Source: Pseudooceanicola batsensis HTCC2597 (lineage in GTDB: Bacteria; Pseudomonadota; Alphaproteobacteria; Rhodobacterales; Rhodobacteraceae). From it: a stretch of 64,000 nucleotides of DNA. Of the stretch, positions 1 to 64,000 are shown piece after piece; position 1 is the first letter of the stretch; each line of letters begins with the position of its first letter. The notes beneath the pieces are model-generated. The model had not been told where the DNA came from. It was given only the letters and a program-made list of their open reading frames with translations, and did not search any database. Where the stretch lies: NCBI RefSeq assembly GCF_000152725.1, contig NZ_CH724131.1, forward strand, positions 2,143,167-2,207,166, read 5' to 3'. Both the position numbers and the translations under genes were made by a program.

Positions 1-13
1 TTTCAGACCCGGA

Positions 14-238
14 TCAGACGGCGAACATCAGCAGCAGAGCCACGAGGAAGGCAAAGATGCCCAGGGCTTCTGCAAATGCGATGCCGATGAAGAGCGTCGC
101 GGTCTGGCCGCCAGCGGCGGAGGGGTTGCGCAGGGCGCCGGACAGGAAGTTGCCGGCCACGTTGCCCACACCGATCGCGGCTGCGCCGGAACCGATTGCT
201 GCCAGGCCTGCGCCGATATGTGCGAGATCGCCTTCCAT
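14..238 (-). CDS. atpE: F0F1 ATP synthase subunit c
   Basis: This is the 74-residue proteolipid that forms the rotating c-ring of the F0 sector in the cytoplasmic membrane. Two hydrophobic helices are visible, with a glycine/alanine-rich first helix and the ion-binding carboxylate as the Glu of FAEALG in the second. The start at MEGDLAHIG is chosen because an AGGAG ribosome binding site lies about 7 bases upstream; the longer frame adds 20 residues not found in the family. It is the third gene of an atpI-atpB-atpE operon that runs leftward out of the window, presumably into the b subunits. Confidence 0.97.
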
Positions 239-305
239 GATGTATCTCCTTACGATGTGTTGGAAGTTTCGATGCGTAGGGTGCGTGGTATCACGCACCG
301 CCGTT

Positions 306-1070
306 TCAGTGACCCGGGTGAAGGGCGTCCTTCAGATAGACACAGGTCAGGATGGTGAACACGTAGGCCTGGATGAAGGCCACGAGCACTTCGAGCCCGT
401 ACATCGCGGTGATCGCGACGACCGAGACCGGGCTGATCACGGCGATGGCGGCGAAACCCGCGAACACCTTGATCACCGCGTGGCCGGCCATGACGTTGCC
501 CGCGAGACGAATGGAGTGGCTGACCGGACGGACGAAGTAGGAAATCACTTCGATGATCGCCAGGATCGGACGCAGCGCCAGCGGCGCCGAAGCGACCCAG
601 AACAGCCCGAGGAACTTGGACCCGTTCTTCATGAAGCCGTAGATGGTGACGGTCAGGAATACCGCCAGCGCCAGCACCACCGTCACCGCGAAATGCGAGG
701 TCGTGGTGAAGGACATCGGGATCAGGCCAAGGAAGTTGGCCGAGACGATGAACAGGAACAGCGTCATGATGTAGGGGAAGAAGCCGACGGCATCCTTGCC
801 TGCGACATCCTCGACCATCTTGTAGACGAAACCGTAGGCGAGCTCGGCGATCGACTGGCCGCGGCTCGGGATCGTCGCCCGGCGCGAGGTGGCCAGCACC
901 ATCAGCACGATCACGGCCACGATGGCCAGCGCCATCCAGAGAGTGACGTTGGTGATCGTGTACCAGTGAACGGGGCCGTCACCGAACAGCGGTGTCACGA
1001 TGAACTGGTCCATCGGGTGGAAGACCAGCCCGCCTTCGTCGCCATGTGCCGCTGCCGTCTCAGTCGCCAT
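306..1070 (-). CDS. atpB: F0F1 ATP synthase subunit a
   Basis: This integral membrane protein of 254 residues forms the proton half-channels against the c-ring. The essential arginine is seen in SIRLAGN within the penultimate helix, and five or more hydrophobic segments are present. I start at [10 protein letters not shown], preceded by a GAAGGGGG site; an upstream in-frame ATG ten codons earlier lies inside atpI and has no such site. The gene overlaps the end of atpI by about 10 bases and precedes atpE, so translation is probably coupled. Confidence 0.96.
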
Positions 1071-1404
1071 CTCGACCCCCTTCGCGATCCGCCGGGGCAT
1101 CCCCGGCCGCAGTGTTCCCGCCGAACTCGGCCGAGGTGCGCATCATCGTCTTGATGCCCGCGGCGAGGCCCAGCAATGTAAAGACCAGCATGAGGAACGG
1201 CGTGGTGCCGAACAGGGCGTCCAGCCCGTATCCCATGCCGAAGCCGATCCCCAGACCGGCCACAAGCTCGATCACCATGCGCCAGGCGAGGTTCGCCGCC
1301 GAATAGTGCTCGTCCCCCCGGGGTTTCGGTCCCTGCCCCTTCTTCGCAGCCGCGATCCGCTGTTCGAGATCGCTCATCTGCCGCTTCGGGTCGGGATCGG
1401 ACAC
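1060..1404 (-). CDS. atpI: ATP synthase assembly protein I (AtpI family)
   Basis: This 114-residue protein has an N-terminal charged segment, a conserved WRM(V/I)xELVAG stretch and two hydrophobic helices, the usual plan of the small AtpI protein that heads alphaproteobacterial F0 operons and helps c-ring assembly or Mg2+ supply. The start is GTG at 1404, with a purine-rich GGGGGC upstream; an in-frame ATG at 1377 is an alternative. It overlaps atpB by about 10 bases. No gene lies between it and the left-to-right gene at 1.68 kb. Confidence 0.9.
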
Positions 1405-1506
1405 GACTGCCCCCAGAGAAAAGTTGCTGCTTTGCTATGCGGGGGGCGGGTTTTAGTCAAGGCGAAGCGTCGGACCGCGGCGAAGGGCGCAGCCTGTTGT
1501 TTTTAT

Positions 1507-1528
1507 GAGTATTTTTGGCAAGATGAAG
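1507..1528 (+). repeat. Dispersed intergenic repeat, copy A (core)
   Basis: This 22-bp core, GAGTATTTTT followed by GGCAAGATGAAG, recurs at about 23.08 and 35.90 kb on the same strand and in related form at five other places. Here it sits between divergent atpI and the ArsR gene, next to GC-rich inverted sequence (GGGCGCCGGCGC). It is read as a member of the family described in the findings; its function is unknown. Confidence 0.7.
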
Positions 1529-1629
1529 ACCGGGCGCCGGCGCACCGCAGGCCCTGCCGCGCCGGATCCGGCCCCGGACGCATATTCAACGATCTGGTTG
1601 AGTCTGCCGCCCGGCGGGGGCATTAACGC

Positions 1630-1645
1630 TCAACCGGTCAGTTGA
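1630..1645. promoter_or_regulatory. Candidate ArsR-family operator
   Basis: TCAAC and GTTGA form a 5-bp inverted repeat separated by 6 bp, 34 bp upstream of the ArsR-family start codon. Autoregulation from such a site is common in the family. The assignment is an inference from position and symmetry only. Confidence 0.35.
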
Positions 1646-1678
1646 CCGTCCCGCCCCGAACCCCGCGAAAACCGCCTC

Positions 1679-2011
1679 ATGTCCCCGCATCTCGATACCG
1701 TCTTCGCCGCCCTGGCCGATCCGACCCGCCGGACGATCCTGTCCATGCTGCTCGAGGACGACATGGCCGTGACGGACGTGGCCGAACCCTTCGAGATGTC
1801 CCTGGCCGCGATCTCCAAGCATCTCGTCATTCTGAGCCGCGCGGGGTTGATCAGCCAGGAGAAGCGGGGCCGCGTCAAGTGGTGCAAGCTCGAACCGGAT
1901 GCGCTGAGGGATGCCAGCGTCTGGATGCAGGGCTTCGGCCAGTTCGATCCCGTCAACCTCGACGCCTTCGAACGGTTCCTGGCGCAGGAACTTCCCTCCG
2001 AGGAAGAGTGA
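1679..2011 (+). CDS. ArsR/SmtB-family transcriptional regulator
   Basis: This 110-residue winged-helix protein has the characteristic LADPTRRTIL opening, the recognition helix around AAISKHLVIL at residues 42-51, and the wing KRGRVKWCKL. It lacks the CxC metal site of true arsenic sensors, and most resembles the SdpR-like branch (often small autorepressors or stress regulators). A possible operator lies just upstream. It is convergent with the EamA transporter gene, the two ending 2 bp apart. The effector is unknown. Confidence 0.88.
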   Translation: MSPHLDTVFAALADPTRRTILSMLLEDDMAVTDVAEPFEMSLAAISKHLVILSRAGLISQEKRGRVKWCKLEPDALRDASVWMQGFGQFDPVNLDAFERFLAQELPSEEE

Positions 2012-2012
2012 C

Positions 2013-2888
2013 CTAGTCCTTCAGCAGCATCGCCAGCGACAGCACGGTCAGCGCCACGCCCGCCAGGGTCGCCACCGGCGGCAGGCCGCTGCCCTTCGCG
2101 ATCTCCCACAGGATCACCCAGCTCGGCACGAGGTAGGTATAGGCCATGACCTTTGCCGAGGGCAGCCGCAGCGAGGCGAACTGCATCAGCACGAAGGTCA
2201 TCGCCGAGGCGAAGACCGCCACATAGAGGATCGTGATCCAGACGATCGCCGGCAGGGCCGCCCAGTCCGTCGCCAGGATGTCGCGCGCGCCGTAGCCGCC
2301 CACCATGATGCAGGCCCCGCAGAGCATCCCGAAGGTGAAGACGACCGCCGGCTCGCCGCGGTTCAGTTTGGGCACCAGCGGCGTGTATATCGCGTGGGCC
2401 ACGCAGCCCCAGAAATAGATCCATTCGCCGCGGCCCACCTCGAACCGGATCAGCGCCGCCGGATCCGCGCGGAAGATCACCCAGACCGCCCCCGCCGCGC
2501 CGATCGCCAGCGCCAGGGCCATCCGCGTCGTCGTCACCTGCCGCAGCAGGACCCAGCCGAACCCGGCCGCCATGACCGGCACCAGCGTGAAGACGGCCGA
2601 GGCCGCCACCGGGTCCGCCGTCTTCAGACCCTCGAACATCAGCACGAAATAGGTGCCGAAGACCCCGCCCATCAGCAGATACCGCCAGGGCGCGCGGAAC
2701 GCCGAGGCCGGAAGGCCGGTCGTCGCCGTGGCGGCCACGCCGACGATCACCGCCGCGATCAGGAACCGCACGGCGTTCAGCGCGGCGGGCGCGATATGCG
2801 GCGCCGCCAGCACGCCGAGCGAGAACGACCCGGCCACCAGCGCCGAGAATGCCAGCATCGCGAGATGACCGCTTTGCGACGGGCTCAT
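2013..2888 (-). CDS. EamA/DMT-family transporter
   Basis: This 291-residue membrane protein has about ten hydrophobic segments arranged as two EamA repeats, the first starting at FSLGVLAAPHIAPAALNAVRF. The family mostly exports amino acids or other metabolites. The start at MSPSQSGHL overlaps the stop of the upstream LysR gene in an ATGA, so the two are co-transcribed and translationally coupled. The substrate cannot be told from sequence; the regulator beside it may sense the exported compound. Confidence 0.88.
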   Translation of the reverse strand: MSPSQSGHLAMLAFSALVAGSFSLGVLAAPHIAPAALNAVRFLIAAVIVGVAATATTGLPASAFRAPWRYLLMGGVFGTYFVLMFEGLKTADPVAASAVFTLVPVMAAGFGWVLLRQVTTTRMALALAIGAAGAVWVIFRADPAALIRFEVGRGEWIYFWGCVAHAIYTPLVPKLNRGEPAVVFTFGMLCGACIMVGGYGARDILATDWAALPAIVWITILYVAVFASAMTFVLMQFASLRLPSAKVMAYTYLVPSWVILWEIAKGSGLPPVATLAGVALTVLSLAMLLKD

Positions 2889-3778
2889 GCCTCGGCGACC
2901 TCTTCGCATCCCATGTGCCGGGTGTGGTCCTTGAGGTACTTCAGGAAGGTCTGCACCTTGTTCGTCCGGTGCAGGTCCATGTGCGTCACCAGCCACAGCC
3001 GGCTGTCCCATTCCTCGAGCGGCGGATGCACCTGGACGAGATCGCGGCTGTCGCATTCGAAGGTCCGCATGAACCCCATGCCCACCCCCTGCACGATGGC
3101 CTGCCGCGTCGCCTCGCTGTCGCCCGAGCGGAAGACGACCTGCCGTTCGGGTATGTTGTCGCGCATCCACCGTGCGAAGGGCGCCCGGCTGGCGGCATCG
3201 TCCTGCCCGACGAAGCGGTGGCCCTCCATGGCGTCGGGGATCGAAGGCGTGCCGTGCCGCGCGATGTAATCCCTGCTGGCGTAGATGCCGAACTGAAGGT
3301 GCATGAAGGGCTGCACCACATTGTCGGGCTGGCTGGGCGGGCTGCCTGCGCGGATCGCCACATGCGCCTCGCCGTATTCGAGGCGAAAGAGCCGGGCGCT
3401 CGTCAGGTAGCGCAGGATCACCTCCGGGTAGTCCTTCTGGAATCGCGCCATCACCGGCACGAGGAATTCCGAGATCCCGCCGATGGTGGTCACCACCAGT
3501 TCGCCCGAGACATCGCTGCCCCGGCCCTTGATCCGCCCGGCGAGTTGGCTGAACTGATCGTCCGTCGCCTGGGCCACACGCAACAGGTCCTGGCCCGCCT
3601 CGGTCGGGGTGTAGCCGCGCGCGTGCCGCTGGAACAGCTTGACCCCCAGCCGCCCTTCGAGCGCGTCGATATGGCGGATCACCGTCGCATGGTGCACGCC
3701 CAGCACATCGGCCGCGCCCGACACGGTGCCCAGGCGCGCGACCTGAAAGGCCGTGCGAATCTCATCCCAATTGTCCAT
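2885..3778 (-). CDS. LysR-family transcriptional regulator
   Basis: This 297-residue protein has an N-terminal winged helix (residues 1-60, VSGAADVLGVHHATVIRHI) and a periplasmic-binding-like effector domain. The tail CEEVAEA ends in the ATGA overlap with the EamA exporter, so it probably controls that exporter or forms a unit with it. The start at MDNWDEIRT has a GAAGGGGG site; longer readings of this frame are GC-rich extensions without family resemblance. The 480 bp upstream would hold its promoter. Confidence 0.9.
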   Translation of the reverse strand: MDNWDEIRTAFQVARLGTVSGAADVLGVHHATVIRHIDALEGRLGVKLFQRHARGYTPTEAGQDLLRVAQATDDQFSQLAGRIKGRGSDVSGELVVTTIGGISEFLVPVMARFQKDYPEVILRYLTSARLFRLEYGEAHVAIRAGSPPSQPDNVVQPFMHLQFGIYASRDYIARHGTPSIPDAMEGHRFVGQDDAASRAPFARWMRDNIPERQVVFRSGDSEATRQAIVQGVGMGFMRTFECDSRDLVQVHPPLEEWDSRLWLVTHMDLHRTNKVQTFLKYLKDHTRHMGCEEVAEA

Positions 3779-4260
3779 GACGCCCCCTTCCGGTGCGTGA
3801 AAGAACAGACCGCTGTGAGACAACCGTCTTTCGTGCACATGTGCAAGAGGGCTCGGAGATTGAGCCGCTCGGCGTCCGCGCGGGCCGCAGAACGTGCAGA
3901 AGCGGTGTTCGAAAGCGGCGCGGGACCATTTCCGTGGCCGTTCGGCGCTACCCCGCAATGCCACGGGCGGACGACGACACCGATCAGCCGAGGAGGCACA
4001 CCAGACCGCGCGGGTGTCGGTGGCCAGAACCCTGAGGTCGAAGCCGCCCGCCCCGAACGCTGGCCCCGAACGCCCGCCCGGACTCGACCCCCACGACCTT
4101 CTTCCTCGGGCGTGCCCCGGGGATACTCCGTCGCCCGCGCACCTCCGCCGTACACCGGGACCGGCGGCTGCGCACGCGGTCCGCTCGCTCAGCCGCAACG
4201 GCCTGTGGCGTGTCCCGGGGCGCTCTCCTATACTGCCGTCACACCAATCCGACGACGCCC
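3779..4260. other. 482-bp intergenic region without a credible gene
   Basis: This lies between the divergent LysR gene and DNA polymerase IV gene. Open frames exist on both strands but have the arginine/proline-rich composition of GC-rich shadow frames and no ribosome binding sites. The only structure I see is a diverged copy of the dispersed repeat near 4098-4129. Confidence 0.6.
4098..4129 (-). repeat. Dispersed intergenic repeat, copy B (diverged)
   Basis: Read on the minus strand this has GGAGTATCCCCGG, then GAGGAAGAAG, matching the core order of the family but with several differences and without a clear partner hairpin. It is a weak match and may be a decayed copy. Confidence 0.4.
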
Positions 4261-5526
4261 ATGGACGCCCTCTGCCGCGACTGCCTGACCACCTTCGACG
4301 CGCCGGCGCGAACCGGGCTGCGCTGCCCGTCGTGCCGCAGCCCGCGCTGCACCGCCCATGACGAATTGTTCAGCCTGTCCATCGCGCACATGGACTGCGA
4401 CGCCTTCTATGCCTCGGTCGAGAAACGCGACAATCCCGACCTCGCAGGCAAACCGGTCATCATCGGCGGCGGGCGGCGCGGCGTGGTGTCGACGGCCTGC
4501 TACGTCGCCCGGATCCGGGGCGTGCGGTCGGCCATGCCGATGTTCCAGGCGCTGAAACTCTGTCCCGAGGCCGTGGTGATCAAGCCGCGCATGGAAGCCT
4601 ACGCCGAAGCCTCGCGCGCGATCCGCGACATGATGGAAGAGATGACGCCGGGGGTCGAGCCGCTGTCGCTTGACGAGGCCTTTCTCGACCTCACGGGCAC
4701 GCAGCGCCTGCACGGCCACCCGCCCGCCTGGATGCTGGCGCGGCTGGTGAAACGGATGCGGGACGAACTCGGGCTGACGGGCTCCGTCGGCCTGTCCCAC
4801 AACAAGTTCCTGGCCAAGGTCGCCTCGGACCTCGACAAGCCGCACGGGTTCTCGGTGATCGGCGCGGCCGAGACCGCCGATTTCCTGCGGGACAAGCCGG
4901 TCCGGCTGATCTGGGGGGTGGGCGCGGCGGCGCAGGCGTCGCTCGACAAGGCGGGCATCCGGACCTTCACCGACCTGCTCAGATGGGAAAGGACCGATCT
5001 GGTCGCGCGCTTCGGATCCATGGGCGACCGGCTCTGGCATCTGGCGCGCGGGCAGGACCGCCGCCGCGTCTCGGCCCATGCGCCGATGAAGTCGATCTCG
5101 AACGAGACGACCTTTCACGAGGACACGGGCGATGCCGACCTGCTGGACGGTCACCTCTGGCGCCTGGCGGAAAAGGTCGCCGACCGCGCCAAGGCCAAGG
5201 GGCTGGCAGGACGGGTCGTGACGCTGAAGCTGAAACGGGCCGATCACTCGTCCCTGTCGCGCCGTGTCTCGCTGCGCGACCCCGCGCAGCTGGCAGACAC
5301 GATCTACCGCACCGCGCGGGGCCTCTTCGACGGCGTGGGACCCGAAGGCCCCTATCGCCTGATCGGCGTGGGCATCGCGGACCTCGTGCCCGAACACGAC
5401 GGGGGCGCGCCGGGCGACCTGCTCGATCCGGATGCCACACGCCGGGGTCAGGCCGAACGCGCCACGGACGAGATCCGCAGGCGGTTCGGCCCCGACGCGA
5501 TCCTCAAGGGGCGCGCCCTGCGCTAA
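4261..5526 (+). CDS. dinB: DNA polymerase IV (Y-family) with N-terminal zinc ribbon
   Basis: This 421-residue translesion polymerase carries the catalytic acidic residues in HMDCDAFYASVE and LSLDEAFLDLTG, followed by the helix-hairpin-helix and little-finger regions. Before the polymerase domain is an extra 40-residue segment with C5-x2-C8 and C22-x2-C25 plus C30, which looks like a zinc ribbon absent from E. coli DinB. The start at MDALCRDC is chosen because it includes the whole cysteine module; a frame opening 17 codons earlier is less likely. The stop codon overlaps the end of a small convergent ORF. I see no obvious LexA box, but I cannot exclude one. Confidence 0.95.
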   Translation: MDALCRDCLTTFDAPARTGLRCPSCRSPRCTAHDELFSLSIAHMDCDAFYASVEKRDNPDLAGKPVIIGGGRRGVVSTACYVARIRGVRSAMPMFQALKLCPEAVVIKPRMEAYAEASRAIRDMMEEMTPGVEPLSLDEAFLDLTGTQRLHGHPPAWMLARLVKRMRDELGLTGSVGLSHNKFLAKVASDLDKPHGFSVIGAAETADFLRDKPVRLIWGVGAAAQASLDKAGIRTFTDLLRWERTDLVARFGSMGDRLWHLARGQDRRRVSAHAPMKSISNETTFHEDTGDADLLDGHLWRLAEKVADRAKAKGLAGRVVTLKLKRADHSSLSRRVSLRDPAQLADTIYRTARGLFDGVGPEGPYRLIGVGIADLVPEHDGGAPGDLLDPDATRRGQAERATDEIRRRFGPDAILKGRALR

Positions 5527-5657
5527 CCCCGATGCCGGTGACGCGCCTCGCCGTGGCGGGTCGCGGGACGAAAGCGGCGTTCCTCGTGACCGGGGAAGGT
5601 GCGGGTATCGCCGAGACGGGTAGCGGCGAGGAAAGAATTTGCGTAGATGTTGAGCAT
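5523..5657 (-). CDS. Putative 44-residue small protein
   Basis: An ATG at 5657 is preceded by a perfect AGGAGG with good spacing and opens 44 codons (MLNIYANSFLAATRLGD...), ending in a strongly basic histidine/arginine-rich tail. The stop overlaps the dinB stop on the other strand. It is divergent from the LysR gene at 5758, with 100 bp between them. I do not recognise a family. The ribosome binding site and position favour a real gene, but the length alone is not evidence. Confidence 0.55.
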   Translation of the reverse strand: MLNIYANSFLAATRLGDTRTFPGHEERRFRPATRHGEARHRHRG

Positions 5658-5757
5658 GACGGCCTCCTGCTATGGCGTTTCCTGATGCGCTATACATGGC
5701 GGTTCAGGCGCTTTTAGGCCAATCAGGAATATGAACCGGATGTAAGGTGATCTTACA

Positions 5758-6702
5758 ATGAACTGGAGCAGTCTACCGCCGCTGACGGCCCTGCGCGCCC
5801 TGGCCGCCTATGCCGAGACCGGTTCGATGGCCGAAGCCGGCGCGCGGCTCAATGTCAGCCATGCCGCGATCAGCCAGCAGATCCGGCAGCTCGAGGAACG
5901 GCTGGGCGTGACGCTGCTGGACCGCAAGGGCGGCCCGGGCGCCCTGACGGCCGAGGGCCGGACGCTGGCCCGGACCACGTTGGACGGCTTTGCCGACATC
6001 GTCCGGCTGGTCGAGGAGCTGACCGGCCGCGACGCCGACCGCCCCGTGCAGATCTCCACCACCCCGGCCTTCGCGTCGGGCTGGATGATGCCGCGCCTCG
6101 CCCGGTTCCGGCAGAAGCACCCCGGTATCTCGCTGATGATCGACCCCTCGCCCGAGCTGCGCGACCTCGCCCCCGGCGGGCTCGACATGGCGGTGCGCTA
6201 CGGCAGCGGGGTCTGGCCCGGGCTCGAGGCCGAACTGATCGTCGAGACGCCCATCGTCATCGTCGCCGCCCCCGAACTCGTGGGCGATACGGTCTACGAC
6301 AGCCCGGCCGAACTGACGAAGTTCCACTGGCTGCAGGAGCTCGGCACCAACGAGGCCTCGGATTACCTCGCCCATTTCGGAACGGTCCTCGACCAGGCCA
6401 GGGGGCTCACCTCGCTGCCCGGGAACCTGATGGCCGACGCCGCCCGCGCCGGGCAGGGCATTGCCGTCACGGCCGGGGCCTTCGTCGAGCAGGACCTCGC
6501 CAGCGGCCGCCTCCGCCTGCTGTTCGAGGACCGGCGCAAGAAGGGCTATTTCCTGGTGACACGGCCCGGCGTGCAGCGCAGCGGGGCGCGGGCGCTCTAT
6601 CGCTGGCTGCGGTCCGAAGGCCGCGCCTATGCCGAACAGCGCGAGACGTCCGGCGGCCTCGGCCTGGCGGAGACCGCCGAGGGCGCCGACGGAACGGCCT
6701 GA
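5758..6702 (+). CDS. LysR-family transcriptional regulator (GcvA-like)
   Basis: This 314-residue regulator begins LPPLTALRALAAYAETGSM, the opening typical of the GcvA/AmpR-like branch, with the recognition helix in AAISQQIRQLEERLGV. The effector domain includes AVRYGSGVWPG, also typical of GcvA relatives. It is divergent from the 44-residue ORF and may control it. The C-terminal 25 residues are glycine/alanine-rich and probably unstructured. The inducer is unknown. Confidence 0.9.
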   Translation: MNWSSLPPLTALRALAAYAETGSMAEAGARLNVSHAAISQQIRQLEERLGVTLLDRKGGPGALTAEGRTLARTTLDGFADIVRLVEELTGRDADRPVQISTTPAFASGWMMPRLARFRQKHPGISLMIDPSPELRDLAPGGLDMAVRYGSGVWPGLEAELIVETPIVIVAAPELVGDTVYDSPAELTKFHWLQELGTNEASDYLAHFGTVLDQARGLTSLPGNLMADAARAGQGIAVTAGAFVEQDLASGRLRLLFEDRRKKGYFLVTRPGVQRSGARALYRWLRSEGRAYAEQRETSGGLGLAETAEGADGTA

Positions 6703-6795
6703 GCCACGCCGGGGTCTGAGGCGCAGCCCCGAACGGACAGCGCATGCACCCGGGCGGATGCGCCACCCGCCCGACCCCGGCACCGGCCCGCTCCG

Positions 6796-6830
6796 AAACG
6801 AAAGGAACCGCCGGCTGGACCGGCGGCTCC
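6796..6830 (-). terminator. Terminator of the D,D-carboxypeptidase gene
   Basis: On the minus strand GCCGCCGG and CCGGCGGT pair around a 5-base loop and are followed by TCCTTTCGTTT. It sits about 30 bp after the stop codon, as expected for an intrinsic terminator, though the T-tract is interrupted. Confidence 0.6.
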
Positions 6831-6857
6831 TGGTTCGGCGGCGACCGGGGCCGGGCT

Positions 6858-8354
6858 TCAGCTCGGCCCGATCATGAAGCAGGTCTGGTTGCGCGCCTGG
6901 AGACGGCGGCAGGCGAGGTCGGCCCTCTCGCGCTCCATCCCGAGGAAATTCGCGTCGAACCCGGTCGGCCGGCGCACCACCTTGCGCAGCGCCCCGTCCA
7001 GCGTGTCCGTCTCCTTGAGCGCGGTCTGCAAAAGCACCCGCTCGGCCGCGTTGTGCGACTTGTAGCGCCCGATGTTGATGCCCCAGTGGCGCCCGCCCGA
7101 TGTCGAGACGCGGGTCACCACACGCGGCACCTCGGGGGCCTGTTCGACCGCGGCGGCCAACGCCCGGTTGAAAAGCCCCACGGGCCGCGCCATCGGGGTG
7201 ATCACGCCGTTCGCCGCCGAGGCGGCCGAGGCGTCCATTACCTCGTCGGACCCTTCGGCGCGGGCGGCGGGTTTTGCGGCGACGGGCATCAGGCTGGCCT
7301 TCTGCGCCACCTCGGCCACGACGCTTTCGATCGTGTCGTCCATCGCGACAAGCACCGGCGCGGTCGTGCTGCCGGGGCGCGCCTGCGGCCGCAAGCTGCG
7401 GGTGACGGCGGTGTTCAGCCGGATCACCTTGCCGGCCGCCCGCACCTTGCCGTCGGCATGGTCCAGCGTCTTGACCGCGGCATAGACCGGTGCGGCGGGC
7501 GCGATCCGCGGCGCGTTCGAGGGCGCGCGCTTGAAGCCCAGGTCCAGAAGCTCCGCGACCTTGGCGTTCCGCGAGGCCGAGGAGCGGCCGCCGAAGACCG
7601 TCGCGATGATCCGTTCATTGCCGCGCTCGGCCGAGGCGACGAGATTGAAACCGGCGGCGCGGGTATAGCCGGTCTTGATCCCGTCGGCGCCGCGATAGCT
7701 GCCGAGCAGGCGGCGGTTGGTGTTCGAGACCTTCTTGATCCCCGCATGGGTCTGCACCCGCGAGAACAGGTTGTAGTACTCGGGATAGTCGAACAGCAGG
7801 TGCCGGCCGAGGATCGTCATGTCGCGCGCCGTCGAGAGGTGGCCGCTCTCGGTCAGGCCATGGGCGTTCTTGAAGGTCGTCCGCGTCATGCCGAGCGCCT
7901 TGGCCGTGCGGGTCATCCGGCGGGCGAACCGCGCCTCGGACCCCTCGATGGCCTCGCCGATCGCCGTTGCCGCATCGTTCGCGGATTTCACCGCCGAGGC
8001 GCGAATCAGGTAGCGCAGCTTGATCTTCGATCCGGCGGCCAGCCCCAGCTTGGACGGCGGTTCCGCCGCGGCGTTGCGCGAGATGCGGACCGGCGTATCG
8101 AGGGTGATCTCACCATTCCTCACCGCCTCGAACGCGATGTAGAGCGTCATCATCTTGGTCAGGGAGGCCGGGTGCAACCGGGCGTCGGCATTCGAGGAAT
8201 GCAGGACCTCGCCGCTCCGGGCGTCCATCACCATGGCCGCGTAAGGTGCGGCCTGTGCCTCCCGCATGGCCGGGTTGGCCACGAAGACCATGATTGCGCT
8301 GAAAAATAGGAATACGAGTGCCCGCCCACGGGTCGGCTTATGCTGCCGCTCCAT
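6858..8354 (-). CDS. D-alanyl-D-alanine carboxypeptidase (S11/PBP5 family) with C-terminal extension
   Basis: This 498-residue exported enzyme trims pentapeptide side chains in peptidoglycan. It has a signal peptide (ALVFLFFSAIMVFVANPAM, cleaved near AQA), the SLTK active-site serine motif at about residues 64-67, SAN, and KTG in DGIKTGYT. After the peptidase domain comes a long linker and a C-terminal segment (GGRHWGINIGRYKSHNAAER...) that looks like a SPOR domain, which binds denuded glycan at division sites. I prefer ATG 8354 (GAGAGGC site) over a TTG 14 codons upstream. It appears to be a single-gene unit with a terminator behind it. Confidence 0.92.
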   Translation of the reverse strand: MERQHKPTRGRALVFLFFSAIMVFVANPAMREAQAAPYAAMVMDARSGEVLHSSNADARLHPASLTKMMTLYIAFEAVRNGEITLDTPVRISRNAAAEPPSKLGLAAGSKIKLRYLIRASAVKSANDAATAIGEAIEGSEARFARRMTRTAKALGMTRTTFKNAHGLTESGHLSTARDMTILGRHLLFDYPEYYNLFSRVQTHAGIKKVSNTNRRLLGSYRGADGIKTGYTRAAGFNLVASAERGNERIIATVFGGRSSASRNAKVAELLDLGFKRAPSNAPRIAPAAPVYAAVKTLDHADGKVRAAGKVIRLNTAVTRSLRPQARPGSTTAPVLVAMDDTIESVVAEVAQKASLMPVAAKPAARAEGSDEVMDASAASAANGVITPMARPVGLFNRALAAAVEQAPEVPRVVTRVSTSGGRHWGINIGRYKSHNAAERVLLQTALKETDTLDGALRKVVRRPTGFDANFLGMERERADLACRRLQARNQTCFMIGPS

Positions 8355-8589
8355 CTTGCCTCTCACTTTCACTGCCTCTGTCGTTGGTTTTCCCAACTGA
8401 CCAATTTGTCGTTAATGGAACCCTATCACAGCGTACGGTGATCGCGAAACACCTAATTCAAAGGGGTTTCACGCATTTTCACGTAATTGACAGGCTCATG
8501 TGGTGGCATGAAGAAGCGCGCCTACCAAACAGGCATTCATGGCTTCGATCCGACGGCCTGCACCGTGATAGCGGCGGATTCGCGGCGGC

Positions 8590-9291
8590 TCAGCCCGCAG
8601 CCTCGAAAATCTCCGGCAGACGGGAGAGATCTGAGATCTCGCGGAAACGCGGGCTTTCTTCGGGGGCCTCGGCATGTTCCAGCGCCCAGGAAAGCTGCCC
8701 CGGAACGAAGACCCCCCACCCGCCCGCGTCGATCATCGGCACCACGTCCGATTTCATTGAATTTCCCACCATCATCCCGCGCCCCGCACCGTCCCCATGC
8801 CGGTCGAAGATGCCTTCGTAGACCCGGCGCGTCTTGTCCGAAACGATCTCGACCCCGTCGAAAAGATCGCCCAGTCCGGACTGCGCCAGCTTGCGTTCCT
8901 GGTCCAGCAGGTCCCCCTTGGTGATCAGCAGGACGCGGTAGTCCGCCGCGGCGCTCTCGACGGCGGCCTGCGCATGGGGCAACAGCTCGATCGGGTGGGC
9001 AAGCATCTCCTGCCCGGCGCGGATCAGTTCCGAGATCACCTCGCCCGGGACGCGGTTCCCGGTCACTTCGAGGGCGGTCTCGATCATCGACAGCACGAAG
9101 CCCTTGATGCCGAATCCGTAGTGCCCGATATTGCGCCGCTCGGCCTCGAGCAGGCGCTCGGCGAGGTGGCGGGGGTCGGCGTGGTCCGCCAGCAGTTCGG
9201 TGAAACGCTCCTGCGTAATGTGAAAGAACCGCTCGTTTTGCCAGAGCGTGTCATCCGCATCGAATCCGATTGTCGTCAGATTTCGTGGCAT
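8590..9291 (-). CDS. HAD-superfamily hydrolase
   Basis: This 233-residue phosphatase-like protein has motif I as FDADDTLW (nucleophile Asp11, general acid Asp13), motif II in LITKGD, the motif III lysine in SDKTRRVYEG and motif IV as NSMKSDV. An alpha-helical cap occupies roughly residues 20-95. The start at MPRNLTTIG fits the family; longer frames lie upstream of the natural N terminus. The substrate is not evident. It is divergent from clpS. Confidence 0.9.
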   Translation of the reverse strand: MPRNLTTIGFDADDTLWQNERFFHITQERFTELLADHADPRHLAERLLEAERRNIGHYGFGIKGFVLSMIETALEVTGNRVPGEVISELIRAGQEMLAHPIELLPHAQAAVESAAADYRVLLITKGDLLDQERKLAQSGLGDLFDGVEIVSDKTRRVYEGIFDRHGDGAGRGMMVGNSMKSDVVPMIDAGGWGVFVPGQLSWALEHAEAPEESPRFREISDLSRLPEIFEAAG

Positions 9292-9406
9292 GCCTGTCCT
9301 GCTTTTCGTCGCACGGTCGAACCGCCCCCTTTCAAACTTCGACACGGACGTTATATAGAAAGGCCAAATCCCGGAACCCTTTGAGAGTCGCTCTGACGGA
9401 AATTCG

Positions 9407-9772
9407 ATGAGCCAGGCGCAGAAAAATTCGCGTGACCTATCGGCGGCATTGGTCATGTCGTCGTCCGATGACGATGATGGCGACAGCTCGGTCGTTGTCG
9501 AGACGCGCCCCAAGACCAAGCGGCCACCTCTCTACAAGGTGCTGCTGCTGAACGACGACTATACGCCGATGGAGTTCGTCGTCGCCGTGCTCGAACGGTT
9601 CTTCGGCATGAACCACGCCCAGGCGTTCGAGATCATGCTGACGGTGCACAAGAAGGGTGTCGCGGTGGTCGGCGTCTTCAGCCACGAGATCGCCGAGACC
9701 AAGGTCGCGCAGGTGATGGATTTCGCCCGCCAGCACCAGCACCCGCTGCAGTGCACCATGGAAAAGGAATGA
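9407..9772 (+). CDS. clpS: ATP-dependent Clp protease adaptor ClpS
   Basis: This adaptor of up to 121 residues delivers N-degron substrates to ClpAP. The core has the binding-pocket signature [14 protein letters not shown] and the helix [17 protein letters not shown]. The N-terminal 45 residues are polar and serine/aspartate-rich, as in other ClpS tails. The start at 9407 lacks a strong ribosome binding site, so the true start could be the in-frame ATG at 9455. It is followed after 7 bp by the methyltransferase gene, suggesting co-transcription. Confidence 0.93.
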
Positions 9773-9779
9773 CGGGGCC

Positions 9780-10793
9780 TTGACCCTCGACACCCGGCTT
9801 GGCCTGGCGCTGGCGCCCGGGGGCGTGTCTATCCCGGAAGGCCGGATCGCCGTCTTCGGACCCCGTGCGGGCCAGTCCCTGGAGGGGCTGCCGATGGACC
9901 GGGTCGAGGTAATCACAGGCTTTTTTCCCGACCACGCCCATTTCGAAGGCCGAGGCTACAGCTGCCGGTTCGAGCCGGAGGGCTTCTATGCGGCCGCCCT
10001 GGTGGTGCTTCCCCGCGCCAAGGCACTGGCCCGGTCCTGGGTGGCGATGGCTGCGGCCGCGGCCAACGGACCCGTGCTGGTCGACGGCGCGAAGGAGACC
10101 GGGGTGGAATCGCTGCTGCGCGACTGCCGCCGGCGCGTCGAGGTCGAGGGGCGGATCAACAAGGCCCATGGCAAGCTCTTCTGGTTCGAGGGCGGCGATT
10201 TCGCCGACTGGCTGCCGGGCCCGGCCAACCGGGTCGACGGCTTCGTCACCGCGCCCGGGACCTTCTCGGCCGACGGTATCGATCCCGCCTCGGCGCTGTT
10301 GGCCGCGTCCCTGCCCGAGACGCTGGGCGCGCGGATCGTCGACCTCGGGGCCGGCTGGGGCTATCTCTCCGCCGCGGCGCTGGAGCGCAAGGGGGTGAAG
10401 GCGGTGGAACTGGTGGAGGCCGAGCGCGCCGCCCTGGACTGCGCCCGCCGCAACATCACCGATCCGCGCGCCGTGTTCCACTGGGCCGACGCCACCACAT
10501 GGCGCCCGGAAGCGCGGGTCGACGCGGTCGTCACCAACCCGCCCTTCCATACCGACCGCAAGGCCGATCCCGAGCTCGGCCGTGCCTTCATCCGGAGCGC
10601 CGCCGCGATGCTGACCCCGCGCGGGCAGCTCTGGCTCGTCGCGAACCGGCACCTGCCCTACGAGCGGGTGATCGCGGATCTTTTCGACGATCACAGGGAG
10701 GTCGCGGGCACCGGCGCCTTCAAGGTCATCCGGGCGTCCGGGCCGCGTGCGGACGGGCCGTCTCGCCACCGCCGCCACAATTCTCTAGTCTGA
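9780..10793 (+). CDS. RsmC-like class I SAM-dependent methyltransferase
   Basis: This 337-residue protein has an N-terminal degenerate methyltransferase-like half and a C-terminal catalytic half with the SAM-binding VDLGAGWGYLS and the NPPFHT motif used by enzymes that methylate exocyclic amino groups, as in 16S rRNA G1207 methylase RsmC. The frame opens with TTG just after the clpS stop and no ATG occurs for 38 codons, so a TTG start is likely. It is probably co-transcribed with clpS. The exact rRNA target is an inference. Confidence 0.86.
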   Translation: MTLDTRLGLALAPGGVSIPEGRIAVFGPRAGQSLEGLPMDRVEVITGFFPDHAHFEGRGYSCRFEPEGFYAAALVVLPRAKALARSWVAMAAAAANGPVLVDGAKETGVESLLRDCRRRVEVEGRINKAHGKLFWFEGGDFADWLPGPANRVDGFVTAPGTFSADGIDPASALLAASLPETLGARIVDLGAGWGYLSAAALERKGVKAVELVEAERAALDCARRNITDPRAVFHWADATTWRPEARVDAVVTNPPFHTDRKADPELGRAFIRSAAAMLTPRGQLWLVANRHLPYERVIADLFDDHREVAGTGAFKVIRASGPRADGPSRHRRHNSLV

Positions 10794-10823
10794 TCCGGGC
10801 CGACCGCCCGAAGGAGCGAACCC

Positions 10824-11624
10824 ATGTCCTTTTCCATCGCCGGCAAGACGGCCATCGTGACCGGCGCCGCAAACGGCATCGGTCTGGCCGTCGGCAAGCA
10901 TTTCGCGGATCGCGGTGCGAACGTCATGTTCGCCGATCTCGACGAAGCCGCCCTGACCCGCGAATTCGGCCCCTCTCCGGAAGCCGAGAACATCCGGTAC
11001 TTTGCCGGCGACCTGCGCGAGAAGCTGACCATCGCGAACCTGCTTTCCGCCACGATCGACGCTTTCGAGCGGGTGGATATCCTGGTGAACGGGTCGCGGC
11101 AGGTGATCGCCTCGGACCCGCTGAACCCCGACGACGATGCGGTCGAGACGCTGTTGCAGCAGAACCTGATGACCTCGCTGCGCCTGAGCCAGACCATCGC
11201 GAAGCGCATGATCAAGCAGTCCGAGGGGCAGCAGGACGGTCCCGCCGGGTCGATCGTGAACCTGTCGTCGATCGCCGCCCGACGCACCCATCCCGACCTG
11301 ATGGCGTTCTCGGTCTCCAGCGCGGCTCTGGACCAGATGACCCGATCGCTCGCCGTGGCCCTCGCGCCGCACCGGATCCGGGTGAACGCGCTCGCCTTCG
11401 GGTCGGTGATGAGCGAGAGTCTCAAGACCACGCTGAAGGACAACAGCGAATTCCGCTCCGACATCGAGGATCACACGCCGCTGAACCGGATCGCGCCCGC
11501 CGCGGAACTGGCCGAGGCGGCACAGTACCTGGCCTGCGACGCCTCGAGCTTCATGACCGGGCAGGTCATCACCGTGGACGGGGGCCGCACCTTGCTGGAC
11601 CCCGTGGCGGCCCCGGCCCACTGA
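10824..11624 (+). CDS. SDR-fold protein lacking the catalytic Tyr and Lys
   Basis: This 266-residue protein has the Rossmann cofactor motif TGAANGIG and the structural DGGRT near the C terminus, so it clearly has a short-chain dehydrogenase fold. The catalytic YxxxK is replaced: the equivalent stretch reads AFSVSSAALDQM, with Phe for Tyr and Ser for Lys, while the upstream LSS serine is kept. Ordinary SDR chemistry is therefore unlikely. It lies 16 bp before hemF in the same direction, so a role linked to haem synthesis or a NAD(P)-sensing role is possible. The start is clear (GAAGGAGCG site). Confidence 0.9.
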   Translation: MSFSIAGKTAIVTGAANGIGLAVGKHFADRGANVMFADLDEAALTREFGPSPEAENIRYFAGDLREKLTIANLLSATIDAFERVDILVNGSRQVIASDPLNPDDDAVETLLQQNLMTSLRLSQTIAKRMIKQSEGQQDGPAGSIVNLSSIAARRTHPDLMAFSVSSAALDQMTRSLAVALAPHRIRVNALAFGSVMSESLKTTLKDNSEFRSDIEDHTPLNRIAPAAELAEAAQYLACDASSFMTGQVITVDGGRTLLDPVAAPAH

Positions 11625-11640
11625 TCCCGGAGGGAACGCG

Positions 11641-12534
11641 GTGACCGAGGAACTCACAGCCGAGAGAACACGCGCCGCCGACTGGTTCCGCGGCCTGCGG
11701 GACGAGATCGTCGCGGCCTTCGAAGGGCTCGAGGACGCGCAGGCGGAGGGCCCCCTCTCCGACCGGGAGCCGGGCCGCTTCGACGTGACCGAGACGCGGC
11801 GCGCCACGCCCGATGGCAGCGATGCGGGCGGCGGCCTGATGAGCGTCATGCGCGGGGGCCGCGTCTTCGAGAAGGTCGGCGTCAACGTCTCGACGGTCTA
11901 CGGCGAACTGGGCCCCGAGGCGCAGGCGGCCATGGCCGCGCGCAAGGGCCTGCCGGGAATGCAGGAGGATCCCCGCTTCTGGGCCAGCGGTATCAGCCTC
12001 GTCGCCCATATGCAGAACCCGCACTGCCCGGCCGTGCACATGAACACGCGCATGTTCTGGACGCCGCATGGGTGGTGGTTCGGCGGCGGCGCCGACCTGA
12101 ACCCCTGCATCGAATATGACGAGGACACGGCGCATTTCCACCGTGTGCTCGAAGACCATTGCGATCCGCACGGCGCGGGGCAATACGACCGCCTCAAGGC
12201 CTGGGCCGACGAGTATTTCTACATCCCGCACCGGGGCCGCGCGCGCGGGGTCGGCGGCATATTTCTCGACGATCACTGCTCGGGCGACTGGGAGGCCGAT
12301 TTCGCCTTCATCCGGGATATCGGCCGCGCCTTTCTGCCCGCCTACCTGCCGCTGGTCGAAAAACGGCGCCGGAGCCCGTGGAGCGATGCCGACAAGGAGG
12401 TCCAACTCGTCCACCGGGGCCTCTATGCCGAGTACAACCTCGTCTACGACCGCGGCACGAAGTTCGGGCTGGCCACGGGCCATGACGCCAATGCCGTGCT
12501 GATGAGCCTGCCGCCCATGGCCAAGTGGATCTGA
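11641..12534 (+). CDS. hemF: Oxygen-dependent coproporphyrinogen III oxidase
   Basis: This 297-residue cytosolic enzyme oxidatively decarboxylates coproporphyrinogen III to protoporphyrinogen IX. Family hallmarks are visible: HMNTRMF, WWFGGGADLNPC and FYIPHRGRARGVGGIFLDD. The start is GTG at 11641, preceded by GGAGGG. It follows the degenerate SDR gene by 16 bp and ends 4 bp from the convergent kinase gene. Other haem genes, hemE and hemC, lie 5-7 kb further on but are separate units. Confidence 0.96.
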   Translation: MTEELTAERTRAADWFRGLRDEIVAAFEGLEDAQAEGPLSDREPGRFDVTETRRATPDGSDAGGGLMSVMRGGRVFEKVGVNVSTVYGELGPEAQAAMAARKGLPGMQEDPRFWASGISLVAHMQNPHCPAVHMNTRMFWTPHGWWFGGGADLNPCIEYDEDTAHFHRVLEDHCDPHGAGQYDRLKAWADEYFYIPHRGRARGVGGIFLDDHCSGDWEADFAFIRDIGRAFLPAYLPLVEKRRRSPWSDADKEVQLVHRGLYAEYNLVYDRGTKFGLATGHDANAVLMSLPPMAKWI

Positions 12535-12538
12535 GCGG

Positions 12539-14242
12539 TCACGACAGGGCGATATCCACGCACATGCGATAGGTCTCGTCCGTCTCGGTGACTTCGGGCC
12601 GGGTTCCGAGCTGCGAGGCGAAGGCGTCGATCAGCTGGCGCCCCAGACCCGATCCCTCGGCAGGGTCTTCGCTGTCACGCAGCTTGTCGCCCCTGGAATT
12701 GGTCACGCAGAACCGGCAGGACCGGCCATCCAGATCCTCGAGCGTGATCTTGATCCAGGGCGCCGCGCCGTCCCCGGGCCGTCCGACGTACTTGATCGCG
12801 TTGATGACCGTCTCGGTGGCCAGCAAGGACAGGGGAACCGCCTTGTCCGGGGACAGGACGACCTCTTCGATCCCGACCGAGACCTGGACCGGGGACCCCT
12901 GCGGCAACGCGCTTTTCACCACCTGGTCGAGAATGTCCTCGAGAAGGCCGTCCGCGCGCAGGTTGGCCAGCCGCGCGGTGTGATAGAGGTTCGAATGCAC
13001 CGTCGCCAGCCCGAGTACCCGGTCCTGGATGCGGCGCAGGGTGGACTTGGTCTCGGGGCGCGGTGCCTTGCGCACCTCCATGTTGATGATCGAGGCGATG
13101 AGCTGAAGGTTGTTCTTCACCCGGTGGTGGACTTCCTTCAGCAGCACGTTCTTTTCATGCAGGTTGTTCTCGAGTTCGGCCGTGTCGCGGGTGATCCGCT
13201 CGACCATGGCGTCGAAGGTTTCCTCCATCTGCACCAGTTCGACCGGGGCGTGGCCCCCGGCGAGAAGGCCGGGGGGCGGATAGGCCTGCGTGGTGCCGAA
13301 GCCGCGCACCTTGCGCCGCAGCTGCCGGACGTGCCGGATCACCAGCCGGTGCACCGCGAAATACGCCACCACCAGCGACACCAGCCACATCAGCAGCGGA
13401 AACAGCATGGCCGAGCGTTCGATGAATCCTGTCTCGCCCGAAACCGAATCCACCGGCCAGACGGACACGGCCAGAACCTCGCCCGGGATGATCGGCGTGG
13501 TCGAATAGACCCGGGGCACCCCGTTGCGGTCCAGCGCCCAGAAGGAACTGAACTGCTTGTAGAGCTGCGAGTTCAGATCCCGGAACGCCGGCAACAGGCC
13601 GGGCGCCGCGTCGAGGTCCCCCATGGAGAGCAGCACCTCGCCCCGCTGGTTCACGGTGATCAGTTCCAAGGGTTTCGTGGGACCGTCGAATTCGGGTTCG
13701 AACCGCGCATTCGCGCGCGGCAGCGACAGGGTCACGAAGCCGGCGTATTCGCCCTCGTCGTAGACGGGCTGGGCGATCACCATCACCGACTGCCCCGTCA
13801 CCCTCCCCTCCTCGGTCGCGTTCATCAGGGGCCGAGGATCGGAATCGATCTGGCGGAACGTGGCGGTGCTGCGCACGTCGAGCGGGGTGTCCCGCGAATT
13901 GCACCGCGTCACCCCAGAGGGTTCGACGAACAGCGCGAGCGAGAAGGCGGGATGCGACCGGATGAACCCCGACATCAGCGCCGAGCAGGCATCGATGTCG
14001 TCCCGCATCGTTATCACGGCGCCCCCCAGCACCCGCGCCGAGGCGAACCCTTCGTGGATCAAATCGCTCTGGCGTTCCGTGGCCGAGACGGTCTGGCCCA
14101 GATACGCCGACCGCGTCAGCGCCTCGGCTTTGTCCACGACCGACCGCGTCTGGTAGAGCGAGATCAAGCCAATGGGCAGCAGCGCGATGGACAGCATCGC
14201 CACCACGCGCACACCCAGCTTGTCGATGAAGGGGAGTCTCAA
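12539..14242 (-). CDS. Sensor histidine kinase, HisKA_2 family (PhyK-like)
   Basis: This 567-residue kinase has a transmembrane helix near residues 12-30, a large periplasmic sensor region, a second helix near 280-300, a linker, and a HisKA_2 dimerisation domain with HHRVKNNLQL around residues 370-380, followed by an HATPase domain. This kinase type phosphorylates PhyR in the alphaproteobacterial general stress response. It begins at TTG 14242 behind a GGAGG site, 13 bp after ecfG, so it is the third gene of a nepR-ecfG-kinase operon. The signal sensed is unknown. Confidence 0.9.
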   Translation of the reverse strand: MRLPFIDKLGVRVVAMLSIALLPIGLISLYQTRSVVDKAEALTRSAYLGQTVSATERQSDLIHEGFASARVLGGAVITMRDDIDACSALMSGFIRSHPAFSLALFVEPSGVTRCNSRDTPLDVRSTATFRQIDSDPRPLMNATEEGRVTGQSVMVIAQPVYDEGEYAGFVTLSLPRANARFEPEFDGPTKPLELITVNQRGEVLLSMGDLDAAPGLLPAFRDLNSQLYKQFSSFWALDRNGVPRVYSTTPIIPGEVLAVSVWPVDSVSGETGFIERSAMLFPLLMWLVSLVVAYFAVHRLVIRHVRQLRRKVRGFGTTQAYPPPGLLAGGHAPVELVQMEETFDAMVERITRDTAELENNLHEKNVLLKEVHHRVKNNLQLIASIINMEVRKAPRPETKSTLRRIQDRVLGLATVHSNLYHTARLANLRADGLLEDILDQVVKSALPQGSPVQVSVGIEEVVLSPDKAVPLSLLATETVINAIKYVGRPGDGAAPWIKITLEDLDGRSCRFCVTNSRGDKLRDSEDPAEGSGLGRQLIDAFASQLGTRPEVTETDETYRMCVDIALS

Positions 14243-14255
14243 AAAGAGGCCTCCG

Positions 14256-14810
14256 CTACATGGACTTCATTTGCGTCGCAGACATCACCGCCATGGTCGA
14301 CTGGTCGGTCAGTTCCATCGTGTCGTTCTCGCCCATGCTGAGCAGTTCGCTCAGGCGGGCGCGACCGCGGTTGGCGCGGCTCTTGATGGTGCCGACGGCG
14401 CATCCGCACATGTCGGCCGCCTCTTCGTAGGAAAATCCCGAGGCCCCGACCAGCAGCAGCGCCTCGCGCTGTTCGTCGGGCAGGGTCGCGAATGCCTTTT
14501 CGAAGTCCTTCATCGCCAGCCGGCCGTCGTGATCCGGCTTGGTCGCGAGGTTGCTGGAAAAGGCACCGTCCACATCGGCGACCTCGCGCCCGGAACGGCG
14601 GCGGGCCGAATAGAAGGTGTTGCGCAGGATCGTGAACAGCCAGGCACGCAGGTTCGTGCCCGCCTTGAACTTGTCCATGTTCGTCCATGCCTTAACGATC
14701 GTGTCCTGGACAAGGTCGTCGGCTTGGGCCGAATTCCGGCAAAGGCTCATGGCGAAGGCGCGAAGGGATGGCAGGTGCTCGACGAGTTCCTCACGGGGAT
14801 CCGCGCTCAT
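14256..14810 (-). CDS. ecfG: EcfG-type ECF sigma factor of the general stress response
   Basis: This 184-residue sigma factor has region 2 (QADDLVQDTIVKAW, LRAWLFTILRN) and region 4 (LPDEQREALLLVGASGFSYEEAA, GTIKSRANRGR). The position next to nepR and phyR and the sequence type identify it as the stress sigma factor that recognises GGAAC-N16/17-CGTT. Its ATG overlaps the nepR stop as ATGA, so sigma and anti-sigma are made in a coupled way. The C-terminal 25 residues (MELTDQSTMAVMSATQMKSM) are a short extension. Confidence 0.95.
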   Translation of the reverse strand: MSADPREELVEHLPSLRAFAMSLCRNSAQADDLVQDTIVKAWTNMDKFKAGTNLRAWLFTILRNTFYSARRRSGREVADVDGAFSSNLATKPDHDGRLAMKDFEKAFATLPDEQREALLLVGASGFSYEEAADMCGCAVGTIKSRANRGRARLSELLSMGENDTMELTDQSTMAVMSATQMKSM

Positions 14811-14965
14811 CTGGGCGCCCCCCCGCCCTGGCTCTGCGTTTTGAGCTGTTCGATGAGACTCTTGAACCGGTCGGGAAGATCCTCGTCCAGTTTCTGCTGG
14901 TAGACACGTTTTAGATTCTCGTCGATCTGCCTCAGAACGTGCTCGTTTTCACTATCGTGCGCCAT
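14807..14965 (-). CDS. nepR: Anti-sigma factor NepR
   Basis: This 52-residue protein sequesters EcfG until phosphorylated PhyR pulls it away. The signature core is present: IDENLKRVYQQKLDEDLPDR followed by FKSLIEQLK, the two helices known to bind both EcfG and the sigma-like domain of PhyR. The tail is glycine-rich (SQGGGAPR). The stop overlaps the ecfG start. A perfect EcfG promoter lies about 50 bp upstream on the same strand, so the operon is probably autoregulated. Confidence 0.95.
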   Translation of the reverse strand: MAHDSENEHVLRQIDENLKRVYQQKLDEDLPDRFKSLIEQLKTQSQGGGAPR

Positions 14966-14973
14966 GAATTCGT

Positions 14974-14999
14974 GGAACCGTTGCCATTTTTTTTCCGTT
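14974..14999 (+). promoter_or_regulatory. EcfG promoter toward phyR (distal)
   Basis: GGAAC at 14974-14978 and CGTT at 14996-14999 are separated by 17 bp, which matches the general stress sigma consensus. Transcription from it would start near 15006 and reach phyR. It lies in the leader of nepR on the other strand. Confidence 0.75.
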
Positions 15000-15004
15000 G
15001 TACT

Positions 15005-15029
15005 GGAACCGAACGCCAGAATCGACGTT
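15005..15029 (+). promoter_or_regulatory. EcfG promoter toward phyR (proximal)
   Basis: GGAAC at 15005-15009 and CGTT at 15026-15029 are separated by 16 bp. The predicted start near 15036 leaves a leader of about 29 bases before the phyR ATG. It interleaves with the opposite promoter at 15012-15036. Confidence 0.85.
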
Positions 15030-15036
15030 TAGTTCC
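15012..15036 (-). promoter_or_regulatory. EcfG promoter of the nepR-ecfG-kinase operon
   Basis: On the minus strand GGAAC (15036-15032) and CGTT (15015-15012) are 16 bp apart. The predicted start near 15005 gives a leader of about 40 bases. Its -35 and -10 lie inside and beside those of the plus-strand promoter, forming one dyad, so polymerase can occupy only one direction at a time. Confidence 0.85.
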
Positions 15037-15064
15037 AAGAAAAGTTGAAAAGGTAAGCGACAAA

Positions 15065-15877
15065 ATGAATCAAACGGTGGGGTCCGAAGATTTTGCGATG
15101 AACGTGGCGACGGAGCTTCCTTACCTCCGGCGCTATGCGCGCGCGCTCACGGGAAGCCAGACCTCTGGCGACAACTACGCGGCGGCAACGCTCGAAGCCA
15201 TCCTGGAAGACCCCGGGCTCGTCGAAGGCAACCGCTCGACCCGCGTCGCCCTCTTCAGTGCGTTCCACGCCATCTGGAACAGCTCGGGCGCGCCGGTCGC
15301 CGTCGACGAGACGGGGATCGCCGCGAGGGCGCAGGACCATCTCAGCCGCCTGACGCCCAACACGCGCGAGGCGCTGCTGCTGGCCACCATCGAGGAATTC
15401 TCGTCCGAACAGGTGGCCGAAATCATGAAGATCGGCGTCGCCGAGGGCGAGGATCTGGTGAGGATCGCGCAGCGCGAACTGGCCGAGAGCGTGACCGGGC
15501 GTGTGATGATCATCGAGGACGAGGCGATCATCGCCATGGACCTGCAATCCATCGTCACCGAAATGGGTCACGCGGTGACCGGCGTGGCCCGCACGCGGGA
15601 CGAGGCCGTGTCGCTCGGCAAGACCGAAAGGCCGGACCTGATCTTCGCCGACATCCAGCTGGCGGACAACTCCTCGGGCATCGATGCCGTCAACGATCTT
15701 CTGAACGCCCTGGGCGACGTGCCGGTGATCTTCATCACGGCCTATCCCGAACGGCTGCTGACCGGCGAAAAGGCCGAACCCGCCTTCCTGATCACCAAGC
15801 CCTACACCGAAGAGCAGGTGCGCCTCGCGGCGAGCCAGGCGATGTTCTTTTCGTCCACCGAAACGCTGCATCACTGA
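15065..15877 (+). CDS. phyR: General stress response regulator PhyR
   Basis: This 270-residue protein joins an N-terminal EcfG-like (sigma-mimic) domain, residues about 10-130 (LPYLRRYARALTG, NTREALLLATIEEFS), to a receiver domain from about 145. The phospho-acceptor is Asp196 in FADIQ, with acidic pocket IIEDEAI and the lysine in ITKPYTEEQ. On phosphorylation the mimic domain binds NepR and frees EcfG. The start at MNQTVGSED follows a purine-rich AAAAGGTAAG. Two EcfG promoters precede it and a terminator follows. Confidence 0.96.
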   Translation: MNQTVGSEDFAMNVATELPYLRRYARALTGSQTSGDNYAAATLEAILEDPGLVEGNRSTRVALFSAFHAIWNSSGAPVAVDETGIAARAQDHLSRLTPNTREALLLATIEEFSSEQVAEIMKIGVAEGEDLVRIAQRELAESVTGRVMIIEDEAIIAMDLQSIVTEMGHAVTGVARTRDEAVSLGKTERPDLIFADIQLADNSSGIDAVNDLLNALGDVPVIFITAYPERLLTGEKAEPAFLITKPYTEEQVRLAASQAMFFSSTETLHH

Positions 15878-15889
15878 TCATGGTCCGCA

Positions 15890-15913
15890 AAGGGCGGCCC
15901 CGAGGCCGCCCTT
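15890..15913. terminator. Bidirectional intrinsic terminator
   Basis: AAGGGCGGCC and GGCCGCCCTT form a perfect 10-bp stem with the loop CCGA. It lies between the convergent phyR and DUF1328 genes and can serve both. Confidence 0.8.
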
Positions 15914-15931
15914 GACGTCTTGGTCGCACCG

Positions 15932-16102
15932 TCACGGAGTGCGTCCGCGCAAGGCCCGTGCCACCATCGCGATGACGAAGAGCACGAGGAAGACGACGAA
16001 CAGGATCTGTGCGACCCCGGCCGATGCGCTAGCGATGCCGCCAAAACCGAAAACTGCGGCGATGATCGCTATGATAAAGAAAGCTAGTGCCCAATAAAGC
16101 AT
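15932..16102 (-). CDS. DUF1328 (YtjA-like) small membrane protein
   Basis: This 56-residue peptide has two hydrophobic helices ([19 protein letters not shown] and [19 protein letters not shown]) and a basic tail, matching the YtjA/DUF1328 family found in the inner membrane and often stress-induced in alphaproteobacteria. The start at MLYWALAF has a GGAAGGA site; a longer frame upstream is not family-like. A near-consensus EcfG promoter lies about 50 bp upstream, so it may be a member of the stress regulon. Confidence 0.88.
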
Positions 16103-16154
16103 TGTTTTTCCTTCCATTTCATAGATGTTACGCAAGGTTGCGTTCTGACCTGTC

Positions 16155-16180
16155 AACACCCTGTCCGGCCGAAAGGTTCC
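16155..16180 (-). promoter_or_regulatory. Possible EcfG promoter of the DUF1328 gene
   Basis: On the minus strand GGAAC is followed after 17 bp by TGTT instead of CGTT. The spacing and distance to the gene fit; one -10 base is off. It is a weaker call than the others in this locus. Confidence 0.45.
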
Positions 16181-16238
16181 CGATCCGGCACCTGGCGGGC
16201 GCCGGATCGCGTCGCCGCGAGGGCCGGAGAATTTTTTT
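16181..16238 (+). other. Stem-loop followed by a T-run in intergenic DNA
   Basis: CGATCCGGC and GCCGGATCG form a perfect 9-bp stem with an 11-base loop, and about 22 bases later comes a run of seven T at 16232-16238. It could be the 3' end of a small RNA or a decayed terminator. No coding frame explains it. Confidence 0.35.
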
Positions 16239-16308
16239 CACTTTTCTCGGGAACCGGCTGCGCGGGACGGCGTTACGATACCAGGTGCCCCCAAGCGCCT
16301 GTCCCTCG

Positions 16309-16353
16309 AAGACTGGCGGGGACTTCCCCGATTTACCTCTCCCCGCCAGTCTT
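16309..16353. repeat. Perfect 14-bp inverted repeat
   Basis: AAGACTGGCGGGGA is followed by its exact reverse complement after 17 bases. It lies in the 330-bp gap before the PLDc_N gene and about 30 bp upstream of that gene's EcfG promoter. No T-run follows on the plus strand. A transcript would fold strongly; the sequence could also be a protein-binding site. Confidence 0.75.
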
Positions 16354-16384
16354 AACCCCCCGCCACCGCGCAACTGCTTGTACC

Positions 16385-16409
16385 GGAACCCTTCCCTCGC
16401 GCCGGCGTT
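16385..16409 (+). promoter_or_regulatory. EcfG promoter of the PLDc_N gene
   Basis: GGAAC at 16385-16389 and CGTT at 16406-16409 are exactly 16 bp apart, 24 bp before the start codon. This matches the general stress consensus and ties the small membrane protein to the neighbouring PhyR/EcfG system. Confidence 0.8.
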
Positions 16410-16433
16410 GAGGGTTCAGGAAAGGAAATCGCT

Positions 16434-16625
16434 ATGTTGGAAATTACCGGCCTTGGCGGCCTCATCGTACTGGCGCTCGATATCTGGGCCATCGTGTCGA
16501 TCATCGGATCATCCGCATCGACGGGCAAGAAGGTTCTCTGGGTGCTTCTCGTCCTCATCCTGCCGATCCTCGGCTTCATCATCTGGCTCATCGCCGGTCC
16601 GCGCAATCGCAGCGGCATGGCCTGA
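16434..16625 (+). CDS. PLDc_N-domain small membrane protein
   Basis: This 63-residue protein has two hydrophobic helices (GGLIVLALDIWAIVSIIGS and VLWVLLVLILPILGFIIWL) ending in GPRN, the pattern of the phospholipase D N-terminal domain when it stands alone. Such peptides sit in the envelope and have no catalytic residues. The start follows AGGAAAGGAAATC. An EcfG promoter precedes it and a terminator follows, so it is a single-gene stress-response unit. Confidence 0.88.
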   Translation: MLEITGLGGLIVLALDIWAIVSIIGSSASTGKKVLWVLLVLILPILGFIIWLIAGPRNRSGMA

Positions 16626-16648
16626 GAGGCCCCAAGCAACGCGACGAC

Positions 16649-16675
16649 AAGGCCGCCCCGCCCGGGCGGCCTTTT
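16649..16675 (+). terminator. Terminator of the PLDc_N gene
   Basis: AAGGCCGCCC and GGGCGGCCTT form a 10-bp stem with a 5-base loop, followed by TTTT overlapping the stem end. It lies 24 bp after the stop codon. Confidence 0.85.
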
Positions 16676-16702
16676 CCGTTGGTGCCGTTGACCGGGGGGC
16701 AA

Positions 16703-16723
16703 TTCCCGATAGCTTATCGGGAA
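16703..16723. repeat. Perfect 9-bp hairpin upstream of yihY
   Basis: TTCCCGATA and TATCGGGAA are exact inverted repeats around GCT, ending 19 bp before the GTG start of the next gene. It has no T-run. It may be an operator or a leader hairpin. Confidence 0.55.
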
Positions 16724-16741
16724 ACCAGAGGGACGCGCTCC

Positions 16742-17596
16742 GTGAAAGTTCAGAAGATTATCGGCATCGGGCAGGGCATCGTCGCCGCCATCGCCGAAAA
16801 GAATCTGTTCCTGATCGCCGCCGGTGTCGCCTTCTACGGAATGCTGGCGCTCTTCCCCGCCATGGCCGCGATCATCGCGATCTGGGGGCTGCTCTCGGAT
16901 CCCAACGTCCTTGTCGAACAGCTTGAACTTATCCGCAACATTCTGCCCGTCGAGGTGACCCGGATCATCGAGAACCAGATAAACGCCCTGTCGACGGCCA
17001 GCGGAGACAAGCTCGGGTGGGCGGGCCTCGTGTCGATGATGGTGGCGATCTGGTCTGCCCGCTCCGGGGTCGCGGCGCTCATGCTGGGCCTCAACGCCAT
17101 CCATGGCCGCGCGAACCGGGGAAGCCTGCGCCACTACCTCACCGCGCTGGTGCTGACCCTGGCCCTGCTGGGCGTCTCGGTGGTGACGCTTTCGGCCGTG
17201 GTCATCGCGCCCATCATCTTCGCCTTCATCCCGCTCGGTCCCGTCACCGCGATCCTGGTCGAGGCCTTCCGGTGGGTTGCGGCGATCTTCGTCCTGATGG
17301 CGGGGCTTGCCGTGGTATACCGCTTCGGGCCCAACAACCGCGGAGAGCGGATGAAATGGGTGACGCCGGGGGCGGTCATGGCGGTCGCCCTCTGGGCGGT
17401 GGCCTCCTACGGCTTCTCGCTCTACCTTGCCAATTTCGCGAACTACAACGAGGTCTACGGCTCGATCGGGGCGGCCGTGGCGATGCTGATGTGGCTGTTC
17501 ATCAGCGCCTTTCTGGTCCTTCTCGGCGCCGTGGTGAACCTGGAACTCAGAACCACCACGGCACCGGGGCCCACCCCGGGCCTGGAAGAGGCATGA
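16742..17596 (+). CDS. YihY/virulence factor BrkB family membrane protein
   Basis: This 284-residue protein has six hydrophobic segments and the family's early SxxxAFY-like stretch (AGVAFYGMLALFPA) plus ANRGSLRHYLTAL. Members were once called ribonuclease BN by error; the real function is unknown and probably envelope-related. I choose GTG at 16742 with an AGAGGGA site rather than the longer frame, whose first residues cover a hairpin. It is convergent with hemE, 12 bp apart. Confidence 0.88.
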   Translation: MKVQKIIGIGQGIVAAIAEKNLFLIAAGVAFYGMLALFPAMAAIIAIWGLLSDPNVLVEQLELIRNILPVEVTRIIENQINALSTASGDKLGWAGLVSMMVAIWSARSGVAALMLGLNAIHGRANRGSLRHYLTALVLTLALLGVSVVTLSAVVIAPIIFAFIPLGPVTAILVEAFRWVAAIFVLMAGLAVVYRFGPNNRGERMKWVTPGAVMAVALWAVASYGFSLYLANFANYNEVYGSIGAAVAMLMWLFISAFLVLLGAVVNLELRTTTAPGPTPGLEEA

Positions 17597-17608
17597 AGGT
17601 CGGGCCCC

Positions 17609-18640
17609 TCAGCCGCCCCGGACCGTGTCGATCATCAGCTGGACGTTGTCCGGGTCCGCATCCGGCGTGATCCCGTGGCCGAGGTTGAAGATGTGCGGCC
17701 CGCCGGAAAAGGCGCGGACGATCCCGCGTGTGGCCTCGACCAGTTCCTGTCCGCCCGTCACCATGTGCCGCGACGCGAGGTTGCCCTGAACGCAGCCGTC
17801 AACCTGGACATGCGTGGCGGCCCATTCCGCCGAGACGGAATCGTCCACCGCGACGCAGTCCGCCCCGGTGTCCCCGGCGAACCCCACATAGCGGTCCCCG
17901 GCCTGACGCGGGAAGGCGATGACGGGAATGCCGGGATGCCGGGCCTTGAGTTCCGCGATGATCCGTTTCGCGGGGGCCAGCGCGAAATCGTCGAAGTCGC
18001 GGCCCGAGAGCGATCCGGCCCAGCTGTCGAACAGCTTGACCACCTCGGCGCCGGCGTCGATCTGACGCGACAGATAGGCGATCGTGCCCTCGGTCAGAAG
18101 ATCGATCAGCGCCGAGAAGAGCGCCCGGTTCTCGGCCTTGAGCGCATGGGCGGGACCCTGGTCCGGGGTGCCCCGCCCCGCCACCATGTAGGTCGCCACG
18201 GTCCAGGGCGCCCCGGCAAACCCGATAAGCGTCGTCTCGGGGGGAAGCTCCTGCGACAGGATCGACACCGTCTCGTAGATGGGCGACAGCACCTCGTGCA
18301 CGTCGGCGGCGGGCTTCAGGGCGTCGAAGTCCGCCTGCGAGGTGACGGTCGAAAGCCGCGGCCCCTCGCCCGTGACGAACCACAGATCCGCCCCGAGCGC
18401 CTGCGGCAGCAGCAGGATGTCGGCAAAGAGGATGGCGCCGTCGAACCCGTAGCGGCGGATCGGCTGCAACGTGACCTCGGCGGCGAGGTCGGGATTGTAG
18501 CAGAGCGACAGGAAGTCCCCGGCCTTCTCGCGCGTGGCGCGGTATTCCGGCAGGTAGCGGCCGGCCTGCCGCATCATCCAGATCGGCGGCACCTTCTGCA
18601 CCTCGCCGCGCAGCGCCTTCAGGATCGTCTTGTCGCTCAT
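17609..18640 (-). CDS. hemE: Uroporphyrinogen decarboxylase
   Basis: This 343-residue cytosolic enzyme decarboxylates the four acetate side chains of uroporphyrinogen III to give coproporphyrinogen III. The N-terminal signature [17 protein letters not shown] is complete, and later blocks such as [13 protein letters not shown] and FPRQAG fit the family. It is divergent from hemC over about 93 bp, a shared control region that also contains a short GTCGCC/GGCGAC-type hairpin. Confidence 0.97.
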
Positions 18641-18733
18641 GTCGCCCTCCGTCCGCCCCTCGTCGCCGCGTGGCGCGACGAAGTCAAGCCGGGCCCTCTT
18701 GCAGGGGCGGGATGCCGCGACTAGACGAGGCTC

Positions 18734-19681
18734 ATGACACGCGATTTCCCGTCTCCGGCCCGCCCGCTCAAGATCGGCACGAGGGGCTCACCGCTCGCCC
18801 TCGCGCAGGCCCATGAAGCCCGCGACCGGCTGGCCCATGCCTTCGATCTGCCCCCCGAAGCCTTCGAGGTCTGCGTCATCCAGACCACGGGCGACCGGGT
18901 GCAGGATCGCCCGCTCAAGGAGATCGGCGGCAAGGGACTCTTCACCCGCGAGATCGAACATGCGCTGCTGACCGGCGGGATCGACATCGCCGTGCATTCC
19001 ATGAAGGACATGCCGGTGCTTCAACCCGAGGGGCTGCTGCTGGATTGCTACCTTCCGCGGGAGGATCCGCGCGACGCCTTCGTGTCGAATCTCTACGAGC
19101 GGCTGGACCAGATCCCGGCGGGGGCCCGGGTGGGCACGTCGTCGCTGCGCCGCCGGGCGCAGGTGCTGGTGCGCCGTCCCGATCTCGAGGTGGTGGAGTT
19201 CCGCGGCAACGTCCAGACGCGGCTGCGCAAGCTGGCCGACGGCGTGGCTTCGGCCACCTTCCTCGCCATGGCGGGGCTGAACCGTCTCGACCGGGCGTCG
19301 ATCGCACGCTCGGCCCTTGCGACCGACGAGATGCTGCCCGCCGTGGCCCAGGGCGCCATCGGCATCGAACGGCGCGAGGACGACCACGCGACCGCGGCCC
19401 TGCTCGAGGCGATCCACGACCCCGAGACGGCACGACAGCTGGCCGCGGAGCGCGCCTTTCTCGCCGCCCTGGATGGCTCCTGCGAGACGCCCATCGCGGG
19501 GCTGGCGGACCTCGAGGGCGGGACGCTCAGGCTACGCGGCGAGATCCTGCGCCCCGATGGAAGCGAGGCGCTGAAGGACGACCGTTCCGCCCCGGTCGAG
19601 GACGGCGCGAAACTCGGCCGCGAGATGGGGGCCGCGCTGCTCGCGCAGGCGGGCGACGGCTTTTTCGATTTCCGCGGCTAG
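18734..19681 (+). CDS. hemC: Hydroxymethylbilane synthase (porphobilinogen deaminase)
   Basis: This 315-residue enzyme polymerises four porphobilinogens on a covalently bound dipyrromethane cofactor. The cofactor-binding cysteine is in GSCETPIAG. The N-terminal [14 protein letters not shown] and the HSMKDMP block with arginines in [10 protein letters not shown] are intact. It is divergent from hemE, so two successive haem steps may share regulation. Confidence 0.97.
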
Positions 19682-19684
19682 GTC

Positions 19685-20173
19685 CTAGTCCGGTGCGCAG
19701 TCGCCGCCGGAATGGCAGGCGAGCACCCGGTCGATCTGGTCTTCGCCCGGGTCGACGAAGATCGTTCCGCCGCACGGGCCGGTCTCGAGAAAGAGCGTGG
19801 TCTCGGTCTGGCGGACGAAGGCCAGGACCTCGGCCCCGGCCGGCGGCGGAGCGGCACACCAGACCGAGACGCATTCCAGCACCACCGTCACGGGGGCGGC
19901 GATCTCTCCGGCGAAGGCGTCGCCCCTGAGGAAACGCCCCTCGATCGTGGCCTCGAAGGTCTCGGGCGGCCCGTCGGCCTGATCGGGGCTGCGCATCGTC
20001 CCCTCATCCGCAAGACGGTCATGGCTCAGCGTGCCGCGCACGACGAGATAACCGTCTTCGGCCTCGGCCGCGCGGGTATAGGCGGTCGCGACATCGGGGC
20101 GCAGGCAGGACAGGGCGTATGCCGGTCCGGCGAGCATCGCGACCGACAGCATGAGGGCGATGAAACGGGTCAT
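19685..20173 (-). CDS. Secreted hypothetical protein
   Basis: This 162-residue protein starts with a signal peptide ([20 protein letters not shown]) and its mature part contains six or so cysteines, including CVSVWC and a C-terminal CHSGGDC, which suggests disulfides in the periplasm. I do not recognise a family. Its ATG overlaps the rppH stop as ATGA, so the two genes are co-translated, but no shared function is obvious. Confidence 0.8.
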
Positions 20174-20652
20174 ATATGGCCCTTCAGTTCGGCGAGCACG
20201 GCGCGATAGACATCGCGCTTGAAGGGCACGATCGCATCGACGAGCTGCGAGGGCGGCAGCCAGCGCCAGCGCGAGAACTCGGGGTGGTCGGTCGCGATGT
20301 CGATATCCGCATCCGTGCCGGTGAAACGCATCAGGAACCATTTCTGCTCCTGCCCGCGGAACCGGCCCTTCCAGAGCTTCGGCACGAGGTCGTGCGGCAG
20401 GTCGTAGGGCACCCAGGCCTCGGTCTCGGCGACGATCTCGACCTTGTCCGCCGTCACGCCGGTTTCCTCGCGAAGCTCGCGCAGGGCAGCGGCGCGCGGC
20501 TCCTCGCCTTGGTCGACGCCGCCCTGAGGCATCTGCCAGGCCGGCCCGGGGTTGTCGATCCGCTGGCCGACGAAGACCTCGCCCGCCGCATTGGCGAGCA
20601 TGACACCGACGCAGGGCCGGTAGGGCAGTTTCGCGATCTCGTCCGGGGTCAT
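20170..20652 (-). CDS. rppH: RNA pyrophosphohydrolase (Nudix)
   Basis: This 160-residue enzyme removes pyrophosphate from the 5' end of transcripts and so triggers decay. The Nudix box is complete: [20 protein letters not shown] followed by TGV. The family start [21 protein letters not shown] and WQMPQGG are present. The start at MTPDEIAKL is chosen over a much longer frame that runs into non-coding sequence. It overlaps the secreted hypothetical gene in ATGA. Confidence 0.95.
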
Positions 20653-20745
20653 GGCCACTCCTGTCTGTTGTGGTACGACTTGCCCGCAAGGCGCACAAAT
20701 CACAAGTCGGTTCCCCCGGACGACGTGCGCGGGGGCGCTGCCCCC

Positions 20746-20793
20746 GTCGCCCGTGCCGGGCGACTCCCCCGGGATACTTGGGGACCAAAGAAG
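20746..20793 (+). repeat. Dispersed intergenic repeat, copy C with hairpin
   Basis: A perfect hairpin GTCGCCCG-TGC-CGGGCGAC at 20746-20764 is followed by the core GGGATACTTGGGG and CCAAAGAAG (20771-20793). It lies just beyond the stop of the LysR gene and in front of rppH. The core resembles the other copies while the hairpin sequence is unique to this one. Confidence 0.7.
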
Positions 20794-20801
20794 CAGGGGC
20801 G

Positions 20802-21695
20802 TCAGGCCCAGATGTCTTCGATCTCGGCCTGCAGCCAGCCGCGGAACCGGGCGAAATGCGGCAGATCGGCACTGCGGTCGGGGTAGATCAGCGTATAGGC
20901 CTGCCCGGTGCGGAAATCGCCGGGCACGACCCGGAGCAGAGCCTGACGGTCGAGCGCCGAGCGCGCGAGGATCTCGGGGATGAGCGCCACGCCGAGGCCC
21001 GCCACGGCCGCATCCAGGACCATGTCGAAGTGATCGAAACGCGCGCCGCGCAGGGCCGGCCGGGGATCGAGGCCGACGGCGCGGCACCAGTCGGGCCAGA
21101 GCGTCGGCCGGGTGGACTGCTGCAGCAGCGGCAGCCGCAGGACGGCCCGTGGTGACAGGGACCCCGGCGCAAGCGCGGGGGCGGCGACGACGCAGAGCTC
21201 TTCGTCGAGGAGGTGGATGTGCCGCGCGCCGGCACTGCGGTGCTGGGTCCGCTGTATGGCGAGATCGAAGGGTTCCGTCTCGAAATCCACCGGGGCGAGG
21301 CGCGCGGCCATGTCGATGGTCAGGTCGGGCATCGTCGCCTGGAAGCCGCGCAGGCGGGGGATCAGCCAGAGCCGCGCGAAGGTCGGCAGCACCGCGAGCC
21401 GCAGCACCCGCGCTTGCCCGCCGAAGGCCATCACCGTCATCGCCGCGTCGTTGAGCCGGTCGAGCAGCGGCTCGGCCTCGCGCAGGAAGGCGCGCCCGGC
21501 ATCCGAGAGGGTCAGCCGCTGCCGCGCGCGGCTGAAGAGCGCCACGCCGAGCCGTGCCTCGAGGCCGGTGATCGACCGGCTGACCGCGCTCTGCGTGAGG
21601 CCGAGCTGACGCGCGGCCTGGATGGTCGTGCCGCCGCGCGCGCAGGCGCAGAAGGCCTCGAGTTCGGCGACGGTCGGAGTATAGGCATGGCGCAT
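20802..21695 (-). CDS. LysR-family transcriptional regulator next to gcdH
   Basis: This regulator has the winged helix in [20 protein letters not shown] and an effector domain with [14 protein letters not shown]. It is divergent from glutaryl-CoA dehydrogenase, the arrangement seen for regulators of glutarate/lysine breakdown, so control of gcdH is a reasonable inference. No start has a strong ribosome binding site: 21695 (297 residues) is chosen, with 21722 and 21749 as alternatives. Confidence 0.85.
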
Positions 21696-21799
21696 GGCGG
21701 GCGATCTATGAGCAATGGTCATCAAGTGAGGACCAGAACTCGTTATCATGTCGCGCCGCGTTCCGCTACATTCGCAACCAAACTCATAGGAGATACGAC

Positions 21800-23026
21800 A
21801 TGGATGCCGAGAACCGCCCGCTCATCAAGGACAAGGACCGCCCGAACATGTCGGGCTTTTCGTGGGAGGACCCGTTCCTTCTGAACGATCAGCTCGAGGA
21901 AGACGAGCGCATGATCGGCGAGTCCGCCCGCGCCTTTTCCCAGGACCGGCTCGCCGGTCGGGTCGAGAAGATGTACATGGAGGAGGGCGTGGACCCCGAG
22001 ATTTTCGCCGAGATGGGCGAGGCCGGGATGCTGGGCGTCACCGTGCCGGAGCAGTATGGCGGGCTGGGCTCCGGCTATGTCTCCTACGGTCTCGTCGCGC
22101 GCGAGGTGGAGCGGATCGACAGCGGCTTCCGCTCGATGTGCTCGGTCCAGTCGAGCCTCGTGATGTACCCGATCTATGCCTATGGCTCGGAAGAGCAGCG
22201 CAAGAAGTACCTGCCCAAACTGGCGAGCGGCGAATGGATCGGCTGTTTCGGCCTGACCGAACCCGATGCCGGATCGGACCCGGCCGGCATGAAGACCCGC
22301 GCCAGGAAGACCGAGGGAGGCTATGTGCTCAACGGCGCGAAGATGTGGATCTCGAATGCGCCGATCGCGGATGTCTTCGTGGTCTGGGCCAAGTCCGACG
22401 CGCATGACGGCGCGATCCGCGGCTTCGTGCTGGACAAGGGGATGAAGGGGCTGAGCGCGCCCAAGATCGGCGGCAAGCTGTCGCTGCGGGCCTCGATCAC
22501 CGGCGAGATCGTGCTGGACGACGTGGAAGTGGGCGAGGAGGCGCTGCTGCCCCATGTCTCGGGGCTGAAGGGGCCCTTCGGCTGTCTCAACCGCGCGCGC
22601 TATGGCATCGCCTGGGGCGTGATGGGCGCGGCCGAGGACTGCTGGTTCCAGGCCCGGCAGTATGGCCTCGACCGCAAGCAGTTCAACAAGCCGCTGGCGG
22701 GCACGCAGCTCTACCAGAAGAAACTGGCGGACATGCAGACCGAGATCACCCTCGGCCTGCAGGCCGCGCTGCGGGTCGGGCGGCTCTTCGACGAGGCGCG
22801 CGCCGCACCCGAAATGGTGTCGCTGATCAAGCGCAACAACTGCGGCAAGGCGCTGGACATCGCGCGCACGGCCCGCGACATGCACGGCGGCAACGGCATC
22901 CAGATCGAGTACAAGGTGATGCGGCACGCCGCCAACCTCGAGACGGTGAACACCTACGAGGGGACGCATGACGTGCATGCGCTGATCCTCGGACGGGCCC
23001 AGACCGGGTTGCAGGCGTTTTTCTGA
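21800..23026 (+). CDS. gcdH: Glutaryl-CoA dehydrogenase
   Basis: This 408-residue FAD enzyme oxidises and decarboxylates glutaryl-CoA to crotonyl-CoA in lysine, tryptophan and glutarate breakdown. It has the acyl-CoA dehydrogenase blocks [13 protein letters not shown] and [17 protein letters not shown], and the catalytic glutamate is in [16 protein letters not shown], a wording typical of GcdH rather than of other family members. The start has a clear GGAGATACGAC site. The LysR gene upstream is a likely regulator. Confidence 0.93.
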
Positions 23027-23036
23027 TACTCCGGGC

Positions 23037-23096
23037 GGCGGCGCGGCTGGCCGAGGTCGCGCCGCCTTCGGCGAGAGTATTTCCGGCAAGATGAAG
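23037..23096 (+). repeat. Dispersed intergenic repeat, copy D with hairpin
   Basis: GGCGGCGCG (23037-23045) pairs with CGCGCCGCC (23058-23066), and the core GAGTATTTCCGGCAAGATGA ending in AG follows at 23075-23096. It lies just after the gcdH stop. The remaining sequence to the yejF stop at 23258 contains no gene that I can support. Confidence 0.7.
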
Positions 23097-23257
23097 CAGG
23101 GGCGGCGTACTCCGCCCCCGGAACGGGGCGCGGGGCGGCAACGGGCATTTGCGGCCGGTGCCCTGCTGGCGGGAGCGCGCGCTTCAGCGGTTCGAAGCGG
23201 TTTCGGGGACGCGAAGCGGGGTGGTCGCGGCGGGGCGCGACGGATGGCGGCGGTCGG

Positions 23258-24837
<1,580 letters not shown>

Positions 24838-24841
<4 letters not shown>

Positions 24842-26100
24842 TGGAAGGTCTTTCTCGGGTCGAAGGCATCGCGCACGCCTTCGAAGATGAAGACAAGCAG
24901 CGACAGCATCAGGGCGAAGACGAAGAAGGCCGTGAAGCCGAGCCATGGCGCCTGGAGGTTCTGCTTCGCCTGCAGCGTCATCTCGCCCAGAGACGGGGCC
25001 GAGGAGGGCAGGCCGTAGCCCAGGAAGTCGAGCGAGGCGAGCGCGCCGATGGTCCCCGTCACGATGAACGGCAGCATGGTGAGCGTGGCCACCATGGCAT
25101 TGGGCAGCATGTGTCGGAACATGATGGTCATGTTCGACACGCCGAGCGCCCGGGCCGCGCGCACGTATTCGAGGTTCCGCGCCCGCAGGAATTCCGCCCG
25201 CACCACGCCGACGAGCGCCGTCCAGCCGAAGGCCACCATAAGGAAGACCAGCAGCCAGAAGCCGCGCCCGAGGATCGCGAAGAGGATGATGATCACGTAG
25301 AGTTGCGGCACGCCCTGCCAGATCTCGATGATCCGCTGGAAGATCAGGTCGAGCAGGCCGCCGAAGAAACCCTGGATCGCCCCGGCGAAGATCCCGATGA
25401 GCGAGGCGCAGGTCGTCACGATGATGGTGAAGAGGATCGACAGCCGGAAACCGTAGATCGCCCGCGCCAGCACGTCGCGCTTGGTGTCGTCGGTCCCGAG
25501 CAGGTTGTTGCCGCGCTGATCTGCGGGAAGGAAGCCGAAGTGGCTTTCGCCGTCGTCGCCGGTGTAGCTGCCGATCACGTTCGGGGGCAGCGGCGCCGCA
25601 CCGGAGCGTTCGACCGGCGTATCGAAGGAATAGGGGATGATCGGCCAGAGCGCCCAGCCCTTCTCGATCTCCTCGCCCTCGATCACGCCGTCCTGCGCAT
25701 CCTCGATATAGCCCTCGGGATCGTCGAAGCAGAGGTCCAGACCGCCGGTCTCGATCAGGCACTGCACTTCGGGGTCGCGATAGATCGCTTCGGTCTGGAA
25801 ATCGCCGCCGAAGGCCGTCTCGGGATAGAACTGGAAGACAGGGAAATAGTATTCGCCCCGGTACTGCACGAGGAAGGGTTTGTCGTTCGCGATGAACTCG
25901 GCGAAGAGCGACAGGCCGAAGAGAATGCCGAAGATGATCAGCGACCAGAAGGCCCGGCCGTTGCGGCGGAAGTTCCGCCACCGCCGCTTGTTGAGCGGCG
26001 ACAGTTCGAACCGGCCCTGTTTCTCGGGCGGCGCGACGGGCGGCGGCCCGTCCTGCCCCGGCATGCGGCCGGGCAGTGGATCGGTGGCGCAATGGACCAT
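24838..26100 (-). CDS. yejE: Peptide ABC transporter permease (YejE-like)
   Basis: This 420-residue permease has an N-terminal cytoplasmic stretch (LSPLNKRRWRNFRRNGRAFW), a first helix, a long periplasmic insertion and a C-terminal five-helix permease domain with the EAA-type loop around RAARALGVSNMTIMFRHMLP. The large insertion and the partner genes identify it as YejE. The start at 26100 has GGAGGG at good spacing and is 4 bp from the yejB stop. Confidence 0.94.
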
Positions 26101-26103
26101 GGC

Positions 26104-27195
26104 TCAGCCCTCCCGCCGCTCGAAGTCGATACGCGGATCGACGAAGACGTACATGAGATCCGACAGGATCCCGACGATCAGACCGATCAGGCCGAAGACG
26201 AAGAGCGACCCGAAGATGATCGGATAGTCGCGCGCCACCGCCGCCTCGTAGCCGAGCCGCCCCAGCCCTTCGAGAGAGAACAGCGTCTCGATGATGATCG
26301 ACCCGCCGAAGAACACCCCGATGAAGACCGCCGGAAAGCCCGCGATGACGATCAGCATGGCGTTGCGGAAGACGTGGCCATAAAGCACCCGCCGCTCGGA
26401 CAGGCCCTTGGCGCGGGCGGTCATGACATAGTGTTTCTTGATCTCGTCGAGGAACGAGTTCTTGGTCAGCAGCGTCAGCGTCGCAAAGCTCGAGATGGTG
26501 GAGGCCAGCACCGGCAGGGTGATGTGCCAGGCGTAGTCGACGATCTGGCCCCAGAGCGTCAGCTGGTCGAAATTGTCCGAGGTCAGGCCGCGCAGCGGGA
26601 AGATGCGATAGTACGACCCGCCAGCGAAGAGCACGAGAAGCAGGATCGCGAAAAGAAAGCCCGGAATGGCATAGGCCGCGATGATCAGGCCCGAGGTCCA
26701 GGTGTCGAACCGCGACCCGTCACGCACCGCCTTGCGGATCCCGAGCGGGATCGAGATCAGATAGGCGATGAGCGTCGACCAGAGCCCGAGCGAGATCGAC
26801 ACCGGCAGGCGGTCGATCACCAGGTCGATCACGTCCGCCTTGCGGAAATAGCTCTCGCCGAAGTCGAGCTGCAGGTAGTTCCACATCATGTTGAAGAACC
26901 GCTGGACCGGCGGCTGGTCGAACCCGAATTCCTTTTCGAGTTGCGCGATGAACTCGGGCGGCAGCCCGCGCGCGCCGGCATAGTCTCCTTCGTAGGCCGA
27001 GGAGGTATCCTCCATGCCCACGTCGGTGCCGGACCCGGAAAAGCTTCCGAACACGTCGCCCTGCCCCTGCTGCTGGGCGATGATCTGTTCGATCGGTCCG
27101 CCCGGCACGAACTGCACCAGGACGAAATTGATCACCATGATCCCCAACAGGGTCGGGATCACCAGCAGGAGGCGTCGAAGGATGTAGGCTCCCAT
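26104..27195 (-). CDS. yejB: Peptide ABC transporter permease (YejB-like)
   Basis: This 363-residue permease opens with the family's [21 protein letters not shown] and contains an insertion between helix 1 and the core, and the coupling loop [20 protein letters not shown]. It pairs with YejE as a heterodimer. The end is followed directly by yejE and the start lies 10 bp after yejA. Confidence 0.95.
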
Positions 27196-27204
27196 GGGGG
27201 CGGC

Positions 27205-29151
27205 TTACCTCAAGGCCCCGGCGGCTTTCAATGCTTCGGCCTTTTCGGGATCGACCCACCAGAAATCCATTTCGCCGACGGCGAAGGGCGGCATTTCCTC
27301 GGGATGCTCGTACATGTCGAAATAGGCCAGCCAGTGGTCCGACTTGTAATAGGCCGGGACCACGAAGAATTCGTGCCGCAGGGCGCGGTCCAGCGCGGTG
27401 AGGGCGGTGGTCTCTTCCTCCTTGGTCTCGGCGAAGAGGGCCGTGTCGATCAGCTTGTCGATCAGCGGGCTCGAGATGCCCGCCGGGTTGAAGACGCTGA
27501 TCGCCGCCTGTTCGGACCCATAGAGCTGCATCAGCCCGGTGCCGGCGCCGATGAAGGTGCGGTAGCCGTCAAAGATCATGTCGTAGTCACGCTCCCGCCG
27601 GCGCAGCGTGTACTGGCTGGGATCGACCTTCTGAACCTCGGCATTCACGCCCATCTGCTGCAGGTTCTGCACATAGGTGCCGATCAGGCTTTCCATGGTC
27701 GGCGATCCGGACGAGTTTATGGGGATCACGATGTCCAGCGTCTCGCCCTCGGCGTTGCGGCGCACGCCGTCCGAGCCGACCGCATAGCCCGCCTCATCCA
27801 GCAGGCGCATGGCCTGGCGCAGGTTGCGCCGGTCCACGACCCGCGTCGGAGAGGAGGTATGCGGCACGCGAACCGGTTCCGTGATCATCTCTTCGGGCAC
27901 GATGTCGCCGAGCGACCGCAGCAGTTCCAGTTCCGCCCCCTCGGGGACGTCCCGCGCATGCTGCACCGTGTCCTGAAAGAAGGATTCGCGCTGGTCGAAC
28001 AGGCCGTACTGCAGGCTCTCGTTCGTCCATTCGAAGTTGAAGCCGAGCGCCAGCGCCTCGCGGATGCGCTTGTCGGCGAACTTTTCGCGGTCCAGGTTGA
28101 AGACGAAGCCCACGTTCGTCGGCGGATTGCCGTCGGGGATCTCTTCCTGCACGACCCAGCCCTTCTCGACCGCGGGAAAGTTGTACCCGGTGGCCCATTG
28201 CTTGGAGTTGGTCTCGTTCCGGAAGGTGTATTCGCCCGCCTTGAACGCCTCGAAGGCGGCGGTCTCGTCAGCGAAATACTCGACCCGGATCGTGTCGTAA
28301 TTGTGCCGGCCGACGTTGATCGGAAGGTCCTTGCCCCAGTAGTCGGGATTGCGCTTGTAGACGATCCGCCGGTTGATGTCGTAGCTGTCGACCATGTAGG
28401 GGCCCGACCCCGGCGAGGTCTCCATCCGTGGCTCGTCGAGCCGGGCGCCCGTCTCTTCGAACCACTTCTTCGAGAAGATGTCGACCGCCCCGACCTGGCT
28501 GATCAGCGACCGGCGCGAAATGTCCGGGGCGAAGGTGAACCTGACCGTGTGTTCGTCGATCACCTCGGCCCCGGTCACGCGCTGCTTGACCGCATTGGCG
28601 TAGGAGGGAAGCCCCTGTTCGAGAAAGAGGTTGTGCGAAAAGACCACGTCCTCGGCCGTCAGAGGCGTTCCGTCCGAAAACCGCGCCTCGGGCCGCAGGT
28701 GGAAGATCACCCAATTCTTGCCCTGGTCATATTCCAGGCTTTCGCAGAGCAGGCAGTACGAGGTCGCGTATTCGTCGGCCGGTGCGTTCCCGTCCAGCAG
28801 GGTTTCGTACATCATCGAGGCCAGGGCCCCGGCCCGGCCCTTGCGGGAATAGGGATTCATGCTGTCGAACGTGCCCGAGGCGTCGATCGCGAATTCGCCG
28901 CCCTTGGGCGCATCGGGATTCACATAGTTGAAATGCTCGAAATCCGGCGGATACTGCAGCTCACCGTAGTAGTTGTAGCCATGCGCCTCGATCACGACCT
29001 CGCCATCGGCGCCCGTCTCGGCAGAGTGGCTTTCCGACCGCACGCCGGTGGCGAGAATCGCCGCGCCCAGTGCCGTCAGGGCCAGCAACCCCGCCTTCCG
29101 CAGCGGGTCGCGCATGGTGTCGGTCTGGCTTGGGGACGGTCTGTGGCGCAT
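27205..29151 (-). CDS. yejA: Peptide ABC transporter substrate-binding protein (YejA-like)
   Basis: This 648-residue periplasmic binding protein of the SBP family 5 has a signal peptide (LLALTALGAAILATGVRSE) and the conserved YVNPDAPKGGEF and ARFSDGTPLTAEDVVFSHN blocks. YejA-type proteins bind peptides. The ATG at 29151 has AGGAG upstream, so I keep the 12 residues before the hydrophobic segment. It leads the operon; the promoter must lie in the roughly 180 bp before it, divergent from an MFS gene. Confidence 0.93.
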   Translation of the reverse strand: MRHRPSPSQTDTMRDPLRKAGLLALTALGAAILATGVRSESHSAETGADGEVVIEAHGYNYYGELQYPPDFEHFNYVNPDAPKGGEFAIDASGTFDSMNPYSRKGRAGALASMMYETLLDGNAPADEYATSYCLLCESLEYDQGKNWVIFHLRPEARFSDGTPLTAEDVVFSHNLFLEQGLPSYANAVKQRVTGAEVIDEHTVRFTFAPDISRRSLISQVGAVDIFSKKWFEETGARLDEPRMETSPGSGPYMVDSYDINRRIVYKRNPDYWGKDLPINVGRHNYDTIRVEYFADETAAFEAFKAGEYTFRNETNSKQWATGYNFPAVEKGWVVQEEIPDGNPPTNVGFVFNLDREKFADKRIREALALGFNFEWTNESLQYGLFDQRESFFQDTVQHARDVPEGAELELLRSLGDIVPEEMITEPVRVPHTSSPTRVVDRRNLRQAMRLLDEAGYAVGSDGVRRNAEGETLDIVIPINSSGSPTMESLIGTYVQNLQQMGVNAEVQKVDPSQYTLRRRERDYDMIFDGYRTFIGAGTGLMQLYGSEQAAISVFNPAGISSPLIDKLIDTALFAETKEEETTALTALDRALRHEFFVVPAYYKSDHWLAYFDMYEHPEEMPPFAVGEMDFWWVDPEKAEALKAAGALR

Positions 29152-29331
29152 TCGGAGGCTCCTAGGGTCTGGGACACAGGTCGTACGTGTCGAGATAAGC
29201 TACTTGCGCCGCGCGGCCACATTCAAGTTGAGAATCCGTGAGAGCGCCGTGATGCCACTCCGCCGGTGCGCATCCGGAAGGCGGAGAAACGCGCGCTTGC
29301 GCTCCCCGGTCCGTTGCGGCACGTCGGACGG

Positions 29332-30558
29332 GTGAAAAATCCGCGCTTCATCCTCGACAACTTTCCGTTTCTCGCGGCCGGCGCCCTGCTGACCTTCCTG
29401 TCGAGCTTCGGGCAGACCTTCTTCATCTCGATCTTCTCCGGTGAAATCCGCGAAGGCTTTGGTCTGAGCCACGGGGAATGGGGCGGGATCTACATGCTCG
29501 GGACCGGGGCCTCGGCCGTGATCATGGTCTGGGCGGGCGGCCTGACCGACCTGTTCCGCGTCCGCCGGCTGGGCCCGATGATCATCGGGGGGCTGGCCGT
29601 CGCCTGCCTCTGCATGGCCTACAATCGCAGTGCGGTCCTCCTCCCGTTCATCATCCTGATGCTGCGGTTCTTCGGGCAGGGCATGACGAGCCACATCGCC
29701 GTCGTGGCCATGGCGCGCTGGTTCGTCGCGGCGCGGGGTCGGGCCCTGTCGCTCGCGGCGCTCGGATTTTCAGCGGGCGAGGCGCTGCTCCCGATCCTCT
29801 TCGCCTCGCTGATGACGCGCATCGACTGGCATCTTCTGTGGGTGGCCGGCGCGGGCGTCTGCCTTGTCGGTGCGGCGGTCCTGGCGGGCCTGCTGGGCAG
29901 GGAGAGAACGCCGCAGTCCCATGCCGCGACCGATCACAGCCTGGGCATGCTGGCCCGGCACTGGACCCGGGGCGAGGCGCTGCGTCATCCGGTCTTCTGG
30001 CTCATGGTGCCCGCGATGCTCGGCCCCGGCGCCTTCAACACCGCGTTCTTCTTTCACCAGGTCCATTTCGCCGAGATCAAGGGCTGGACCCACGTGGAAC
30101 TGGTCGCCTTCTTCCCGCTGTACACGGCACTGTCGATCCTCTCGATGCTGGGCGTGGGCTGGCTGCAGGACCGGCTTGGCACCGTTCGGCTGATCCCGTT
30201 CTTCCAGCTGCCGATGGTGGCGGCCTTCGCGATCTTCGCCTGGGCGGACGGGCCGGTGGCCATGGCCCTGGGCTTCCTCTTTCTCGCGCTGACGACCGGG
30301 GCCAACGCCACGCTGCCCAATGCCTTCTGGGCCGACATTTTCGGCACGGCGCATATCGGCTCGATCAAGGCGGCGGTCGCGGCAACCATGGTTCTGGGCT
30401 CGGCGATCGGCCCGGGTCTGACGGGGGCGCTGATCGACCTCGGCCTGGGGCTCGAGCGGCAGTTCCTGCTGATCGCAGCCTATTTCGTGCTGACGACGGC
30501 CCTCATCTCCGCCGCCGCGGCACGCGTCGCGGCCGCGAGCCCCGCCCGCGGGGCCTGA
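29332..30558 (+). CDS. MFS transporter
   Basis: This protein of about 408 residues has twelve hydrophobic segments and the MFS loop 2-3 motif GGLTDLFRVRRLGP. The conserved GxxGxxxxxxR-like region in LRFFGQGMTSH suggests an oxalate/formate- or monocarboxylate-type relative, but the substrate cannot be assigned. The true start is uncertain: GTG 29332 gives a normal N terminus; a longer frame opens at 29266. It is divergent from yejA. Confidence 0.85.
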   Translation: MKNPRFILDNFPFLAAGALLTFLSSFGQTFFISIFSGEIREGFGLSHGEWGGIYMLGTGASAVIMVWAGGLTDLFRVRRLGPMIIGGLAVACLCMAYNRSAVLLPFIILMLRFFGQGMTSHIAVVAMARWFVAARGRALSLAALGFSAGEALLPILFASLMTRIDWHLLWVAGAGVCLVGAAVLAGLLGRERTPQSHAATDHSLGMLARHWTRGEALRHPVFWLMVPAMLGPGAFNTAFFFHQVHFAEIKGWTHVELVAFFPLYTALSILSMLGVGWLQDRLGTVRLIPFFQLPMVAAFAIFAWADGPVAMALGFLFLALTTGANATLPNAFWADIFGTAHIGSIKAAVAATMVLGSAIGPGLTGALIDLGLGLERQFLLIAAYFVLTTALISAAAARVAAASPARGA

Positions 30559-30593
30559 TGCCACCGCCATCGCCGCTGCCAGGGACCGAGCAC

Positions 30594-30624
30594 GAAAAAA
30601 CGCGGAAGCCCGGGGCCTCCGCGT
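30594..30624 (-). terminator. Terminator of the cytochrome c gene
   Basis: CGCGGAGGCC and GGCTTCCGCG pair around a 3-base loop, with one mismatch, followed on the minus strand by six T. It may also stop the convergent MFS transcript. Confidence 0.8.
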
Positions 30625-30651
30625 CCGTAATTTTCCCGATCGACGGGCGGG

Positions 30652-31173
30652 TTATTCCGAGATCGACTGCAGATAGGCCACGAGGTCGGCGCGATCCCCG
30701 GCCTTCCGGATCCCGGCAAAGGACATCTTGGTGCCCGGCGCGAACCCTTTGGGATCTTCGATGAACGCATTCAGGTTTTCGGGGGTCCAGGTCTCGGCAA
30801 CCTCGACCAGGGCGCCGGAATAGCTGTAGCCATCGACGCCGCCCACGGCACGGCCGACGACGCCGTCCAGATAGGGACCGGTCGCGTTCGAGCCGTCGAT
30901 CTTGTGGCATGCCTTGCACTTGCCGAAGACGCGCGCGCCGCTGTCCACGTCGGCCGAGGCGAGAAGCGTCGCGAAATCGGGGCCCTCTTCCTCTTCCGCC
31001 GCGCCGCCTTCGTCTTCATCGGTCTCGATCACATAGGCCTGCGCATGTTCCTCGCCATGGCCGCCCGCCTCGGTCGCATAGACAATCTCTGCGGCCCACT
31101 TGCCCAGCAGGAAAACCAGCAAGGCACCGCAAAAAGCGCCGCCGGCCTTGGTCAGTGTCATGGTGTCGAACAT
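30652..31173 (-). CDS. Membrane-anchored cytochrome c (CycM/c-y type)
   Basis: This 173-residue protein has an uncleaved N-terminal helix (AGGAFCGALLVFLLGKWAAEI), a highly acidic linker (EEHAQAYVIETDEDEGGAA) and a class I cytochrome c domain with haem motif CKACH and axial methionine in GTKMSFAG. This is the layout of CycM/cytochrome c-y, which carries electrons from bc1 to the terminal oxidase while tethered to the membrane. It is divergent from the prephenate dehydratase gene. Confidence 0.93.
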   Translation of the reverse strand: MFDTMTLTKAGGAFCGALLVFLLGKWAAEIVYATEAGGHGEEHAQAYVIETDEDEGGAAEEEEGPDFATLLASADVDSGARVFGKCKACHKIDGSNATGPYLDGVVGRAVGGVDGYSYSGALVEVAETWTPENLNAFIEDPKGFAPGTKMSFAGIRKAGDRADLVAYLQSISE

Positions 31174-31297
31174 TGATGCCGCGTCCCTGATGTTTCGTCA
31201 CGTTTCCGGCGCGTATCTATATGCTTCCACTCCCATGACGCAAGGTGTACTTACCGCGACCAATCGCCCGGGGTCGCGGGCGCGAGAGGACGATCGA

Positions 31298-32134
31298 ATG
31301 ACCAAACCCCTGATTGCATTCCAGGGCGCGCTCGGCGCCTATTCGCACGAAGCCTGCCAGTCCGCGCGGCCCGATCACGACCCCCTGCCCTGCCGGACCT
31401 TCGAGGAATGCATCGACGCGGTGCTGGACGGCACGGCGGATCTGGCCATGCTGCCTGTCGAGAATTCGACCTACGGACGGGTCGCCGACATCCATTCCCT
31501 CCTGCCGAAAAGCGGGTTGCACATCGTCGACGAAGCCTTTGTCCGCGTGCGGATCAGCCTGATGGCCCGCCCGGGAACCCGGCTTGAGGACGTGAAGTCC
31601 GTCCGCGCGCATCTGGTTCTTCTGCCGCAGGCCCGCTCGTTCCTCCGCCAGCACGGGATCCGGGCGGAAGCAGCGGCCGACAGCGCCGGCGCGGCGGCCG
31701 AGCTCGCCCGCGCGGGCGACCCGGGCGAGGCGGTTCTCGCCAGCGAACTGGCGGCAGAGATACACGGGCTCGAGATCCTGGCCAGCGACATCGAGGATCA
31801 CGGTCACAACACCACCCGTTTTCTGGTGATGTCGCGTGAGCCGAACTATGCCCGCCGCGGCGCCCATGGCATGATCACGACCTTCGTCTTCGAGGTCCGG
31901 AACATTCCCGCCGCGCTCTACAAGGCCATGGGCGGTTTCGCCACGAACGGCATCAACCTGACCAAGCTGGAAAGCTACATGGTCGGCGGGTCGTTCACCG
32001 CCACCCAGTTCTACGTGGATATCGAGGGGCACCCCGAGGATGCGAACGTCAGGCTGGCGCTGGACGAGCTGAAGTATTTCACCCAGATGCTGGAAATCCT
32101 GGGCGTCTATCCCGCCGACCTCCAGCGCCACTGA
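31298..32134 (+). CDS. pheA: Prephenate dehydratase
   Basis: This 278-residue enzyme makes phenylpyruvate from prephenate in phenylalanine synthesis. The catalytic domain has the NTTRF motif (HGHNTTRFLVM); a C-terminal ACT domain begins near residue 190 (TTFVFEVRNIPAAL) with LESYMVGG where many enzymes have ESRP, so phenylalanine feedback is likely but the site is variant. No chorismate mutase domain is fused. The start has GAGAGGA upstream. Confidence 0.95.
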   Translation: MTKPLIAFQGALGAYSHEACQSARPDHDPLPCRTFEECIDAVLDGTADLAMLPVENSTYGRVADIHSLLPKSGLHIVDEAFVRVRISLMARPGTRLEDVKSVRAHLVLLPQARSFLRQHGIRAEAAADSAGAAAELARAGDPGEAVLASELAAEIHGLEILASDIEDHGHNTTRFLVMSREPNYARRGAHGMITTFVFEVRNIPAALYKAMGGFATNGINLTKLESYMVGGSFTATQFYVDIEGHPEDANVRLALDELKYFTQMLEILGVYPADLQRH

Positions 32135-32140
32135 GACCGG

Positions 32141-32608
32141 TCAGGCCGTCCTGCGATGGCGCGCCGCGATGTCGGTGCCGAATTCCGCGACGCGGGTCCG
32201 GAAGCGCTTGTCGATATTGCCCTTCGTCAGCTTCATCGACTGCACGAGCAGGCGCGCAGACAGGGTCAGCGGCTTGAGATCGACGGAAAGGCGCATCCGC
32301 GTCTTGTTCGGCGACAGCGCGATCAATTCCACCTCGCACGCGCCGCTGAGGCCCGCCGACTTGGCCAGGAATTCGAGGTTGGTCGGCTCTTCGTAATCCT
32401 CGAGCACGATCTCGACCGACCGCGCCTTGCCGCGAAACTCGAAATCGGCCTGCCAGGCCATGCCCGGCCCGCGCAGGTCCTGTCCGTCGATCCGTTTGAC
32501 CCTGGCCCCCCGCCGCATCGCGGCGCGTTCGAAGACCTGGAAATCGGACACCTCGGCAAACACGTGCCCGATCGGTGCGTCTATATCCTCTCGCGTGCTG
32601 AATTTCAT
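32141..32608 (-). CDS. SRPBCC (START-like) family protein
   Basis: This 155-residue protein begins with the family pattern MKFSTREDIDAPIGHVFAEV and continues as alternating beta strands, a helix-grip fold that binds hydrophobic ligands. Polyketide cyclases and coenzyme Q-binding proteins share the fold, but nothing here fixes the ligand. It is convergent with pheA and followed upstream by a short gap to nudC. Confidence 0.85.
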   Translation of the reverse strand: MKFSTREDIDAPIGHVFAEVSDFQVFERAAMRRGARVKRIDGQDLRGPGMAWQADFEFRGKARSVEIVLEDYEEPTNLEFLAKSAGLSGACEVELIALSPNKTRMRLSVDLKPLTLSARLLVQSMKLTKGNIDKRFRTRVAEFGTDIAARHRRTA

Positions 32609-32687
32609 GCTCGTCGCCTTTTTTGCTTTTCCGCCGGCACCCTGAAAGGCCGTCCCCGATGATCCGGTACAGCCTATACCAGATCCG

Positions 32688-33653
32688 TCAATCCAAGGTA
32701 TCCGCAACCCAGTTCCGGATAAGAAATTCCGCGATGGCGCCCTGCCGCAACGGCCGGATCGCCGTGTGCGTCCCGGCCAGCACATCCACCATCTCTTCCC
32801 GCGGGACCCAGCACGCGTCCTCCAGCTCGACGGGATCTAGCGTGATCTCGCGTCCTGTCGCCTCGCCGTGGCATCCGAACATCAGCGAATTCGGAAATGC
32901 CCAGGGCTGGCTGGAAAGATAGGTGACAGGGCCGACCGGTATCCGCGCCTCCTCCATCACCTCGCGCCGCACGGCGGCCTCGATCGTTTCGCCCGGCTCG
33001 ACGAACCCGGCCAGCAGCGACCACATCCGGTCGGGCCAGCCCGGCGACCGCCCCAGCAGAAGGTCGTTGCCATGCGTGATGAGCATGATCACCACCGGAT
33101 CGGTGCGTGGGAAATGCTGGCCGCCGCAGCTGTCGCAGCTGCGTTGCCAGCCCGCCATGGTCACCCGGCTGGGCCGGCCGCACCGCGCGCAGAACCCGTG
33201 GGTCGCGTGCCAGCTGTAGAGCGCACGCCCGGTCGCGGCCAGTTCGGCATCGCGCCGGTTCAGCCGCCCCATCACGCCGCGCAGATCGCCGAAATGATAG
33301 CCGTCCTCGATCTCGGGGTGACTGGGGAGCGGCGCCTGCTGCGGGCGCCCGGGACCGAGATCGGCGGGCGCGTCGGGCGGGGACCATTCCGAGATGTCCT
33401 GGGCGAAGACAAGGCCCCCGTCCTCGCGGCCCAGCAGCACCGGAAGCTTCTCGCGGTCGCGCAGCACCGGATAATCCATCGGCAGACGCGCCAGGGCGCT
33501 TTCGCCCGCGAGCAGCGGAAAGCCCCTCCAGAAGAGGATGCACGTGCTGCCCGGCGCACGCCGCGCGGCCTCGAGCGTCTCGTCCCGGCCGCGCAGTTCC
33601 GCCGCGCGGTCCAGTCCCGATCCGCCAAAGGTCACCTCTTCCGCATGCCGCAT
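32688..33653 (-). CDS. nudC: NAD+ diphosphatase (NudC)
   Basis: This 321-residue Nudix hydrolase cleaves NADH and removes NAD caps from RNA. It has a zinc ribbon with CARCGRPS and CDSCGGQHFPRTDP, a Nudix box GFVEPGETIEAAVRREVMEE, and the NudC-specific SQPWAFPNSLM after the box. The start at MRHAEEVTF has an AGGAG site. The frame stays open far upstream, antisense to the next gene, but that part is non-coding. Confidence 0.95.
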   Translation of the reverse strand: MRHAEEVTFGGSGLDRAAELRGRDETLEAARRAPGSTCILFWRGFPLLAGESALARLPMDYPVLRDREKLPVLLGREDGGLVFAQDISEWSPPDAPADLGPGRPQQAPLPSHPEIEDGYHFGDLRGVMGRLNRRDAELAATGRALYSWHATHGFCARCGRPSRVTMAGWQRSCDSCGGQHFPRTDPVVIMLITHGNDLLLGRSPGWPDRMWSLLAGFVEPGETIEAAVRREVMEEARIPVGPVTYLSSQPWAFPNSLMFGCHGEATGREITLDPVELEDACWVPREEMVDVLAGTHTAIRPLRQGAIAEFLIRNWVADTLD

Positions 33654-33887
33654 GCCGTATCTCCTGTCCCGTTGCGCGCGAACCCTGCCCTGCGCCGACA
33701 AGCAGCGCAATGGGGCGCGACGGCAGGGCGACGCGCGCGCCGACGGTGATGCGTTGCCCGAAGCGGCGTGACGACATCGGCTGGTCGAAACCCCGCATCG
33801 GCGGTCTTCACATCGATCAGGCTCGTCGTGTCGCGGTTGTGTCACGTAAGATCGACACAGTCCGCCCGACAGAATCAGGAGCCCGCC

Positions 33888-35867
33888 ATGACCTACAGAA
33901 CCTCGACCGCCCTCTCCCGCCGGACCTTCCTGGCCGGGACCGCCGCCGGAGCATCGCTGATCGCTTTGCACCCCTATTCGGTGCGCGCCGCCGGATCGCA
34001 GGTTCATCTTCGTGTCATGGAGACGACCGACCTTCACGTTCACGTCTTTCCCTACAACTATTACGCAGACCGCCCGGACGACACGGTCGGCCTGGCGCGT
34101 ACGGCGGCGCATATCGCTGGGATCCGGGCCGAGGCGACGAACTCGATGCTCGTAGACAACGGCGACTTCCTGCAGGGGAACCCGATGGGGGACTACATCG
34201 CCTATGAACGGGGCATGAAGGAGGGGGACATGCACCCGGTCATCCAGGCGATGAACACGCTGGGCTTCGACGCCTCGACCCTCGGCAACCACGAGTTCAA
34301 CTACGGTCTCGACTTTCTGGCGAAGTCCCTCGCCGGGGCGAATTTCCCCGTCGTCACCGCGAACATCGCCAAGACCCGGGGCTCCGATCCCACGAAGGAC
34401 GACACGCTGATTCCGCCCTATGTCATCCTCGACCGGACCGTGACGGACGGCGCGGGCGTCGACCATCCTATCAAGATCGGCCTGATCGGCTTCGTCCCGC
34501 CGCAGGTGATGAACTGGGACCGCAAGCACCTGGAAGGCAAGGTAGAGGCGCGCGACATCGTCGAGACGGCGAAAGCCTGGGTGCCGCAGATGAAGGAAGA
34601 GGGCGCCGACGTGATCATCGCGCTCAGCCATTCCGGTATCGGCTCGGCCGATCACGAGGAGGGGATGGAGAACGCCTCGGTTCCGCTGGCCGAAGTGGAC
34701 GGTATCGACGCGCTGATGACGGGCCATTCGCATCTCGTCTTCCCGTCGCCGAAATACGCCGGCTTTGCCGGGGTCGACATCGACAAGGGCACGATCCACG
34801 GCAAGCCCGCCGTCATGGGCGGCTTCTGGGGCTCGCATCTCGGCGTGATCGACCTGATGCTGGAAAAGGACGGAAGCGCTTGGCGCGTCCTCATGTCCGA
34901 AGTCGCCACCCGCCCGATTTCGGAACGCAACGAGGACCGGTCGATCACGCCGCTGGTCGAGAGCGTCGATACCGTCCTCGCTTCGGTCCAGGCCGAACAT
35001 GACGAGACGTTGGACTATGTGCGCCGGGCTGTCGGCAAGACCGACACGCCGCTGCATTCCTACTTTGCGCTGGTGGCCGACGACCCCTCGGTCCAGGTCG
35101 TGACCAACGCCCAGAAGTGGTACATCGAGGAGATGATGAAGGGCACCGAATGGGAGGGCCTGCCGATCCTGTCGGCCGGCGCTCCCTTCAAGGCCGGCGG
35201 CCGGGGCGGGCCGGACTATTACACCGATGTGCCCGTCGGCGATGTGGCGATCAAGAACGTGGCCGATCTCTATCTTTACCCGAACACCATCCGCGCGGTG
35301 AAGATCAACGGCGCGCAACTGCGTGGCTGGCTCGACCGTTCGGCGGGGATATTCAACCGGATCGAGCCGGGATCGGCCGATCAGCCCCTCCTGAACCCCT
35401 CCTTCCCGTCCTACAATTTCGACGTGATGGACGGGGTGACCTACCGGATCGACCTGAGCCGGCCCGCGCGGTTCGACGGAGACGGCGTGGAGATCGAACC
35501 CGGCACGACGCGCATCTCTGACCTCATGCACGAGGGCCGTCCGGTCACCGACGAGATGGAATTCGTCGTCGCCACCAACAATTACCGCGCCTCGGGCGGC
35601 GGCGCCTTTCCGGGGGCCAAGGGGGACACGGTGATTTTCGAGGGCCCCGATACCAACCGCGACATCATCGTGCGGTACATCGTCGAGAAGGGCACGATCA
35701 GCCCCAGGGCGGATGGCAACTGGACCTTCGCGCCGATGGACGGCACCACCGTCCTGTTCGAGACCGGCCCCGCCGGCAAGAAATACGCCGACAGCGTGCC
35801 GGGCGTGACGATCGAACCGGCGGGCGAGGGCGAAGACGGGTTCGCGCTCTATCGCATCACCCTCTGA
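33888..35867 (+). CDS. cpdB: Exported 2',3'-cyclic-nucleotide phosphodiesterase / 3'-nucleotidase
   Basis: This 659-residue enzyme liberates nucleosides and phosphate from nucleotides outside the cytoplasm. The signal SRRTFLAGTAAG is a twin-arginine type. The metallophosphatase domain has TTDLHVHVFPYNYY, GDFLQGN and GNHEFNYG, and the 5'-nucleotidase C-terminal domain has FVVATNNYRASGGGAFPG. The HVHVFPYNYY wording is typical of CpdB. It is a single-gene unit starting after an AGGAG. Confidence 0.93.
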   Translation: MTYRTSTALSRRTFLAGTAAGASLIALHPYSVRAAGSQVHLRVMETTDLHVHVFPYNYYADRPDDTVGLARTAAHIAGIRAEATNSMLVDNGDFLQGNPMGDYIAYERGMKEGDMHPVIQAMNTLGFDASTLGNHEFNYGLDFLAKSLAGANFPVVTANIAKTRGSDPTKDDTLIPPYVILDRTVTDGAGVDHPIKIGLIGFVPPQVMNWDRKHLEGKVEARDIVETAKAWVPQMKEEGADVIIALSHSGIGSADHEEGMENASVPLAEVDGIDALMTGHSHLVFPSPKYAGFAGVDIDKGTIHGKPAVMGGFWGSHLGVIDLMLEKDGSAWRVLMSEVATRPISERNEDRSITPLVESVDTVLASVQAEHDETLDYVRRAVGKTDTPLHSYFALVADDPSVQVVTNAQKWYIEEMMKGTEWEGLPILSAGAPFKAGGRGGPDYYTDVPVGDVAIKNVADLYLYPNTIRAVKINGAQLRGWLDRSAGIFNRIEPGSADQPLLNPSFPSYNFDVMDGVTYRIDLSRPARFDGDGVEIEPGTTRISDLMHEGRPVTDEMEFVVATNNYRASGGGAFPGAKGDTVIFEGPDTNRDIIVRYIVEKGTISPRADGNWTFAPMDGTTVLFETGPAGKKYADSVPGVTIEPAGEGEDGFALYRITL

Positions 35868-35889
35868 CCGGGGCGAGTGGTTGCCTTCG

Positions 35890-35921
35890 CCTCCGGCGGG
35901 AGTATTTTCGGCAAGATGAAG
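35890..35921 (+). repeat. Dispersed intergenic repeat, copy E
   Basis: CCTCCGGCGG leads directly into the core GAGTATTTTCGGCAAGATGA and AG. It lies between cpdB and ytoQ, 10-50 bp after a stop codon, with a GGGGGCG-CGCGT-CGCCCCC hairpin immediately after it. This copy gives the clearest plus-strand form of the core. Confidence 0.75.
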
Positions 35922-35966
35922 ATGGGGGCGCGCGTCGCCCCCTTCGTTTCGGGGAAAGGGACGATC

Positions 35967-36410
35967 ATGAAGGTTTATCTGTCCGGCGAGATCCACACCG
36001 ACTGGCGCAGCGAGGTCGAGGCGGCCTGCGAGGGGCTGGACGTCACCTTCACCGCCCCCGTCACGGACCATGGCGCGAGCGACGACTGCGGCGCAGCGAT
36101 CCTTGGCGCGGAGCCGGACAAGTTCTGGCACGATCACAAGGGCGCCAAGCTGAACTCCATCCGGACCCGCAACGCCATAGAGGCGGCGGATGTGGTCGTC
36201 GTCCGGTTCGGCGAGAAATACCGGCAGTGGAACGCGGCCTTCGACGCGGGATACGCCGCCGCGCTCGGCAAGTCGCTGATCGTGATGCACGGCCCCGACC
36301 ACCAGCACGCGCTGAAGGAGGTCGATGCCGCGGCGCTCGCGGTCACGGAAACGCCGCGACAGGTGGCCGATATCCTGCGCTATGTCCTGACCGGCCGCCT
36401 GCCCGGCTGA
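35967..36410 (+). CDS. YtoQ-family protein
   Basis: This 147-residue protein begins MKVYLSGEIHTDWR and contains the family's NSIRTRNAIEAADVVVVRFGEKYRQWNAAFDAGYAAA. YtoQ proteins resemble nucleoside 2-deoxyribosyltransferases in fold, but no activity is established. The start follows GGGAAAGGGACGATC. It is convergent with a GST gene, 4 bp apart. Confidence 0.88.
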   Translation: MKVYLSGEIHTDWRSEVEAACEGLDVTFTAPVTDHGASDDCGAAILGAEPDKFWHDHKGAKLNSIRTRNAIEAADVVVVRFGEKYRQWNAAFDAGYAAALGKSLIVMHGPDHQHALKEVDAAALAVTETPRQVADILRYVLTGRLPG

Positions 36411-36414
36411 GGGC

Positions 36415-37110
36415 TCAGGGGCGCGGCGGCGTGTCGGAGCCGACCTGCACGGCGGGCCGTTCGTCGAACCGGGCCACCCAGGCGATCAGGTTCCGGTGGC
36501 TCTCCCAGCCGACGACCTCCTTCGCGTCGTAGAAATCCAGCGCCTTGACCCAGGGTACCAGCGCGATGTCGGCGATCGAATAGTCGCCGGCGATCCAGTC
36601 CCTGCCCTCGAGCTGGCCTTCGAGCACCGCCAGAAGCCGTTTGGCCTCGTTGATGTAGCGCTGCCGGGGGCGCGGGTCGTCGATATCGGCGCCGGCGAAC
36701 TTGTAGAAGTACCCCAACTGGCCGAACATCGGGCCCACGCCACCCATCTGGAACATCAGCCACTGGATGATCTGTGCCCTTTGACTGGCGGTGCTGCCGA
36801 TGAATTTGCCGGACTTCTCGGCGAGATAGATCAGGATCGCCCCGCTTTCGAAGAGGCCCAGCGGCGCTCCGTCCGGCCCGTCCGGATCGATGATCGCGGG
36901 GATCTTGTTGTTGGGATTGAGCGACAGGAATTCGGGGCTCTTCACGTCCGCGTCCGACAACGTGACGAGATGCGCCTCGTAGGGCAGGCCCGTTTCCTCG
37001 AGCATGATAGAGGCCTTGACCCCGTTCGGTGTCGGGAAGGCGTAGAGCTGGATGACCGAGGGGTCCTTGGGCGGCCAGCGTTTCGTGATCGGGAAATCGT
37101 CGGGGAACAT
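36415..37110 (-). CDS. Glutathione S-transferase family protein
   Basis: This 231-residue protein has the thioredoxin-like N-terminal domain (IQLYAFPTPNGVKASIMLEE), with NPNNKIPAI for glutathione gamma-glutamyl binding and FESGAILIYLAEKS, followed by a helical domain. The TPNG where typical enzymes have SPN/SxC resembles the YfcG/YghU group of disulfide-bond oxidoreductase GSTs. The start has an AGGAG site. Substrate unknown. Confidence 0.9.
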   Translation of the reverse strand: MFPDDFPITKRWPPKDPSVIQLYAFPTPNGVKASIMLEETGLPYEAHLVTLSDADVKSPEFLSLNPNNKIPAIIDPDGPDGAPLGLFESGAILIYLAEKSGKFIGSTASQRAQIIQWLMFQMGGVGPMFGQLGYFYKFAGADIDDPRPRQRYINEAKRLLAVLEGQLEGRDWIAGDYSIADIALVPWVKALDFYDAKEVVGWESHRNLIAWVARFDERPAVQVGSDTPPRP

Positions 37111-37250
37111 CGCAGACTCCTTTTTGCACTATCGGCAAATTATCTGCCCGGGAGCGAAGTTAACAGGGACGGCACTGTGCGTTTCGGTGCTAGTCTCCTT
37201 GCGCAGGTGCACAGGGCACCGGAAGGGACCAAGCAAGGGACGTCCAGAAC

Positions 37251-37685
37251 ATGCTGAACGAATTCAAGGCATTCATCGCTAAGGGCAATGTCATGGACAT
37301 GGCCGTGGGGATCATCATCGGCGCGGCCTTCACCGCCATCGTCAAATCCATGGTCGACGACCTTCTGAACCCGATCATCGGGCTTTTCACCGGAGGGATC
37401 GACTTTACCAACAACTTCGTCATCCTCTCGGGCGACGGCGATTATGCCAGCCTCGAGGCCGCGCGCGAGGCGGGCGCCGCCGTCTTCGCCTACGGAGCCT
37501 TTCTCATGGCGGTCTTCAACTTTCTCATCATCGCCTTCGTCGTGTTCATGCTGGTGCGCTACGTGAACAGGGTGAAGGACGCGATGGAGCGCAAACCCGA
37601 GGCCCCGGCCGAGGCGCAGCCCGCCGGCCCGACCGAACTGGATGTCCTGCTGGAGATCAGGGATTCGCTGAGAAAGAGCGCTTGA
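37251..37685 (+). CDS. mscL: Large-conductance mechanosensitive channel
   Basis: This 144-residue inner-membrane channel opens under high membrane tension and releases solutes on osmotic downshock. The first helix ([23 protein letters not shown]) and the second ([19 protein letters not shown]) match the family, with a C-terminal helix ending [10 protein letters not shown]. The periplasmic loop is slightly longer than in E. coli ([15 protein letters not shown]). It is monocistronic as far as can be seen. Confidence 0.96.
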
Positions 37686-37758
37686 GGACGGCTTTCTCCG
37701 AATGATCTCTCGCCATTTCCGGCGATGATCGAATATCGTCCGGCCGAACCACGGCCGG

Positions 37759-38226
37759 ATGACACCTATGCAGCTTGACGATATCGACCGCAGGATCCTG
37801 CGGGTGCTTCAGAAACAGGGACGGATTTCTAATGCCGACCTGTCGGAAAAGGTCGGCCTCTCGCCCTCCGCCTGCCACCGCCGGGTGCAGCGGCTGGAGG
37901 CCGGGGGCATCGTCCGGGACTACGTGGCGCTGCTGGACGCGCGGCAGATCGGGCTGCCCACGACCGTCTTCGTCGAGATCAAGTTGCAGGGACAGGCCGA
38001 CGAAATCCTCGACGCGTTCGAGGCCGAGGTGAAGCTCGTGCCGGAGGTGCTGGAGTGCCACCTGATGGCGGGCACGGCGGATTACGTCCTCAAGGTCGTG
38101 GTCGGCAGCACCGAGGATTTCGCCCGCATCCACCGGCAGCACCTGTCGCGCCTGCCCGGCGTGCAGCAGATGCAATCGAGCTTTGCACTCCGCACGGTCT
38201 TCAAGACGACCGCGCTTCCGGTCTAA
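37759..38226 (+). CDS. Lrp/AsnC-family transcriptional regulator
   Basis: This 155-residue regulator has the helix-turn-helix LDDIDRRILRVLQKQGRISN...LSEKVGLSPSACHRRV and a C-terminal RAM/ACT-like domain that binds amino acids (GTADYVLKVVV). A CCGGCCG/CGGCCGG hairpin lies directly before the start, and an alternative start is the ATG three codons later. It precedes the GMC oxidoreductase by 21 bp and may control or be transcribed with it. Confidence 0.88.
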   Translation: MTPMQLDDIDRRILRVLQKQGRISNADLSEKVGLSPSACHRRVQRLEAGGIVRDYVALLDARQIGLPTTVFVEIKLQGQADEILDAFEAEVKLVPEVLECHLMAGTADYVLKVVVGSTEDFARIHRQHLSRLPGVQQMQSSFALRTVFKTTALPV

Positions 38227-38247
38227 GCTGTCCGGGGGAGGATTTTC

Positions 38248-39834
38248 ATGGACTGGGATTTCATCATCGTCGGCGCGGGCAGCGCCGGCTGCGTGCTGGC
38301 CAAGCGGCTGAGCGAAGCCGGCTTTCGCACACTGATCCTGGAGGCAGGGGCGCGCGACTCATATCATTGGGTGCATATCCCGATGGGGTATCTCTACTGC
38401 ATCGGCAATCCCCGCACCGACTGGATGTACAGGACGGCGGAAGAGCCGGGGCTGGGCGGGCGTTCGGTGCTCTACCCGCGGGGCAAGATCCTGGGCGGCT
38501 GTTCCTCGATCAACGGCATGCTCTACCTGCGGGGGCAGGCGGCGGATTACGACGACTGGCGGCAGATGGGCCTGCCGGGCTGGGGCTGGGACGACGTGCT
38601 GCCCTATTTCCGCAAGTCCGAGGATTACGTCGACGGCCCCTCGGAGACGCACGGCGCCGGGGGCGAATGGCGGGTCGAGAACCAGCGCCTGCACTGGGAC
38701 CTTCTGGACGACTGGATCGCCGCCGCCGAAGCCGCGGGCATCCCCCGCACGGACGATTTCAACACCGGCGACAACGAGGGCGTCGGGTATTTCCGCGTCA
38801 ATCAGCGCAACGGCTGGCGCATGAACACCGCCAAGGCCTTTCTGCGCACCGCCTCGGGCCCCGACCTGCGCGTCGAGACCCAAGCCCACACCACCCGGCT
38901 GATCACCCGGGGCCGGCAGGTGACGGGCGTCGAATACCGTCGCAACGGCCAGACCCACATCGCCCACGCCCGGCGCGAGGTCATCCTCTCCGCCGGTGCG
39001 GTGAATTCGCCCCAACTGCTCCAGCTGTCGGGGATCGGTCCGGCCGACCTGCTGCGACGGCACGGGATCGAGGTGATCCACGATCAGCCGGAAATCGGCG
39101 GCAACCTGCAGGATCATTTGCAGCTGCGCTGCTCATGGCGCCTGACCGGAGCGAAGACGCTGAACACCCTGGCCGCATCGCTATGGGGCAAGATGGCGAT
39201 CGGAATGGACTATGCCCTGCGCCGCCGGGGCCCGATGACCATGGCGCCGTCGCAACTCGGGGCCTTTACCCGCTCGCGTCCCGAGGTCGCGACCCCGGAC
39301 CTCGAATACCACGTCCAGCCCCTCTCGCTGGATGCCTTCGGCCAGCCGCTGCACGACTACCCCGCCATCACCGCTTCGGTCTGCCACCTGCGCCCCGAAA
39401 GCCGGGGCCGGGTCGAGATCGTTTCGCCAGACCCCGTGGCGCCGCCCCGCATCGCGCCGAACTACCTGTCGACCGAAGGCGACCGGCGGACGGCCGTGGC
39501 GGCCATCCGCACCACCCGCCGCATCATGCAGCAGCCGGCAATGGCGCATTACGACCCGCAAGAGGTCAAACCCGGGACCGCCTACGATACGGACGAGGAA
39601 CTGGCCGAGGCCGCAGGCGCCATCGGCACCACGATCTTCCACCCGGTCGGAACCGTGCGCATGGGCAGCGACGATGCCGCGCCCCTGGACCACCGCCTCA
39701 GGATGCGCGGCTTGGAGGGGCTGCGCGTCGTCGATGCCTCGGTCATGCCCCGCATCACCAGCGGGAACACCAACGCCCCCACGATCATGATCGCCGAAAA
39801 GGCCGCCGACATGATCCTGGGGGACCATCGCTAG
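38248..39834 (+). CDS. GMC-family oxidoreductase
   Basis: This 528-residue FAD enzyme has the N-terminal dinucleotide motif VGAGSAGCVLAKRLSE, the GMC signature GRSVLYPRGKILGGCSSING (residues about 75-95), and the C-terminal FHPVGTVRMG and NTNAPTIMIAEKAAD with the catalytic histidine. Choline and alcohol dehydrogenases share this set. The substrate is not determined; the adjacent Lrp gene hints at control by an amino acid or related compound. Confidence 0.9.
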   Translation: MDWDFIIVGAGSAGCVLAKRLSEAGFRTLILEAGARDSYHWVHIPMGYLYCIGNPRTDWMYRTAEEPGLGGRSVLYPRGKILGGCSSINGMLYLRGQAADYDDWRQMGLPGWGWDDVLPYFRKSEDYVDGPSETHGAGGEWRVENQRLHWDLLDDWIAAAEAAGIPRTDDFNTGDNEGVGYFRVNQRNGWRMNTAKAFLRTASGPDLRVETQAHTTRLITRGRQVTGVEYRRNGQTHIAHARREVILSAGAVNSPQLLQLSGIGPADLLRRHGIEVIHDQPEIGGNLQDHLQLRCSWRLTGAKTLNTLAASLWGKMAIGMDYALRRRGPMTMAPSQLGAFTRSRPEVATPDLEYHVQPLSLDAFGQPLHDYPAITASVCHLRPESRGRVEIVSPDPVAPPRIAPNYLSTEGDRRTAVAAIRTTRRIMQQPAMAHYDPQEVKPGTAYDTDEELAEAAGAIGTTIFHPVGTVRMGSDDAAPLDHRLRMRGLEGLRVVDASVMPRITSGNTNAPTIMIAEKAADMILGDHR

Positions 39835-39846
39835 CCCCCCCATCGT

Positions 39847-40446
39847 TCACCGCGCGCCTCGGCGCACCCGGGTTGAGAAGCCCGCCAGGACGCCGCTGAG
39901 CAGCAACAGCCCCGATGGCGCGGCCGGCACCGCCGGCACCGCCTTGAAATCGGGGTCGGTGAAGGTCCGGAAGGCGAAGTCATAGGACGGGAAGCGCTGG
40001 AACCCCGCGTTGGAAAACAGGTGGCCGCCCGCATAGACGTTCGAAGGGCTGCCAGCGATATCGCCCGATGCGTCTCCGGTCATGAGGATGACGAAGGTTC
40101 CGCCGATCTCGGTCACCACCGGTGCCCAGAACACGTCGAGCCAGTCTCGGGCGCCGCCCCGACCCTGGCCCTCCGCCAGTTTTTGCCCCCCCGCCCCGGG
40201 CAGGCCGGACCAGAGCGAAAGGGTGGCCGTCACCTCGGCCGAGCCCGCACCGAGACGGATCCCCGCGCCGACGGAATTGCCGGATACCGCCGTATAGCTC
40301 TGGGCGATATCCGTCTGGTCGAAGCCGGTCATGTTCTCGGAACCGGCCACGGCCTGGTGGATGTCGTTGACCGTGGCCGCCAGCGCCCCACCCCCAGGAA
40401 CACCAAGAACAGTCAAGATTAGTGCCGATAGTCTGATTGCCCGCAC
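39847..40446 (-). CDS. Secreted protein with a PEP-CTERM-like sorting signal
   Basis: This 199-residue protein has a signal peptide (LSALILTVLGVPGGGALA) and ends in VPAAPSGLLLLSGVLAGF followed by the basic STRVRR, which resembles the VPxxP-helix-RR pattern of VPLPA-CTERM proteins common in Roseobacters. Between them is a beta-rich region with AVSGNSVGAGIRLG. It starts with GTG behind a perfect AGGAGG. No exosortase gene is in the window. The function is unknown. Confidence 0.8.
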   Translation of the reverse strand: MRAIRLSALILTVLGVPGGGALAATVNDIHQAVAGSENMTGFDQTDIAQSYTAVSGNSVGAGIRLGAGSAEVTATLSLWSGLPGAGGQKLAEGQGRGGARDWLDVFWAPVVTEIGGTFVILMTGDASGDIAGSPSNVYAGGHLFSNAGFQRFPSYDFAFRTFTDPDFKAVPAVPAAPSGLLLLSGVLAGFSTRVRRGAR

Positions 40447-40674
40447 GGGGACCTCCTAGCCTCAAAAGCGCGTTAACCTTGCGCGTCGAGAACTCGCCAA
40501 AAACCCCTAGTTTTAGCCGGTTTTTACTCAAATTCGTCAAGAACTGGCGGAGCAAATGGTTAATGCGCAGGGGCCGTCAAAGGCGCCGGCGGTTTCTGGC
40601 AACATCCGTCCCCGCCCGCATTGTCGCGACTCGGGAAACTATCCTTGCCGAGAGGAGGGAACTGTTGCGGTCCG

Positions 40675-40710
40675 AAAAAACAAACCCCCGGGCCAGGGCC
40701 ACGGGGGTCG
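40675..40710 (-). terminator. Terminator of rpsU
   Basis: On the minus strand CCCCCGTGGCC and GGCCCGGGGG pair (with one bulge or mismatch) and are followed by TTTGTTTTTT. It lies about 30 bp after the rpsU stop. Confidence 0.8.
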
Positions 40711-40736
40711 CTTGAACACGAGTTCGGTCAAAGTCC

Positions 40737-40943
40737 TCAGAGAAGACCTTCGCGTTGCGCTTTCTTGCGTGCCAGCTTGCGGGCACGGCGGATCGCTTCG
40801 GCTTTCTCGCGCGCTTTCTTGACGGACGGTTTCTCGAAATGCTGCTTGAGCTTCATCTCGCGGAAAACGCCTTCGCGCTGGAGCTTTTTCTTCAGGGCGC
40901 GGAGCGCCTGATCGACATTGTTGTCGCGAACACTAACCTGCAT
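40737..40943 (-). CDS. rpsU: 30S ribosomal protein S21
   Basis: This 68-residue protein starts [20 protein letters not shown] and is strongly basic at the end, as S21 is. It joins the 30S platform and helps initiation. It is divergent from the COQ9 gene, as in other Rhodobacterales, and has its own terminator. Confidence 0.96.
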
Positions 40944-41048
40944 GTGGTTGTCACCACCTTCCTAGTTTGAGTTGCGTAAGTTGCAGGAGGTGGCCGTATA
41001 CGCGCATTTGCCCTATTTGTCCAGCATCGGAACCAAGCGGAGGCCGGA

Positions 41049-41714
41049 ATGACCGAAACCGAGGACAAGCTGATCGACGCCATGCTGACCCACGTCCCCT
41101 TCGACGGCTGGTCGGACACCGCCTTTCGCGCCGCGATCCGCGACACCGACGTCAATCCGACCGTCGCCCGTGGCCTCTTTCCCCGGGGCGCCCGCGATGT
41201 CGCCCGCGCCTGGCACGACCGCGGCGACGCGAAGATGACCGGGGCGATGGCACAGGCCGACCTGTCGCACCTGCGTTACAGCGAAAAGGTGGCCCATGCG
41301 GTCCGGCTGCGCATCGAGGCGATCGAGGACAAGGAGGCGCTGCGCCGCGCGATGGTCCAGAACGTCCTGCCCCTCAACGCCCCCGATGGCGCGCGGATGC
41401 TCTGGCAGACCGCCGACCATGTCTGGCGCGCGCTCGGCGACACCTCCGAGGATTACAACTGGTACACCAAGCGGATGACCCTCTCCGGCGTGATCGGCTC
41501 GACCCTGCTCTTCTGGCTCGGTGACGAATCGTACGGGAACCAGGCCACCTGGGATTTCCTCGACCGGCGCATCGGCGACGTCATGCAGTTCGAGAAGGCG
41601 AAGGCGCGGGTCACCTCCGGCCCGCTCGGCCGCGCCCTGACGGCGCCCGGCTCGCTCCTCGGCATGATCCGTGCCCCGCGCCGCCGTGACGACCTGCCCG
41701 GCGCCCGCCGCTAG
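41049..41714 (+). CDS. COQ9-family protein (ubiquinone biosynthesis)
   Basis: This 221-residue protein has an N-terminal TetR-like helical part (DKLIDAMLTHVPFDGWSD) and the COQ9 domain (WQTADHVWRALGDTSEDYNWYTKR, with lipid-binding helices near the end). COQ9 presents quinone intermediates to the hydroxylase COQ7 in mitochondria; alphaproteobacteria have the same family. The start at MTETEDKL has a GGAGG site. Proximity to rpsU is conserved in the group. Confidence 0.92.
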   Translation: MTETEDKLIDAMLTHVPFDGWSDTAFRAAIRDTDVNPTVARGLFPRGARDVARAWHDRGDAKMTGAMAQADLSHLRYSEKVAHAVRLRIEAIEDKEALRRAMVQNVLPLNAPDGARMLWQTADHVWRALGDTSEDYNWYTKRMTLSGVIGSTLLFWLGDESYGNQATWDFLDRRIGDVMQFEKAKARVTSGPLGRALTAPGSLLGMIRAPRRRDDLPGARR

Positions 41715-41783
41715 GCTTCGCCCGCGGATGGACATTGCGACCCGCCGCAGGGATAGTCCCCCGGCAACAGCGGAGAGGACCCC

Positions 41784-42764
41784 ATGACCGACATGCGCGC
41801 CATCGAGATCTCGGAACCCGGCGGACCGGAGGTTCTGAAACCCGTCCGCCGCCCGCGCCCCGAACCGCAGGCAGGCCAGGTCGTCATCAGGGTGGCCTAC
41901 GCGGGGGTGAACCGCCCCGACGCCCTGCAGCGGGCCGGCAACTACGCCCCGCCCCCCGACGCCTCGGACCTGCCCGGCCTCGAAGCCTCGGGCGAGGTGG
42001 TCGCCATCGGCGCGGGCGTCAGCTGGCCGGCCGTCGGCGACGAGGTCTGCGCCCTCCTGCCCGGCGGCGGCTATGCGGAATATGTCGCCACCCCGGCCGC
42101 TCACTGCCTGCCCGTCCCGCAGGGAATGACCCTGAAAGAGGCCGCCTGCCTGCCCGAAACCTGCTACACCGTCTGGACCAACGTCTTCATGCGCGGCGGT
42201 CTGAAGGCGGGCGAGAAGTTTCTCGTGCACGGCGGCTCCTCCGGCATCGGCACCACCGCCATCCAGCTGGCGAAACACTTCGGCGCCCGCGTCTTCGCCA
42301 CCGCCGGCTCGCCCGGGAAATGCGCCAGATGCGAAGAACTCGGCGCCGAACGCGCCATCAACTACCGCGAAGAGGATTTCACCAAGGTCCTCAAGGCCGA
42401 GGGCGGCGCCGACCTGATCCTCGACATGGTGGGCGGCGACTACATTCCCCGCAACGTGTCCAGCCTCGCCACCGAAGGCCGCCTGGTCTTCATCGCCTTC
42501 CTCGGCGGTCCCAAGGCGGAACTGAACTTCGCCCAGGTCATGGCCCGGCGCCTGACGCTTACCGGCTCGACCCTCCGCCCGCAATCCGACGCCGCCAAGG
42601 CCGAGATCGCCGAGGGCCTGCGGCAGAACGTCTGGCCCCTGCTGGAGGCCGGCAGCGTCGCCCCCGTGATGGACAGCGAATTCGCGCTCGAGGATGCCGC
42701 CAAGGCCCATGCCCGCATGGAGTCCTCCGAACACATCGGCAAGATCGTCCTCAAGGTCTCCTGA
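41784..42764 (+). CDS. NAD(P)H-quinone oxidoreductase (zinc-free MDR family)
   Basis: This 326-residue protein has the medium-chain reductase layout: a GroES-like N-terminal half (GVNRPDALQRAGNY) and a Rossmann domain with VHGGSSGIGTTAIQLAK. It lacks the zinc-binding cysteines of alcohol dehydrogenases, as in the quinone oxidoreductase/PIG3 group. Electron acceptor in vivo is unknown. It follows the COQ9 gene in the same direction after 69 bp. Confidence 0.9.
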   Translation: MTDMRAIEISEPGGPEVLKPVRRPRPEPQAGQVVIRVAYAGVNRPDALQRAGNYAPPPDASDLPGLEASGEVVAIGAGVSWPAVGDEVCALLPGGGYAEYVATPAAHCLPVPQGMTLKEAACLPETCYTVWTNVFMRGGLKAGEKFLVHGGSSGIGTTAIQLAKHFGARVFATAGSPGKCARCEELGAERAINYREEDFTKVLKAEGGADLILDMVGGDYIPRNVSSLATEGRLVFIAFLGGPKAELNFAQVMARRLTLTGSTLRPQSDAAKAEIAEGLRQNVWPLLEAGSVAPVMDSEFALEDAAKAHARMESSEHIGKIVLKVS

Positions 42765-42806
42765 GGCGGGGCACGGCCAGAGGCGACCCGCGCGCCCGCC
42801 CCCTTT

Positions 42807-42900
42807 CTTCTTGCCCGGAAATATCCCGGGAGGTCCGGAGGGCGGCGCCCTCCGGGGCCCTTGCGGCCCGAGCAAGACTCATCGAACGCGCCGCAGGCGC
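42807..42900 (-). repeat. Dispersed intergenic repeat, copy F (complete)
   Basis: This copy has all three modules: the core CTTCTTGCCCGGAAATATCC ending in CGGGAGG, a perfect hairpin CCGGAGGGC-GGC-GCCCTCCGG at 42835-42855, and CGCGCCGCAGGCGC at 42887-42900. It ends 7 bp from the RNase T2 stop codon, so a minus-strand transcript would run through it right after the gene. Confidence 0.8.
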
Positions 42901-42907
42901 ACCTGTG

Positions 42908-43549
42908 TCACCGAACGCTCTCCAGCAGCGCGTCGGTCATCCGGCAATCCCGGATCACGTCACCGCCGCAGCGCCGCGGGTTCAGCTCGAGGTCCAGGCA
43001 GATGCGCGCCTCGCGAATGCGCTCCGCGCGGCAGGTGATCGTGATCTGATCCGCCGCCAGCCCCGGATTGGCCTCTAGGAACGCCGCCTCCACGACCGCG
43101 GCCGGCAGCCGCACATTGCGGCGCAGGTCCCGCAGCACCTGCGGGCGCTCGATCCGGCCGTAGGCCCGGCGCATCAGATCGAAATACGCGTCCGCCTCGA
43201 CCCCGGCACAGGTCCCGTGCTTCTTCCACTGGTGCCAGGCCGCGCCGGGCGCTCCCATGATGTCCGCCATTCCCGCCGTCATCTTCCGAGATGGCGGACG
43301 CTCGGCGCTCGCGCAATACGAGGGATAGCCCGCCTCGTTCTGCGGCCAGAGACCGTGCAGGACCCAACCGAAGCCCGTGCCGTCCGCACATTGCGGCGAC
43401 CGGCGCGCATCCCCCTCCAGCGCGCACCACGTCGGCGACCAGCTCAGCGACAGCAGGTAATAGTCGAACTCCCCCGGCCGCTCGCCTTCCGCCCTGAGGG
43501 GCAGCGAAGACAGGATCGCAAGGAGGACCGCCGCAAGACACCGCATCAT
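42908..43549 (-). CDS. Ribonuclease T2-family protein
   Basis: This 213-residue exported RNase has a signal peptide (RCLAAVLLAILSSLPLRA), active-site block I as LHGLWPQ and block II as QWKKHGTC, each with its histidine, and several cysteines for disulfides. T2 enzymes cut RNA through 2',3'-cyclic phosphates without base preference and act outside the cytoplasm. It is divergent from trcR; copy F of the dispersed repeat lies behind it. Start is the first of two adjacent ATG codons. Confidence 0.9.
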   Translation of the reverse strand: MMRCLAAVLLAILSSLPLRAEGERPGEFDYYLLSLSWSPTWCALEGDARRSPQCADGTGFGWVLHGLWPQNEAGYPSYCASAERPPSRKMTAGMADIMGAPGAAWHQWKKHGTCAGVEADAYFDLMRRAYGRIERPQVLRDLRRNVRLPAAVVEAAFLEANPGLAADQITITCRAERIREARICLDLELNPRRCGGDVIRDCRMTDALLESVR

Positions 43550-43693
43550 TCTCTCTTTCAATATCCGACCGCCGCGACTATATAGCCCGCAAGTTCCCCG
43601 ACAACGGAAACCCGCACCGCGAGGTGCCGCCTGTCCCGGCAGGCGACGGAGTTCCTGTATTCGGGGCCAACGGATTCGCAAGGAGTGACCGAC

Positions 43694-44449
43694 ATGGGCA
43701 AACCGATCATGGCCAAGGCCACCGCCGTCTGGCTGGTGGACAACACGACCATCACCTTCAAGCAGATCGCCGATTTCACCGGCATGCACGAACTCGAGGT
43801 CCAGGGCATCGCCGACGGCGACGTCGCCGCGGGTGTCAAGGGGTTCGACCCGATCGCCAACAACCAGCTGACCCAAGACGAGATCGACAAGGCCGAGGCC
43901 GACCCGCTCTACAGGCTCAAGCTCAAGTTCAATCCCGCCGCCGTCGGCGAGGAAAAGCGCCGCGGCCCACGCTACACCCCTCTGTCCAAGCGCCAGGACC
44001 GACCGAACTCGATCCTCTGGCTGGTCAAGTTCCACCCCGAACTGACCGACGGCCAGATCTCCAAGCTCGTGGGCACCACCAAGCCGACGATCCAGTCGAT
44101 CCGCGAACGCACCCACTGGAACATCTCGAACATGCAGCCGATCGACCCGGTCGCGCTCGGCCTCTGCAAGCAGTCCGAACTCGACGCCGCGGTCCAGAAG
44201 GCCGCCGCCAAGAAGGCCGCCGAGGGCGAGGCGCTGTCGGACGACGAACGCCGCAAGCTGCTCTCGACCGAACAGTCGCTGGACATGGAAGCCGAGCCGC
44301 GCATTCCGACCGCCATCGAGGGGCTCGAGACCTTCTCGCTCTCCGACGATGACGACGGCGACGACGACAAGTCCGACAACCTCGTGGACGCCGACAGCTT
44401 CTTCAACCTGCCCGACAAGGGCGACGACGACGAGGATGAGCAGCCCTGA
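43694..44449 (+). CDS. trcR: Cell cycle transcriptional regulator TrcR (DUF1013)
   Basis: This 251-residue protein belongs to the alphaproteobacterium-specific DUF1013 family, annotated as TrcR, an RNA polymerase-associated regulator. The N-terminal part has HTH-like segments (TFKQIADFTGMHELEVQGIADG and later LTDGQISKLVGTTKPTIQSI) and LSKRQDRPNSILWLVKFHPE; the C terminus is very acidic (SDDDDGDDDKSD). ATG 43694 has GGAG eight bases before it; the GTG three codons earlier is less likely. Confidence 0.9.
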   Translation: MGKPIMAKATAVWLVDNTTITFKQIADFTGMHELEVQGIADGDVAAGVKGFDPIANNQLTQDEIDKAEADPLYRLKLKFNPAAVGEEKRRGPRYTPLSKRQDRPNSILWLVKFHPELTDGQISKLVGTTKPTIQSIRERTHWNISNMQPIDPVALGLCKQSELDAAVQKAAAKKAAEGEALSDDERRKLLSTEQSLDMEAEPRIPTAIEGLETFSLSDDDDGDDDKSDNLVDADSFFNLPDKGDDDEDEQP

Positions 44450-44593
44450 TCCGGGCCGTCCGCGGACGGGCACCCGAGACGCGGCGCACAGGCGCGTCCC
44501 GGGCTGCACCGTCCCGCCGTTCCGCACCCCATTGGCCTTTCCGCGCCTCTGCGGCAGAATGATCCCGACACGCCTCCGTCCCGGGATCACAGC

Positions 44594-45721
44594 ATGAAAC
44601 TCGCCGTCATCGGCGCCGGCCTGATCGGCTCCGCCGCCGCCCGTCACCTCGCCCGCCAGGGCCGCGACGTCACGCTGATCGGCCCGGGCGAGCCGGCCGA
44701 CAAGACGGCCCATGACGGCGTGTTCGCCTCGCATTACGACGAGGGCCGGATCACCCGGGGCCTCGACCCGATGCCCTTCTGGTCCCGCGCCTCCCGCGCC
44801 GCCATCGCCCGCTATGCCGAGATCGAAGAGGCGTCGGGCATCCGGTTCTACAGCGAGGTCGGCTGCCTGATGGCCGGGCCCGAAGGGTCACCGCAGGTCG
44901 AGAACATGCGCGCCGTGGCCGCACGCGACGCCATCCCCTGCGAGGAACACGACGACGCCTCCCTCTCCGGCCGCTTCCCCTGTTTCGCCTTCCCGCCCGA
45001 CACCGCCGCCCTGTTCGAGGCCAAAGACGCCGGCCACATCTCGCCCCGTGCCCTGACGCGGGCGCAGATCGTCGCCGCCACCCGCGCCGGCGCCCGCCAC
45101 ATCGCGGCGGAAGTCACCGGCTTCGACGAAACCGCCGGAGGCGTCAGGGTGACGACCGCCGCAGAGACCCTGACCTTCGACCGCATCCTCCTCGCCACCG
45201 GCGGCTTCTCCCGCCTCCTGCTGCAGGACCGTCTCCCGATCGAGGTCTACGCCCGCACCGTGGCCCTCTTCGAGATCGACGCCGTCGAGACCCGGCGCCT
45301 GGCCGGAATGCCATCGCTCATCTATCTGGACCCGGAGGGCGAGAACCCCTATCTCCTGCCGCCGATCCGCTATCCGGACGGGCGCACATACCTGAAGATG
45401 GGCGGCGACCCCGAGGACGTGGTCCTCACGACCCGCCAGGAACTCGCCGACTGGTTCCGCTCGCCCGGCACGCCCGGGGTCGGCGCGGCGATCGAGGCGA
45501 TGATCCGCGACCGCATGCCCGGCCTGCGGATCGAACGCAGCGCGACCATGTCCTGCGTCACCACCTACACGCCGGACGAGCATCCCCACATCACGGCCCT
45601 GTCGGATCGCGTCTTCACGGCCATCGGCGGCTGCGGCCGCGCCGCCAAGAACTCCGACGAACTCGGTCGCCTCGGCGCGTTGCGCCTGACGGATCAGCCG
45701 CTTCCCGACTGGGCCCGATAG
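44594..45721 (+). CDS. FAD-dependent oxidoreductase (DAO / sarcosine oxidase-like)
   Basis: This 375-residue protein starts with the dinucleotide motif AVIGAGLIGSAAARHLARQG and has the covalent-FAD-family blocks HYDEGRITRG near residues 45-55, and CVTTYTPDEHPHI and IGGCGRAAKNSDE near the C terminus. Its relatives oxidise N-methyl amino acids. The active-site cysteine position of sarcosine oxidase cannot be judged with certainty. The start has no strong ribosome binding site but fits the family. Confidence 0.85.
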   Translation: MKLAVIGAGLIGSAAARHLARQGRDVTLIGPGEPADKTAHDGVFASHYDEGRITRGLDPMPFWSRASRAAIARYAEIEEASGIRFYSEVGCLMAGPEGSPQVENMRAVAARDAIPCEEHDDASLSGRFPCFAFPPDTAALFEAKDAGHISPRALTRAQIVAATRAGARHIAAEVTGFDETAGGVRVTTAAETLTFDRILLATGGFSRLLLQDRLPIEVYARTVALFEIDAVETRRLAGMPSLIYLDPEGENPYLLPPIRYPDGRTYLKMGGDPEDVVLTTRQELADWFRSPGTPGVGAAIEAMIRDRMPGLRIERSATMSCVTTYTPDEHPHITALSDRVFTAIGGCGRAAKNSDELGRLGALRLTDQPLPDWAR

Positions 45722-45728
45722 CCCCCTG

Positions 45729-45814
45729 CTTCTTTGGTCCGGAAAATATCCCCGCCGGAGGCCCGCTTTCATCCCCCGGATGAAAGCCTGGAATCGCGTG
45801 CGCCGCAGGCGCGC
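45729..45814 (-). repeat. Dispersed intergenic repeat, copy G (complete)
   Basis: The core (CTTCTTTGGTCCGGAAAATA then TCCCCGCCGGAGG) is followed by the perfect hairpin GCTTTCATCC-CCC-GGATGAAAGC (45765-45787) and by CGCGTGCGCCGCAGGCGCGC at 45795-45814, a 20-bp block identical to copy H. It ends 7 bp from the recR stop. Confidence 0.85.
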
Positions 45815-45821
45815 ATTCGGA

Positions 45822-46415
45822 TCAGAACGCCTTGCGCGCGCGCAAGGCCGCGGTGATCGTGCCGTCGTCGAGATAGTCCAGCTCTCCGCCGATCGGCACC
45901 CCCTGGGCGAGCGAGGTCAGCCGCACCCGCCCCTCGAGCTGATCGGCGATGTAATGCGCGGTCGTCTGCCCGTCCACCGTGGCGTTCAGCGCCAGGATGA
46001 CCTCTGTCACCCGCTCGTCCGTCACGCGCTGCACCAGTTTCGGGATCCGCAGCTCCTCCGGACCGACCGCGTCCAGCGCCGAGAGCGTTCCGCCCAGCAC
46101 ATGATACCGCCCTCCGAAGACCGCGGACCGCTCCATCGCCCAGAGATCGGCCACATCCTCGACCACGCAGATCTCGCCGGTCGCCCGCTTCTCGCTGGCG
46201 CAGATGTCGCAGATCTGCCCGGCCCCGATATTGCCGCAGGTCGCGCATTCCCGCACCGTCGCGGCCACATGATGCATCAGATCCGCCAGCGGCGTCAGCA
46301 GCAGTTCCTTCTTGCGGATCATCTGCAGCACCGCGCGCCGCGCCGACCGCGGCCCCAGCCCCGGCAGCCGCGCCATCATGTCGATCAGCGCCTCGATGTC
46401 GCCGCCGGCGCTCAT
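45822..46415 (-). CDS. recR: Recombination protein RecR
   Basis: This 197-residue protein loads RecA in the RecFOR gap repair pathway. It has the HhH start [14 protein letters not shown], a C4 zinc finger ([16 protein letters not shown]) and a Toprim domain ([16 protein letters not shown]) with [15 protein letters not shown]. It follows ybaB by 3 bp in the dnaX-ybaB-recR operon. Confidence 0.96.
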
Positions 46416-46418
46416 GCC

Positions 46419-46763
46419 TCAGAACGGCATCTTGAAATCGGCCGGCAGCCCGAGCCCCTCGGTCAGCTTGCCCATCTCTTCCTGGTGCTTCTCCTGCGCC
46501 TTCTGCTGCGCATCCTTGATCGCCGCCAGGATCAGGTCCTCCACCACTTCCTTCTCGTCCGGATTGAAGATCGACGGGTCGATGTCCAGCGACTTCAGCT
46601 CGCCCTTGTAGGTGGCCACGGCCTTGACCAGACCGGCCCCCGACCGCCCCTCGACGGTCATGTGGTTCATCTCTTCCTGCAGCGCCACCACCTTGGTCTG
46701 CAGCTCCTGGGCCGACTTCAGCATCTTCGCCATGTCGCCCATCTGGCCGATTCCCTTGAACAT
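46419..46763 (-). CDS. YbaB/EbfC nucleoid-associated protein
   Basis: This 114-residue DNA-binding protein forms a dimer with long helices (MAKMLKSAQELQTKVVALQE) and the family core VEGRSGAGLVKAVATYKGEL. The start at MFKGIGQMG has an AGGAGA site; the longer frame adds eight residues. It sits between dnaX and recR, the standard order, and probably assists replication or repair at the nucleoid. Confidence 0.93.
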   Translation of the reverse strand: MFKGIGQMGDMAKMLKSAQELQTKVVALQEEMNHMTVEGRSGAGLVKAVATYKGELKSLDIDPSIFNPDEKEVVEDLILAAIKDAQQKAQEKHQEEMGKLTEGLGLPADFKMPF

Positions 46764-46856
46764 CTCTGTCTCCTGATCCTGCATCCTGACGCGCCCGGAG
46801 GCGCAGCTCCGTCGACTGCCGATATCGCGATCCGACGGTCCGAGTGCAACCCCGTC

Positions 46857-48602
46857 TCAATCCTCTTCGAACGGGTCCCACTCGTCCTCGACCTCGGCCA
46901 GCGCCTCGGTCGCGGCCTCGGCGGCCACATCCTCGGCCGTCCGGATCGCCGTGATCGCCGCCTTGGGAAAGGCCGCCAGGACCGCCTGGACCAGCGGATG
47001 CGCACCCGCTTCCTCCCGCAGGGCCAGCGCCTTGGCGTCGCGGGTCTCGGCGATCGTCTCGCCACCGCCCTCGTTGGCGACGATCACCGCCCATCTGTTG
47101 CCGGTCCAGCCCTGCAGCCGCGCCCCCAGCTTCTGCGCCAGGTCCCGCGGCGCATCCCCGGTCGGCACGAACTCGATCCGGCCGGGACGATACCCCACCA
47201 GCCGCACGCAGGTCTCGACCTCGACCAGAAGCTTCACGTCCCGGTTCGCCCGGATCAGCTCGACCACGTGATCGAAGCTGGGATACCGCGCCAGCGCCTG
47301 GTCCACGTCCTCGGCGGCCTGGGCGACCGGACCGTGCACACGCGCCCCGCCCGATCCCGCCGGGCTGCCCTGGAGGCTGGTCGCGCCGGTGGTCGGCCCG
47401 TGCGACGCGGCGCCCCCGCCGGGCGGGCCGGGGGGCGGCGGCTGATCTCTGAGCTTCCGCACAAGTTCCTCGGGCGAGGGCAGCTCGGCCACATGGGTCA
47501 GCCGGATCACCGCCATTTCGGCCGCCATCATCGCGTTCGGCGCGGCGGCGATTTCCTCCAGCGCCTTCAGCAGCATCTGCCACATGCGCGTCATCGCCCG
47601 CATCGGCAGGCGCCCGGCGAGGTCGGCTCCGCGCGACCGCTCTTCCGGTCCGATGGTCGGGTCCTCCGCCGCGTCCGGCGTGATCTTCACGACCGAGATC
47701 CAGTGCGTGATCTCGGCAAGGTCCCGCAGCACGGCCAGCGGGTCCGCCCCGTCCGCGTATTGCGCGCTCAGCTCGGTCAGGGCCGCCGCCGCATCGCCGC
47801 GCATCACCATCTCGAACAGGTCCATCACCCGGCCTCGGTCCGCGAGGCCAAGCATCGCCCGCACCTGATCGGCCGTGGTCTCTCCCGCCCCGTGCGAGAT
47901 CGCCTGGTCCAGGAGCGAGGTCGCATCCCGCGCCGACCCCTCCGCCGCCCGGGTGATCAGCGCCAGCGCGTCGTCGGCGATCTCGGCCCCTTCGCGGTCG
48001 GCGATCTCCCGCAGCAGGTCGATCATCACCTCCGGCTCGATCCGCCGCAGGTCGAACCGCTGACAGCGCGACAGCACCGTGACCGGGACCTTCCGGATCT
48101 CCGTCGTGGCGAAGATGAACTTCACATGCTCCGGCGGTTCCTCCAGCGTCTTGAGCAGCGCGTTGAACGCGCTGGTCGATAGCATGTGAACCTCGTCGAT
48201 GATGTAGATCTTGTACCGCGCCGAGGCCGCCCGGTAATGCACGCTGTCGATGATCTCGCGGATGTCGTTGACGGAGGTGTTCGAGGCGGCGTCCATCTCC
48301 ATCACGTCGACATGGCGGCCTTCCATGATCGCGACGCAGTGTTCGCATTTGCCACAGGGGTCGGTCGTCGGCCCGCCCTGCCCGTCCGGCCCGATGCAGT
48401 TCATCCCCTTGGCGATGATCCGCGCCGTGGTCGTCTTGCCGGTGCCCCGGATCCCCGTCATGATGAACGCCTGCGCGATCCGGTCGGCGGCGAAGGCATT
48501 GCGCAGCGTGCGCACCATCGCGTCCTGTCCGACGAGATCGGCGAAGGTTTCGGGCCGGTACTTGCGCGCCAGCACCTGGTAGGCGGGTTTGGATTCGCTC
48601 AT
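46857..48602 (-). CDS. dnaX: DNA polymerase III subunits gamma and tau
   Basis: This 581-residue clamp-loader ATPase has Walker A GIRGTGKTTTARI, a zinc-binding loop (CGKCEHCVAIM), Walker B IIDEVHML and SRC in VLSRCQRF. A long proline-rich linker separates domains I-III from a C-terminal tau-like region. The start at MSESKPAYQ has a GAGGC site. It leads dnaX-ybaB-recR. I did not find a frameshift signal for a short gamma product. Confidence 0.95.
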   Translation of the reverse strand: MSESKPAYQVLARKYRPETFADLVGQDAMVRTLRNAFAADRIAQAFIMTGIRGTGKTTTARIIAKGMNCIGPDGQGGPTTDPCGKCEHCVAIMEGRHVDVMEMDAASNTSVNDIREIIDSVHYRAASARYKIYIIDEVHMLSTSAFNALLKTLEEPPEHVKFIFATTEIRKVPVTVLSRCQRFDLRRIEPEVMIDLLREIADREGAEIADDALALITRAAEGSARDATSLLDQAISHGAGETTADQVRAMLGLADRGRVMDLFEMVMRGDAAAALTELSAQYADGADPLAVLRDLAEITHWISVVKITPDAAEDPTIGPEERSRGADLAGRLPMRAMTRMWQMLLKALEEIAAAPNAMMAAEMAVIRLTHVAELPSPEELVRKLRDQPPPPGPPGGGAASHGPTTGATSLQGSPAGSGGARVHGPVAQAAEDVDQALARYPSFDHVVELIRANRDVKLLVEVETCVRLVGYRPGRIEFVPTGDAPRDLAQKLGARLQGWTGNRWAVIVANEGGGETIAETRDAKALALREEAGAHPLVQAVLAAFPKAAITAIRTAEDVAAEAATEALAEVEDEWDPFEED

Positions 48603-48722
48603 GGATGCCTCGGGACTCACTCGATATCCGAACCTAAGGGGCCGCGCCGGCATCGTCCACCGAGCTTTCCCGGAACCGAAGGCTGGTCTAGGATTTATTC
48701 AGGCATAGAGCGGAGGAAGAAC

Positions 48723-49562
48723 ATGCGTCTCAGAGGTGTCCGTCGCAGCCGCAACATCGAGGACCGCCGGCGCAGCCGCGGGCGCGGCGGCGCCATCGGC
48801 GGGCTGGGCATCGGCGGTGTCCTGGTGGTTCTGGCCATCGGCTATTTCACCGGCATCGACGTCAGGCCGCTGCTCGACGGCGCACCGCAGCAGTCCTCCG
48901 CCCCGCGCGCCCTGACCCCGGCCGAAGAGCGCGCGGCGGATTTCAGCGCCTCCGTCCTCGCCACGACCGAGGACGTCTGGAGCCGGCTGTTTCCCGCACA
49001 GGTGGGCACCGAATACGCCCCGCCCGTCCTCGTGCTCTTCTCCGGCCGGACCGAAAGCCCCTGCGGCGGCGCCTCCGGGGCCACCGGGCCCTTCTACTGT
49101 CCCGCCGACCGCAAGGCCTATCTCGACACCCAGTTCTTCGCGACCCTCTCGGAACGGCTCGGCGCCGGGGGCGATTTCGCCGCCGCCTATGTCATCGCCC
49201 ACGAGGTGGCGCATCATGTCCAGAACGAACTCGGCATCCTCGCCCGCGTCCACGAGGCGCGCCGGCAGTCCGACCAGACCCGGGCCAACGCCCTGACGGT
49301 GCGGCTGGAACTCCAGGCCGACTGTCTCTCCGGTGTCTGGGCCGCCCACGTCGACGGGCTGCTCGAACCCGGCGACATCGAAGAGGCGCTGAATGCTGCC
49401 CGGATGATCGGCGACGACCACCTGCAGCGACAGGCCGGCCGCGTCCCGCAGCCGCACACCTTCACCCACGGCACCTCGGACCAGCGCGCCCGCTGGTTCG
49501 AAAACGGCTACGACACGGGCGAGATCGGTGCCTGCGACACCTTCGCGGCGGACAGGTTGTGA
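48723..49562 (+). CDS. YpfJ-family neutral zinc metallopeptidase
   Basis: This 279-residue membrane-anchored protein has an arginine-rich N terminus, one helix (GGAIGGLGIGGVLVVLAIGYF) and a metallopeptidase domain with HEVAHHVQN, the HExxH zinc motif, and later LELQADCLSGVW. The family is a predicted peptidase whose substrates are unknown. Start at ATG after GGAGG. It is followed after 7 bp by a small membrane protein gene. Confidence 0.9.
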   Translation: MRLRGVRRSRNIEDRRRSRGRGGAIGGLGIGGVLVVLAIGYFTGIDVRPLLDGAPQQSSAPRALTPAEERAADFSASVLATTEDVWSRLFPAQVGTEYAPPVLVLFSGRTESPCGGASGATGPFYCPADRKAYLDTQFFATLSERLGAGGDFAAAYVIAHEVAHHVQNELGILARVHEARRQSDQTRANALTVRLELQADCLSGVWAAHVDGLLEPGDIEEALNAARMIGDDHLQRQAGRVPQPHTFTHGTSDQRARWFENGYDTGEIGACDTFAADRL

Positions 49563-49569
49563 ACCGGCG

Positions 49570-49869
49570 ATGACACGACGGGGCATTCTCCTCGGCCTGC
49601 TCGCGCTCTGGCTGGTGACCTACCTGGCCTCCCTCGTCTATCCCCCCACGCTCGCCGCCGAGGGCGACGGATTCACCCGCGGCATCAACCGGGTCATGAC
49701 CTTCCTCGGCCTTCAGTTCGGAGCGGGGCTGATCGCGGTCGCCGTTCTGGCGGTCCGGCCCTCCCAGGGACGTCTGCGCTGGATCGCATTGATACCCGCG
49801 GCGCTGGCCGCGCTGCTCCTGCTCGCCATCGCCGGGCTCATCCTGTGGTCGCGCGTCGCACACGGCTGA
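49570..49869 (+). CDS. Small membrane protein of unknown function
   Basis: This 99-residue protein has three hydrophobic helices (GILLGLLALWLVTYLASLVY, QFGAGLIAVAVLAV, IALIPAALAALLLLAIAGLI). It starts 7 bp after the metallopeptidase gene, so the two are probably in one transcript. I do not recognise a family. The ATG at 49570 is preferred over a frame opening inside the previous gene. Confidence 0.7.
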   Translation: MTRRGILLGLLALWLVTYLASLVYPPTLAAEGDGFTRGINRVMTFLGLQFGAGLIAVAVLAVRPSQGRLRWIALIPAALAALLLLAIAGLILWSRVAHG

Positions 49870-50023
49870 ACCGCCGCTCTAAAGGACCTGGAAGTTCCGC
49901 AGCACCGGCCCGCGCTTCACCGACGAGCGCAGATGCCGGCCCGACAACAGGAGCGACAGCACCGCGCGGAGCAAGGTGCAGCACCGATGACGCCCAAAGG
50001 GCGGGTTGTCTGTGGGGAGGGGG

Positions 50024-50121
50024 GTGAGAGGCTGGACAACGACCCAAGCGGGGCTCGTTACGGCTGCTTCCTTCCGGACCTGACCGGGTTGGCGAGGCGC
50101 TCGCCCGCGCCAACCTCTCAC
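50024..50121 (-). ncRNA. ffs: Signal recognition particle RNA (small bacterial type)
   Basis: The minus strand contains GGTCAGGTCCGGAAGGAAGC followed by AGCC, the conserved apical domain that binds Ffh, flanked by a long stem whose ends GTGAGAGG and CCTCTCAC pair. Total length is about 98 nt. It is isolated between the small membrane protein and pheT. The ends are estimated from the stem only. Confidence 0.9.
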
Positions 50122-50175
50122 GACCGGACATAATCCCCCGCCACGATTCCTTCAAGGGGCCCCGCGCCCCCTTTT

Positions 50176-50260
50176 CTTCTTGCGGGCAAATATCCCCGCC
50201 GGAGGCACCGCGGCCATTCCCCGGAATGGCCGCCCGAGATCGCGTGCGCCGCAGGCGCGC
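50176..50260 (-). repeat. Dispersed intergenic repeat, copy H (complete)
   Basis: The core (CTTCTTGCGGGCAAATATCC then CCGCCGGAGG) is followed by the perfect hairpin GCGGCCATTCC-CC-GGAATGGCCGC (50210-50233) and by CGCGTGCGCCGCAGGCGCGC (50241-50260). It ends 13 bp from the pheT stop, the same layout as copy G. Confidence 0.85.
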
Positions 50261-50273
50261 CTCCGGGTTCGGC

Positions 50274-52673
50274 TCAGCCGCGCAGCACGCCGCCCGTGGC
50301 CTTAGCGACCTTGTCGACCACCTTCGCGGCGATCCCCTCGATCTCGGCCTCCTTCAGGGTCTTCTCCTGCGGCTGGATGGTCACGGTCAGGGCGATGGAC
50401 TTCTTGCCCTCGCCCAGCGAGCCGCCGATGAACTCGTCGAAGACCCGCACATCCGAGATCATCGCCTTGTCCGCCCCCGCCGCCGCGTTCACCAGCGCCA
50501 GCGCCTCGACCTGCGCATCCACCACGAAGGCGAAATCGCGCTCGACCGGCTGCAGGTCGCGCATCTCCACCGCCCCGCGCGATCCGCCCGCATTCCGCGG
50601 CTGCGGCACCTCGGCGGGCCACAGGACAAAGCCCGTGACCGGCCCCTTCACATCCATCGCCTGCAGCACCCCGGGATGCAGTTCACCGAAGGCGCCCAGC
50701 ACCTTCTTCGGCCCGAGGCAGATCACCCCGTGCCGGCCCGGGTGCCAGAAAGCACCGCCGCTGCGCTGGATCTGCACCTTCGCCGGGGCCCCGATCGCGG
50801 CCAGCAGCGCCTCGATATCCGCCTTGGCATCGTAGAGGTCGACCGGACGCGATACCCCGTGCACGTCCTTGGGACCGGTGCGGCCGACGAGGATCCCGGC
50901 CACCGCCTCGATCTGGTCGCCGGGCTCGCCGCCGGTCCATGTGGCGCCGATCTCGAACAGCGCCATGTCCGCCATGCCCCGCGCCTGGTTCCGCGCCGCC
51001 GCCTGCAAAAGACCCGGCAGCAGCGAGGGCCGCATGTGGCTCATTTCCTGGCTGATCGGATTGGCGACCTGGGTGGCCTCCGTTCCGCCGCCGAACAGCC
51101 GGCCCGACTCGCGGTCGATGAACGAATACGTGACGCATTCGTTGTACCCGAGCGCCGCCGCCGTCCGCCGCACCATCTGCTCGCGCCGCTGGTTCACCGT
51201 CAGGATCGGTTCGGGCACGCCGGCCCGCACCCGCGCCAGCGGCTTCGCCTCGAGCCGGGTCAGCGAGGCGATCCGCGCGACCTCCTCGACGAGGTCCGCC
51301 TCGCCCAGCACGTCGGGCCGCCAGGACGGCACATGCGCCATGTCGCCCTCCATCACGAAACCGAGCCGCTCCAGCGTCGCGCGCTGGTCCTCCGCCGGGA
51401 TCTCCATCCCGACCAGAGAGGAACATCGCTCGGTATTCAGCCGGTAGGCCCGGCTGACGTCCGGCACCTCGCCGGCGACGACCGCCTCGGTGACTTCGCC
51501 GCCGCACAACTCGGCGATCAGCGCGCAGGCGCGGTCGAGCCCCTCCATGTTGAAGGCCGGGTCGATGCCGCGCTCGTTGCGGTACCGCGCGTCCGAATTG
51601 ATCTTCAGCGCGCGCCCCGCATGGGCGATCGAGACGTGATCCCAGACCGCGGCCTCGACAAAGACATCCACCGTCTCGGGCACGCAGCCGGTGGCCAGCC
51701 CGCCCATGATGCCGCCGATGCTTTCGACGCCGTTGTCGTCCGAGATCACCAGCGCCCCGGCGGGCACGACGTAATCCTTCTCGTCCAGCCCGGTGAAGGC
51801 CTCGCCGCCCTCGGCCCGGTGAACCCGCAGCCGGCCCCGCACCTTGTCTGCGTCGAAGACGTGCAGCGGCCGGTTCAGGTCATGGGTGAACAGGTTGGTC
51901 ACGTCGACGAGCGCCGAGATCGGACGCAGACCGATGCTGCGCAGCCTGGCCTGCAGCCACTCGGGCGAGGGGCCGTTCTTCACGCCGCGGATCAGCCGAC
52001 CGGCGAAGACGTGGCAGCCGTCCCGCGCGCTCTCCTCGATGTCCAGCTCCACCGGGCAGGGGCCGCCGTTCACGTCCAGCGTGGGCTCCGGAAGCGGCTT
52101 GAGGCTGCCCAGCCCCCGCGCCGCGAGATCCCGCGCGATCCCCCGCACACCGAGAGCATCCGGCCGGTTCGGCGTGATCGCGATCTCGATCACCGGGTCC
52201 ACCGCCTCGGGACGGTTCACCTCGAGCCAATGCGCGAACTCCTCGCCGATCTCGCCCGAGGGCAGTTCGATGATCCCCTCGTGCTCCTCCGACAGGCCCA
52301 TCTCGCGTTCCGAGGCCATCATTCCATGGCTCTCGACCCCGCGGATCTTTCCCACCGAAATGGTGATGTCCAGACCGGGAATGTACATGCCCGGCTTCGC
52401 CAGGACCACGGTGATCCCCTCGCGTGCGTTCGGGGCGCCGCAGACGATCTGCTTTTCGCCCTCGTCGGTCTGAACCATGCAGACCCGCAGCTTGTCCGCG
52501 TCGGGATGCTGTTCGGCCGAGTTCACCTTGGCGATGGTGAAGCCCTTCAGCGCCGCCGCGGGATCCTCGATCCCCTCGACCTCGAGCCCGAGGTCGGTCA
52601 GCGTCTCGGCGATCTCGTCCAGCGACGCACTCGTTTCGAGGTGATCCTTCAGCCAGGACAGGGTGAATTTCAT
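50274..52673 (-). CDS. pheT: Phenylalanyl-tRNA synthetase beta subunit
   Basis: This 799-residue subunit has the N-terminal MKFTLSWLKDHLE, a tRNA-binding EMAP-like domain (residues about 40-150), the B3/4 editing region, and a C-terminal anticodon-binding FDX-ACB domain (MRDLQPVERDFAFVVD). It makes the alpha2-beta2 enzyme with PheS. A yrhK gene separates it from pheS, unlike the usual adjacent pair. The start has a GGAGACC site. Confidence 0.97.
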   Translation of the reverse strand: MKFTLSWLKDHLETSASLDEIAETLTDLGLEVEGIEDPAAALKGFTIAKVNSAEQHPDADKLRVCMVQTDEGEKQIVCGAPNAREGITVVLAKPGMYIPGLDITISVGKIRGVESHGMMASEREMGLSEEHEGIIELPSGEIGEEFAHWLEVNRPEAVDPVIEIAITPNRPDALGVRGIARDLAARGLGSLKPLPEPTLDVNGGPCPVELDIEESARDGCHVFAGRLIRGVKNGPSPEWLQARLRSIGLRPISALVDVTNLFTHDLNRPLHVFDADKVRGRLRVHRAEGGEAFTGLDEKDYVVPAGALVISDDNGVESIGGIMGGLATGCVPETVDVFVEAAVWDHVSIAHAGRALKINSDARYRNERGIDPAFNMEGLDRACALIAELCGGEVTEAVVAGEVPDVSRAYRLNTERCSSLVGMEIPAEDQRATLERLGFVMEGDMAHVPSWRPDVLGEADLVEEVARIASLTRLEAKPLARVRAGVPEPILTVNQRREQMVRRTAAALGYNECVTYSFIDRESGRLFGGGTEATQVANPISQEMSHMRPSLLPGLLQAAARNQARGMADMALFEIGATWTGGEPGDQIEAVAGILVGRTGPKDVHGVSRPVDLYDAKADIEALLAAIGAPAKVQIQRSGGAFWHPGRHGVICLGPKKVLGAFGELHPGVLQAMDVKGPVTGFVLWPAEVPQPRNAGGSRGAVEMRDLQPVERDFAFVVDAQVEALALVNAAAGADKAMISDVRVFDEFIGGSLGEGKKSIALTVTIQPQEKTLKEAEIEGIAAKVVDKVAKATGGVLRG

Positions 52674-52674
52674 G

Positions 52675-52965
52675 TCAGGTCTCCAGACGGCGGGCGACGT
52701 CATCGGGGTCGCCCATGGATATCAGTTTGATCTCGCGGATCAGGCGCAGCGTCGGCTTGACCGCGAACAGGACCGAGCCCAGGAGGAACAGCCAGGTCCC
52801 CGCGTTCATGAGGCTGTCGTAGAAGAAGCAGACCGAACCGATGATGAAGCAGAAGGCGGCGCAGAAGTCGACCAGTGTATAGGTCAGCTCGAACAGCGCA
52901 TAGACCCGGCGGGTCTCGTGGTTGCGGTCGCGGTTCTCGTGGCGGAACAGACGGGTCTGGCTCAT
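52675..52965 (-). CDS. YrhK-family small membrane protein
   Basis: This 96-residue protein has a charged N terminus (HENRDRNHETRRVYALFEL) and two or three hydrophobic segments (DFCAAFCFIIGSVCFFY, GTWLFLLGSVLFAV), matching the YrhK-like family, whose role is unknown. It lies between pheS and pheT, ending 1 bp before pheT's start, so it is co-transcribed with the synthetase. Start has an AAGGAGAAG site. Confidence 0.85.
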   Translation of the reverse strand: MSQTRLFRHENRDRNHETRRVYALFELTYTLVDFCAAFCFIIGSVCFFYDSLMNAGTWLFLLGSVLFAVKPTLRLIREIKLISMGDPDDVARRLET

Positions 52966-53142
52966 GTCTTCTCCTTTTCCGATCTTCCGGTTCACCTCGC
53001 AGGGCGGGTTTCCCTGTCACCGCGTCGGGTGGGATTCCAGCCCACCATTGCAACCGCGGAACAGGCCCCATTGCCTCTGCGCCAAAACGCCCCGGCGTCC
53101 GGGCGCCGGTGTGACGCCGGAACGGGACGACTGGACATCGTC

Positions 53143-54207
53143 CTACACCCCGCCCCGGATCGTCGGCACCTGGAGCGCGCTGAACCCGTAGTGCCGCAGC
53201 CAGCGCAGGTCGCTGTCGAAGAACGCCCGCAGGTCGGGGATGCCGTATTTCAGCATGGCGATCCGGTCGATCCCCATGCCGAAGGCAAAGCCCTGCCATT
53301 CCGCCGGGTCCACACCCGCCGCCGACAGCACCTTGGGGTGCACCATGCCAGACCCCAGCACCTCGAGCCAGTCTTCGCCCTCGCCGACCTTGACCGTTCC
53401 GCCTTCGAAGGAACACTGGATGTCGATCTCGGCCGAGGGCTCGGTGAACGGGAAATGCGAGGCGCGGAAGCGGGTCTTCACCGGCGTGCCGAAATAGGCG
53501 GTGAAGAACTCCTCCAGCACCCATTTCAGGTTCGCCATCGAGATATCGCGGTCGATCGCCAGCCCCTCGATCTGGTGGAACATCGGCGTATGCGTCTGGT
53601 CGTAGTCCGAACGATAGACCCGCCCCGGCGCGATGACCCGGATCGGCGCCCCCTGCGCCTGCATCGACCGGATCTGCACCGGAGAGGTGTGCGTGCGCAG
53701 CACATGCGGCGGACGCTCGTCACCCGGCTCGCGATGCATGTAGAACGTGTCCATCTCGGCCCGGGCCGGATGATGCGAGGGGATGTTCAGTGCATCGAAG
53801 TTGTACCAGTCCTCTTCGATCTGGGGTCCTTCGGCCACGGAAAAGCCCATGTCGGCAAAGATCGCGGTGCATTCCTCCCAGACCTGGCTGACCGGATGCA
53901 CCGAACCCGTCCGGCGATCGCGCGCCGGCAGCGTCACGTCCAGCCACTCGGTCCGCAGCCTCTCGTCCAGCGCGGCATCGGCCAGCGCCGCCTTCTTCGC
54001 GGTGAGCGCGGTGTTGATCTCGTCCTTGAGCGCGTTCAGCGCCGGACCGGCAACCTGGCGCTCCTCGGGTGTCATCTTGCCCAGCTCGCGCATCTTGAGG
54101 CTGATCTCGCCCTTCTTGCCCACGGCCTGCACGCGCAGCGCCTCCAGCGCGCTCTCGTCCGCAGCTTCGGCAATCGCGCCCAGGTACTTGGCTTTCAGAT
54201 CGTCCAT
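53143..54207 (-). CDS. pheS: Phenylalanyl-tRNA synthetase alpha subunit
   Basis: This 354-residue subunit has the coiled-coil N terminus and class II synthetase motifs, including [19 protein letters not shown] and [18 protein letters not shown]. Start at MDDLKAKYL has a GGGAGC site. It is the first gene of pheS-yrhK-pheT and is divergent from a small secreted-protein gene over 242 bp. No leader peptide or attenuator was evident. Confidence 0.97.
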
Positions 54208-54449
54208 GCGACGCTCCCTTGTCCTTCGCCGCATCTGCTACAAAGACCGGGGCGAAAGGGCAAGCCGGGGATGCCGGGGCGGGCCGACGGCGCCTGCGCC
54301 CGTGACACGGAGGCACCGCGTCATTTTTCGAAAATTCGCGAGAAAAGCCGCCTCGGGGCCATGGTTCCGGCCCCGATCCGGTCACGCCCTCGGGTCAGAC
54401 CGGACAGATCGGAACGGCCACACACACTCTAGGCAGGATCGGAGAACAC

Positions 54450-54713
54450 ATGAACAAGAGACACCTCGCGGTAACCGCAGCGACCTTCGCCCTTGCGGCC
54501 GCCGGAGCGCAGGCCGTCGGCACCCATCAGCCGCCGCGTGTTCCGACCAACATCTACACGACGGGCAGCCAGTGGATCACCACCCCGGACGGCTGTTCCT
54601 ATTCCAGAACTCAAGCCCCCGGGTACCCGGTGCAATGGGTGCTCATCCTCAATCCGCACCACATCGGTCAACCCGATGCCCATAAGCGCTGCGCGCCGTT
54701 GTTGCGGGACTGA
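54450..54713 (+). CDS. Small secreted hypothetical protein
   Basis: This 87-residue protein has a clear signal peptide (HLAVTAATFALAAAGAQA) and a mature part of about 65 residues with two cysteines (DGCSYSR, KRCAPLL). It starts after GATCGGAGAACAC. I do not recognise a family. It is convergent with the glutaredoxin-MauE gene and divergent from pheS. Confidence 0.7.
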   Translation: MNKRHLAVTAATFALAAAGAQAVGTHQPPRVPTNIYTTGSQWITTPDGCSYSRTQAPGYPVQWVLILNPHHIGQPDAHKRCAPLLRD

Positions 54714-54752
54714 GGACGGCAGGGACCCAGAGACAGGCCGGCCCCGGCTGGA

Positions 54753-55535
54753 TCAGAACATCATCCAGATGCCGGCGCCCAGCATCATCAGGTTCTCGGT
54801 CAGGGAGACGAAACCCAGCGGGACGTTCGACGACCCGCCCATGCAGGCGCATTTCAACTCGCGCTTGTCGATATAGACCGCCTTGAAGACCGACACCGCG
54901 CCGACGGCGCCTATGAAGATCGCGATGGGCGCGGCAACCCACGGGATCACGGCAAGCATGAAAAGACCGGCCAGCGCCTCGCCCACGGGATAGATGTAAC
55001 CGTACCAGACCCATCTCCGCGCCAGCAGGTCGTAATTCAGGAACATGGTCGAGAAGCTCTCGATGTCCCGGAGCTTCTGCAGCGCGAGCAGCGTCATCGA
55101 AAAGGCGATGAAGAGTTCGAGCGTCCGCGCCGACCACAGCGGCATCGCCGACCCGACAGCCAGCGCCACGGCCATGAGCGCGGCCGTCCCGAAGAGCGCG
55201 ATCACCGGCTGATAGGTGGTTTCGTCCTCGTCCCGCAGGGGCATGTCGAGAAAAGCCCGCACCTCTTCGTACCCGCCGATCCGCTCCCCGCCGATATAGG
55301 TCTGGGGCGTGGTGCTCACGCCTTCCTTTTCCATGAAGGCATCGGTTTCCTCGCGGGTGGTCAGCAGGTGATCCTCGACCTCGTAGCCTGCACGTTTCAG
55401 GAAGGCCTTGGATTTCTGCCCGTAGGGGCAAAGATGGTCGGGCATGGCCATGCGAAAGAGCACGGCGCGCTTGGCGGTGCCCTCCCCGGCCGTTCCGAGA
55501 CTGTGGTCCGTCGTTGCATTTGCGGCATGTGACAT
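54753..55535 (-). CDS. Glutaredoxin-MauE/DoxX fusion membrane protein
   Basis: This 260-residue protein joins a glutaredoxin domain (residues about 20-105, with LCPYGQK and VSTTPQTYIGGERIGG) to four or so transmembrane helices of the MauE/DoxX redox-associated type, ending with CACMGGSSNVPLGF. The active site is CPYG, with one cysteine, so it is monothiol; the CAC pair in the last part may be its membrane partner. A role in moving reducing power across the membrane is likely but inferred. Start at MSHAANATT has GGGAGAG. Confidence 0.88.
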   Translation of the reverse strand: MSHAANATTDHSLGTAGEGTAKRAVLFRMAMPDHLCPYGQKSKAFLKRAGYEVEDHLLTTREETDAFMEKEGVSTTPQTYIGGERIGGYEEVRAFLDMPLRDEDETTYQPVIALFGTAALMAVALAVGSAMPLWSARTLELFIAFSMTLLALQKLRDIESFSTMFLNYDLLARRWVWYGYIYPVGEALAGLFMLAVIPWVAAPIAIFIGAVGAVSVFKAVYIDKRELKCACMGGSSNVPLGFVSLTENLMMLGAGIWMMF

Positions 55536-55692
55536 GGCGCTCTCCCGGGTTTGGGAGTCAACGGTGGCACCTGCGGCAGGGTTCCACGGCTCTCCCTCCC
55601 GCCCGCATATGTGGCGCACCCTGCCCCATCCCCGCCGCAAAACGGCCAGCTTCGGATGGTTGACTGTGGCCTCACCACCATGGATTCGGCTC

Positions 55693-56961
55693 ATGCGACT
55701 GCTCGCGCCCCCCCTCGCCGGATTTGCCCGGCTGCCCCATGCGCTCAGGAGCCTGCTCCGGAGTGTCCGAGGGCGGGTCGGCCTGAGCCGGGACACCGGC
55801 AGGGCGGACCTGCGCACGGTCGCACGATTGTCGACGCAACAGCTCGGGGACCGGCTGGGTCTCACCGTGGTGGTCGGGCATCCGGATGCCAGGGCGCTGC
55901 GGCCCCACCTGAGCGAGGCCGTCGCCGACTGGCAGGCGCAGGACTGGGACCGGCTCGGTCCGCGCCTGGCCCGGTTCGACCGCTGTCGCGCCGCCCTGCC
56001 CTCTGGAGAACGGATCGCACCGGCGCTGAGCCGCGCCCTCTTTCGCCATATTGCGGGTCCGGCGGCCTGCACCTTGATCGATCGGGGCCGCAGCGTTCCC
56101 AGTACCGATCTCCCCGAGGATCTCTTCGCCCCGCTGCAGCGCATCCTCGGCCAGCAGGAGACCGATCCCGCGCTTCATTTCCTGGCGGCACAAGTTCAGC
56201 TAGAACTGGGCTGGGCGCGGCGCGGCGACGACTATGCCGATTTCGCCCTGGACGAGGCTCTAAGTGCGGCACAGGCCCGGTTCCGGGTGGCCAGGACCGT
56301 GCTCGACCGCATTGCCCCGCGCGCACCGCATTCCAGTCACTTCGCCGAACTCGACTACCGTGTCCGCGCCGCCGAGGGAACGACCGAAGAAGAGCTGACC
56401 CAAGCCGCCATCCGTTGGTCGCGGACCGATACCACCGCGCTCGCCCCCTATGCGCTGCATGGGCTGCACCTTCTGCCGCGCTGGTATGGCACCGAGGGGT
56501 CGCTTCGCGCCTTTGCGGACAAGTCCTGGGCCAAGACGCACGAGAACATGGGCGCGGCGGCCTACGCGGCCGTCTACCTCGCTGCGCTCGAAAGCGACCT
56601 GGAGACGGCTTTGACACTCGACCTGGCGGTCTTTCGCGAGGGTCTGATCGACATGATGCAGCTGGGCGAAGACCCCGACCTCACCTGCAACGCGGTTCTC
56701 CGGCTTCTGTGGGAGGTCAGTCTAGCCCCCTCCGGCATCGACCGGCGCGAACCGAGAGCCGTGCGCGGCATCCGGCACGAGATGCGCGCCCTGTTCTACG
56801 ACCTTGCCCGCCATGCCCTCGGCCCGGTGATGCCCGATGTCTGGGGCGGTCGTTGGACCGAGGCCCGCATCCTGCACACCCTCGCGGAACCCTTCGCCGA
56901 GGAACTCGCCGCCGGCCGGACGGTCTCTATCGGGCTGCAGGGGGCCATGGTCTCGGAATAG
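55693..56961 (+). CDS. Unknown 422-residue protein
   Basis: This predominantly helical protein has no signal peptide and no membrane helix. The middle part (HGLHLLPRWYGTEGSLRAFA) vaguely resembles DUF4034-type repeats, but I cannot assign a family. I start at MRLLAPPLAG because earlier residues of the frame overlap the divergent promoter region; no ribosome binding site is strong. It is divergent from the glutaredoxin-MauE gene. Confidence 0.7.
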   Translation: MRLLAPPLAGFARLPHALRSLLRSVRGRVGLSRDTGRADLRTVARLSTQQLGDRLGLTVVVGHPDARALRPHLSEAVADWQAQDWDRLGPRLARFDRCRAALPSGERIAPALSRALFRHIAGPAACTLIDRGRSVPSTDLPEDLFAPLQRILGQQETDPALHFLAAQVQLELGWARRGDDYADFALDEALSAAQARFRVARTVLDRIAPRAPHSSHFAELDYRVRAAEGTTEEELTQAAIRWSRTDTTALAPYALHGLHLLPRWYGTEGSLRAFADKSWAKTHENMGAAAYAAVYLAALESDLETALTLDLAVFREGLIDMMQLGEDPDLTCNAVLRLLWEVSLAPSGIDRREPRAVRGIRHEMRALFYDLARHALGPVMPDVWGGRWTEARILHTLAEPFAEELAAGRTVSIGLQGAMVSE

Positions 56962-57033
56962 CCGGCAAGCCCCCGCCCAGCGGGCCGGAGCGACCGAGGT
57001 CGACATTGCGACCGGCGGGCCGGCCTTTTCCGC

Positions 57034-58275
57034 TCAGGCCTCCGTCGAAAGAGACGGCAGCTTGAGCGTGAAGGTCGTCAACCCGTCATCGGATTCGATC
57101 TCCACATGGCCGCCGTGCGCAGCGGCGATCGAGAAGGCGATATAAAGCCCGAGGCCCAATCCTTCGCCTTCCGGCTGCGGCCCTCTCTGAAACGGCTGGA
57201 ACAGGCGTCGGCGCACCTCTTCGGGAACGGGATTTCCCCGGTTGGCCACGGAGATCGTGATCTCGCCGCCGCTCGCCGCCCCGTAGACCGCAATGGGGGC
57301 ACCGGTTGTGCCATGGCGCACCGCATTGGAGACCAGGTTCGAAATCGCCTGCGCCACGCGGGGGGCGTCGCAGCTGACGGGTCGGTCGAAGGCCAGATCC
57401 AGCTGAATCTCCTGCTCCGGCGAAGCGGCCCGGATCTCGTCTATGACCTGGGTGATGGCGTCGTTCAGCGGCGCGTCGGGCGTCGCGCTGACCCGGATGC
57501 CGCCGCCCAGCCGGGCCTTGGCGTGCAGCATGATGTTGTCGATCAGGTCGTTCATGCGATGCACAGAGGACCGCATGAAGGGCAGCAACTTGCGCGCCTT
57601 GTCAGTCAGCGGCTCCTTGTCCAGCTGCCGAAGCCCCGCATGCAGCGCGGCCACCGGATTGCGCAGATCGTGCCCCAGAACGGCGACGAACTCTTCCTGG
57701 ATGCGGGCCAGTTCGCGTTCCTGCGCCACGAGCTTCTCCTGCTCTTCCAGCCGCTCTTCCGTTTCGAGGCTGCGGCCGATGACATCCGCGAACATCTCGA
57801 GCATCGCGACGGCGCGCGGGTGCTTGACGTTGCGCGGTTCGGTGTCGATCGCGCACAGGGTACCGAAGAAGCTGCCGTCGCTGCGATGGATCGGAATCGA
57901 GGCGTAGCTGACGATGCCGAACTTGGCGGCGATCGGATGGTTGCCATAGACCTCGTCCGTGGCCACATCGTCGAACATGACCTTCTGCGAGGTTTCCCGG
58001 ACCGATTGGCAGAAGGTCGACTGGATCTCGATCTCGTCGCCCTCGGCCAGGTTGAAATTGACTTCGTCCACCGTGCGGCACGCGACCCAGCGATCCGCCG
58101 TTACCCGCGCGACGGCGGCAAAGCGCATGTTGGTGGCGAGCATGACGGTCTCGAGGATGGTTCCCACGAGATCGCTGGCAGCAAGCATCTCGATATCGGC
58201 CTGGAAGTCGTGGCTTCCGGCCAGGAAGGCGGCATGGTCCTGAATGACAGCGCGCCGCAGCAACTCGTCGCTCAT
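57034..58275 (-). CDS. Soluble GAF-domain sensor histidine kinase
   Basis: This 413-residue kinase has a GAF domain (residues about 25-175, with IPIHRSDGSFFGTLCAIDTE), a short coiled coil, a HisKA domain with phospho-histidine in VLGHDLRNPVAAL, and an HATPase domain with N-box NLVSNAVRHG and GLGLGLYIA. There is no transmembrane segment, so it senses an internal signal. No response regulator is adjacent, so it is an orphan. Confidence 0.92.
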   Translation of the reverse strand: MSDELLRRAVIQDHAAFLAGSHDFQADIEMLAASDLVGTILETVMLATNMRFAAVARVTADRWVACRTVDEVNFNLAEGDEIEIQSTFCQSVRETSQKVMFDDVATDEVYGNHPIAAKFGIVSYASIPIHRSDGSFFGTLCAIDTEPRNVKHPRAVAMLEMFADVIGRSLETEERLEEQEKLVAQERELARIQEEFVAVLGHDLRNPVAALHAGLRQLDKEPLTDKARKLLPFMRSSVHRMNDLIDNIMLHAKARLGGGIRVSATPDAPLNDAITQVIDEIRAASPEQEIQLDLAFDRPVSCDAPRVAQAISNLVSNAVRHGTTGAPIAVYGAASGGEITISVANRGNPVPEEVRRRLFQPFQRGPQPEGEGLGLGLYIAFSIAAAHGGHVEIESDDGLTTFTLKLPSLSTEA

Positions 58276-58449
58276 CTCCTGCTTTCCTCATGTAATGCGT
58301 GCCGCACTGTCGCATGCCCGGACCGAGGCGGCAATACGGTCGCCCGTCGCAGGCCCCGAGGGTGCGGCGGGCACCTGCGCATCGCTTTCATCGCTTCAGG
58401 TCCGCGTGCGGAAGCGGACCGCGACGTTCCGCCTGTCGCCTCCACCGTA

Positions 58450-58490
58450 GCCAAAAGCGAGAGGGGCCACCCGATCGGATGGCCCCTCTG
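58450..58490 (-). terminator. Terminator of the rpmI-rplT operon
   Basis: AGAGGGGCCA and TGGCCCCTCT form a perfect 10-bp stem with a 10-base loop, followed on the minus strand by CGCTTTTGG. It lies about 20 bp after the rplT stop. Confidence 0.8.
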
Positions 58491-58511
58491 GCATTCGAAT
58501 GTATTGCCGGA

Positions 58512-58874
58512 TCAGGCCAGCGCGGCCTTCGCCTTGTCGACGATGGCGCCGAACGCATCGGGCTCGTGCACGGCGAGATCGGCCAGGACCTTGCGGTCGA
58601 CCTCGATCCCGGCCAGCGACAGGCCGTTGATGAAGCGCGAATAGGTCAGCGCCTCGTCATGGCTGCGGACCGCGGCATTGATCCGCTGGATCCAGAGCGC
58701 GCGGAAATTGCGCTTGCGCGCCTTCCGGTCGCGGGTGGCGTACTGGTTGGCCTTGTCGACCGCCTGGGTCGCGACCTTGAAGGTCGTGGAGCGGCGGCCG
58801 TAATAGCCTTTCGCTGCCTTCAGGACCTTCTTGTGACGTGCATGGGTGACGGTACCGCCTTTAACGCGAGACAT
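58512..58874 (-). CDS. rplT: 50S ribosomal protein L20
   Basis: This 120-residue protein has the classic start [20 protein letters not shown] and basic N-terminal helix, and assembles early onto 23S rRNA. It follows rpmI by 14 bp and precedes a terminator. infC is not next to the pair in this window, so any L20 feedback site would have to be in the short rpmI leader. Confidence 0.97.
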
Positions 58875-58888
58875 GTTCTATCCTCCTA

Positions 58889-59089
58889 TCAGCGATCGTA
58901 GGGCATCATCGACTTGATGATTTTCGCATCGGGCTCCGACAGGGTCGTCGTGCCGCGGGCGTCGCGGATGAACTTGTTCGTGCGCTTGATCATGCCATGG
59001 CGCTTTCCGGCCTGGGCGGCGATCACCTTACCCTTGGCCGAAATCTTGAACCGCTTCTTGCAGCTCGATTTCGTCTTCATCTTGGGCAT
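58889..59089 (-). CDS. rpmI: 50S ribosomal protein L35
   Basis: This 66-residue basic protein begins [20 protein letters not shown] and ends [10 protein letters not shown], matching L35. The start has an AAGGAGACGG site; the longer frame is not family-like. It heads rpmI-rplT. Confidence 0.96.
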
Positions 59090-59230
59090 TTCCGTCTCCT
59101 TGGTCTTGAACGGTCTTGTGCGCGACTCGGTATGCCACTCCGACCGGCCGCGCGGATGAAGGCGCCGTATAGGACCGGCGCGCCTGCATGGCAAGAGAAA
59201 ATCGCCCCGCCGGCCCCGGGCCGGCCCCTC

Positions 59231-59455
59231 TCAGGGAATGACCCGCGCGAGCACCCGGAAGATCGCCTGCGGCACCTCGGCCAGCGTCATGCCCGCCGGA
59301 TGGCCCTGCCAGGCGAAAGCCACGACCCCGGCGCCGAGGATGATGACCACCAGGGCCGTCCAGGGCGGGCGGCGGTCGGCAAAGGCCGAGACAGCCGACG
59401 GGATCGCCAGCATCAGCACGACCAGGCCGGCCACGAGGATCAGATCGTTGTCCAT
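59231..59455 (-). CDS. Small membrane protein of unknown function
   Basis: This 74-residue protein has two hydrophobic helices (LILVAGLVVLMLAIPSAVS, WTALVVIILGAGVVAFAW). It lies 19 bp after pyk on the same strand, so it is probably co-transcribed with pyruvate kinase. I do not recognise a function. Confidence 0.7.
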   Translation of the reverse strand: MDNDLILVAGLVVLMLAIPSAVSAFADRRPPWTALVVIILGAGVVAFAWQGHPAGMTLAEVPQAIFRVLARVIP

Positions 59456-59474
59456 AGCCCCTCTTGCGGTCCGC

Positions 59475-60920
59475 CTATTCCGGGTCCGAGGCGAAGATCA
59501 GACGTTCTTCGCAGGGGGCGACCCGCAGGATGTTCGTCGTCCCCGGCTGGTTGAAGGGGACACCGGCGGTCACCACGATCTGGTCGGCCTCGGTGGCGAA
59601 GCCCCGGCTTCGCGCGGCCCGGGCCCCGTTGACCACCGCCTGTTTGAAGCGGCTCAACTCGTTGGTCATGACGCAGTTGACCCCCCAGCTCAGCGTCAGC
59701 TTGCGAGCGGTCCCCCGAAGCGGCGTGAGCGCGAGGATCGGCACATGCGGACGCTCCCGCGCCGTCAGCAGCGCCGTGGTTCCGCCATGGGTGAAACAGC
59801 AGATCACGCGGATGTCGGTCGTCTCGGCGATCTCGCGGGCCGCGACGACGATCCCGTCCGCGACCGAGCCGCGCACGGTCCGGCGCGACGCCTCGATGAT
59901 CTCGCGGTAGGTGGGATCGCTTTCCACCTCTCGGGCGACGCGGTCCATGGTCGTCACCGCCTCGGCCGGGTACTGGCCGGCAGCCGATTCCGCCGAGAGC
60001 ATGACGGCGTCCGTCCCCTCGTAGATCGCCGCCGCCACGTCCGAGACCTCGGCCCGGGTCGGCATCGGGCTCTCGATCATGCTTTCCAGCATCTGCGTCG
60101 CCACGATCACGGGTTTGGCCACCGCCCGGCAGCGGCGCACCAGCCGTTTCTGGATCGGCGGCACGTTCTGCACCGGCAGCTCCACCCCCAGATCGCCGCG
60201 CGCCACCATGATCCCGTCGGACACGTCCAGGATCGCATCGAAGGCCTTCACCGCCGCCGGTTTCTCGATCTTCGACAGGATCGCCGCGCGTCCCGCCGCG
60301 AGTTCCCGCGCCTCGGTCACGTCCTCGGGCCGCTGGACGAAGCTCAGCGCCAGCCAGTCGACGCCCAGTTGGCAGACGAACTCCAGGTCCGAGCGGTCCT
60401 TCTCCGAAAGCGCGGCGAGCGGCAGCACCACGTCCGGCACGTTCACCCCCTTCCGGTTCGAGATCGTGCCGCCGGCCATCACCTCGCAATCCGCGAAATC
60501 GGCGCCGCATTCCACCACCTTCAGCCGGATCTTGCCGTCATTGACCAGCAGCTCCGCCCCCGCCTCCAGCACCTCGAAGATCTCGGGATGCGGCAGCGTC
60601 ACCCGTGTCGCATCCCCCTCCGCATCCTTCAGGTCGAGCCGGAACCGTGCCCCTTCGGCCAGGTCCTCCTCGCCGCGGGCGAAGACACCGACGCGCAGCT
60701 TGGGCCCCTGCAGGTCCGCAAGGATGCCGATGGTGCTGTCGAGATCGCGCTCGACCTCGCGGATGATGCGGTGTCGTTCGCGGATCTCGTCATGGCTGCC
60801 GTGGCTCATGTTCAGCCGAAAGACATCCGCGCCGCTTTCGTGAAGCCGGCGGATCATCTCGTAATCCGAAGACGAGGGACCCAGGGTCGCCACGATCTTG
60901 GTGCTGCGCTGCCGTCTCAT
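59475..60920 (-). CDS. pyk: Pyruvate kinase
   Basis: This 481-residue glycolytic enzyme converts phosphoenolpyruvate and ADP to pyruvate and ATP. It has KIVATLGPSSSDYE, the active-site lysine in SKIEKPAA, MVARGDLGVELP and MLESMIESPMPTRAEVSDVA, followed by the C-terminal regulatory domain. The start has GGACC just upstream. A longer open frame in front of it is antisense to the next gene and not coding. Confidence 0.97.
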   Translation of the reverse strand: MRRQRSTKIVATLGPSSSDYEMIRRLHESGADVFRLNMSHGSHDEIRERHRIIREVERDLDSTIGILADLQGPKLRVGVFARGEEDLAEGARFRLDLKDAEGDATRVTLPHPEIFEVLEAGAELLVNDGKIRLKVVECGADFADCEVMAGGTISNRKGVNVPDVVLPLAALSEKDRSDLEFVCQLGVDWLALSFVQRPEDVTEARELAAGRAAILSKIEKPAAVKAFDAILDVSDGIMVARGDLGVELPVQNVPPIQKRLVRRCRAVAKPVIVATQMLESMIESPMPTRAEVSDVAAAIYEGTDAVMLSAESAAGQYPAEAVTTMDRVAREVESDPTYREIIEASRRTVRGSVADGIVVAAREIAETTDIRVICCFTHGGTTALLTARERPHVPILALTPLRGTARKLTLSWGVNCVMTNELSRFKQAVVNGARAARSRGFATEADQIVVTAGVPFNQPGTTNILRVAPCEERLIFASDPE

Positions 60921-61088
60921 CGGAGGTCCTTTCTTCACCGCCCGCCCGGGCTTCATGTGAACGCTATCAATCGCCCCGATGTTTTGCCACCCGAAGTGAC
61001 AGGCTGATGACGGGGCACCGGGCGATTGACCATTTTCGCTCATCCTGTCAGCGTGCCCCGCATTCCGTATTACAGGAAAGATCGGACC

Positions 61089-61403
61089 ATGGATCGCCAG
61101 ACACAGATCGAAATCGAGGCCGCCGCCTTCCGCAAGCTCCGCAACCACCTGATGGTCGAGAGGCCCGAGGTCCAGAACATCGACATGATGAACCTCGCCG
61201 GTTTCTGCCGCAACTGCCTGAGCCGCTGGATGCAGGAAGCCGCGAACGACCGCGGCATCGAGATGACCAAGGACCAGGCGCGCGAGGCCTTCTACGGCAT
61301 GCCCTACGACGACTGGAAGGCGCAGAACCAGACCGAAGCCTCGCCCGAGCAACGGCAGGCCTTCGACACGGCCTTTCGCGAGAACGTCACGGACAAGACC
61401 TGA
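61089..61403 (+). CDS. DUF1244-family protein
   Basis: This 104-residue protein matches the DUF1244 family of proteobacteria, with the conserved FRKLRNHLMVERPEVQNIDM and FCRNCLSRWM. Its function is unknown. The start at MDRQTQIEI has an AGGAAAG site. It is divergent from pyk and convergent with amtB. Confidence 0.88.
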   Translation: MDRQTQIEIEAAAFRKLRNHLMVERPEVQNIDMMNLAGFCRNCLSRWMQEAANDRGIEMTKDQAREAFYGMPYDDWKAQNQTEASPEQRQAFDTAFRENVTDKT

Positions 61404-61501
61404 CCCCTCCGCTTGACCGCGACCGCTGGCCGGCGCACCGCGCGCCCCGCAAACATCGCGCGGGATCGGCTGTCCGGCGGGCATATCCCCGGACACGAGA
61501 A

Positions 61502-61525
61502 AGCCCGGGCGCGAACGCCCGGGCC
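61502..61525 (-). terminator. Terminator of the glnK-amtB operon
   Basis: On the minus strand GCCCGGGCG and CGCCCGGGC form a perfect 9-bp stem capped by a TTCG tetraloop, followed by TTTCTCG. The UUCG loop makes this a very stable hairpin. Confidence 0.85.
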
Positions 61526-61550
61526 AGGTTTCCGACTAATGGGAGGGGTA

Positions 61551-62876
<1,326 letters not shown>

Positions 62877-62904
62877 TGTCAGTTTTCCTTTCCCTGTCCG
62901 TCGC

Positions 62905-63243
62905 TTACAGCGCGTCCGCGTTGGTTTCCCCGGTCCGCACGCGAACCGCCTGCTGGACATCCAGCACGAAGATCTTGCCGTCGCCGATTTTCCCGGTCTT
63001 GGCGGTGTTGGTGATCGTCTCGACGACCTGGTCGGCCATTTCCGCCGCCACGGCGATCTCGAGCTTGATCTTCGGCACGAAATTCACAGCGTATTCCGCG
63101 CCGCGATAGATCTCGGTATGTCCCGACTGGGAGCCGAACCCCTTGATTTCGGTCACCATCATGCCGCGCACGCCGATTTCGGTCAGCGCCTCGCGGACCT
63201 CCTCGAGCTTGAACGGCTTGATTGTCGCAATGATGAGTTTCAC
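62905..63243 (-). CDS. glnK: Nitrogen regulatory protein P-II (GlnK)
   Basis: This 112-residue PII protein has the T-loop with the uridylylated Tyr51 in GAEYAVNF and the ATP/2-oxoglutarate-binding GFGSQSGHTE. It starts with GTG behind GGAAGGG. It precedes amtB by 28 bp, and the pair is the standard unit for ammonium uptake control. Direct TTGTGC repeats lie about 130 bp upstream. Confidence 0.96.
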   Translation of the reverse strand: MKLIIATIKPFKLEEVREALTEIGVRGMMVTEIKGFGSQSGHTEIYRGAEYAVNFVPKIKLEIAVAAEMADQVVETITNTAKTGKIGDGKIFVLDVQQAVRVRTGETNADAL

Positions 63244-63500
63244 TGATTTTCCCTTCCGTATCTCGGGGCGCGAACCCCGCCTTTGGCACGGCCAACCTAA
63301 TCCGGCGGACCGTCACGACCGGAAGCCGACGGGCCAGTACCACTGCCGAAAACTCTCGCAGCTGCACAATTATTGGGCACAACACGTACGTCGATTAATT
63401 TTTGTGCGGAATTGAAACGGGCAATCCCCTGCTTACGGCTCAACATCCCGGCTCCGAAGACGTATATGTTGGGCAAAACAATCGGACCGGGCAGGACCAG

Positions 63501-64000
63501 ATGAGTGATTCAGGACGTCGCAAGCCGCCCCTCGTGGCGGACCGCCGGCATGGCGGATCCGGCAGCCGGAAAAAGGCCGATGGCAAGAGCGGATCGAAAC
63601 GCACCGCCAAGACCTCTCGGCGGAAAACTCCGGCGAAACGGCCGGTCCGGCGCGGTCCGATCGGTTATCTGCGGGCTTTCCTCGCCTGGATCATCCGGCT
63701 CGTCTGGGGCATGACGTGGCGCCTGTCGCTCGTGATCCTGCTGATCATCGGCATCGCGGTCGCCTACAACGCCTCGCAGCTTCCTCCGCTCGAGGCCCAG
63801 CTCGACGGGCGGGCGCGCGGGTCGGTCACCATGCTGGACAACGAGGGTCAGGTCTTTGCCTGGCGGGGCGATCAGTTCGGCGGCGTCGTCACCACCGATA
63901 CCGTCTCTCCCCATCTCAGGAATGCCATCGTCGCGACCGAGGACAAGCGCTTCTACCGCCATTTCGGCATCTCGCCGCGCGGCATCGCCTCGGCGATCCG
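63501..64000 (+). CDS. Penicillin-binding protein 1A family, partial (right edge)
   Basis: Only the first 166 codons are in the window. The basic N terminus (RRKPPLVADRRHGGSGSRKK) is followed by one transmembrane helix (LSLVILLIIGIAVAY) and the start of the GT51 glycosyltransferase domain, with the catalytic glutamate in VATEDKRFYRHFGI. It is the bifunctional peptidoglycan polymerase type. The start follows GGGCAGGACC. The gene continues beyond position 64000. Confidence 0.93.
   Translation, partial: MSDSGRRKPPLVADRRHGGSGSRKKADGKSGSKRTAKTSRRKTPAKRPVRRGPIGYLRAFLAWIIRLVWGMTWRLSLVILLIIGIAVAYNASQLPPLEAQLDGRARGSVTMLDNEGQVFAWRGDQFGGVVTTDTVSPHLRNAIVATEDKRFYRHFGISPRGIASAI

Follow-up and report, generated by a model that had tools for sequence, protein, structure and literature searches.

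What kind of element keeps its core while the letters of its hairpin change? This question is raised by three sites, here called copies F, G and H, in a 64-kb window (the whole stretch of 64,000 nucleotides that was analysed), which adjoin genes whose identities as RNase T2, RecR and PheT were confirmed with Pfam. The three-part layout described in the initial annotation is present at all three sites. Since the three genes all lie on the minus strand, the order in the transcript is the reverse of the earlier plus-strand description: a GCGCC hairpin, a variable hairpin, a core and a tail, together forming a mosaic repeat. On that strand, the core of both G and H is CCTCCGGCGGGGATATTT and the tail of G is GACCAAAGAAG. 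The parts of the three copies, with scores from sequence model R1, are as follows.

42797..42912, sense on the minus strand: copy F, whole, 3′ of the RNase T2 gene (R1 28.6 bits at 42797-42833)
42819..42836, minus strand: core of F, GGACCTCCCGGGATATTT as read on that strand
42835..42855, no strand: variable hairpin of F, CCGGAGGGC-GGC-GCCCTCCGG
42888..42900, no strand: GCGCC-GCA-GGCGC hairpin block of F
45722..45824, sense on the minus strand: copy G, whole, 3′ of recR (R1 48.3 bits at 45722-45762)
45744..45761, minus strand: core of G, CCTCCGGCGGGGATATTT as read on that strand
45765..45787, no strand: variable hairpin of G, GCTTTCATCC-CCC-GGATGAAAGC
45800..45812, no strand: GCGCC-GCA-GGCGC hairpin block of G
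50166..50270, sense on the minus strand: copy H, whole, in the gap between pheT and the SRP RNA gene (R1 39.3 bits at 50166-50207)
50188..50205, minus strand: core of H, CCTCCGGCGGGGATATTT as read on that strand
50210..50233, no strand: variable hairpin of H, GCGGCCATTCC-CC-GGAATGGCCGC
50246..50258, no strand: GCGCC-GCA-GGCGC hairpin block of H

The sequence AAATATCCCNGCCGGAGG is exact in G and H and occurs in F as the variant AAATATCCCGGGAGG; with up to 3 mismatches it matched four times in the window against 0.22 expected, a number reached by none of 100 shuffles. The 13-mer GCGCCGCAGGCGC, exact in F, G and H, is by itself not rare at 1 mismatch (four matches against 1.72 expected, with 9 of 100 shuffles reaching four), and around it 22 bases are identical between G and H. 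The stems differ in letters yet pair perfectly, as initially described, over 9 bp with a 3-nt loop in F (CCGGAGGGC), 10 bp with a 3-nt loop in G (GCTTTCATCC) and, in H (GCGGCCATTCC), either 11 bp with a 2-nt loop or 10 bp with a 4-nt loop. Two details required revision. The distance from the GCGCC block to the gene stop, first given as 7-13 nt, measured 7, 9 and 15 nt, the last lying outside that range; and the statement that no T-run follows is true of the plus strand only: read on the strand of the genes, the core closes with GGGAUAUUU, a U-rich but interrupted tract preceding the tail.

The expectation of a composite dispersed repeat with more copies beyond F, G and H was borne out genome-wide. 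R1 (E≤1) matched 129 copies, of which the 3.4-Mb chromosome contig carries 127; a direct search of one 400-kb stretch returned 22 matches, the same ones that the genome-wide search gives there, and a pattern search returned 61 matches against 2 with the reversed pattern. At 19 bits or more there are 115 copies, 111 outside called genes and 4 inside. Besides F, G and H, the window holds four R1 matches, all on the plus strand, those at 1507 and 20766 being weak:

35889..35929, plus strand: further copy with type B core CCTCCGGCGGGAGTATTT and tail GCAAGATGAAG (R1 42.1 bits)
23064..23104, plus strand: further copy, type B variant CCTTCGGCGAGAGTATTT (R1 31.1 bits)
20766..20800, plus strand: diverged further copy (R1 18.8 bits)
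1507..1536, plus strand: diverged further copy (R1 17.8 bits)

GCGCC blocks accompany 33 of 117 copies in a looser tally and 20 in a narrower stretch. Copies also group into subfamilies within which similarity covers whole elements, as in G and 1587864- (91% over 105 nt), F and 618380+ (90% over 99 nt) and 1484212- and 881740+ (96% over 76 nt). Tail-to-tail pairs, too, can resemble each other as pairs (88% over 122 nt). Eleven such pairs, with gaps of 2-12 nt, are present; head-to-head pairs are few, and some of these are composites with complementary ends.

Because the variable stems are out of register in the MAFFT alignment A2, pairing was scripted from each copy's best hairpin. Identity across ten like copies is 95% in the core and 41% in the stem arms, while stems are 95% self-paired versus 42% cross-paired. 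A stem score of at least 8 is reached by 67 of 117 copies (57%); the rate is 9% in shuffled sequence and 13% in a control taken downstream, in agreement with a hairpin kept as structure. Conservation of structure and replacement of the stem as a unit had been offered as alternatives, and both apply: units are common within subfamilies (the F stem CCGGAGGGC recurs in three other copies, a fourth carrying CCGGAGGG, and the G stem GCTTTCATCC in one other), and three copies of the F set show stem changes on both sides inside one subfamily. Stem mismatches carry no strand bias, either among the few events in this genome (G.T 5, A.C 7) or when relatives and G268, a genome of the same genus, are included (G.T 12, A.C 11), which is not what selection on one strand's RNA predicts; mutation that corrects palindromes, or a use at the DNA level, could likewise account for perfect stems. 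Outside this genome the strong hairpin is less widespread, as only 8 of 39 other-genome copies chosen by model score reach stem score 8 (score 6 in 24); in G268 the counts are 10 and 12 of 14. Two additional pairings were considered but not retained as general. A closing stem between 5′ flank and core, good by eye in H, is no better than shuffled flanks across 117 copies. Inspection of F, H and G268 also suggested a third hairpin whose loop would carry AUAUUU, yet many copies here have letters that fail to pair in it.

Genomic placement was assessed with a home-made codon caller, trained on nine hand-picked stretches and with RNA genes outside its scope. As anticipated, copies sit beside gene 3′ ends: at least one called end adjoins 102 of the 111 copies scored. 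Their gaps are convergent in 41 cases, divergent in 9 and codirectional in 61, compared to 38, 50 and 140 of 228 background gaps (p=6e-9; caller score cut 20 for classing copies and 25 for the 400-kb background), such that convergent gaps are enriched and divergent gaps depleted. These classes disregard the SRP RNA adjacent to H and, 280 nt upstream of copy 428411+, a tRNA-His; tRNA scans gave none in the window, and the two they gave in 60 loci both lie farther than 250 nt from a core. A single fixed orientation found no support, codirectional copies being sense in 35 cases and reversed in 26 (p=0.31, no clear bias).

This distribution brings in a reading that we regard as rather unlikely, that of an intrinsic terminator peculiar to the lineage, its U-tract interrupted. 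The RNA would fold and polymerase would stop at AUAUUU before the tail, tail-to-tail pairs would serve convergent genes, and reversed copies would stop antisense transcription. The gap classes fit such a role, as does a same-strand upstream neighbour in 76 of 111 copies; in each of the five annotated plasmid contexts that could be used, the upstream gene likewise lies on the sense strand. The eleven tail-to-tail pairs fit it as well, though by gene calls only about four lie between convergent genes. Where SRP RNA follows pheT, four of five genus loci hold an R1 sense copy (the fifth, L239, only a variant, by eye), and R1 matches within about 150 nt 3′ of pheT, found in 7 of 21 genus loci, are sense in six and reversed in one. 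Copies before recR, present in 15 of 80 named loci with differing core types, are all reversed and hence non-terminating for the operon. The core itself can fold a small hairpin, CUCC-GGC-GGGG, immediately 5′ of AUAUUU, in which two copies only (128194+ and 2166230+) change one pair on both sides (CCTTCGGCGA). Also on this side, few convergent ends that lack a copy have an ordinary T-tract terminator (6 of 60); this scarcity makes the comparison with ends bearing a sense copy (1 of 9) or a reversed copy (1 of 7) uninformative.

Against termination, the 3′ edge of the strong hairpin mostly lies 16-17 nt (listed 14-39) before the TATTT end and is thus not next to the tract, codirectional orientation is near even (35:26), and terminators need no conserved tail downstream. 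Moreover, the next called start follows within 30 nt at 10 of the 35 codirectional sense copies, among them the starts of recF-like, fabG-like and aminotransferase genes. (Two of these ten near starts fall inside the tail and are probably miscalls.) In the dnaN/recF-like gap the called start lies 5 nt past the matched tail of a sense copy, and in the fabD-like (acyl-transferase)/fabG-like gap 3 nt past it; gene pairs of both kinds are usually cotranscribed. Efficient termination 3-5 nt before a called start is unlikely at these copies. The initial annotation was probably right that these are not plain terminators, for a reason other than the one it gave, namely that some sense copies lie between probably cotranscribed genes.

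In a set of 80 genomes drawn from the family, this one among them, the repeat model matches 60. In 190 genomes drawn from the class, it matched this genome (G000) and one more family member, and outside the family there were only two weak matches. R1, a model fitted to the spelling of this genome, finds 2 to 109 copies across the genus, and a model of the G268 spelling (R2) finds 42 matches in G268, none here and at most 3 in other genus genomes; core and tail spelling shift together in all copies of one genome. A chromosomal DNA site whose core and tail are recognised, for instance by a nucleoid or topology factor at gene ends, would suit this concerted shift, as a site would change with its protein, and also the long conserved core and tail, the roughly even orientation and the 127 of 129 matches on the chromosome contig. 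We consider it improbable, however, for a putative protein site leaves perfect hairpins of varied letters unexplained.

The same species differences could instead reflect a selfish or neutral element that has no host job, is copied by some route and survives only where it is harmless, in promoter-free gaps, a possibility to which we give limited credence. Subfamilies, the genus-wide range in copy number by R1, spelling that differs between species, near-even codirectional orientation and the depletion of divergent gaps all agree with it. Set against these are the core recognisable across most of the family draw, the place before recR occupied in one orientation by different core types, and hairpins that stay paired, although a selfish element needing its hairpins to move would be compatible with all three. 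About as tentatively, we envisage a REP-like system without the REP transposase, in which a putative family-conserved trans factor would read core and tail, accept any perfect hairpin in the middle and keep each genome's copies alike, giving species-specific dialects.

Searches for a mover or a known family bear on these readings. The REP-type (Y1, RAYT) transposase that the initial annotation had suggested looking for was absent from 22 of 22 genus genomes (PF01797), the same search matching in 5 of 14 control genomes as a positive control. The GTAG (or GTGG) start beside a palindrome is absent from consensus A1 (48 copies) and A2 (10 copies), and no general terminal inverted repeat was found, runs of 10 and 9 occurring in one copy each and the remainder resembling shuffled flanks. 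At gathering score, Rfam matched only SRP RNA in the window and nothing in 12 loci carrying other types; at E≤5, three rows came up for the F stretch, all far under gathering scores. A phage collection gave no match at E≤1. Among leading results, the literature yielded the repeat neither by its core letters nor under Rhodobacter, Roseobacter or Rhodobacterales repeats, small RNAs and terminators.

Judged from sequence, F, G and H are best read as non-coding, mosaic palindromic repeats, family-wide and unlike REP/BIME in build. From copy number, whole-element subfamilies, genome-own spelling, 3′-end placement and paired hairpins, we infer that whole units are propagated and kept alike inside each genome by a putative mover. 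In RNA, the repeat would present one or two strong hairpins beside the AU-rich hexamer AUAUUU, and would most likely be a 3′-end and intercistronic mRNA element rather than an efficient terminator: its hairpins may slow 3′ exonucleases and its AU-rich point may lie open to RNase E. This RNA role, taken alone, is a sequence-based suggestion that we put somewhat below even chances. The reading as a whole, a REP/BIME-like but non-REP mosaic repeat of the family, spread as a unit and forming RNA hairpins, with mover and function both putative, seems to us reasonably probable.

The repeat thus offers a searchable element for a large bacterial family, without an Rfam match in the scanned stretches and not found in the literature searched. 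With it, REP-like behaviour, meaning numerous paired and palindromic copies beside gene ends with a spelling peculiar to each species, is uncoupled from its proposed driver, the Y1 transposase, and this raises the question of what else spreads and homogenises such repeats. If intra-operon copies do alter RNA stability, they would amount to a level of gene control that is common and simple to edit; if the putative trans factor also acts on RNA, the repeat would serve the whole family as a signal of mRNA 3′ ends and of intra-operon processing.

Among known systems, the HRC-8-4 motif of Rhodobacterales is likewise intergenic, confined to the order and made of a hairpin with a U-run, and is set apart by its description, which in the excerpted text places it mainly between ccoNOQP and ccoGHIS (PMC8632094). 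Like MITEs, the repeat is short, non-coding, present in many copies and without a transposase of its own, with a few head-to-head composites that have complementary ends; unlike them, it lacks a general terminal inverted repeat, and no parent element, target duplication or empty site was identified, the species compared being too distant for their gaps to be aligned. It shares with intrinsic terminators a position near gene 3′ ends and strong hairpins ahead of an AU-rich stretch, but its strong hairpin is non-adjacent, its tract is interrupted (AUAUUU), a conserved tail lies downstream, and it occurs in both orientations, with some copies between probably cotranscribed genes. REP/BIME sequences are characterized, in the excerpted text of PMC2817692, by more than 100 short extragenic copies, palindromes with paired changes, close opposite units, mosaics and species-specific spelling. 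The present repeat is similarly high-copy and extragenic (129 matches; 111 of 115 outside called genes), keeps its palindrome through paired changes, sets opposite units close together (11 tail-to-tail pairs, 2-12 nt gaps) and forms mosaic composites with species-specific spelling. It differs in having no GTAG consensus and no Y1 gene in 22 genus genomes, in the long conserved core and tail beside its hairpins, and in a similar core that recurs in 60 of 80 family genomes.

Three copies of a composite repeat, named F, G and H, lie on the minus strand of the window beside minus-strand genes identified by Pfam:

42797–42912, minus strand: copy F; neighbour RNase T2
45722–45824, minus strand: copy G; neighbour recR
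50166–50270, minus strand: copy H; neighbour pheT
50023–50119, minus strand: SRP RNA gene (RF00169, bacterial small), directly after H

All three parts that the initial annotation attributed to them are present: the core, the perfect hairpin, whose stem letters are unrelated between copies, and the GCGCC-GCA-GGCGC block, which is exact. Read 5′ to 3′ on the minus strand, the element consists of a GCGCC-TGC-GGCGC hairpin, a spacer, the variable hairpin, a core ending in ATATTT, ~4 free bases and a tail; in many copies a GATCCGG-like start opens it. Among the 117 copies scoring ≥18 bits, a rough tally assigned 24 cores to type A (CCTCCGGCGGGGATATTT), 18 to type B (CCTCCGGCGGGAGTATTT), 70 to type C (C-rich forms, e.g., ACTCCCCCCGGGATATTT) and 5 to others, with tails resembling ACCAAAGAAG in 66, CAAGAAGAA or CAAGATGAAG in 50 and neither in 1. 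The GCGCC block shared by F, G and H forms the first hairpin in 20 of the 117 (stretch examined), and many others carry a GGGGGC-GCCCCC hairpin in its place; thus, the three-part plan is kept elsewhere with exchangeable parts.

Across this genome, the 18-base core with at most three mismatches yielded 61 matches, versus 2 for the reversed pattern. A sequence-only model built from 48 copies (R1), with 150 candidates scored genome-wide, returned 129 matches at E ≤ 1 (the weakest doubtful), in keeping with the initial reading of a dispersed repeat; direct search of a 400-kb comparison stretch (L259–L278) recovered 22 matches, identical to those found there genome-wide. The window's contig (3.43 Mb, 77% of the 4.44-Mb genome) carries 127 of the 129 (p = 2e-12). 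Around G000:C2 ~1,180,000–1,280,000 in this genome (L261–L265), 100 kb lack any R1 match, versus 22 in the whole 400-kb stretch; this is perhaps an acquired region. All-against-all comparison revealed subfamilies similar along the entire element (positions and strands):

F and 618380+: subfamily pair, 90% over 99 nt
G and 1587864-: subfamily pair, 91% over 105 nt
1484212- and 881740+: subfamily pair, 96% over 76 nt
531060+ and 895590-: subfamily pair of a longer form, 85% over 206 nt
501981/502026 and 929792/929837: tail-to-tail pairs, similar as pairs, 88% over 122 nt

Tail-to-tail pairs number 11 (gaps of 2–12 nt), and three head-to-head pairs occur within 750 nt. In G268, a genus member, loci L327, L331 and L346 are head-to-head composites of two copies around two hairpins with complementary ends, resembling a complete palindromic unit.

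Pairing of the variable hairpin was evaluated in the 117 copies over a 56-base stretch upstream of each core, and it exceeds that of shuffled sequence: stem scores of at least 8 occur in 67 (57%), compared to 9% of shuffled sequences and 13% of downstream controls, and scores of at least 6 in 107 (91%), compared to 44% and 34%, respectively. In ten copies combining the GCGCC block with a type A or B core, core identity is 95% and 5′-arm identity 41%, while each stem pairs with itself at 95% and arms of different copies at 42%. Outer pairs of the F stem set are altered on both sides in three copies, and a paired change separates H (GCGGCC..GGCCGC) from 501981+ (GCGACC..GGTCGC) at a position that is unpaired in 3284764+. 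Stem mismatches exhibit no strand bias (G.T 5, A.C 7). The hairpin is weaker in 39 copies of other genomes chosen by model score (at least 6 in 24, at least 8 in 8); in G268 the same scores are reached by 12 and 10 of 14 copies.

Relative to genes called by a codon-based caller trained on the window, 111 copies (115 matches of at least 19 bits, minus 4 inside called genes) occupy 41 convergent and 9 divergent gaps; in codirectional gaps, 35 are sense and 26 reversed. This distribution differs strongly from that of the 228 background gaps (≥40 nt) in the 400-kb stretch (38 convergent, 50 divergent, 140 codirectional; p = 6e-9), supporting the clustering at 3′-ends suggested initially; no clear codirectional orientation bias was observed (35 versus 26, p = 0.31). 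A copy often fills its gap: among convergent cases, the tail ends ≤10 nt from a stop on the opposite strand in 12 of 41, and among reversed codirectional cases in 11 of 26. Sense copy 428411+ has a tRNA-His gene (L090:1145–1221, plus strand), of a class invisible to this analysis, 280 nt upstream. In the 400-kb stretch, a simple scan detected T-tract terminators at only 6 of the 60 convergent ends that lack a copy.

A called next start lies ≤30 nt past the matched tail in 10 of the 35 codirectional sense copies (six at 2–7 nt), two of these ten having the start inside the tail; at least the one so called at window copy 35889 is probably a miscall. By Pfam, sense copies stand between DNA polymerase beta subunit and a RecF/SMC-type protein and between an acyl transferase and a FabG-type short-chain dehydrogenase, and a class-V aminotransferase lies downstream of 723853-; at these sites the tail, which is rich in purines, and the likely ribosome site overlap. 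Gene pairs such as the first two are commonly cotranscribed, which makes efficient termination at AUAUUU between them unlikely. On the other hand, partial termination may occur, and direction may matter at some places. The SRP RNA gene follows pheT in five genus loci, four with an R1 sense copy between them (by eye, three are of type A and one is C-like; stems differ), and within ~150 nt after pheT an R1 match occurs in 7 of 21 genus loci, a count omitting one N-terminal fragment locus (6 sense, 1 reversed). The pheT, SRP RNA order recurs in L238–L241. Before recR, 15 of 80 named loci carry a copy, reversed in 15/15 and shortly past the preceding stop (of ybaB in 4/4 tested):

L206, L180, L217, L181, L209, L211, L208, L200, L207, L184, L196, L168, L167, L183, L179: reversed copy before recR

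These 15 span several genera and type A, B and C cores in one constant orientation. Within 170 nt after recR, R1 matches in 4 of 80 loci, all reversed.

At E ≤ 0.001, R1 matches all 22 genus genomes (2 to 109 matches each) and 60 of 80 in the family draw (the family being, we take it, GTDB Rhodobacteraceae), both counts including this genome. In the class draw, 4 of 190 match: this genome, one other family member and two with a single weak match each (7e-4, 9e-4); one additional family member had no R1 match. The most similar named RecR genes belong to Primorskyibacter (Rhodobacterales, Roseobacteraceae in NCBI taxonomy) and Pseudooceanicola. Of 40 stretches selected among the top-scoring matches in other genomes, which biases the set towards R1, 39 contain CCTCCGGCGGG, two purines and TATTT, with tails recurrent within a genome and different between genomes. 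In G268, R1 finds 2 copies with E ≤ 0.001, and 25 when E ≤ 5 is allowed; fourteen of these, once aligned, share CCTCCGGC-(G/A)-GCGGTA-(T/C)-TT and the tail GCCCGAAGG. A model of these fourteen (R2) matches 42 times in G268, never in this genome and at most 3 times in any other of the 22, indicating that copies of one genome change together. Two consensus queries of a plasmid collection gave matches in 7 records (E ≤ 0.01) and in 6 (E ≤ 0.1), in one place each, with no listed gene beneath (two records are unannotated and gene tables incomplete). Of 13 contexts, 6 were inspected, and the upstream gene is on the sense strand in 5/5 where listed, two of the five being alike Leisingera plasmids; in the Ruegeria sp. 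TM1040 plasmid the copy lies between dgcN and dgcA.

Hairpins of REP elements can stabilise the mRNA upstream of them. The reading favoured here is a REP/BIME-like repeat that, located after or between genes, would yield hairpins in the RNA next to an AU-rich hexamer. In R. sphaeroides, RNase E sites are often AU-enriched at the cut (PMC6238624). AUAUUU in GC-rich surroundings would thus be a natural cut point, and we infer that RNase E may cleave there. No Rfam family reached gathering score for the repeat in the window or 12 further loci, and no paper on it was found in the literature searched. The Y1 transposase raised as a possible mover was not found, PF01797 being absent from all 22 genus genomes (the same search was positive in 5 of 14 control genomes), nor was a general terminal inverted repeat. 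Because two defining features of REP/BIME were tested and found lacking, we do not class the repeat as REP/BIME, although it behaves alike.
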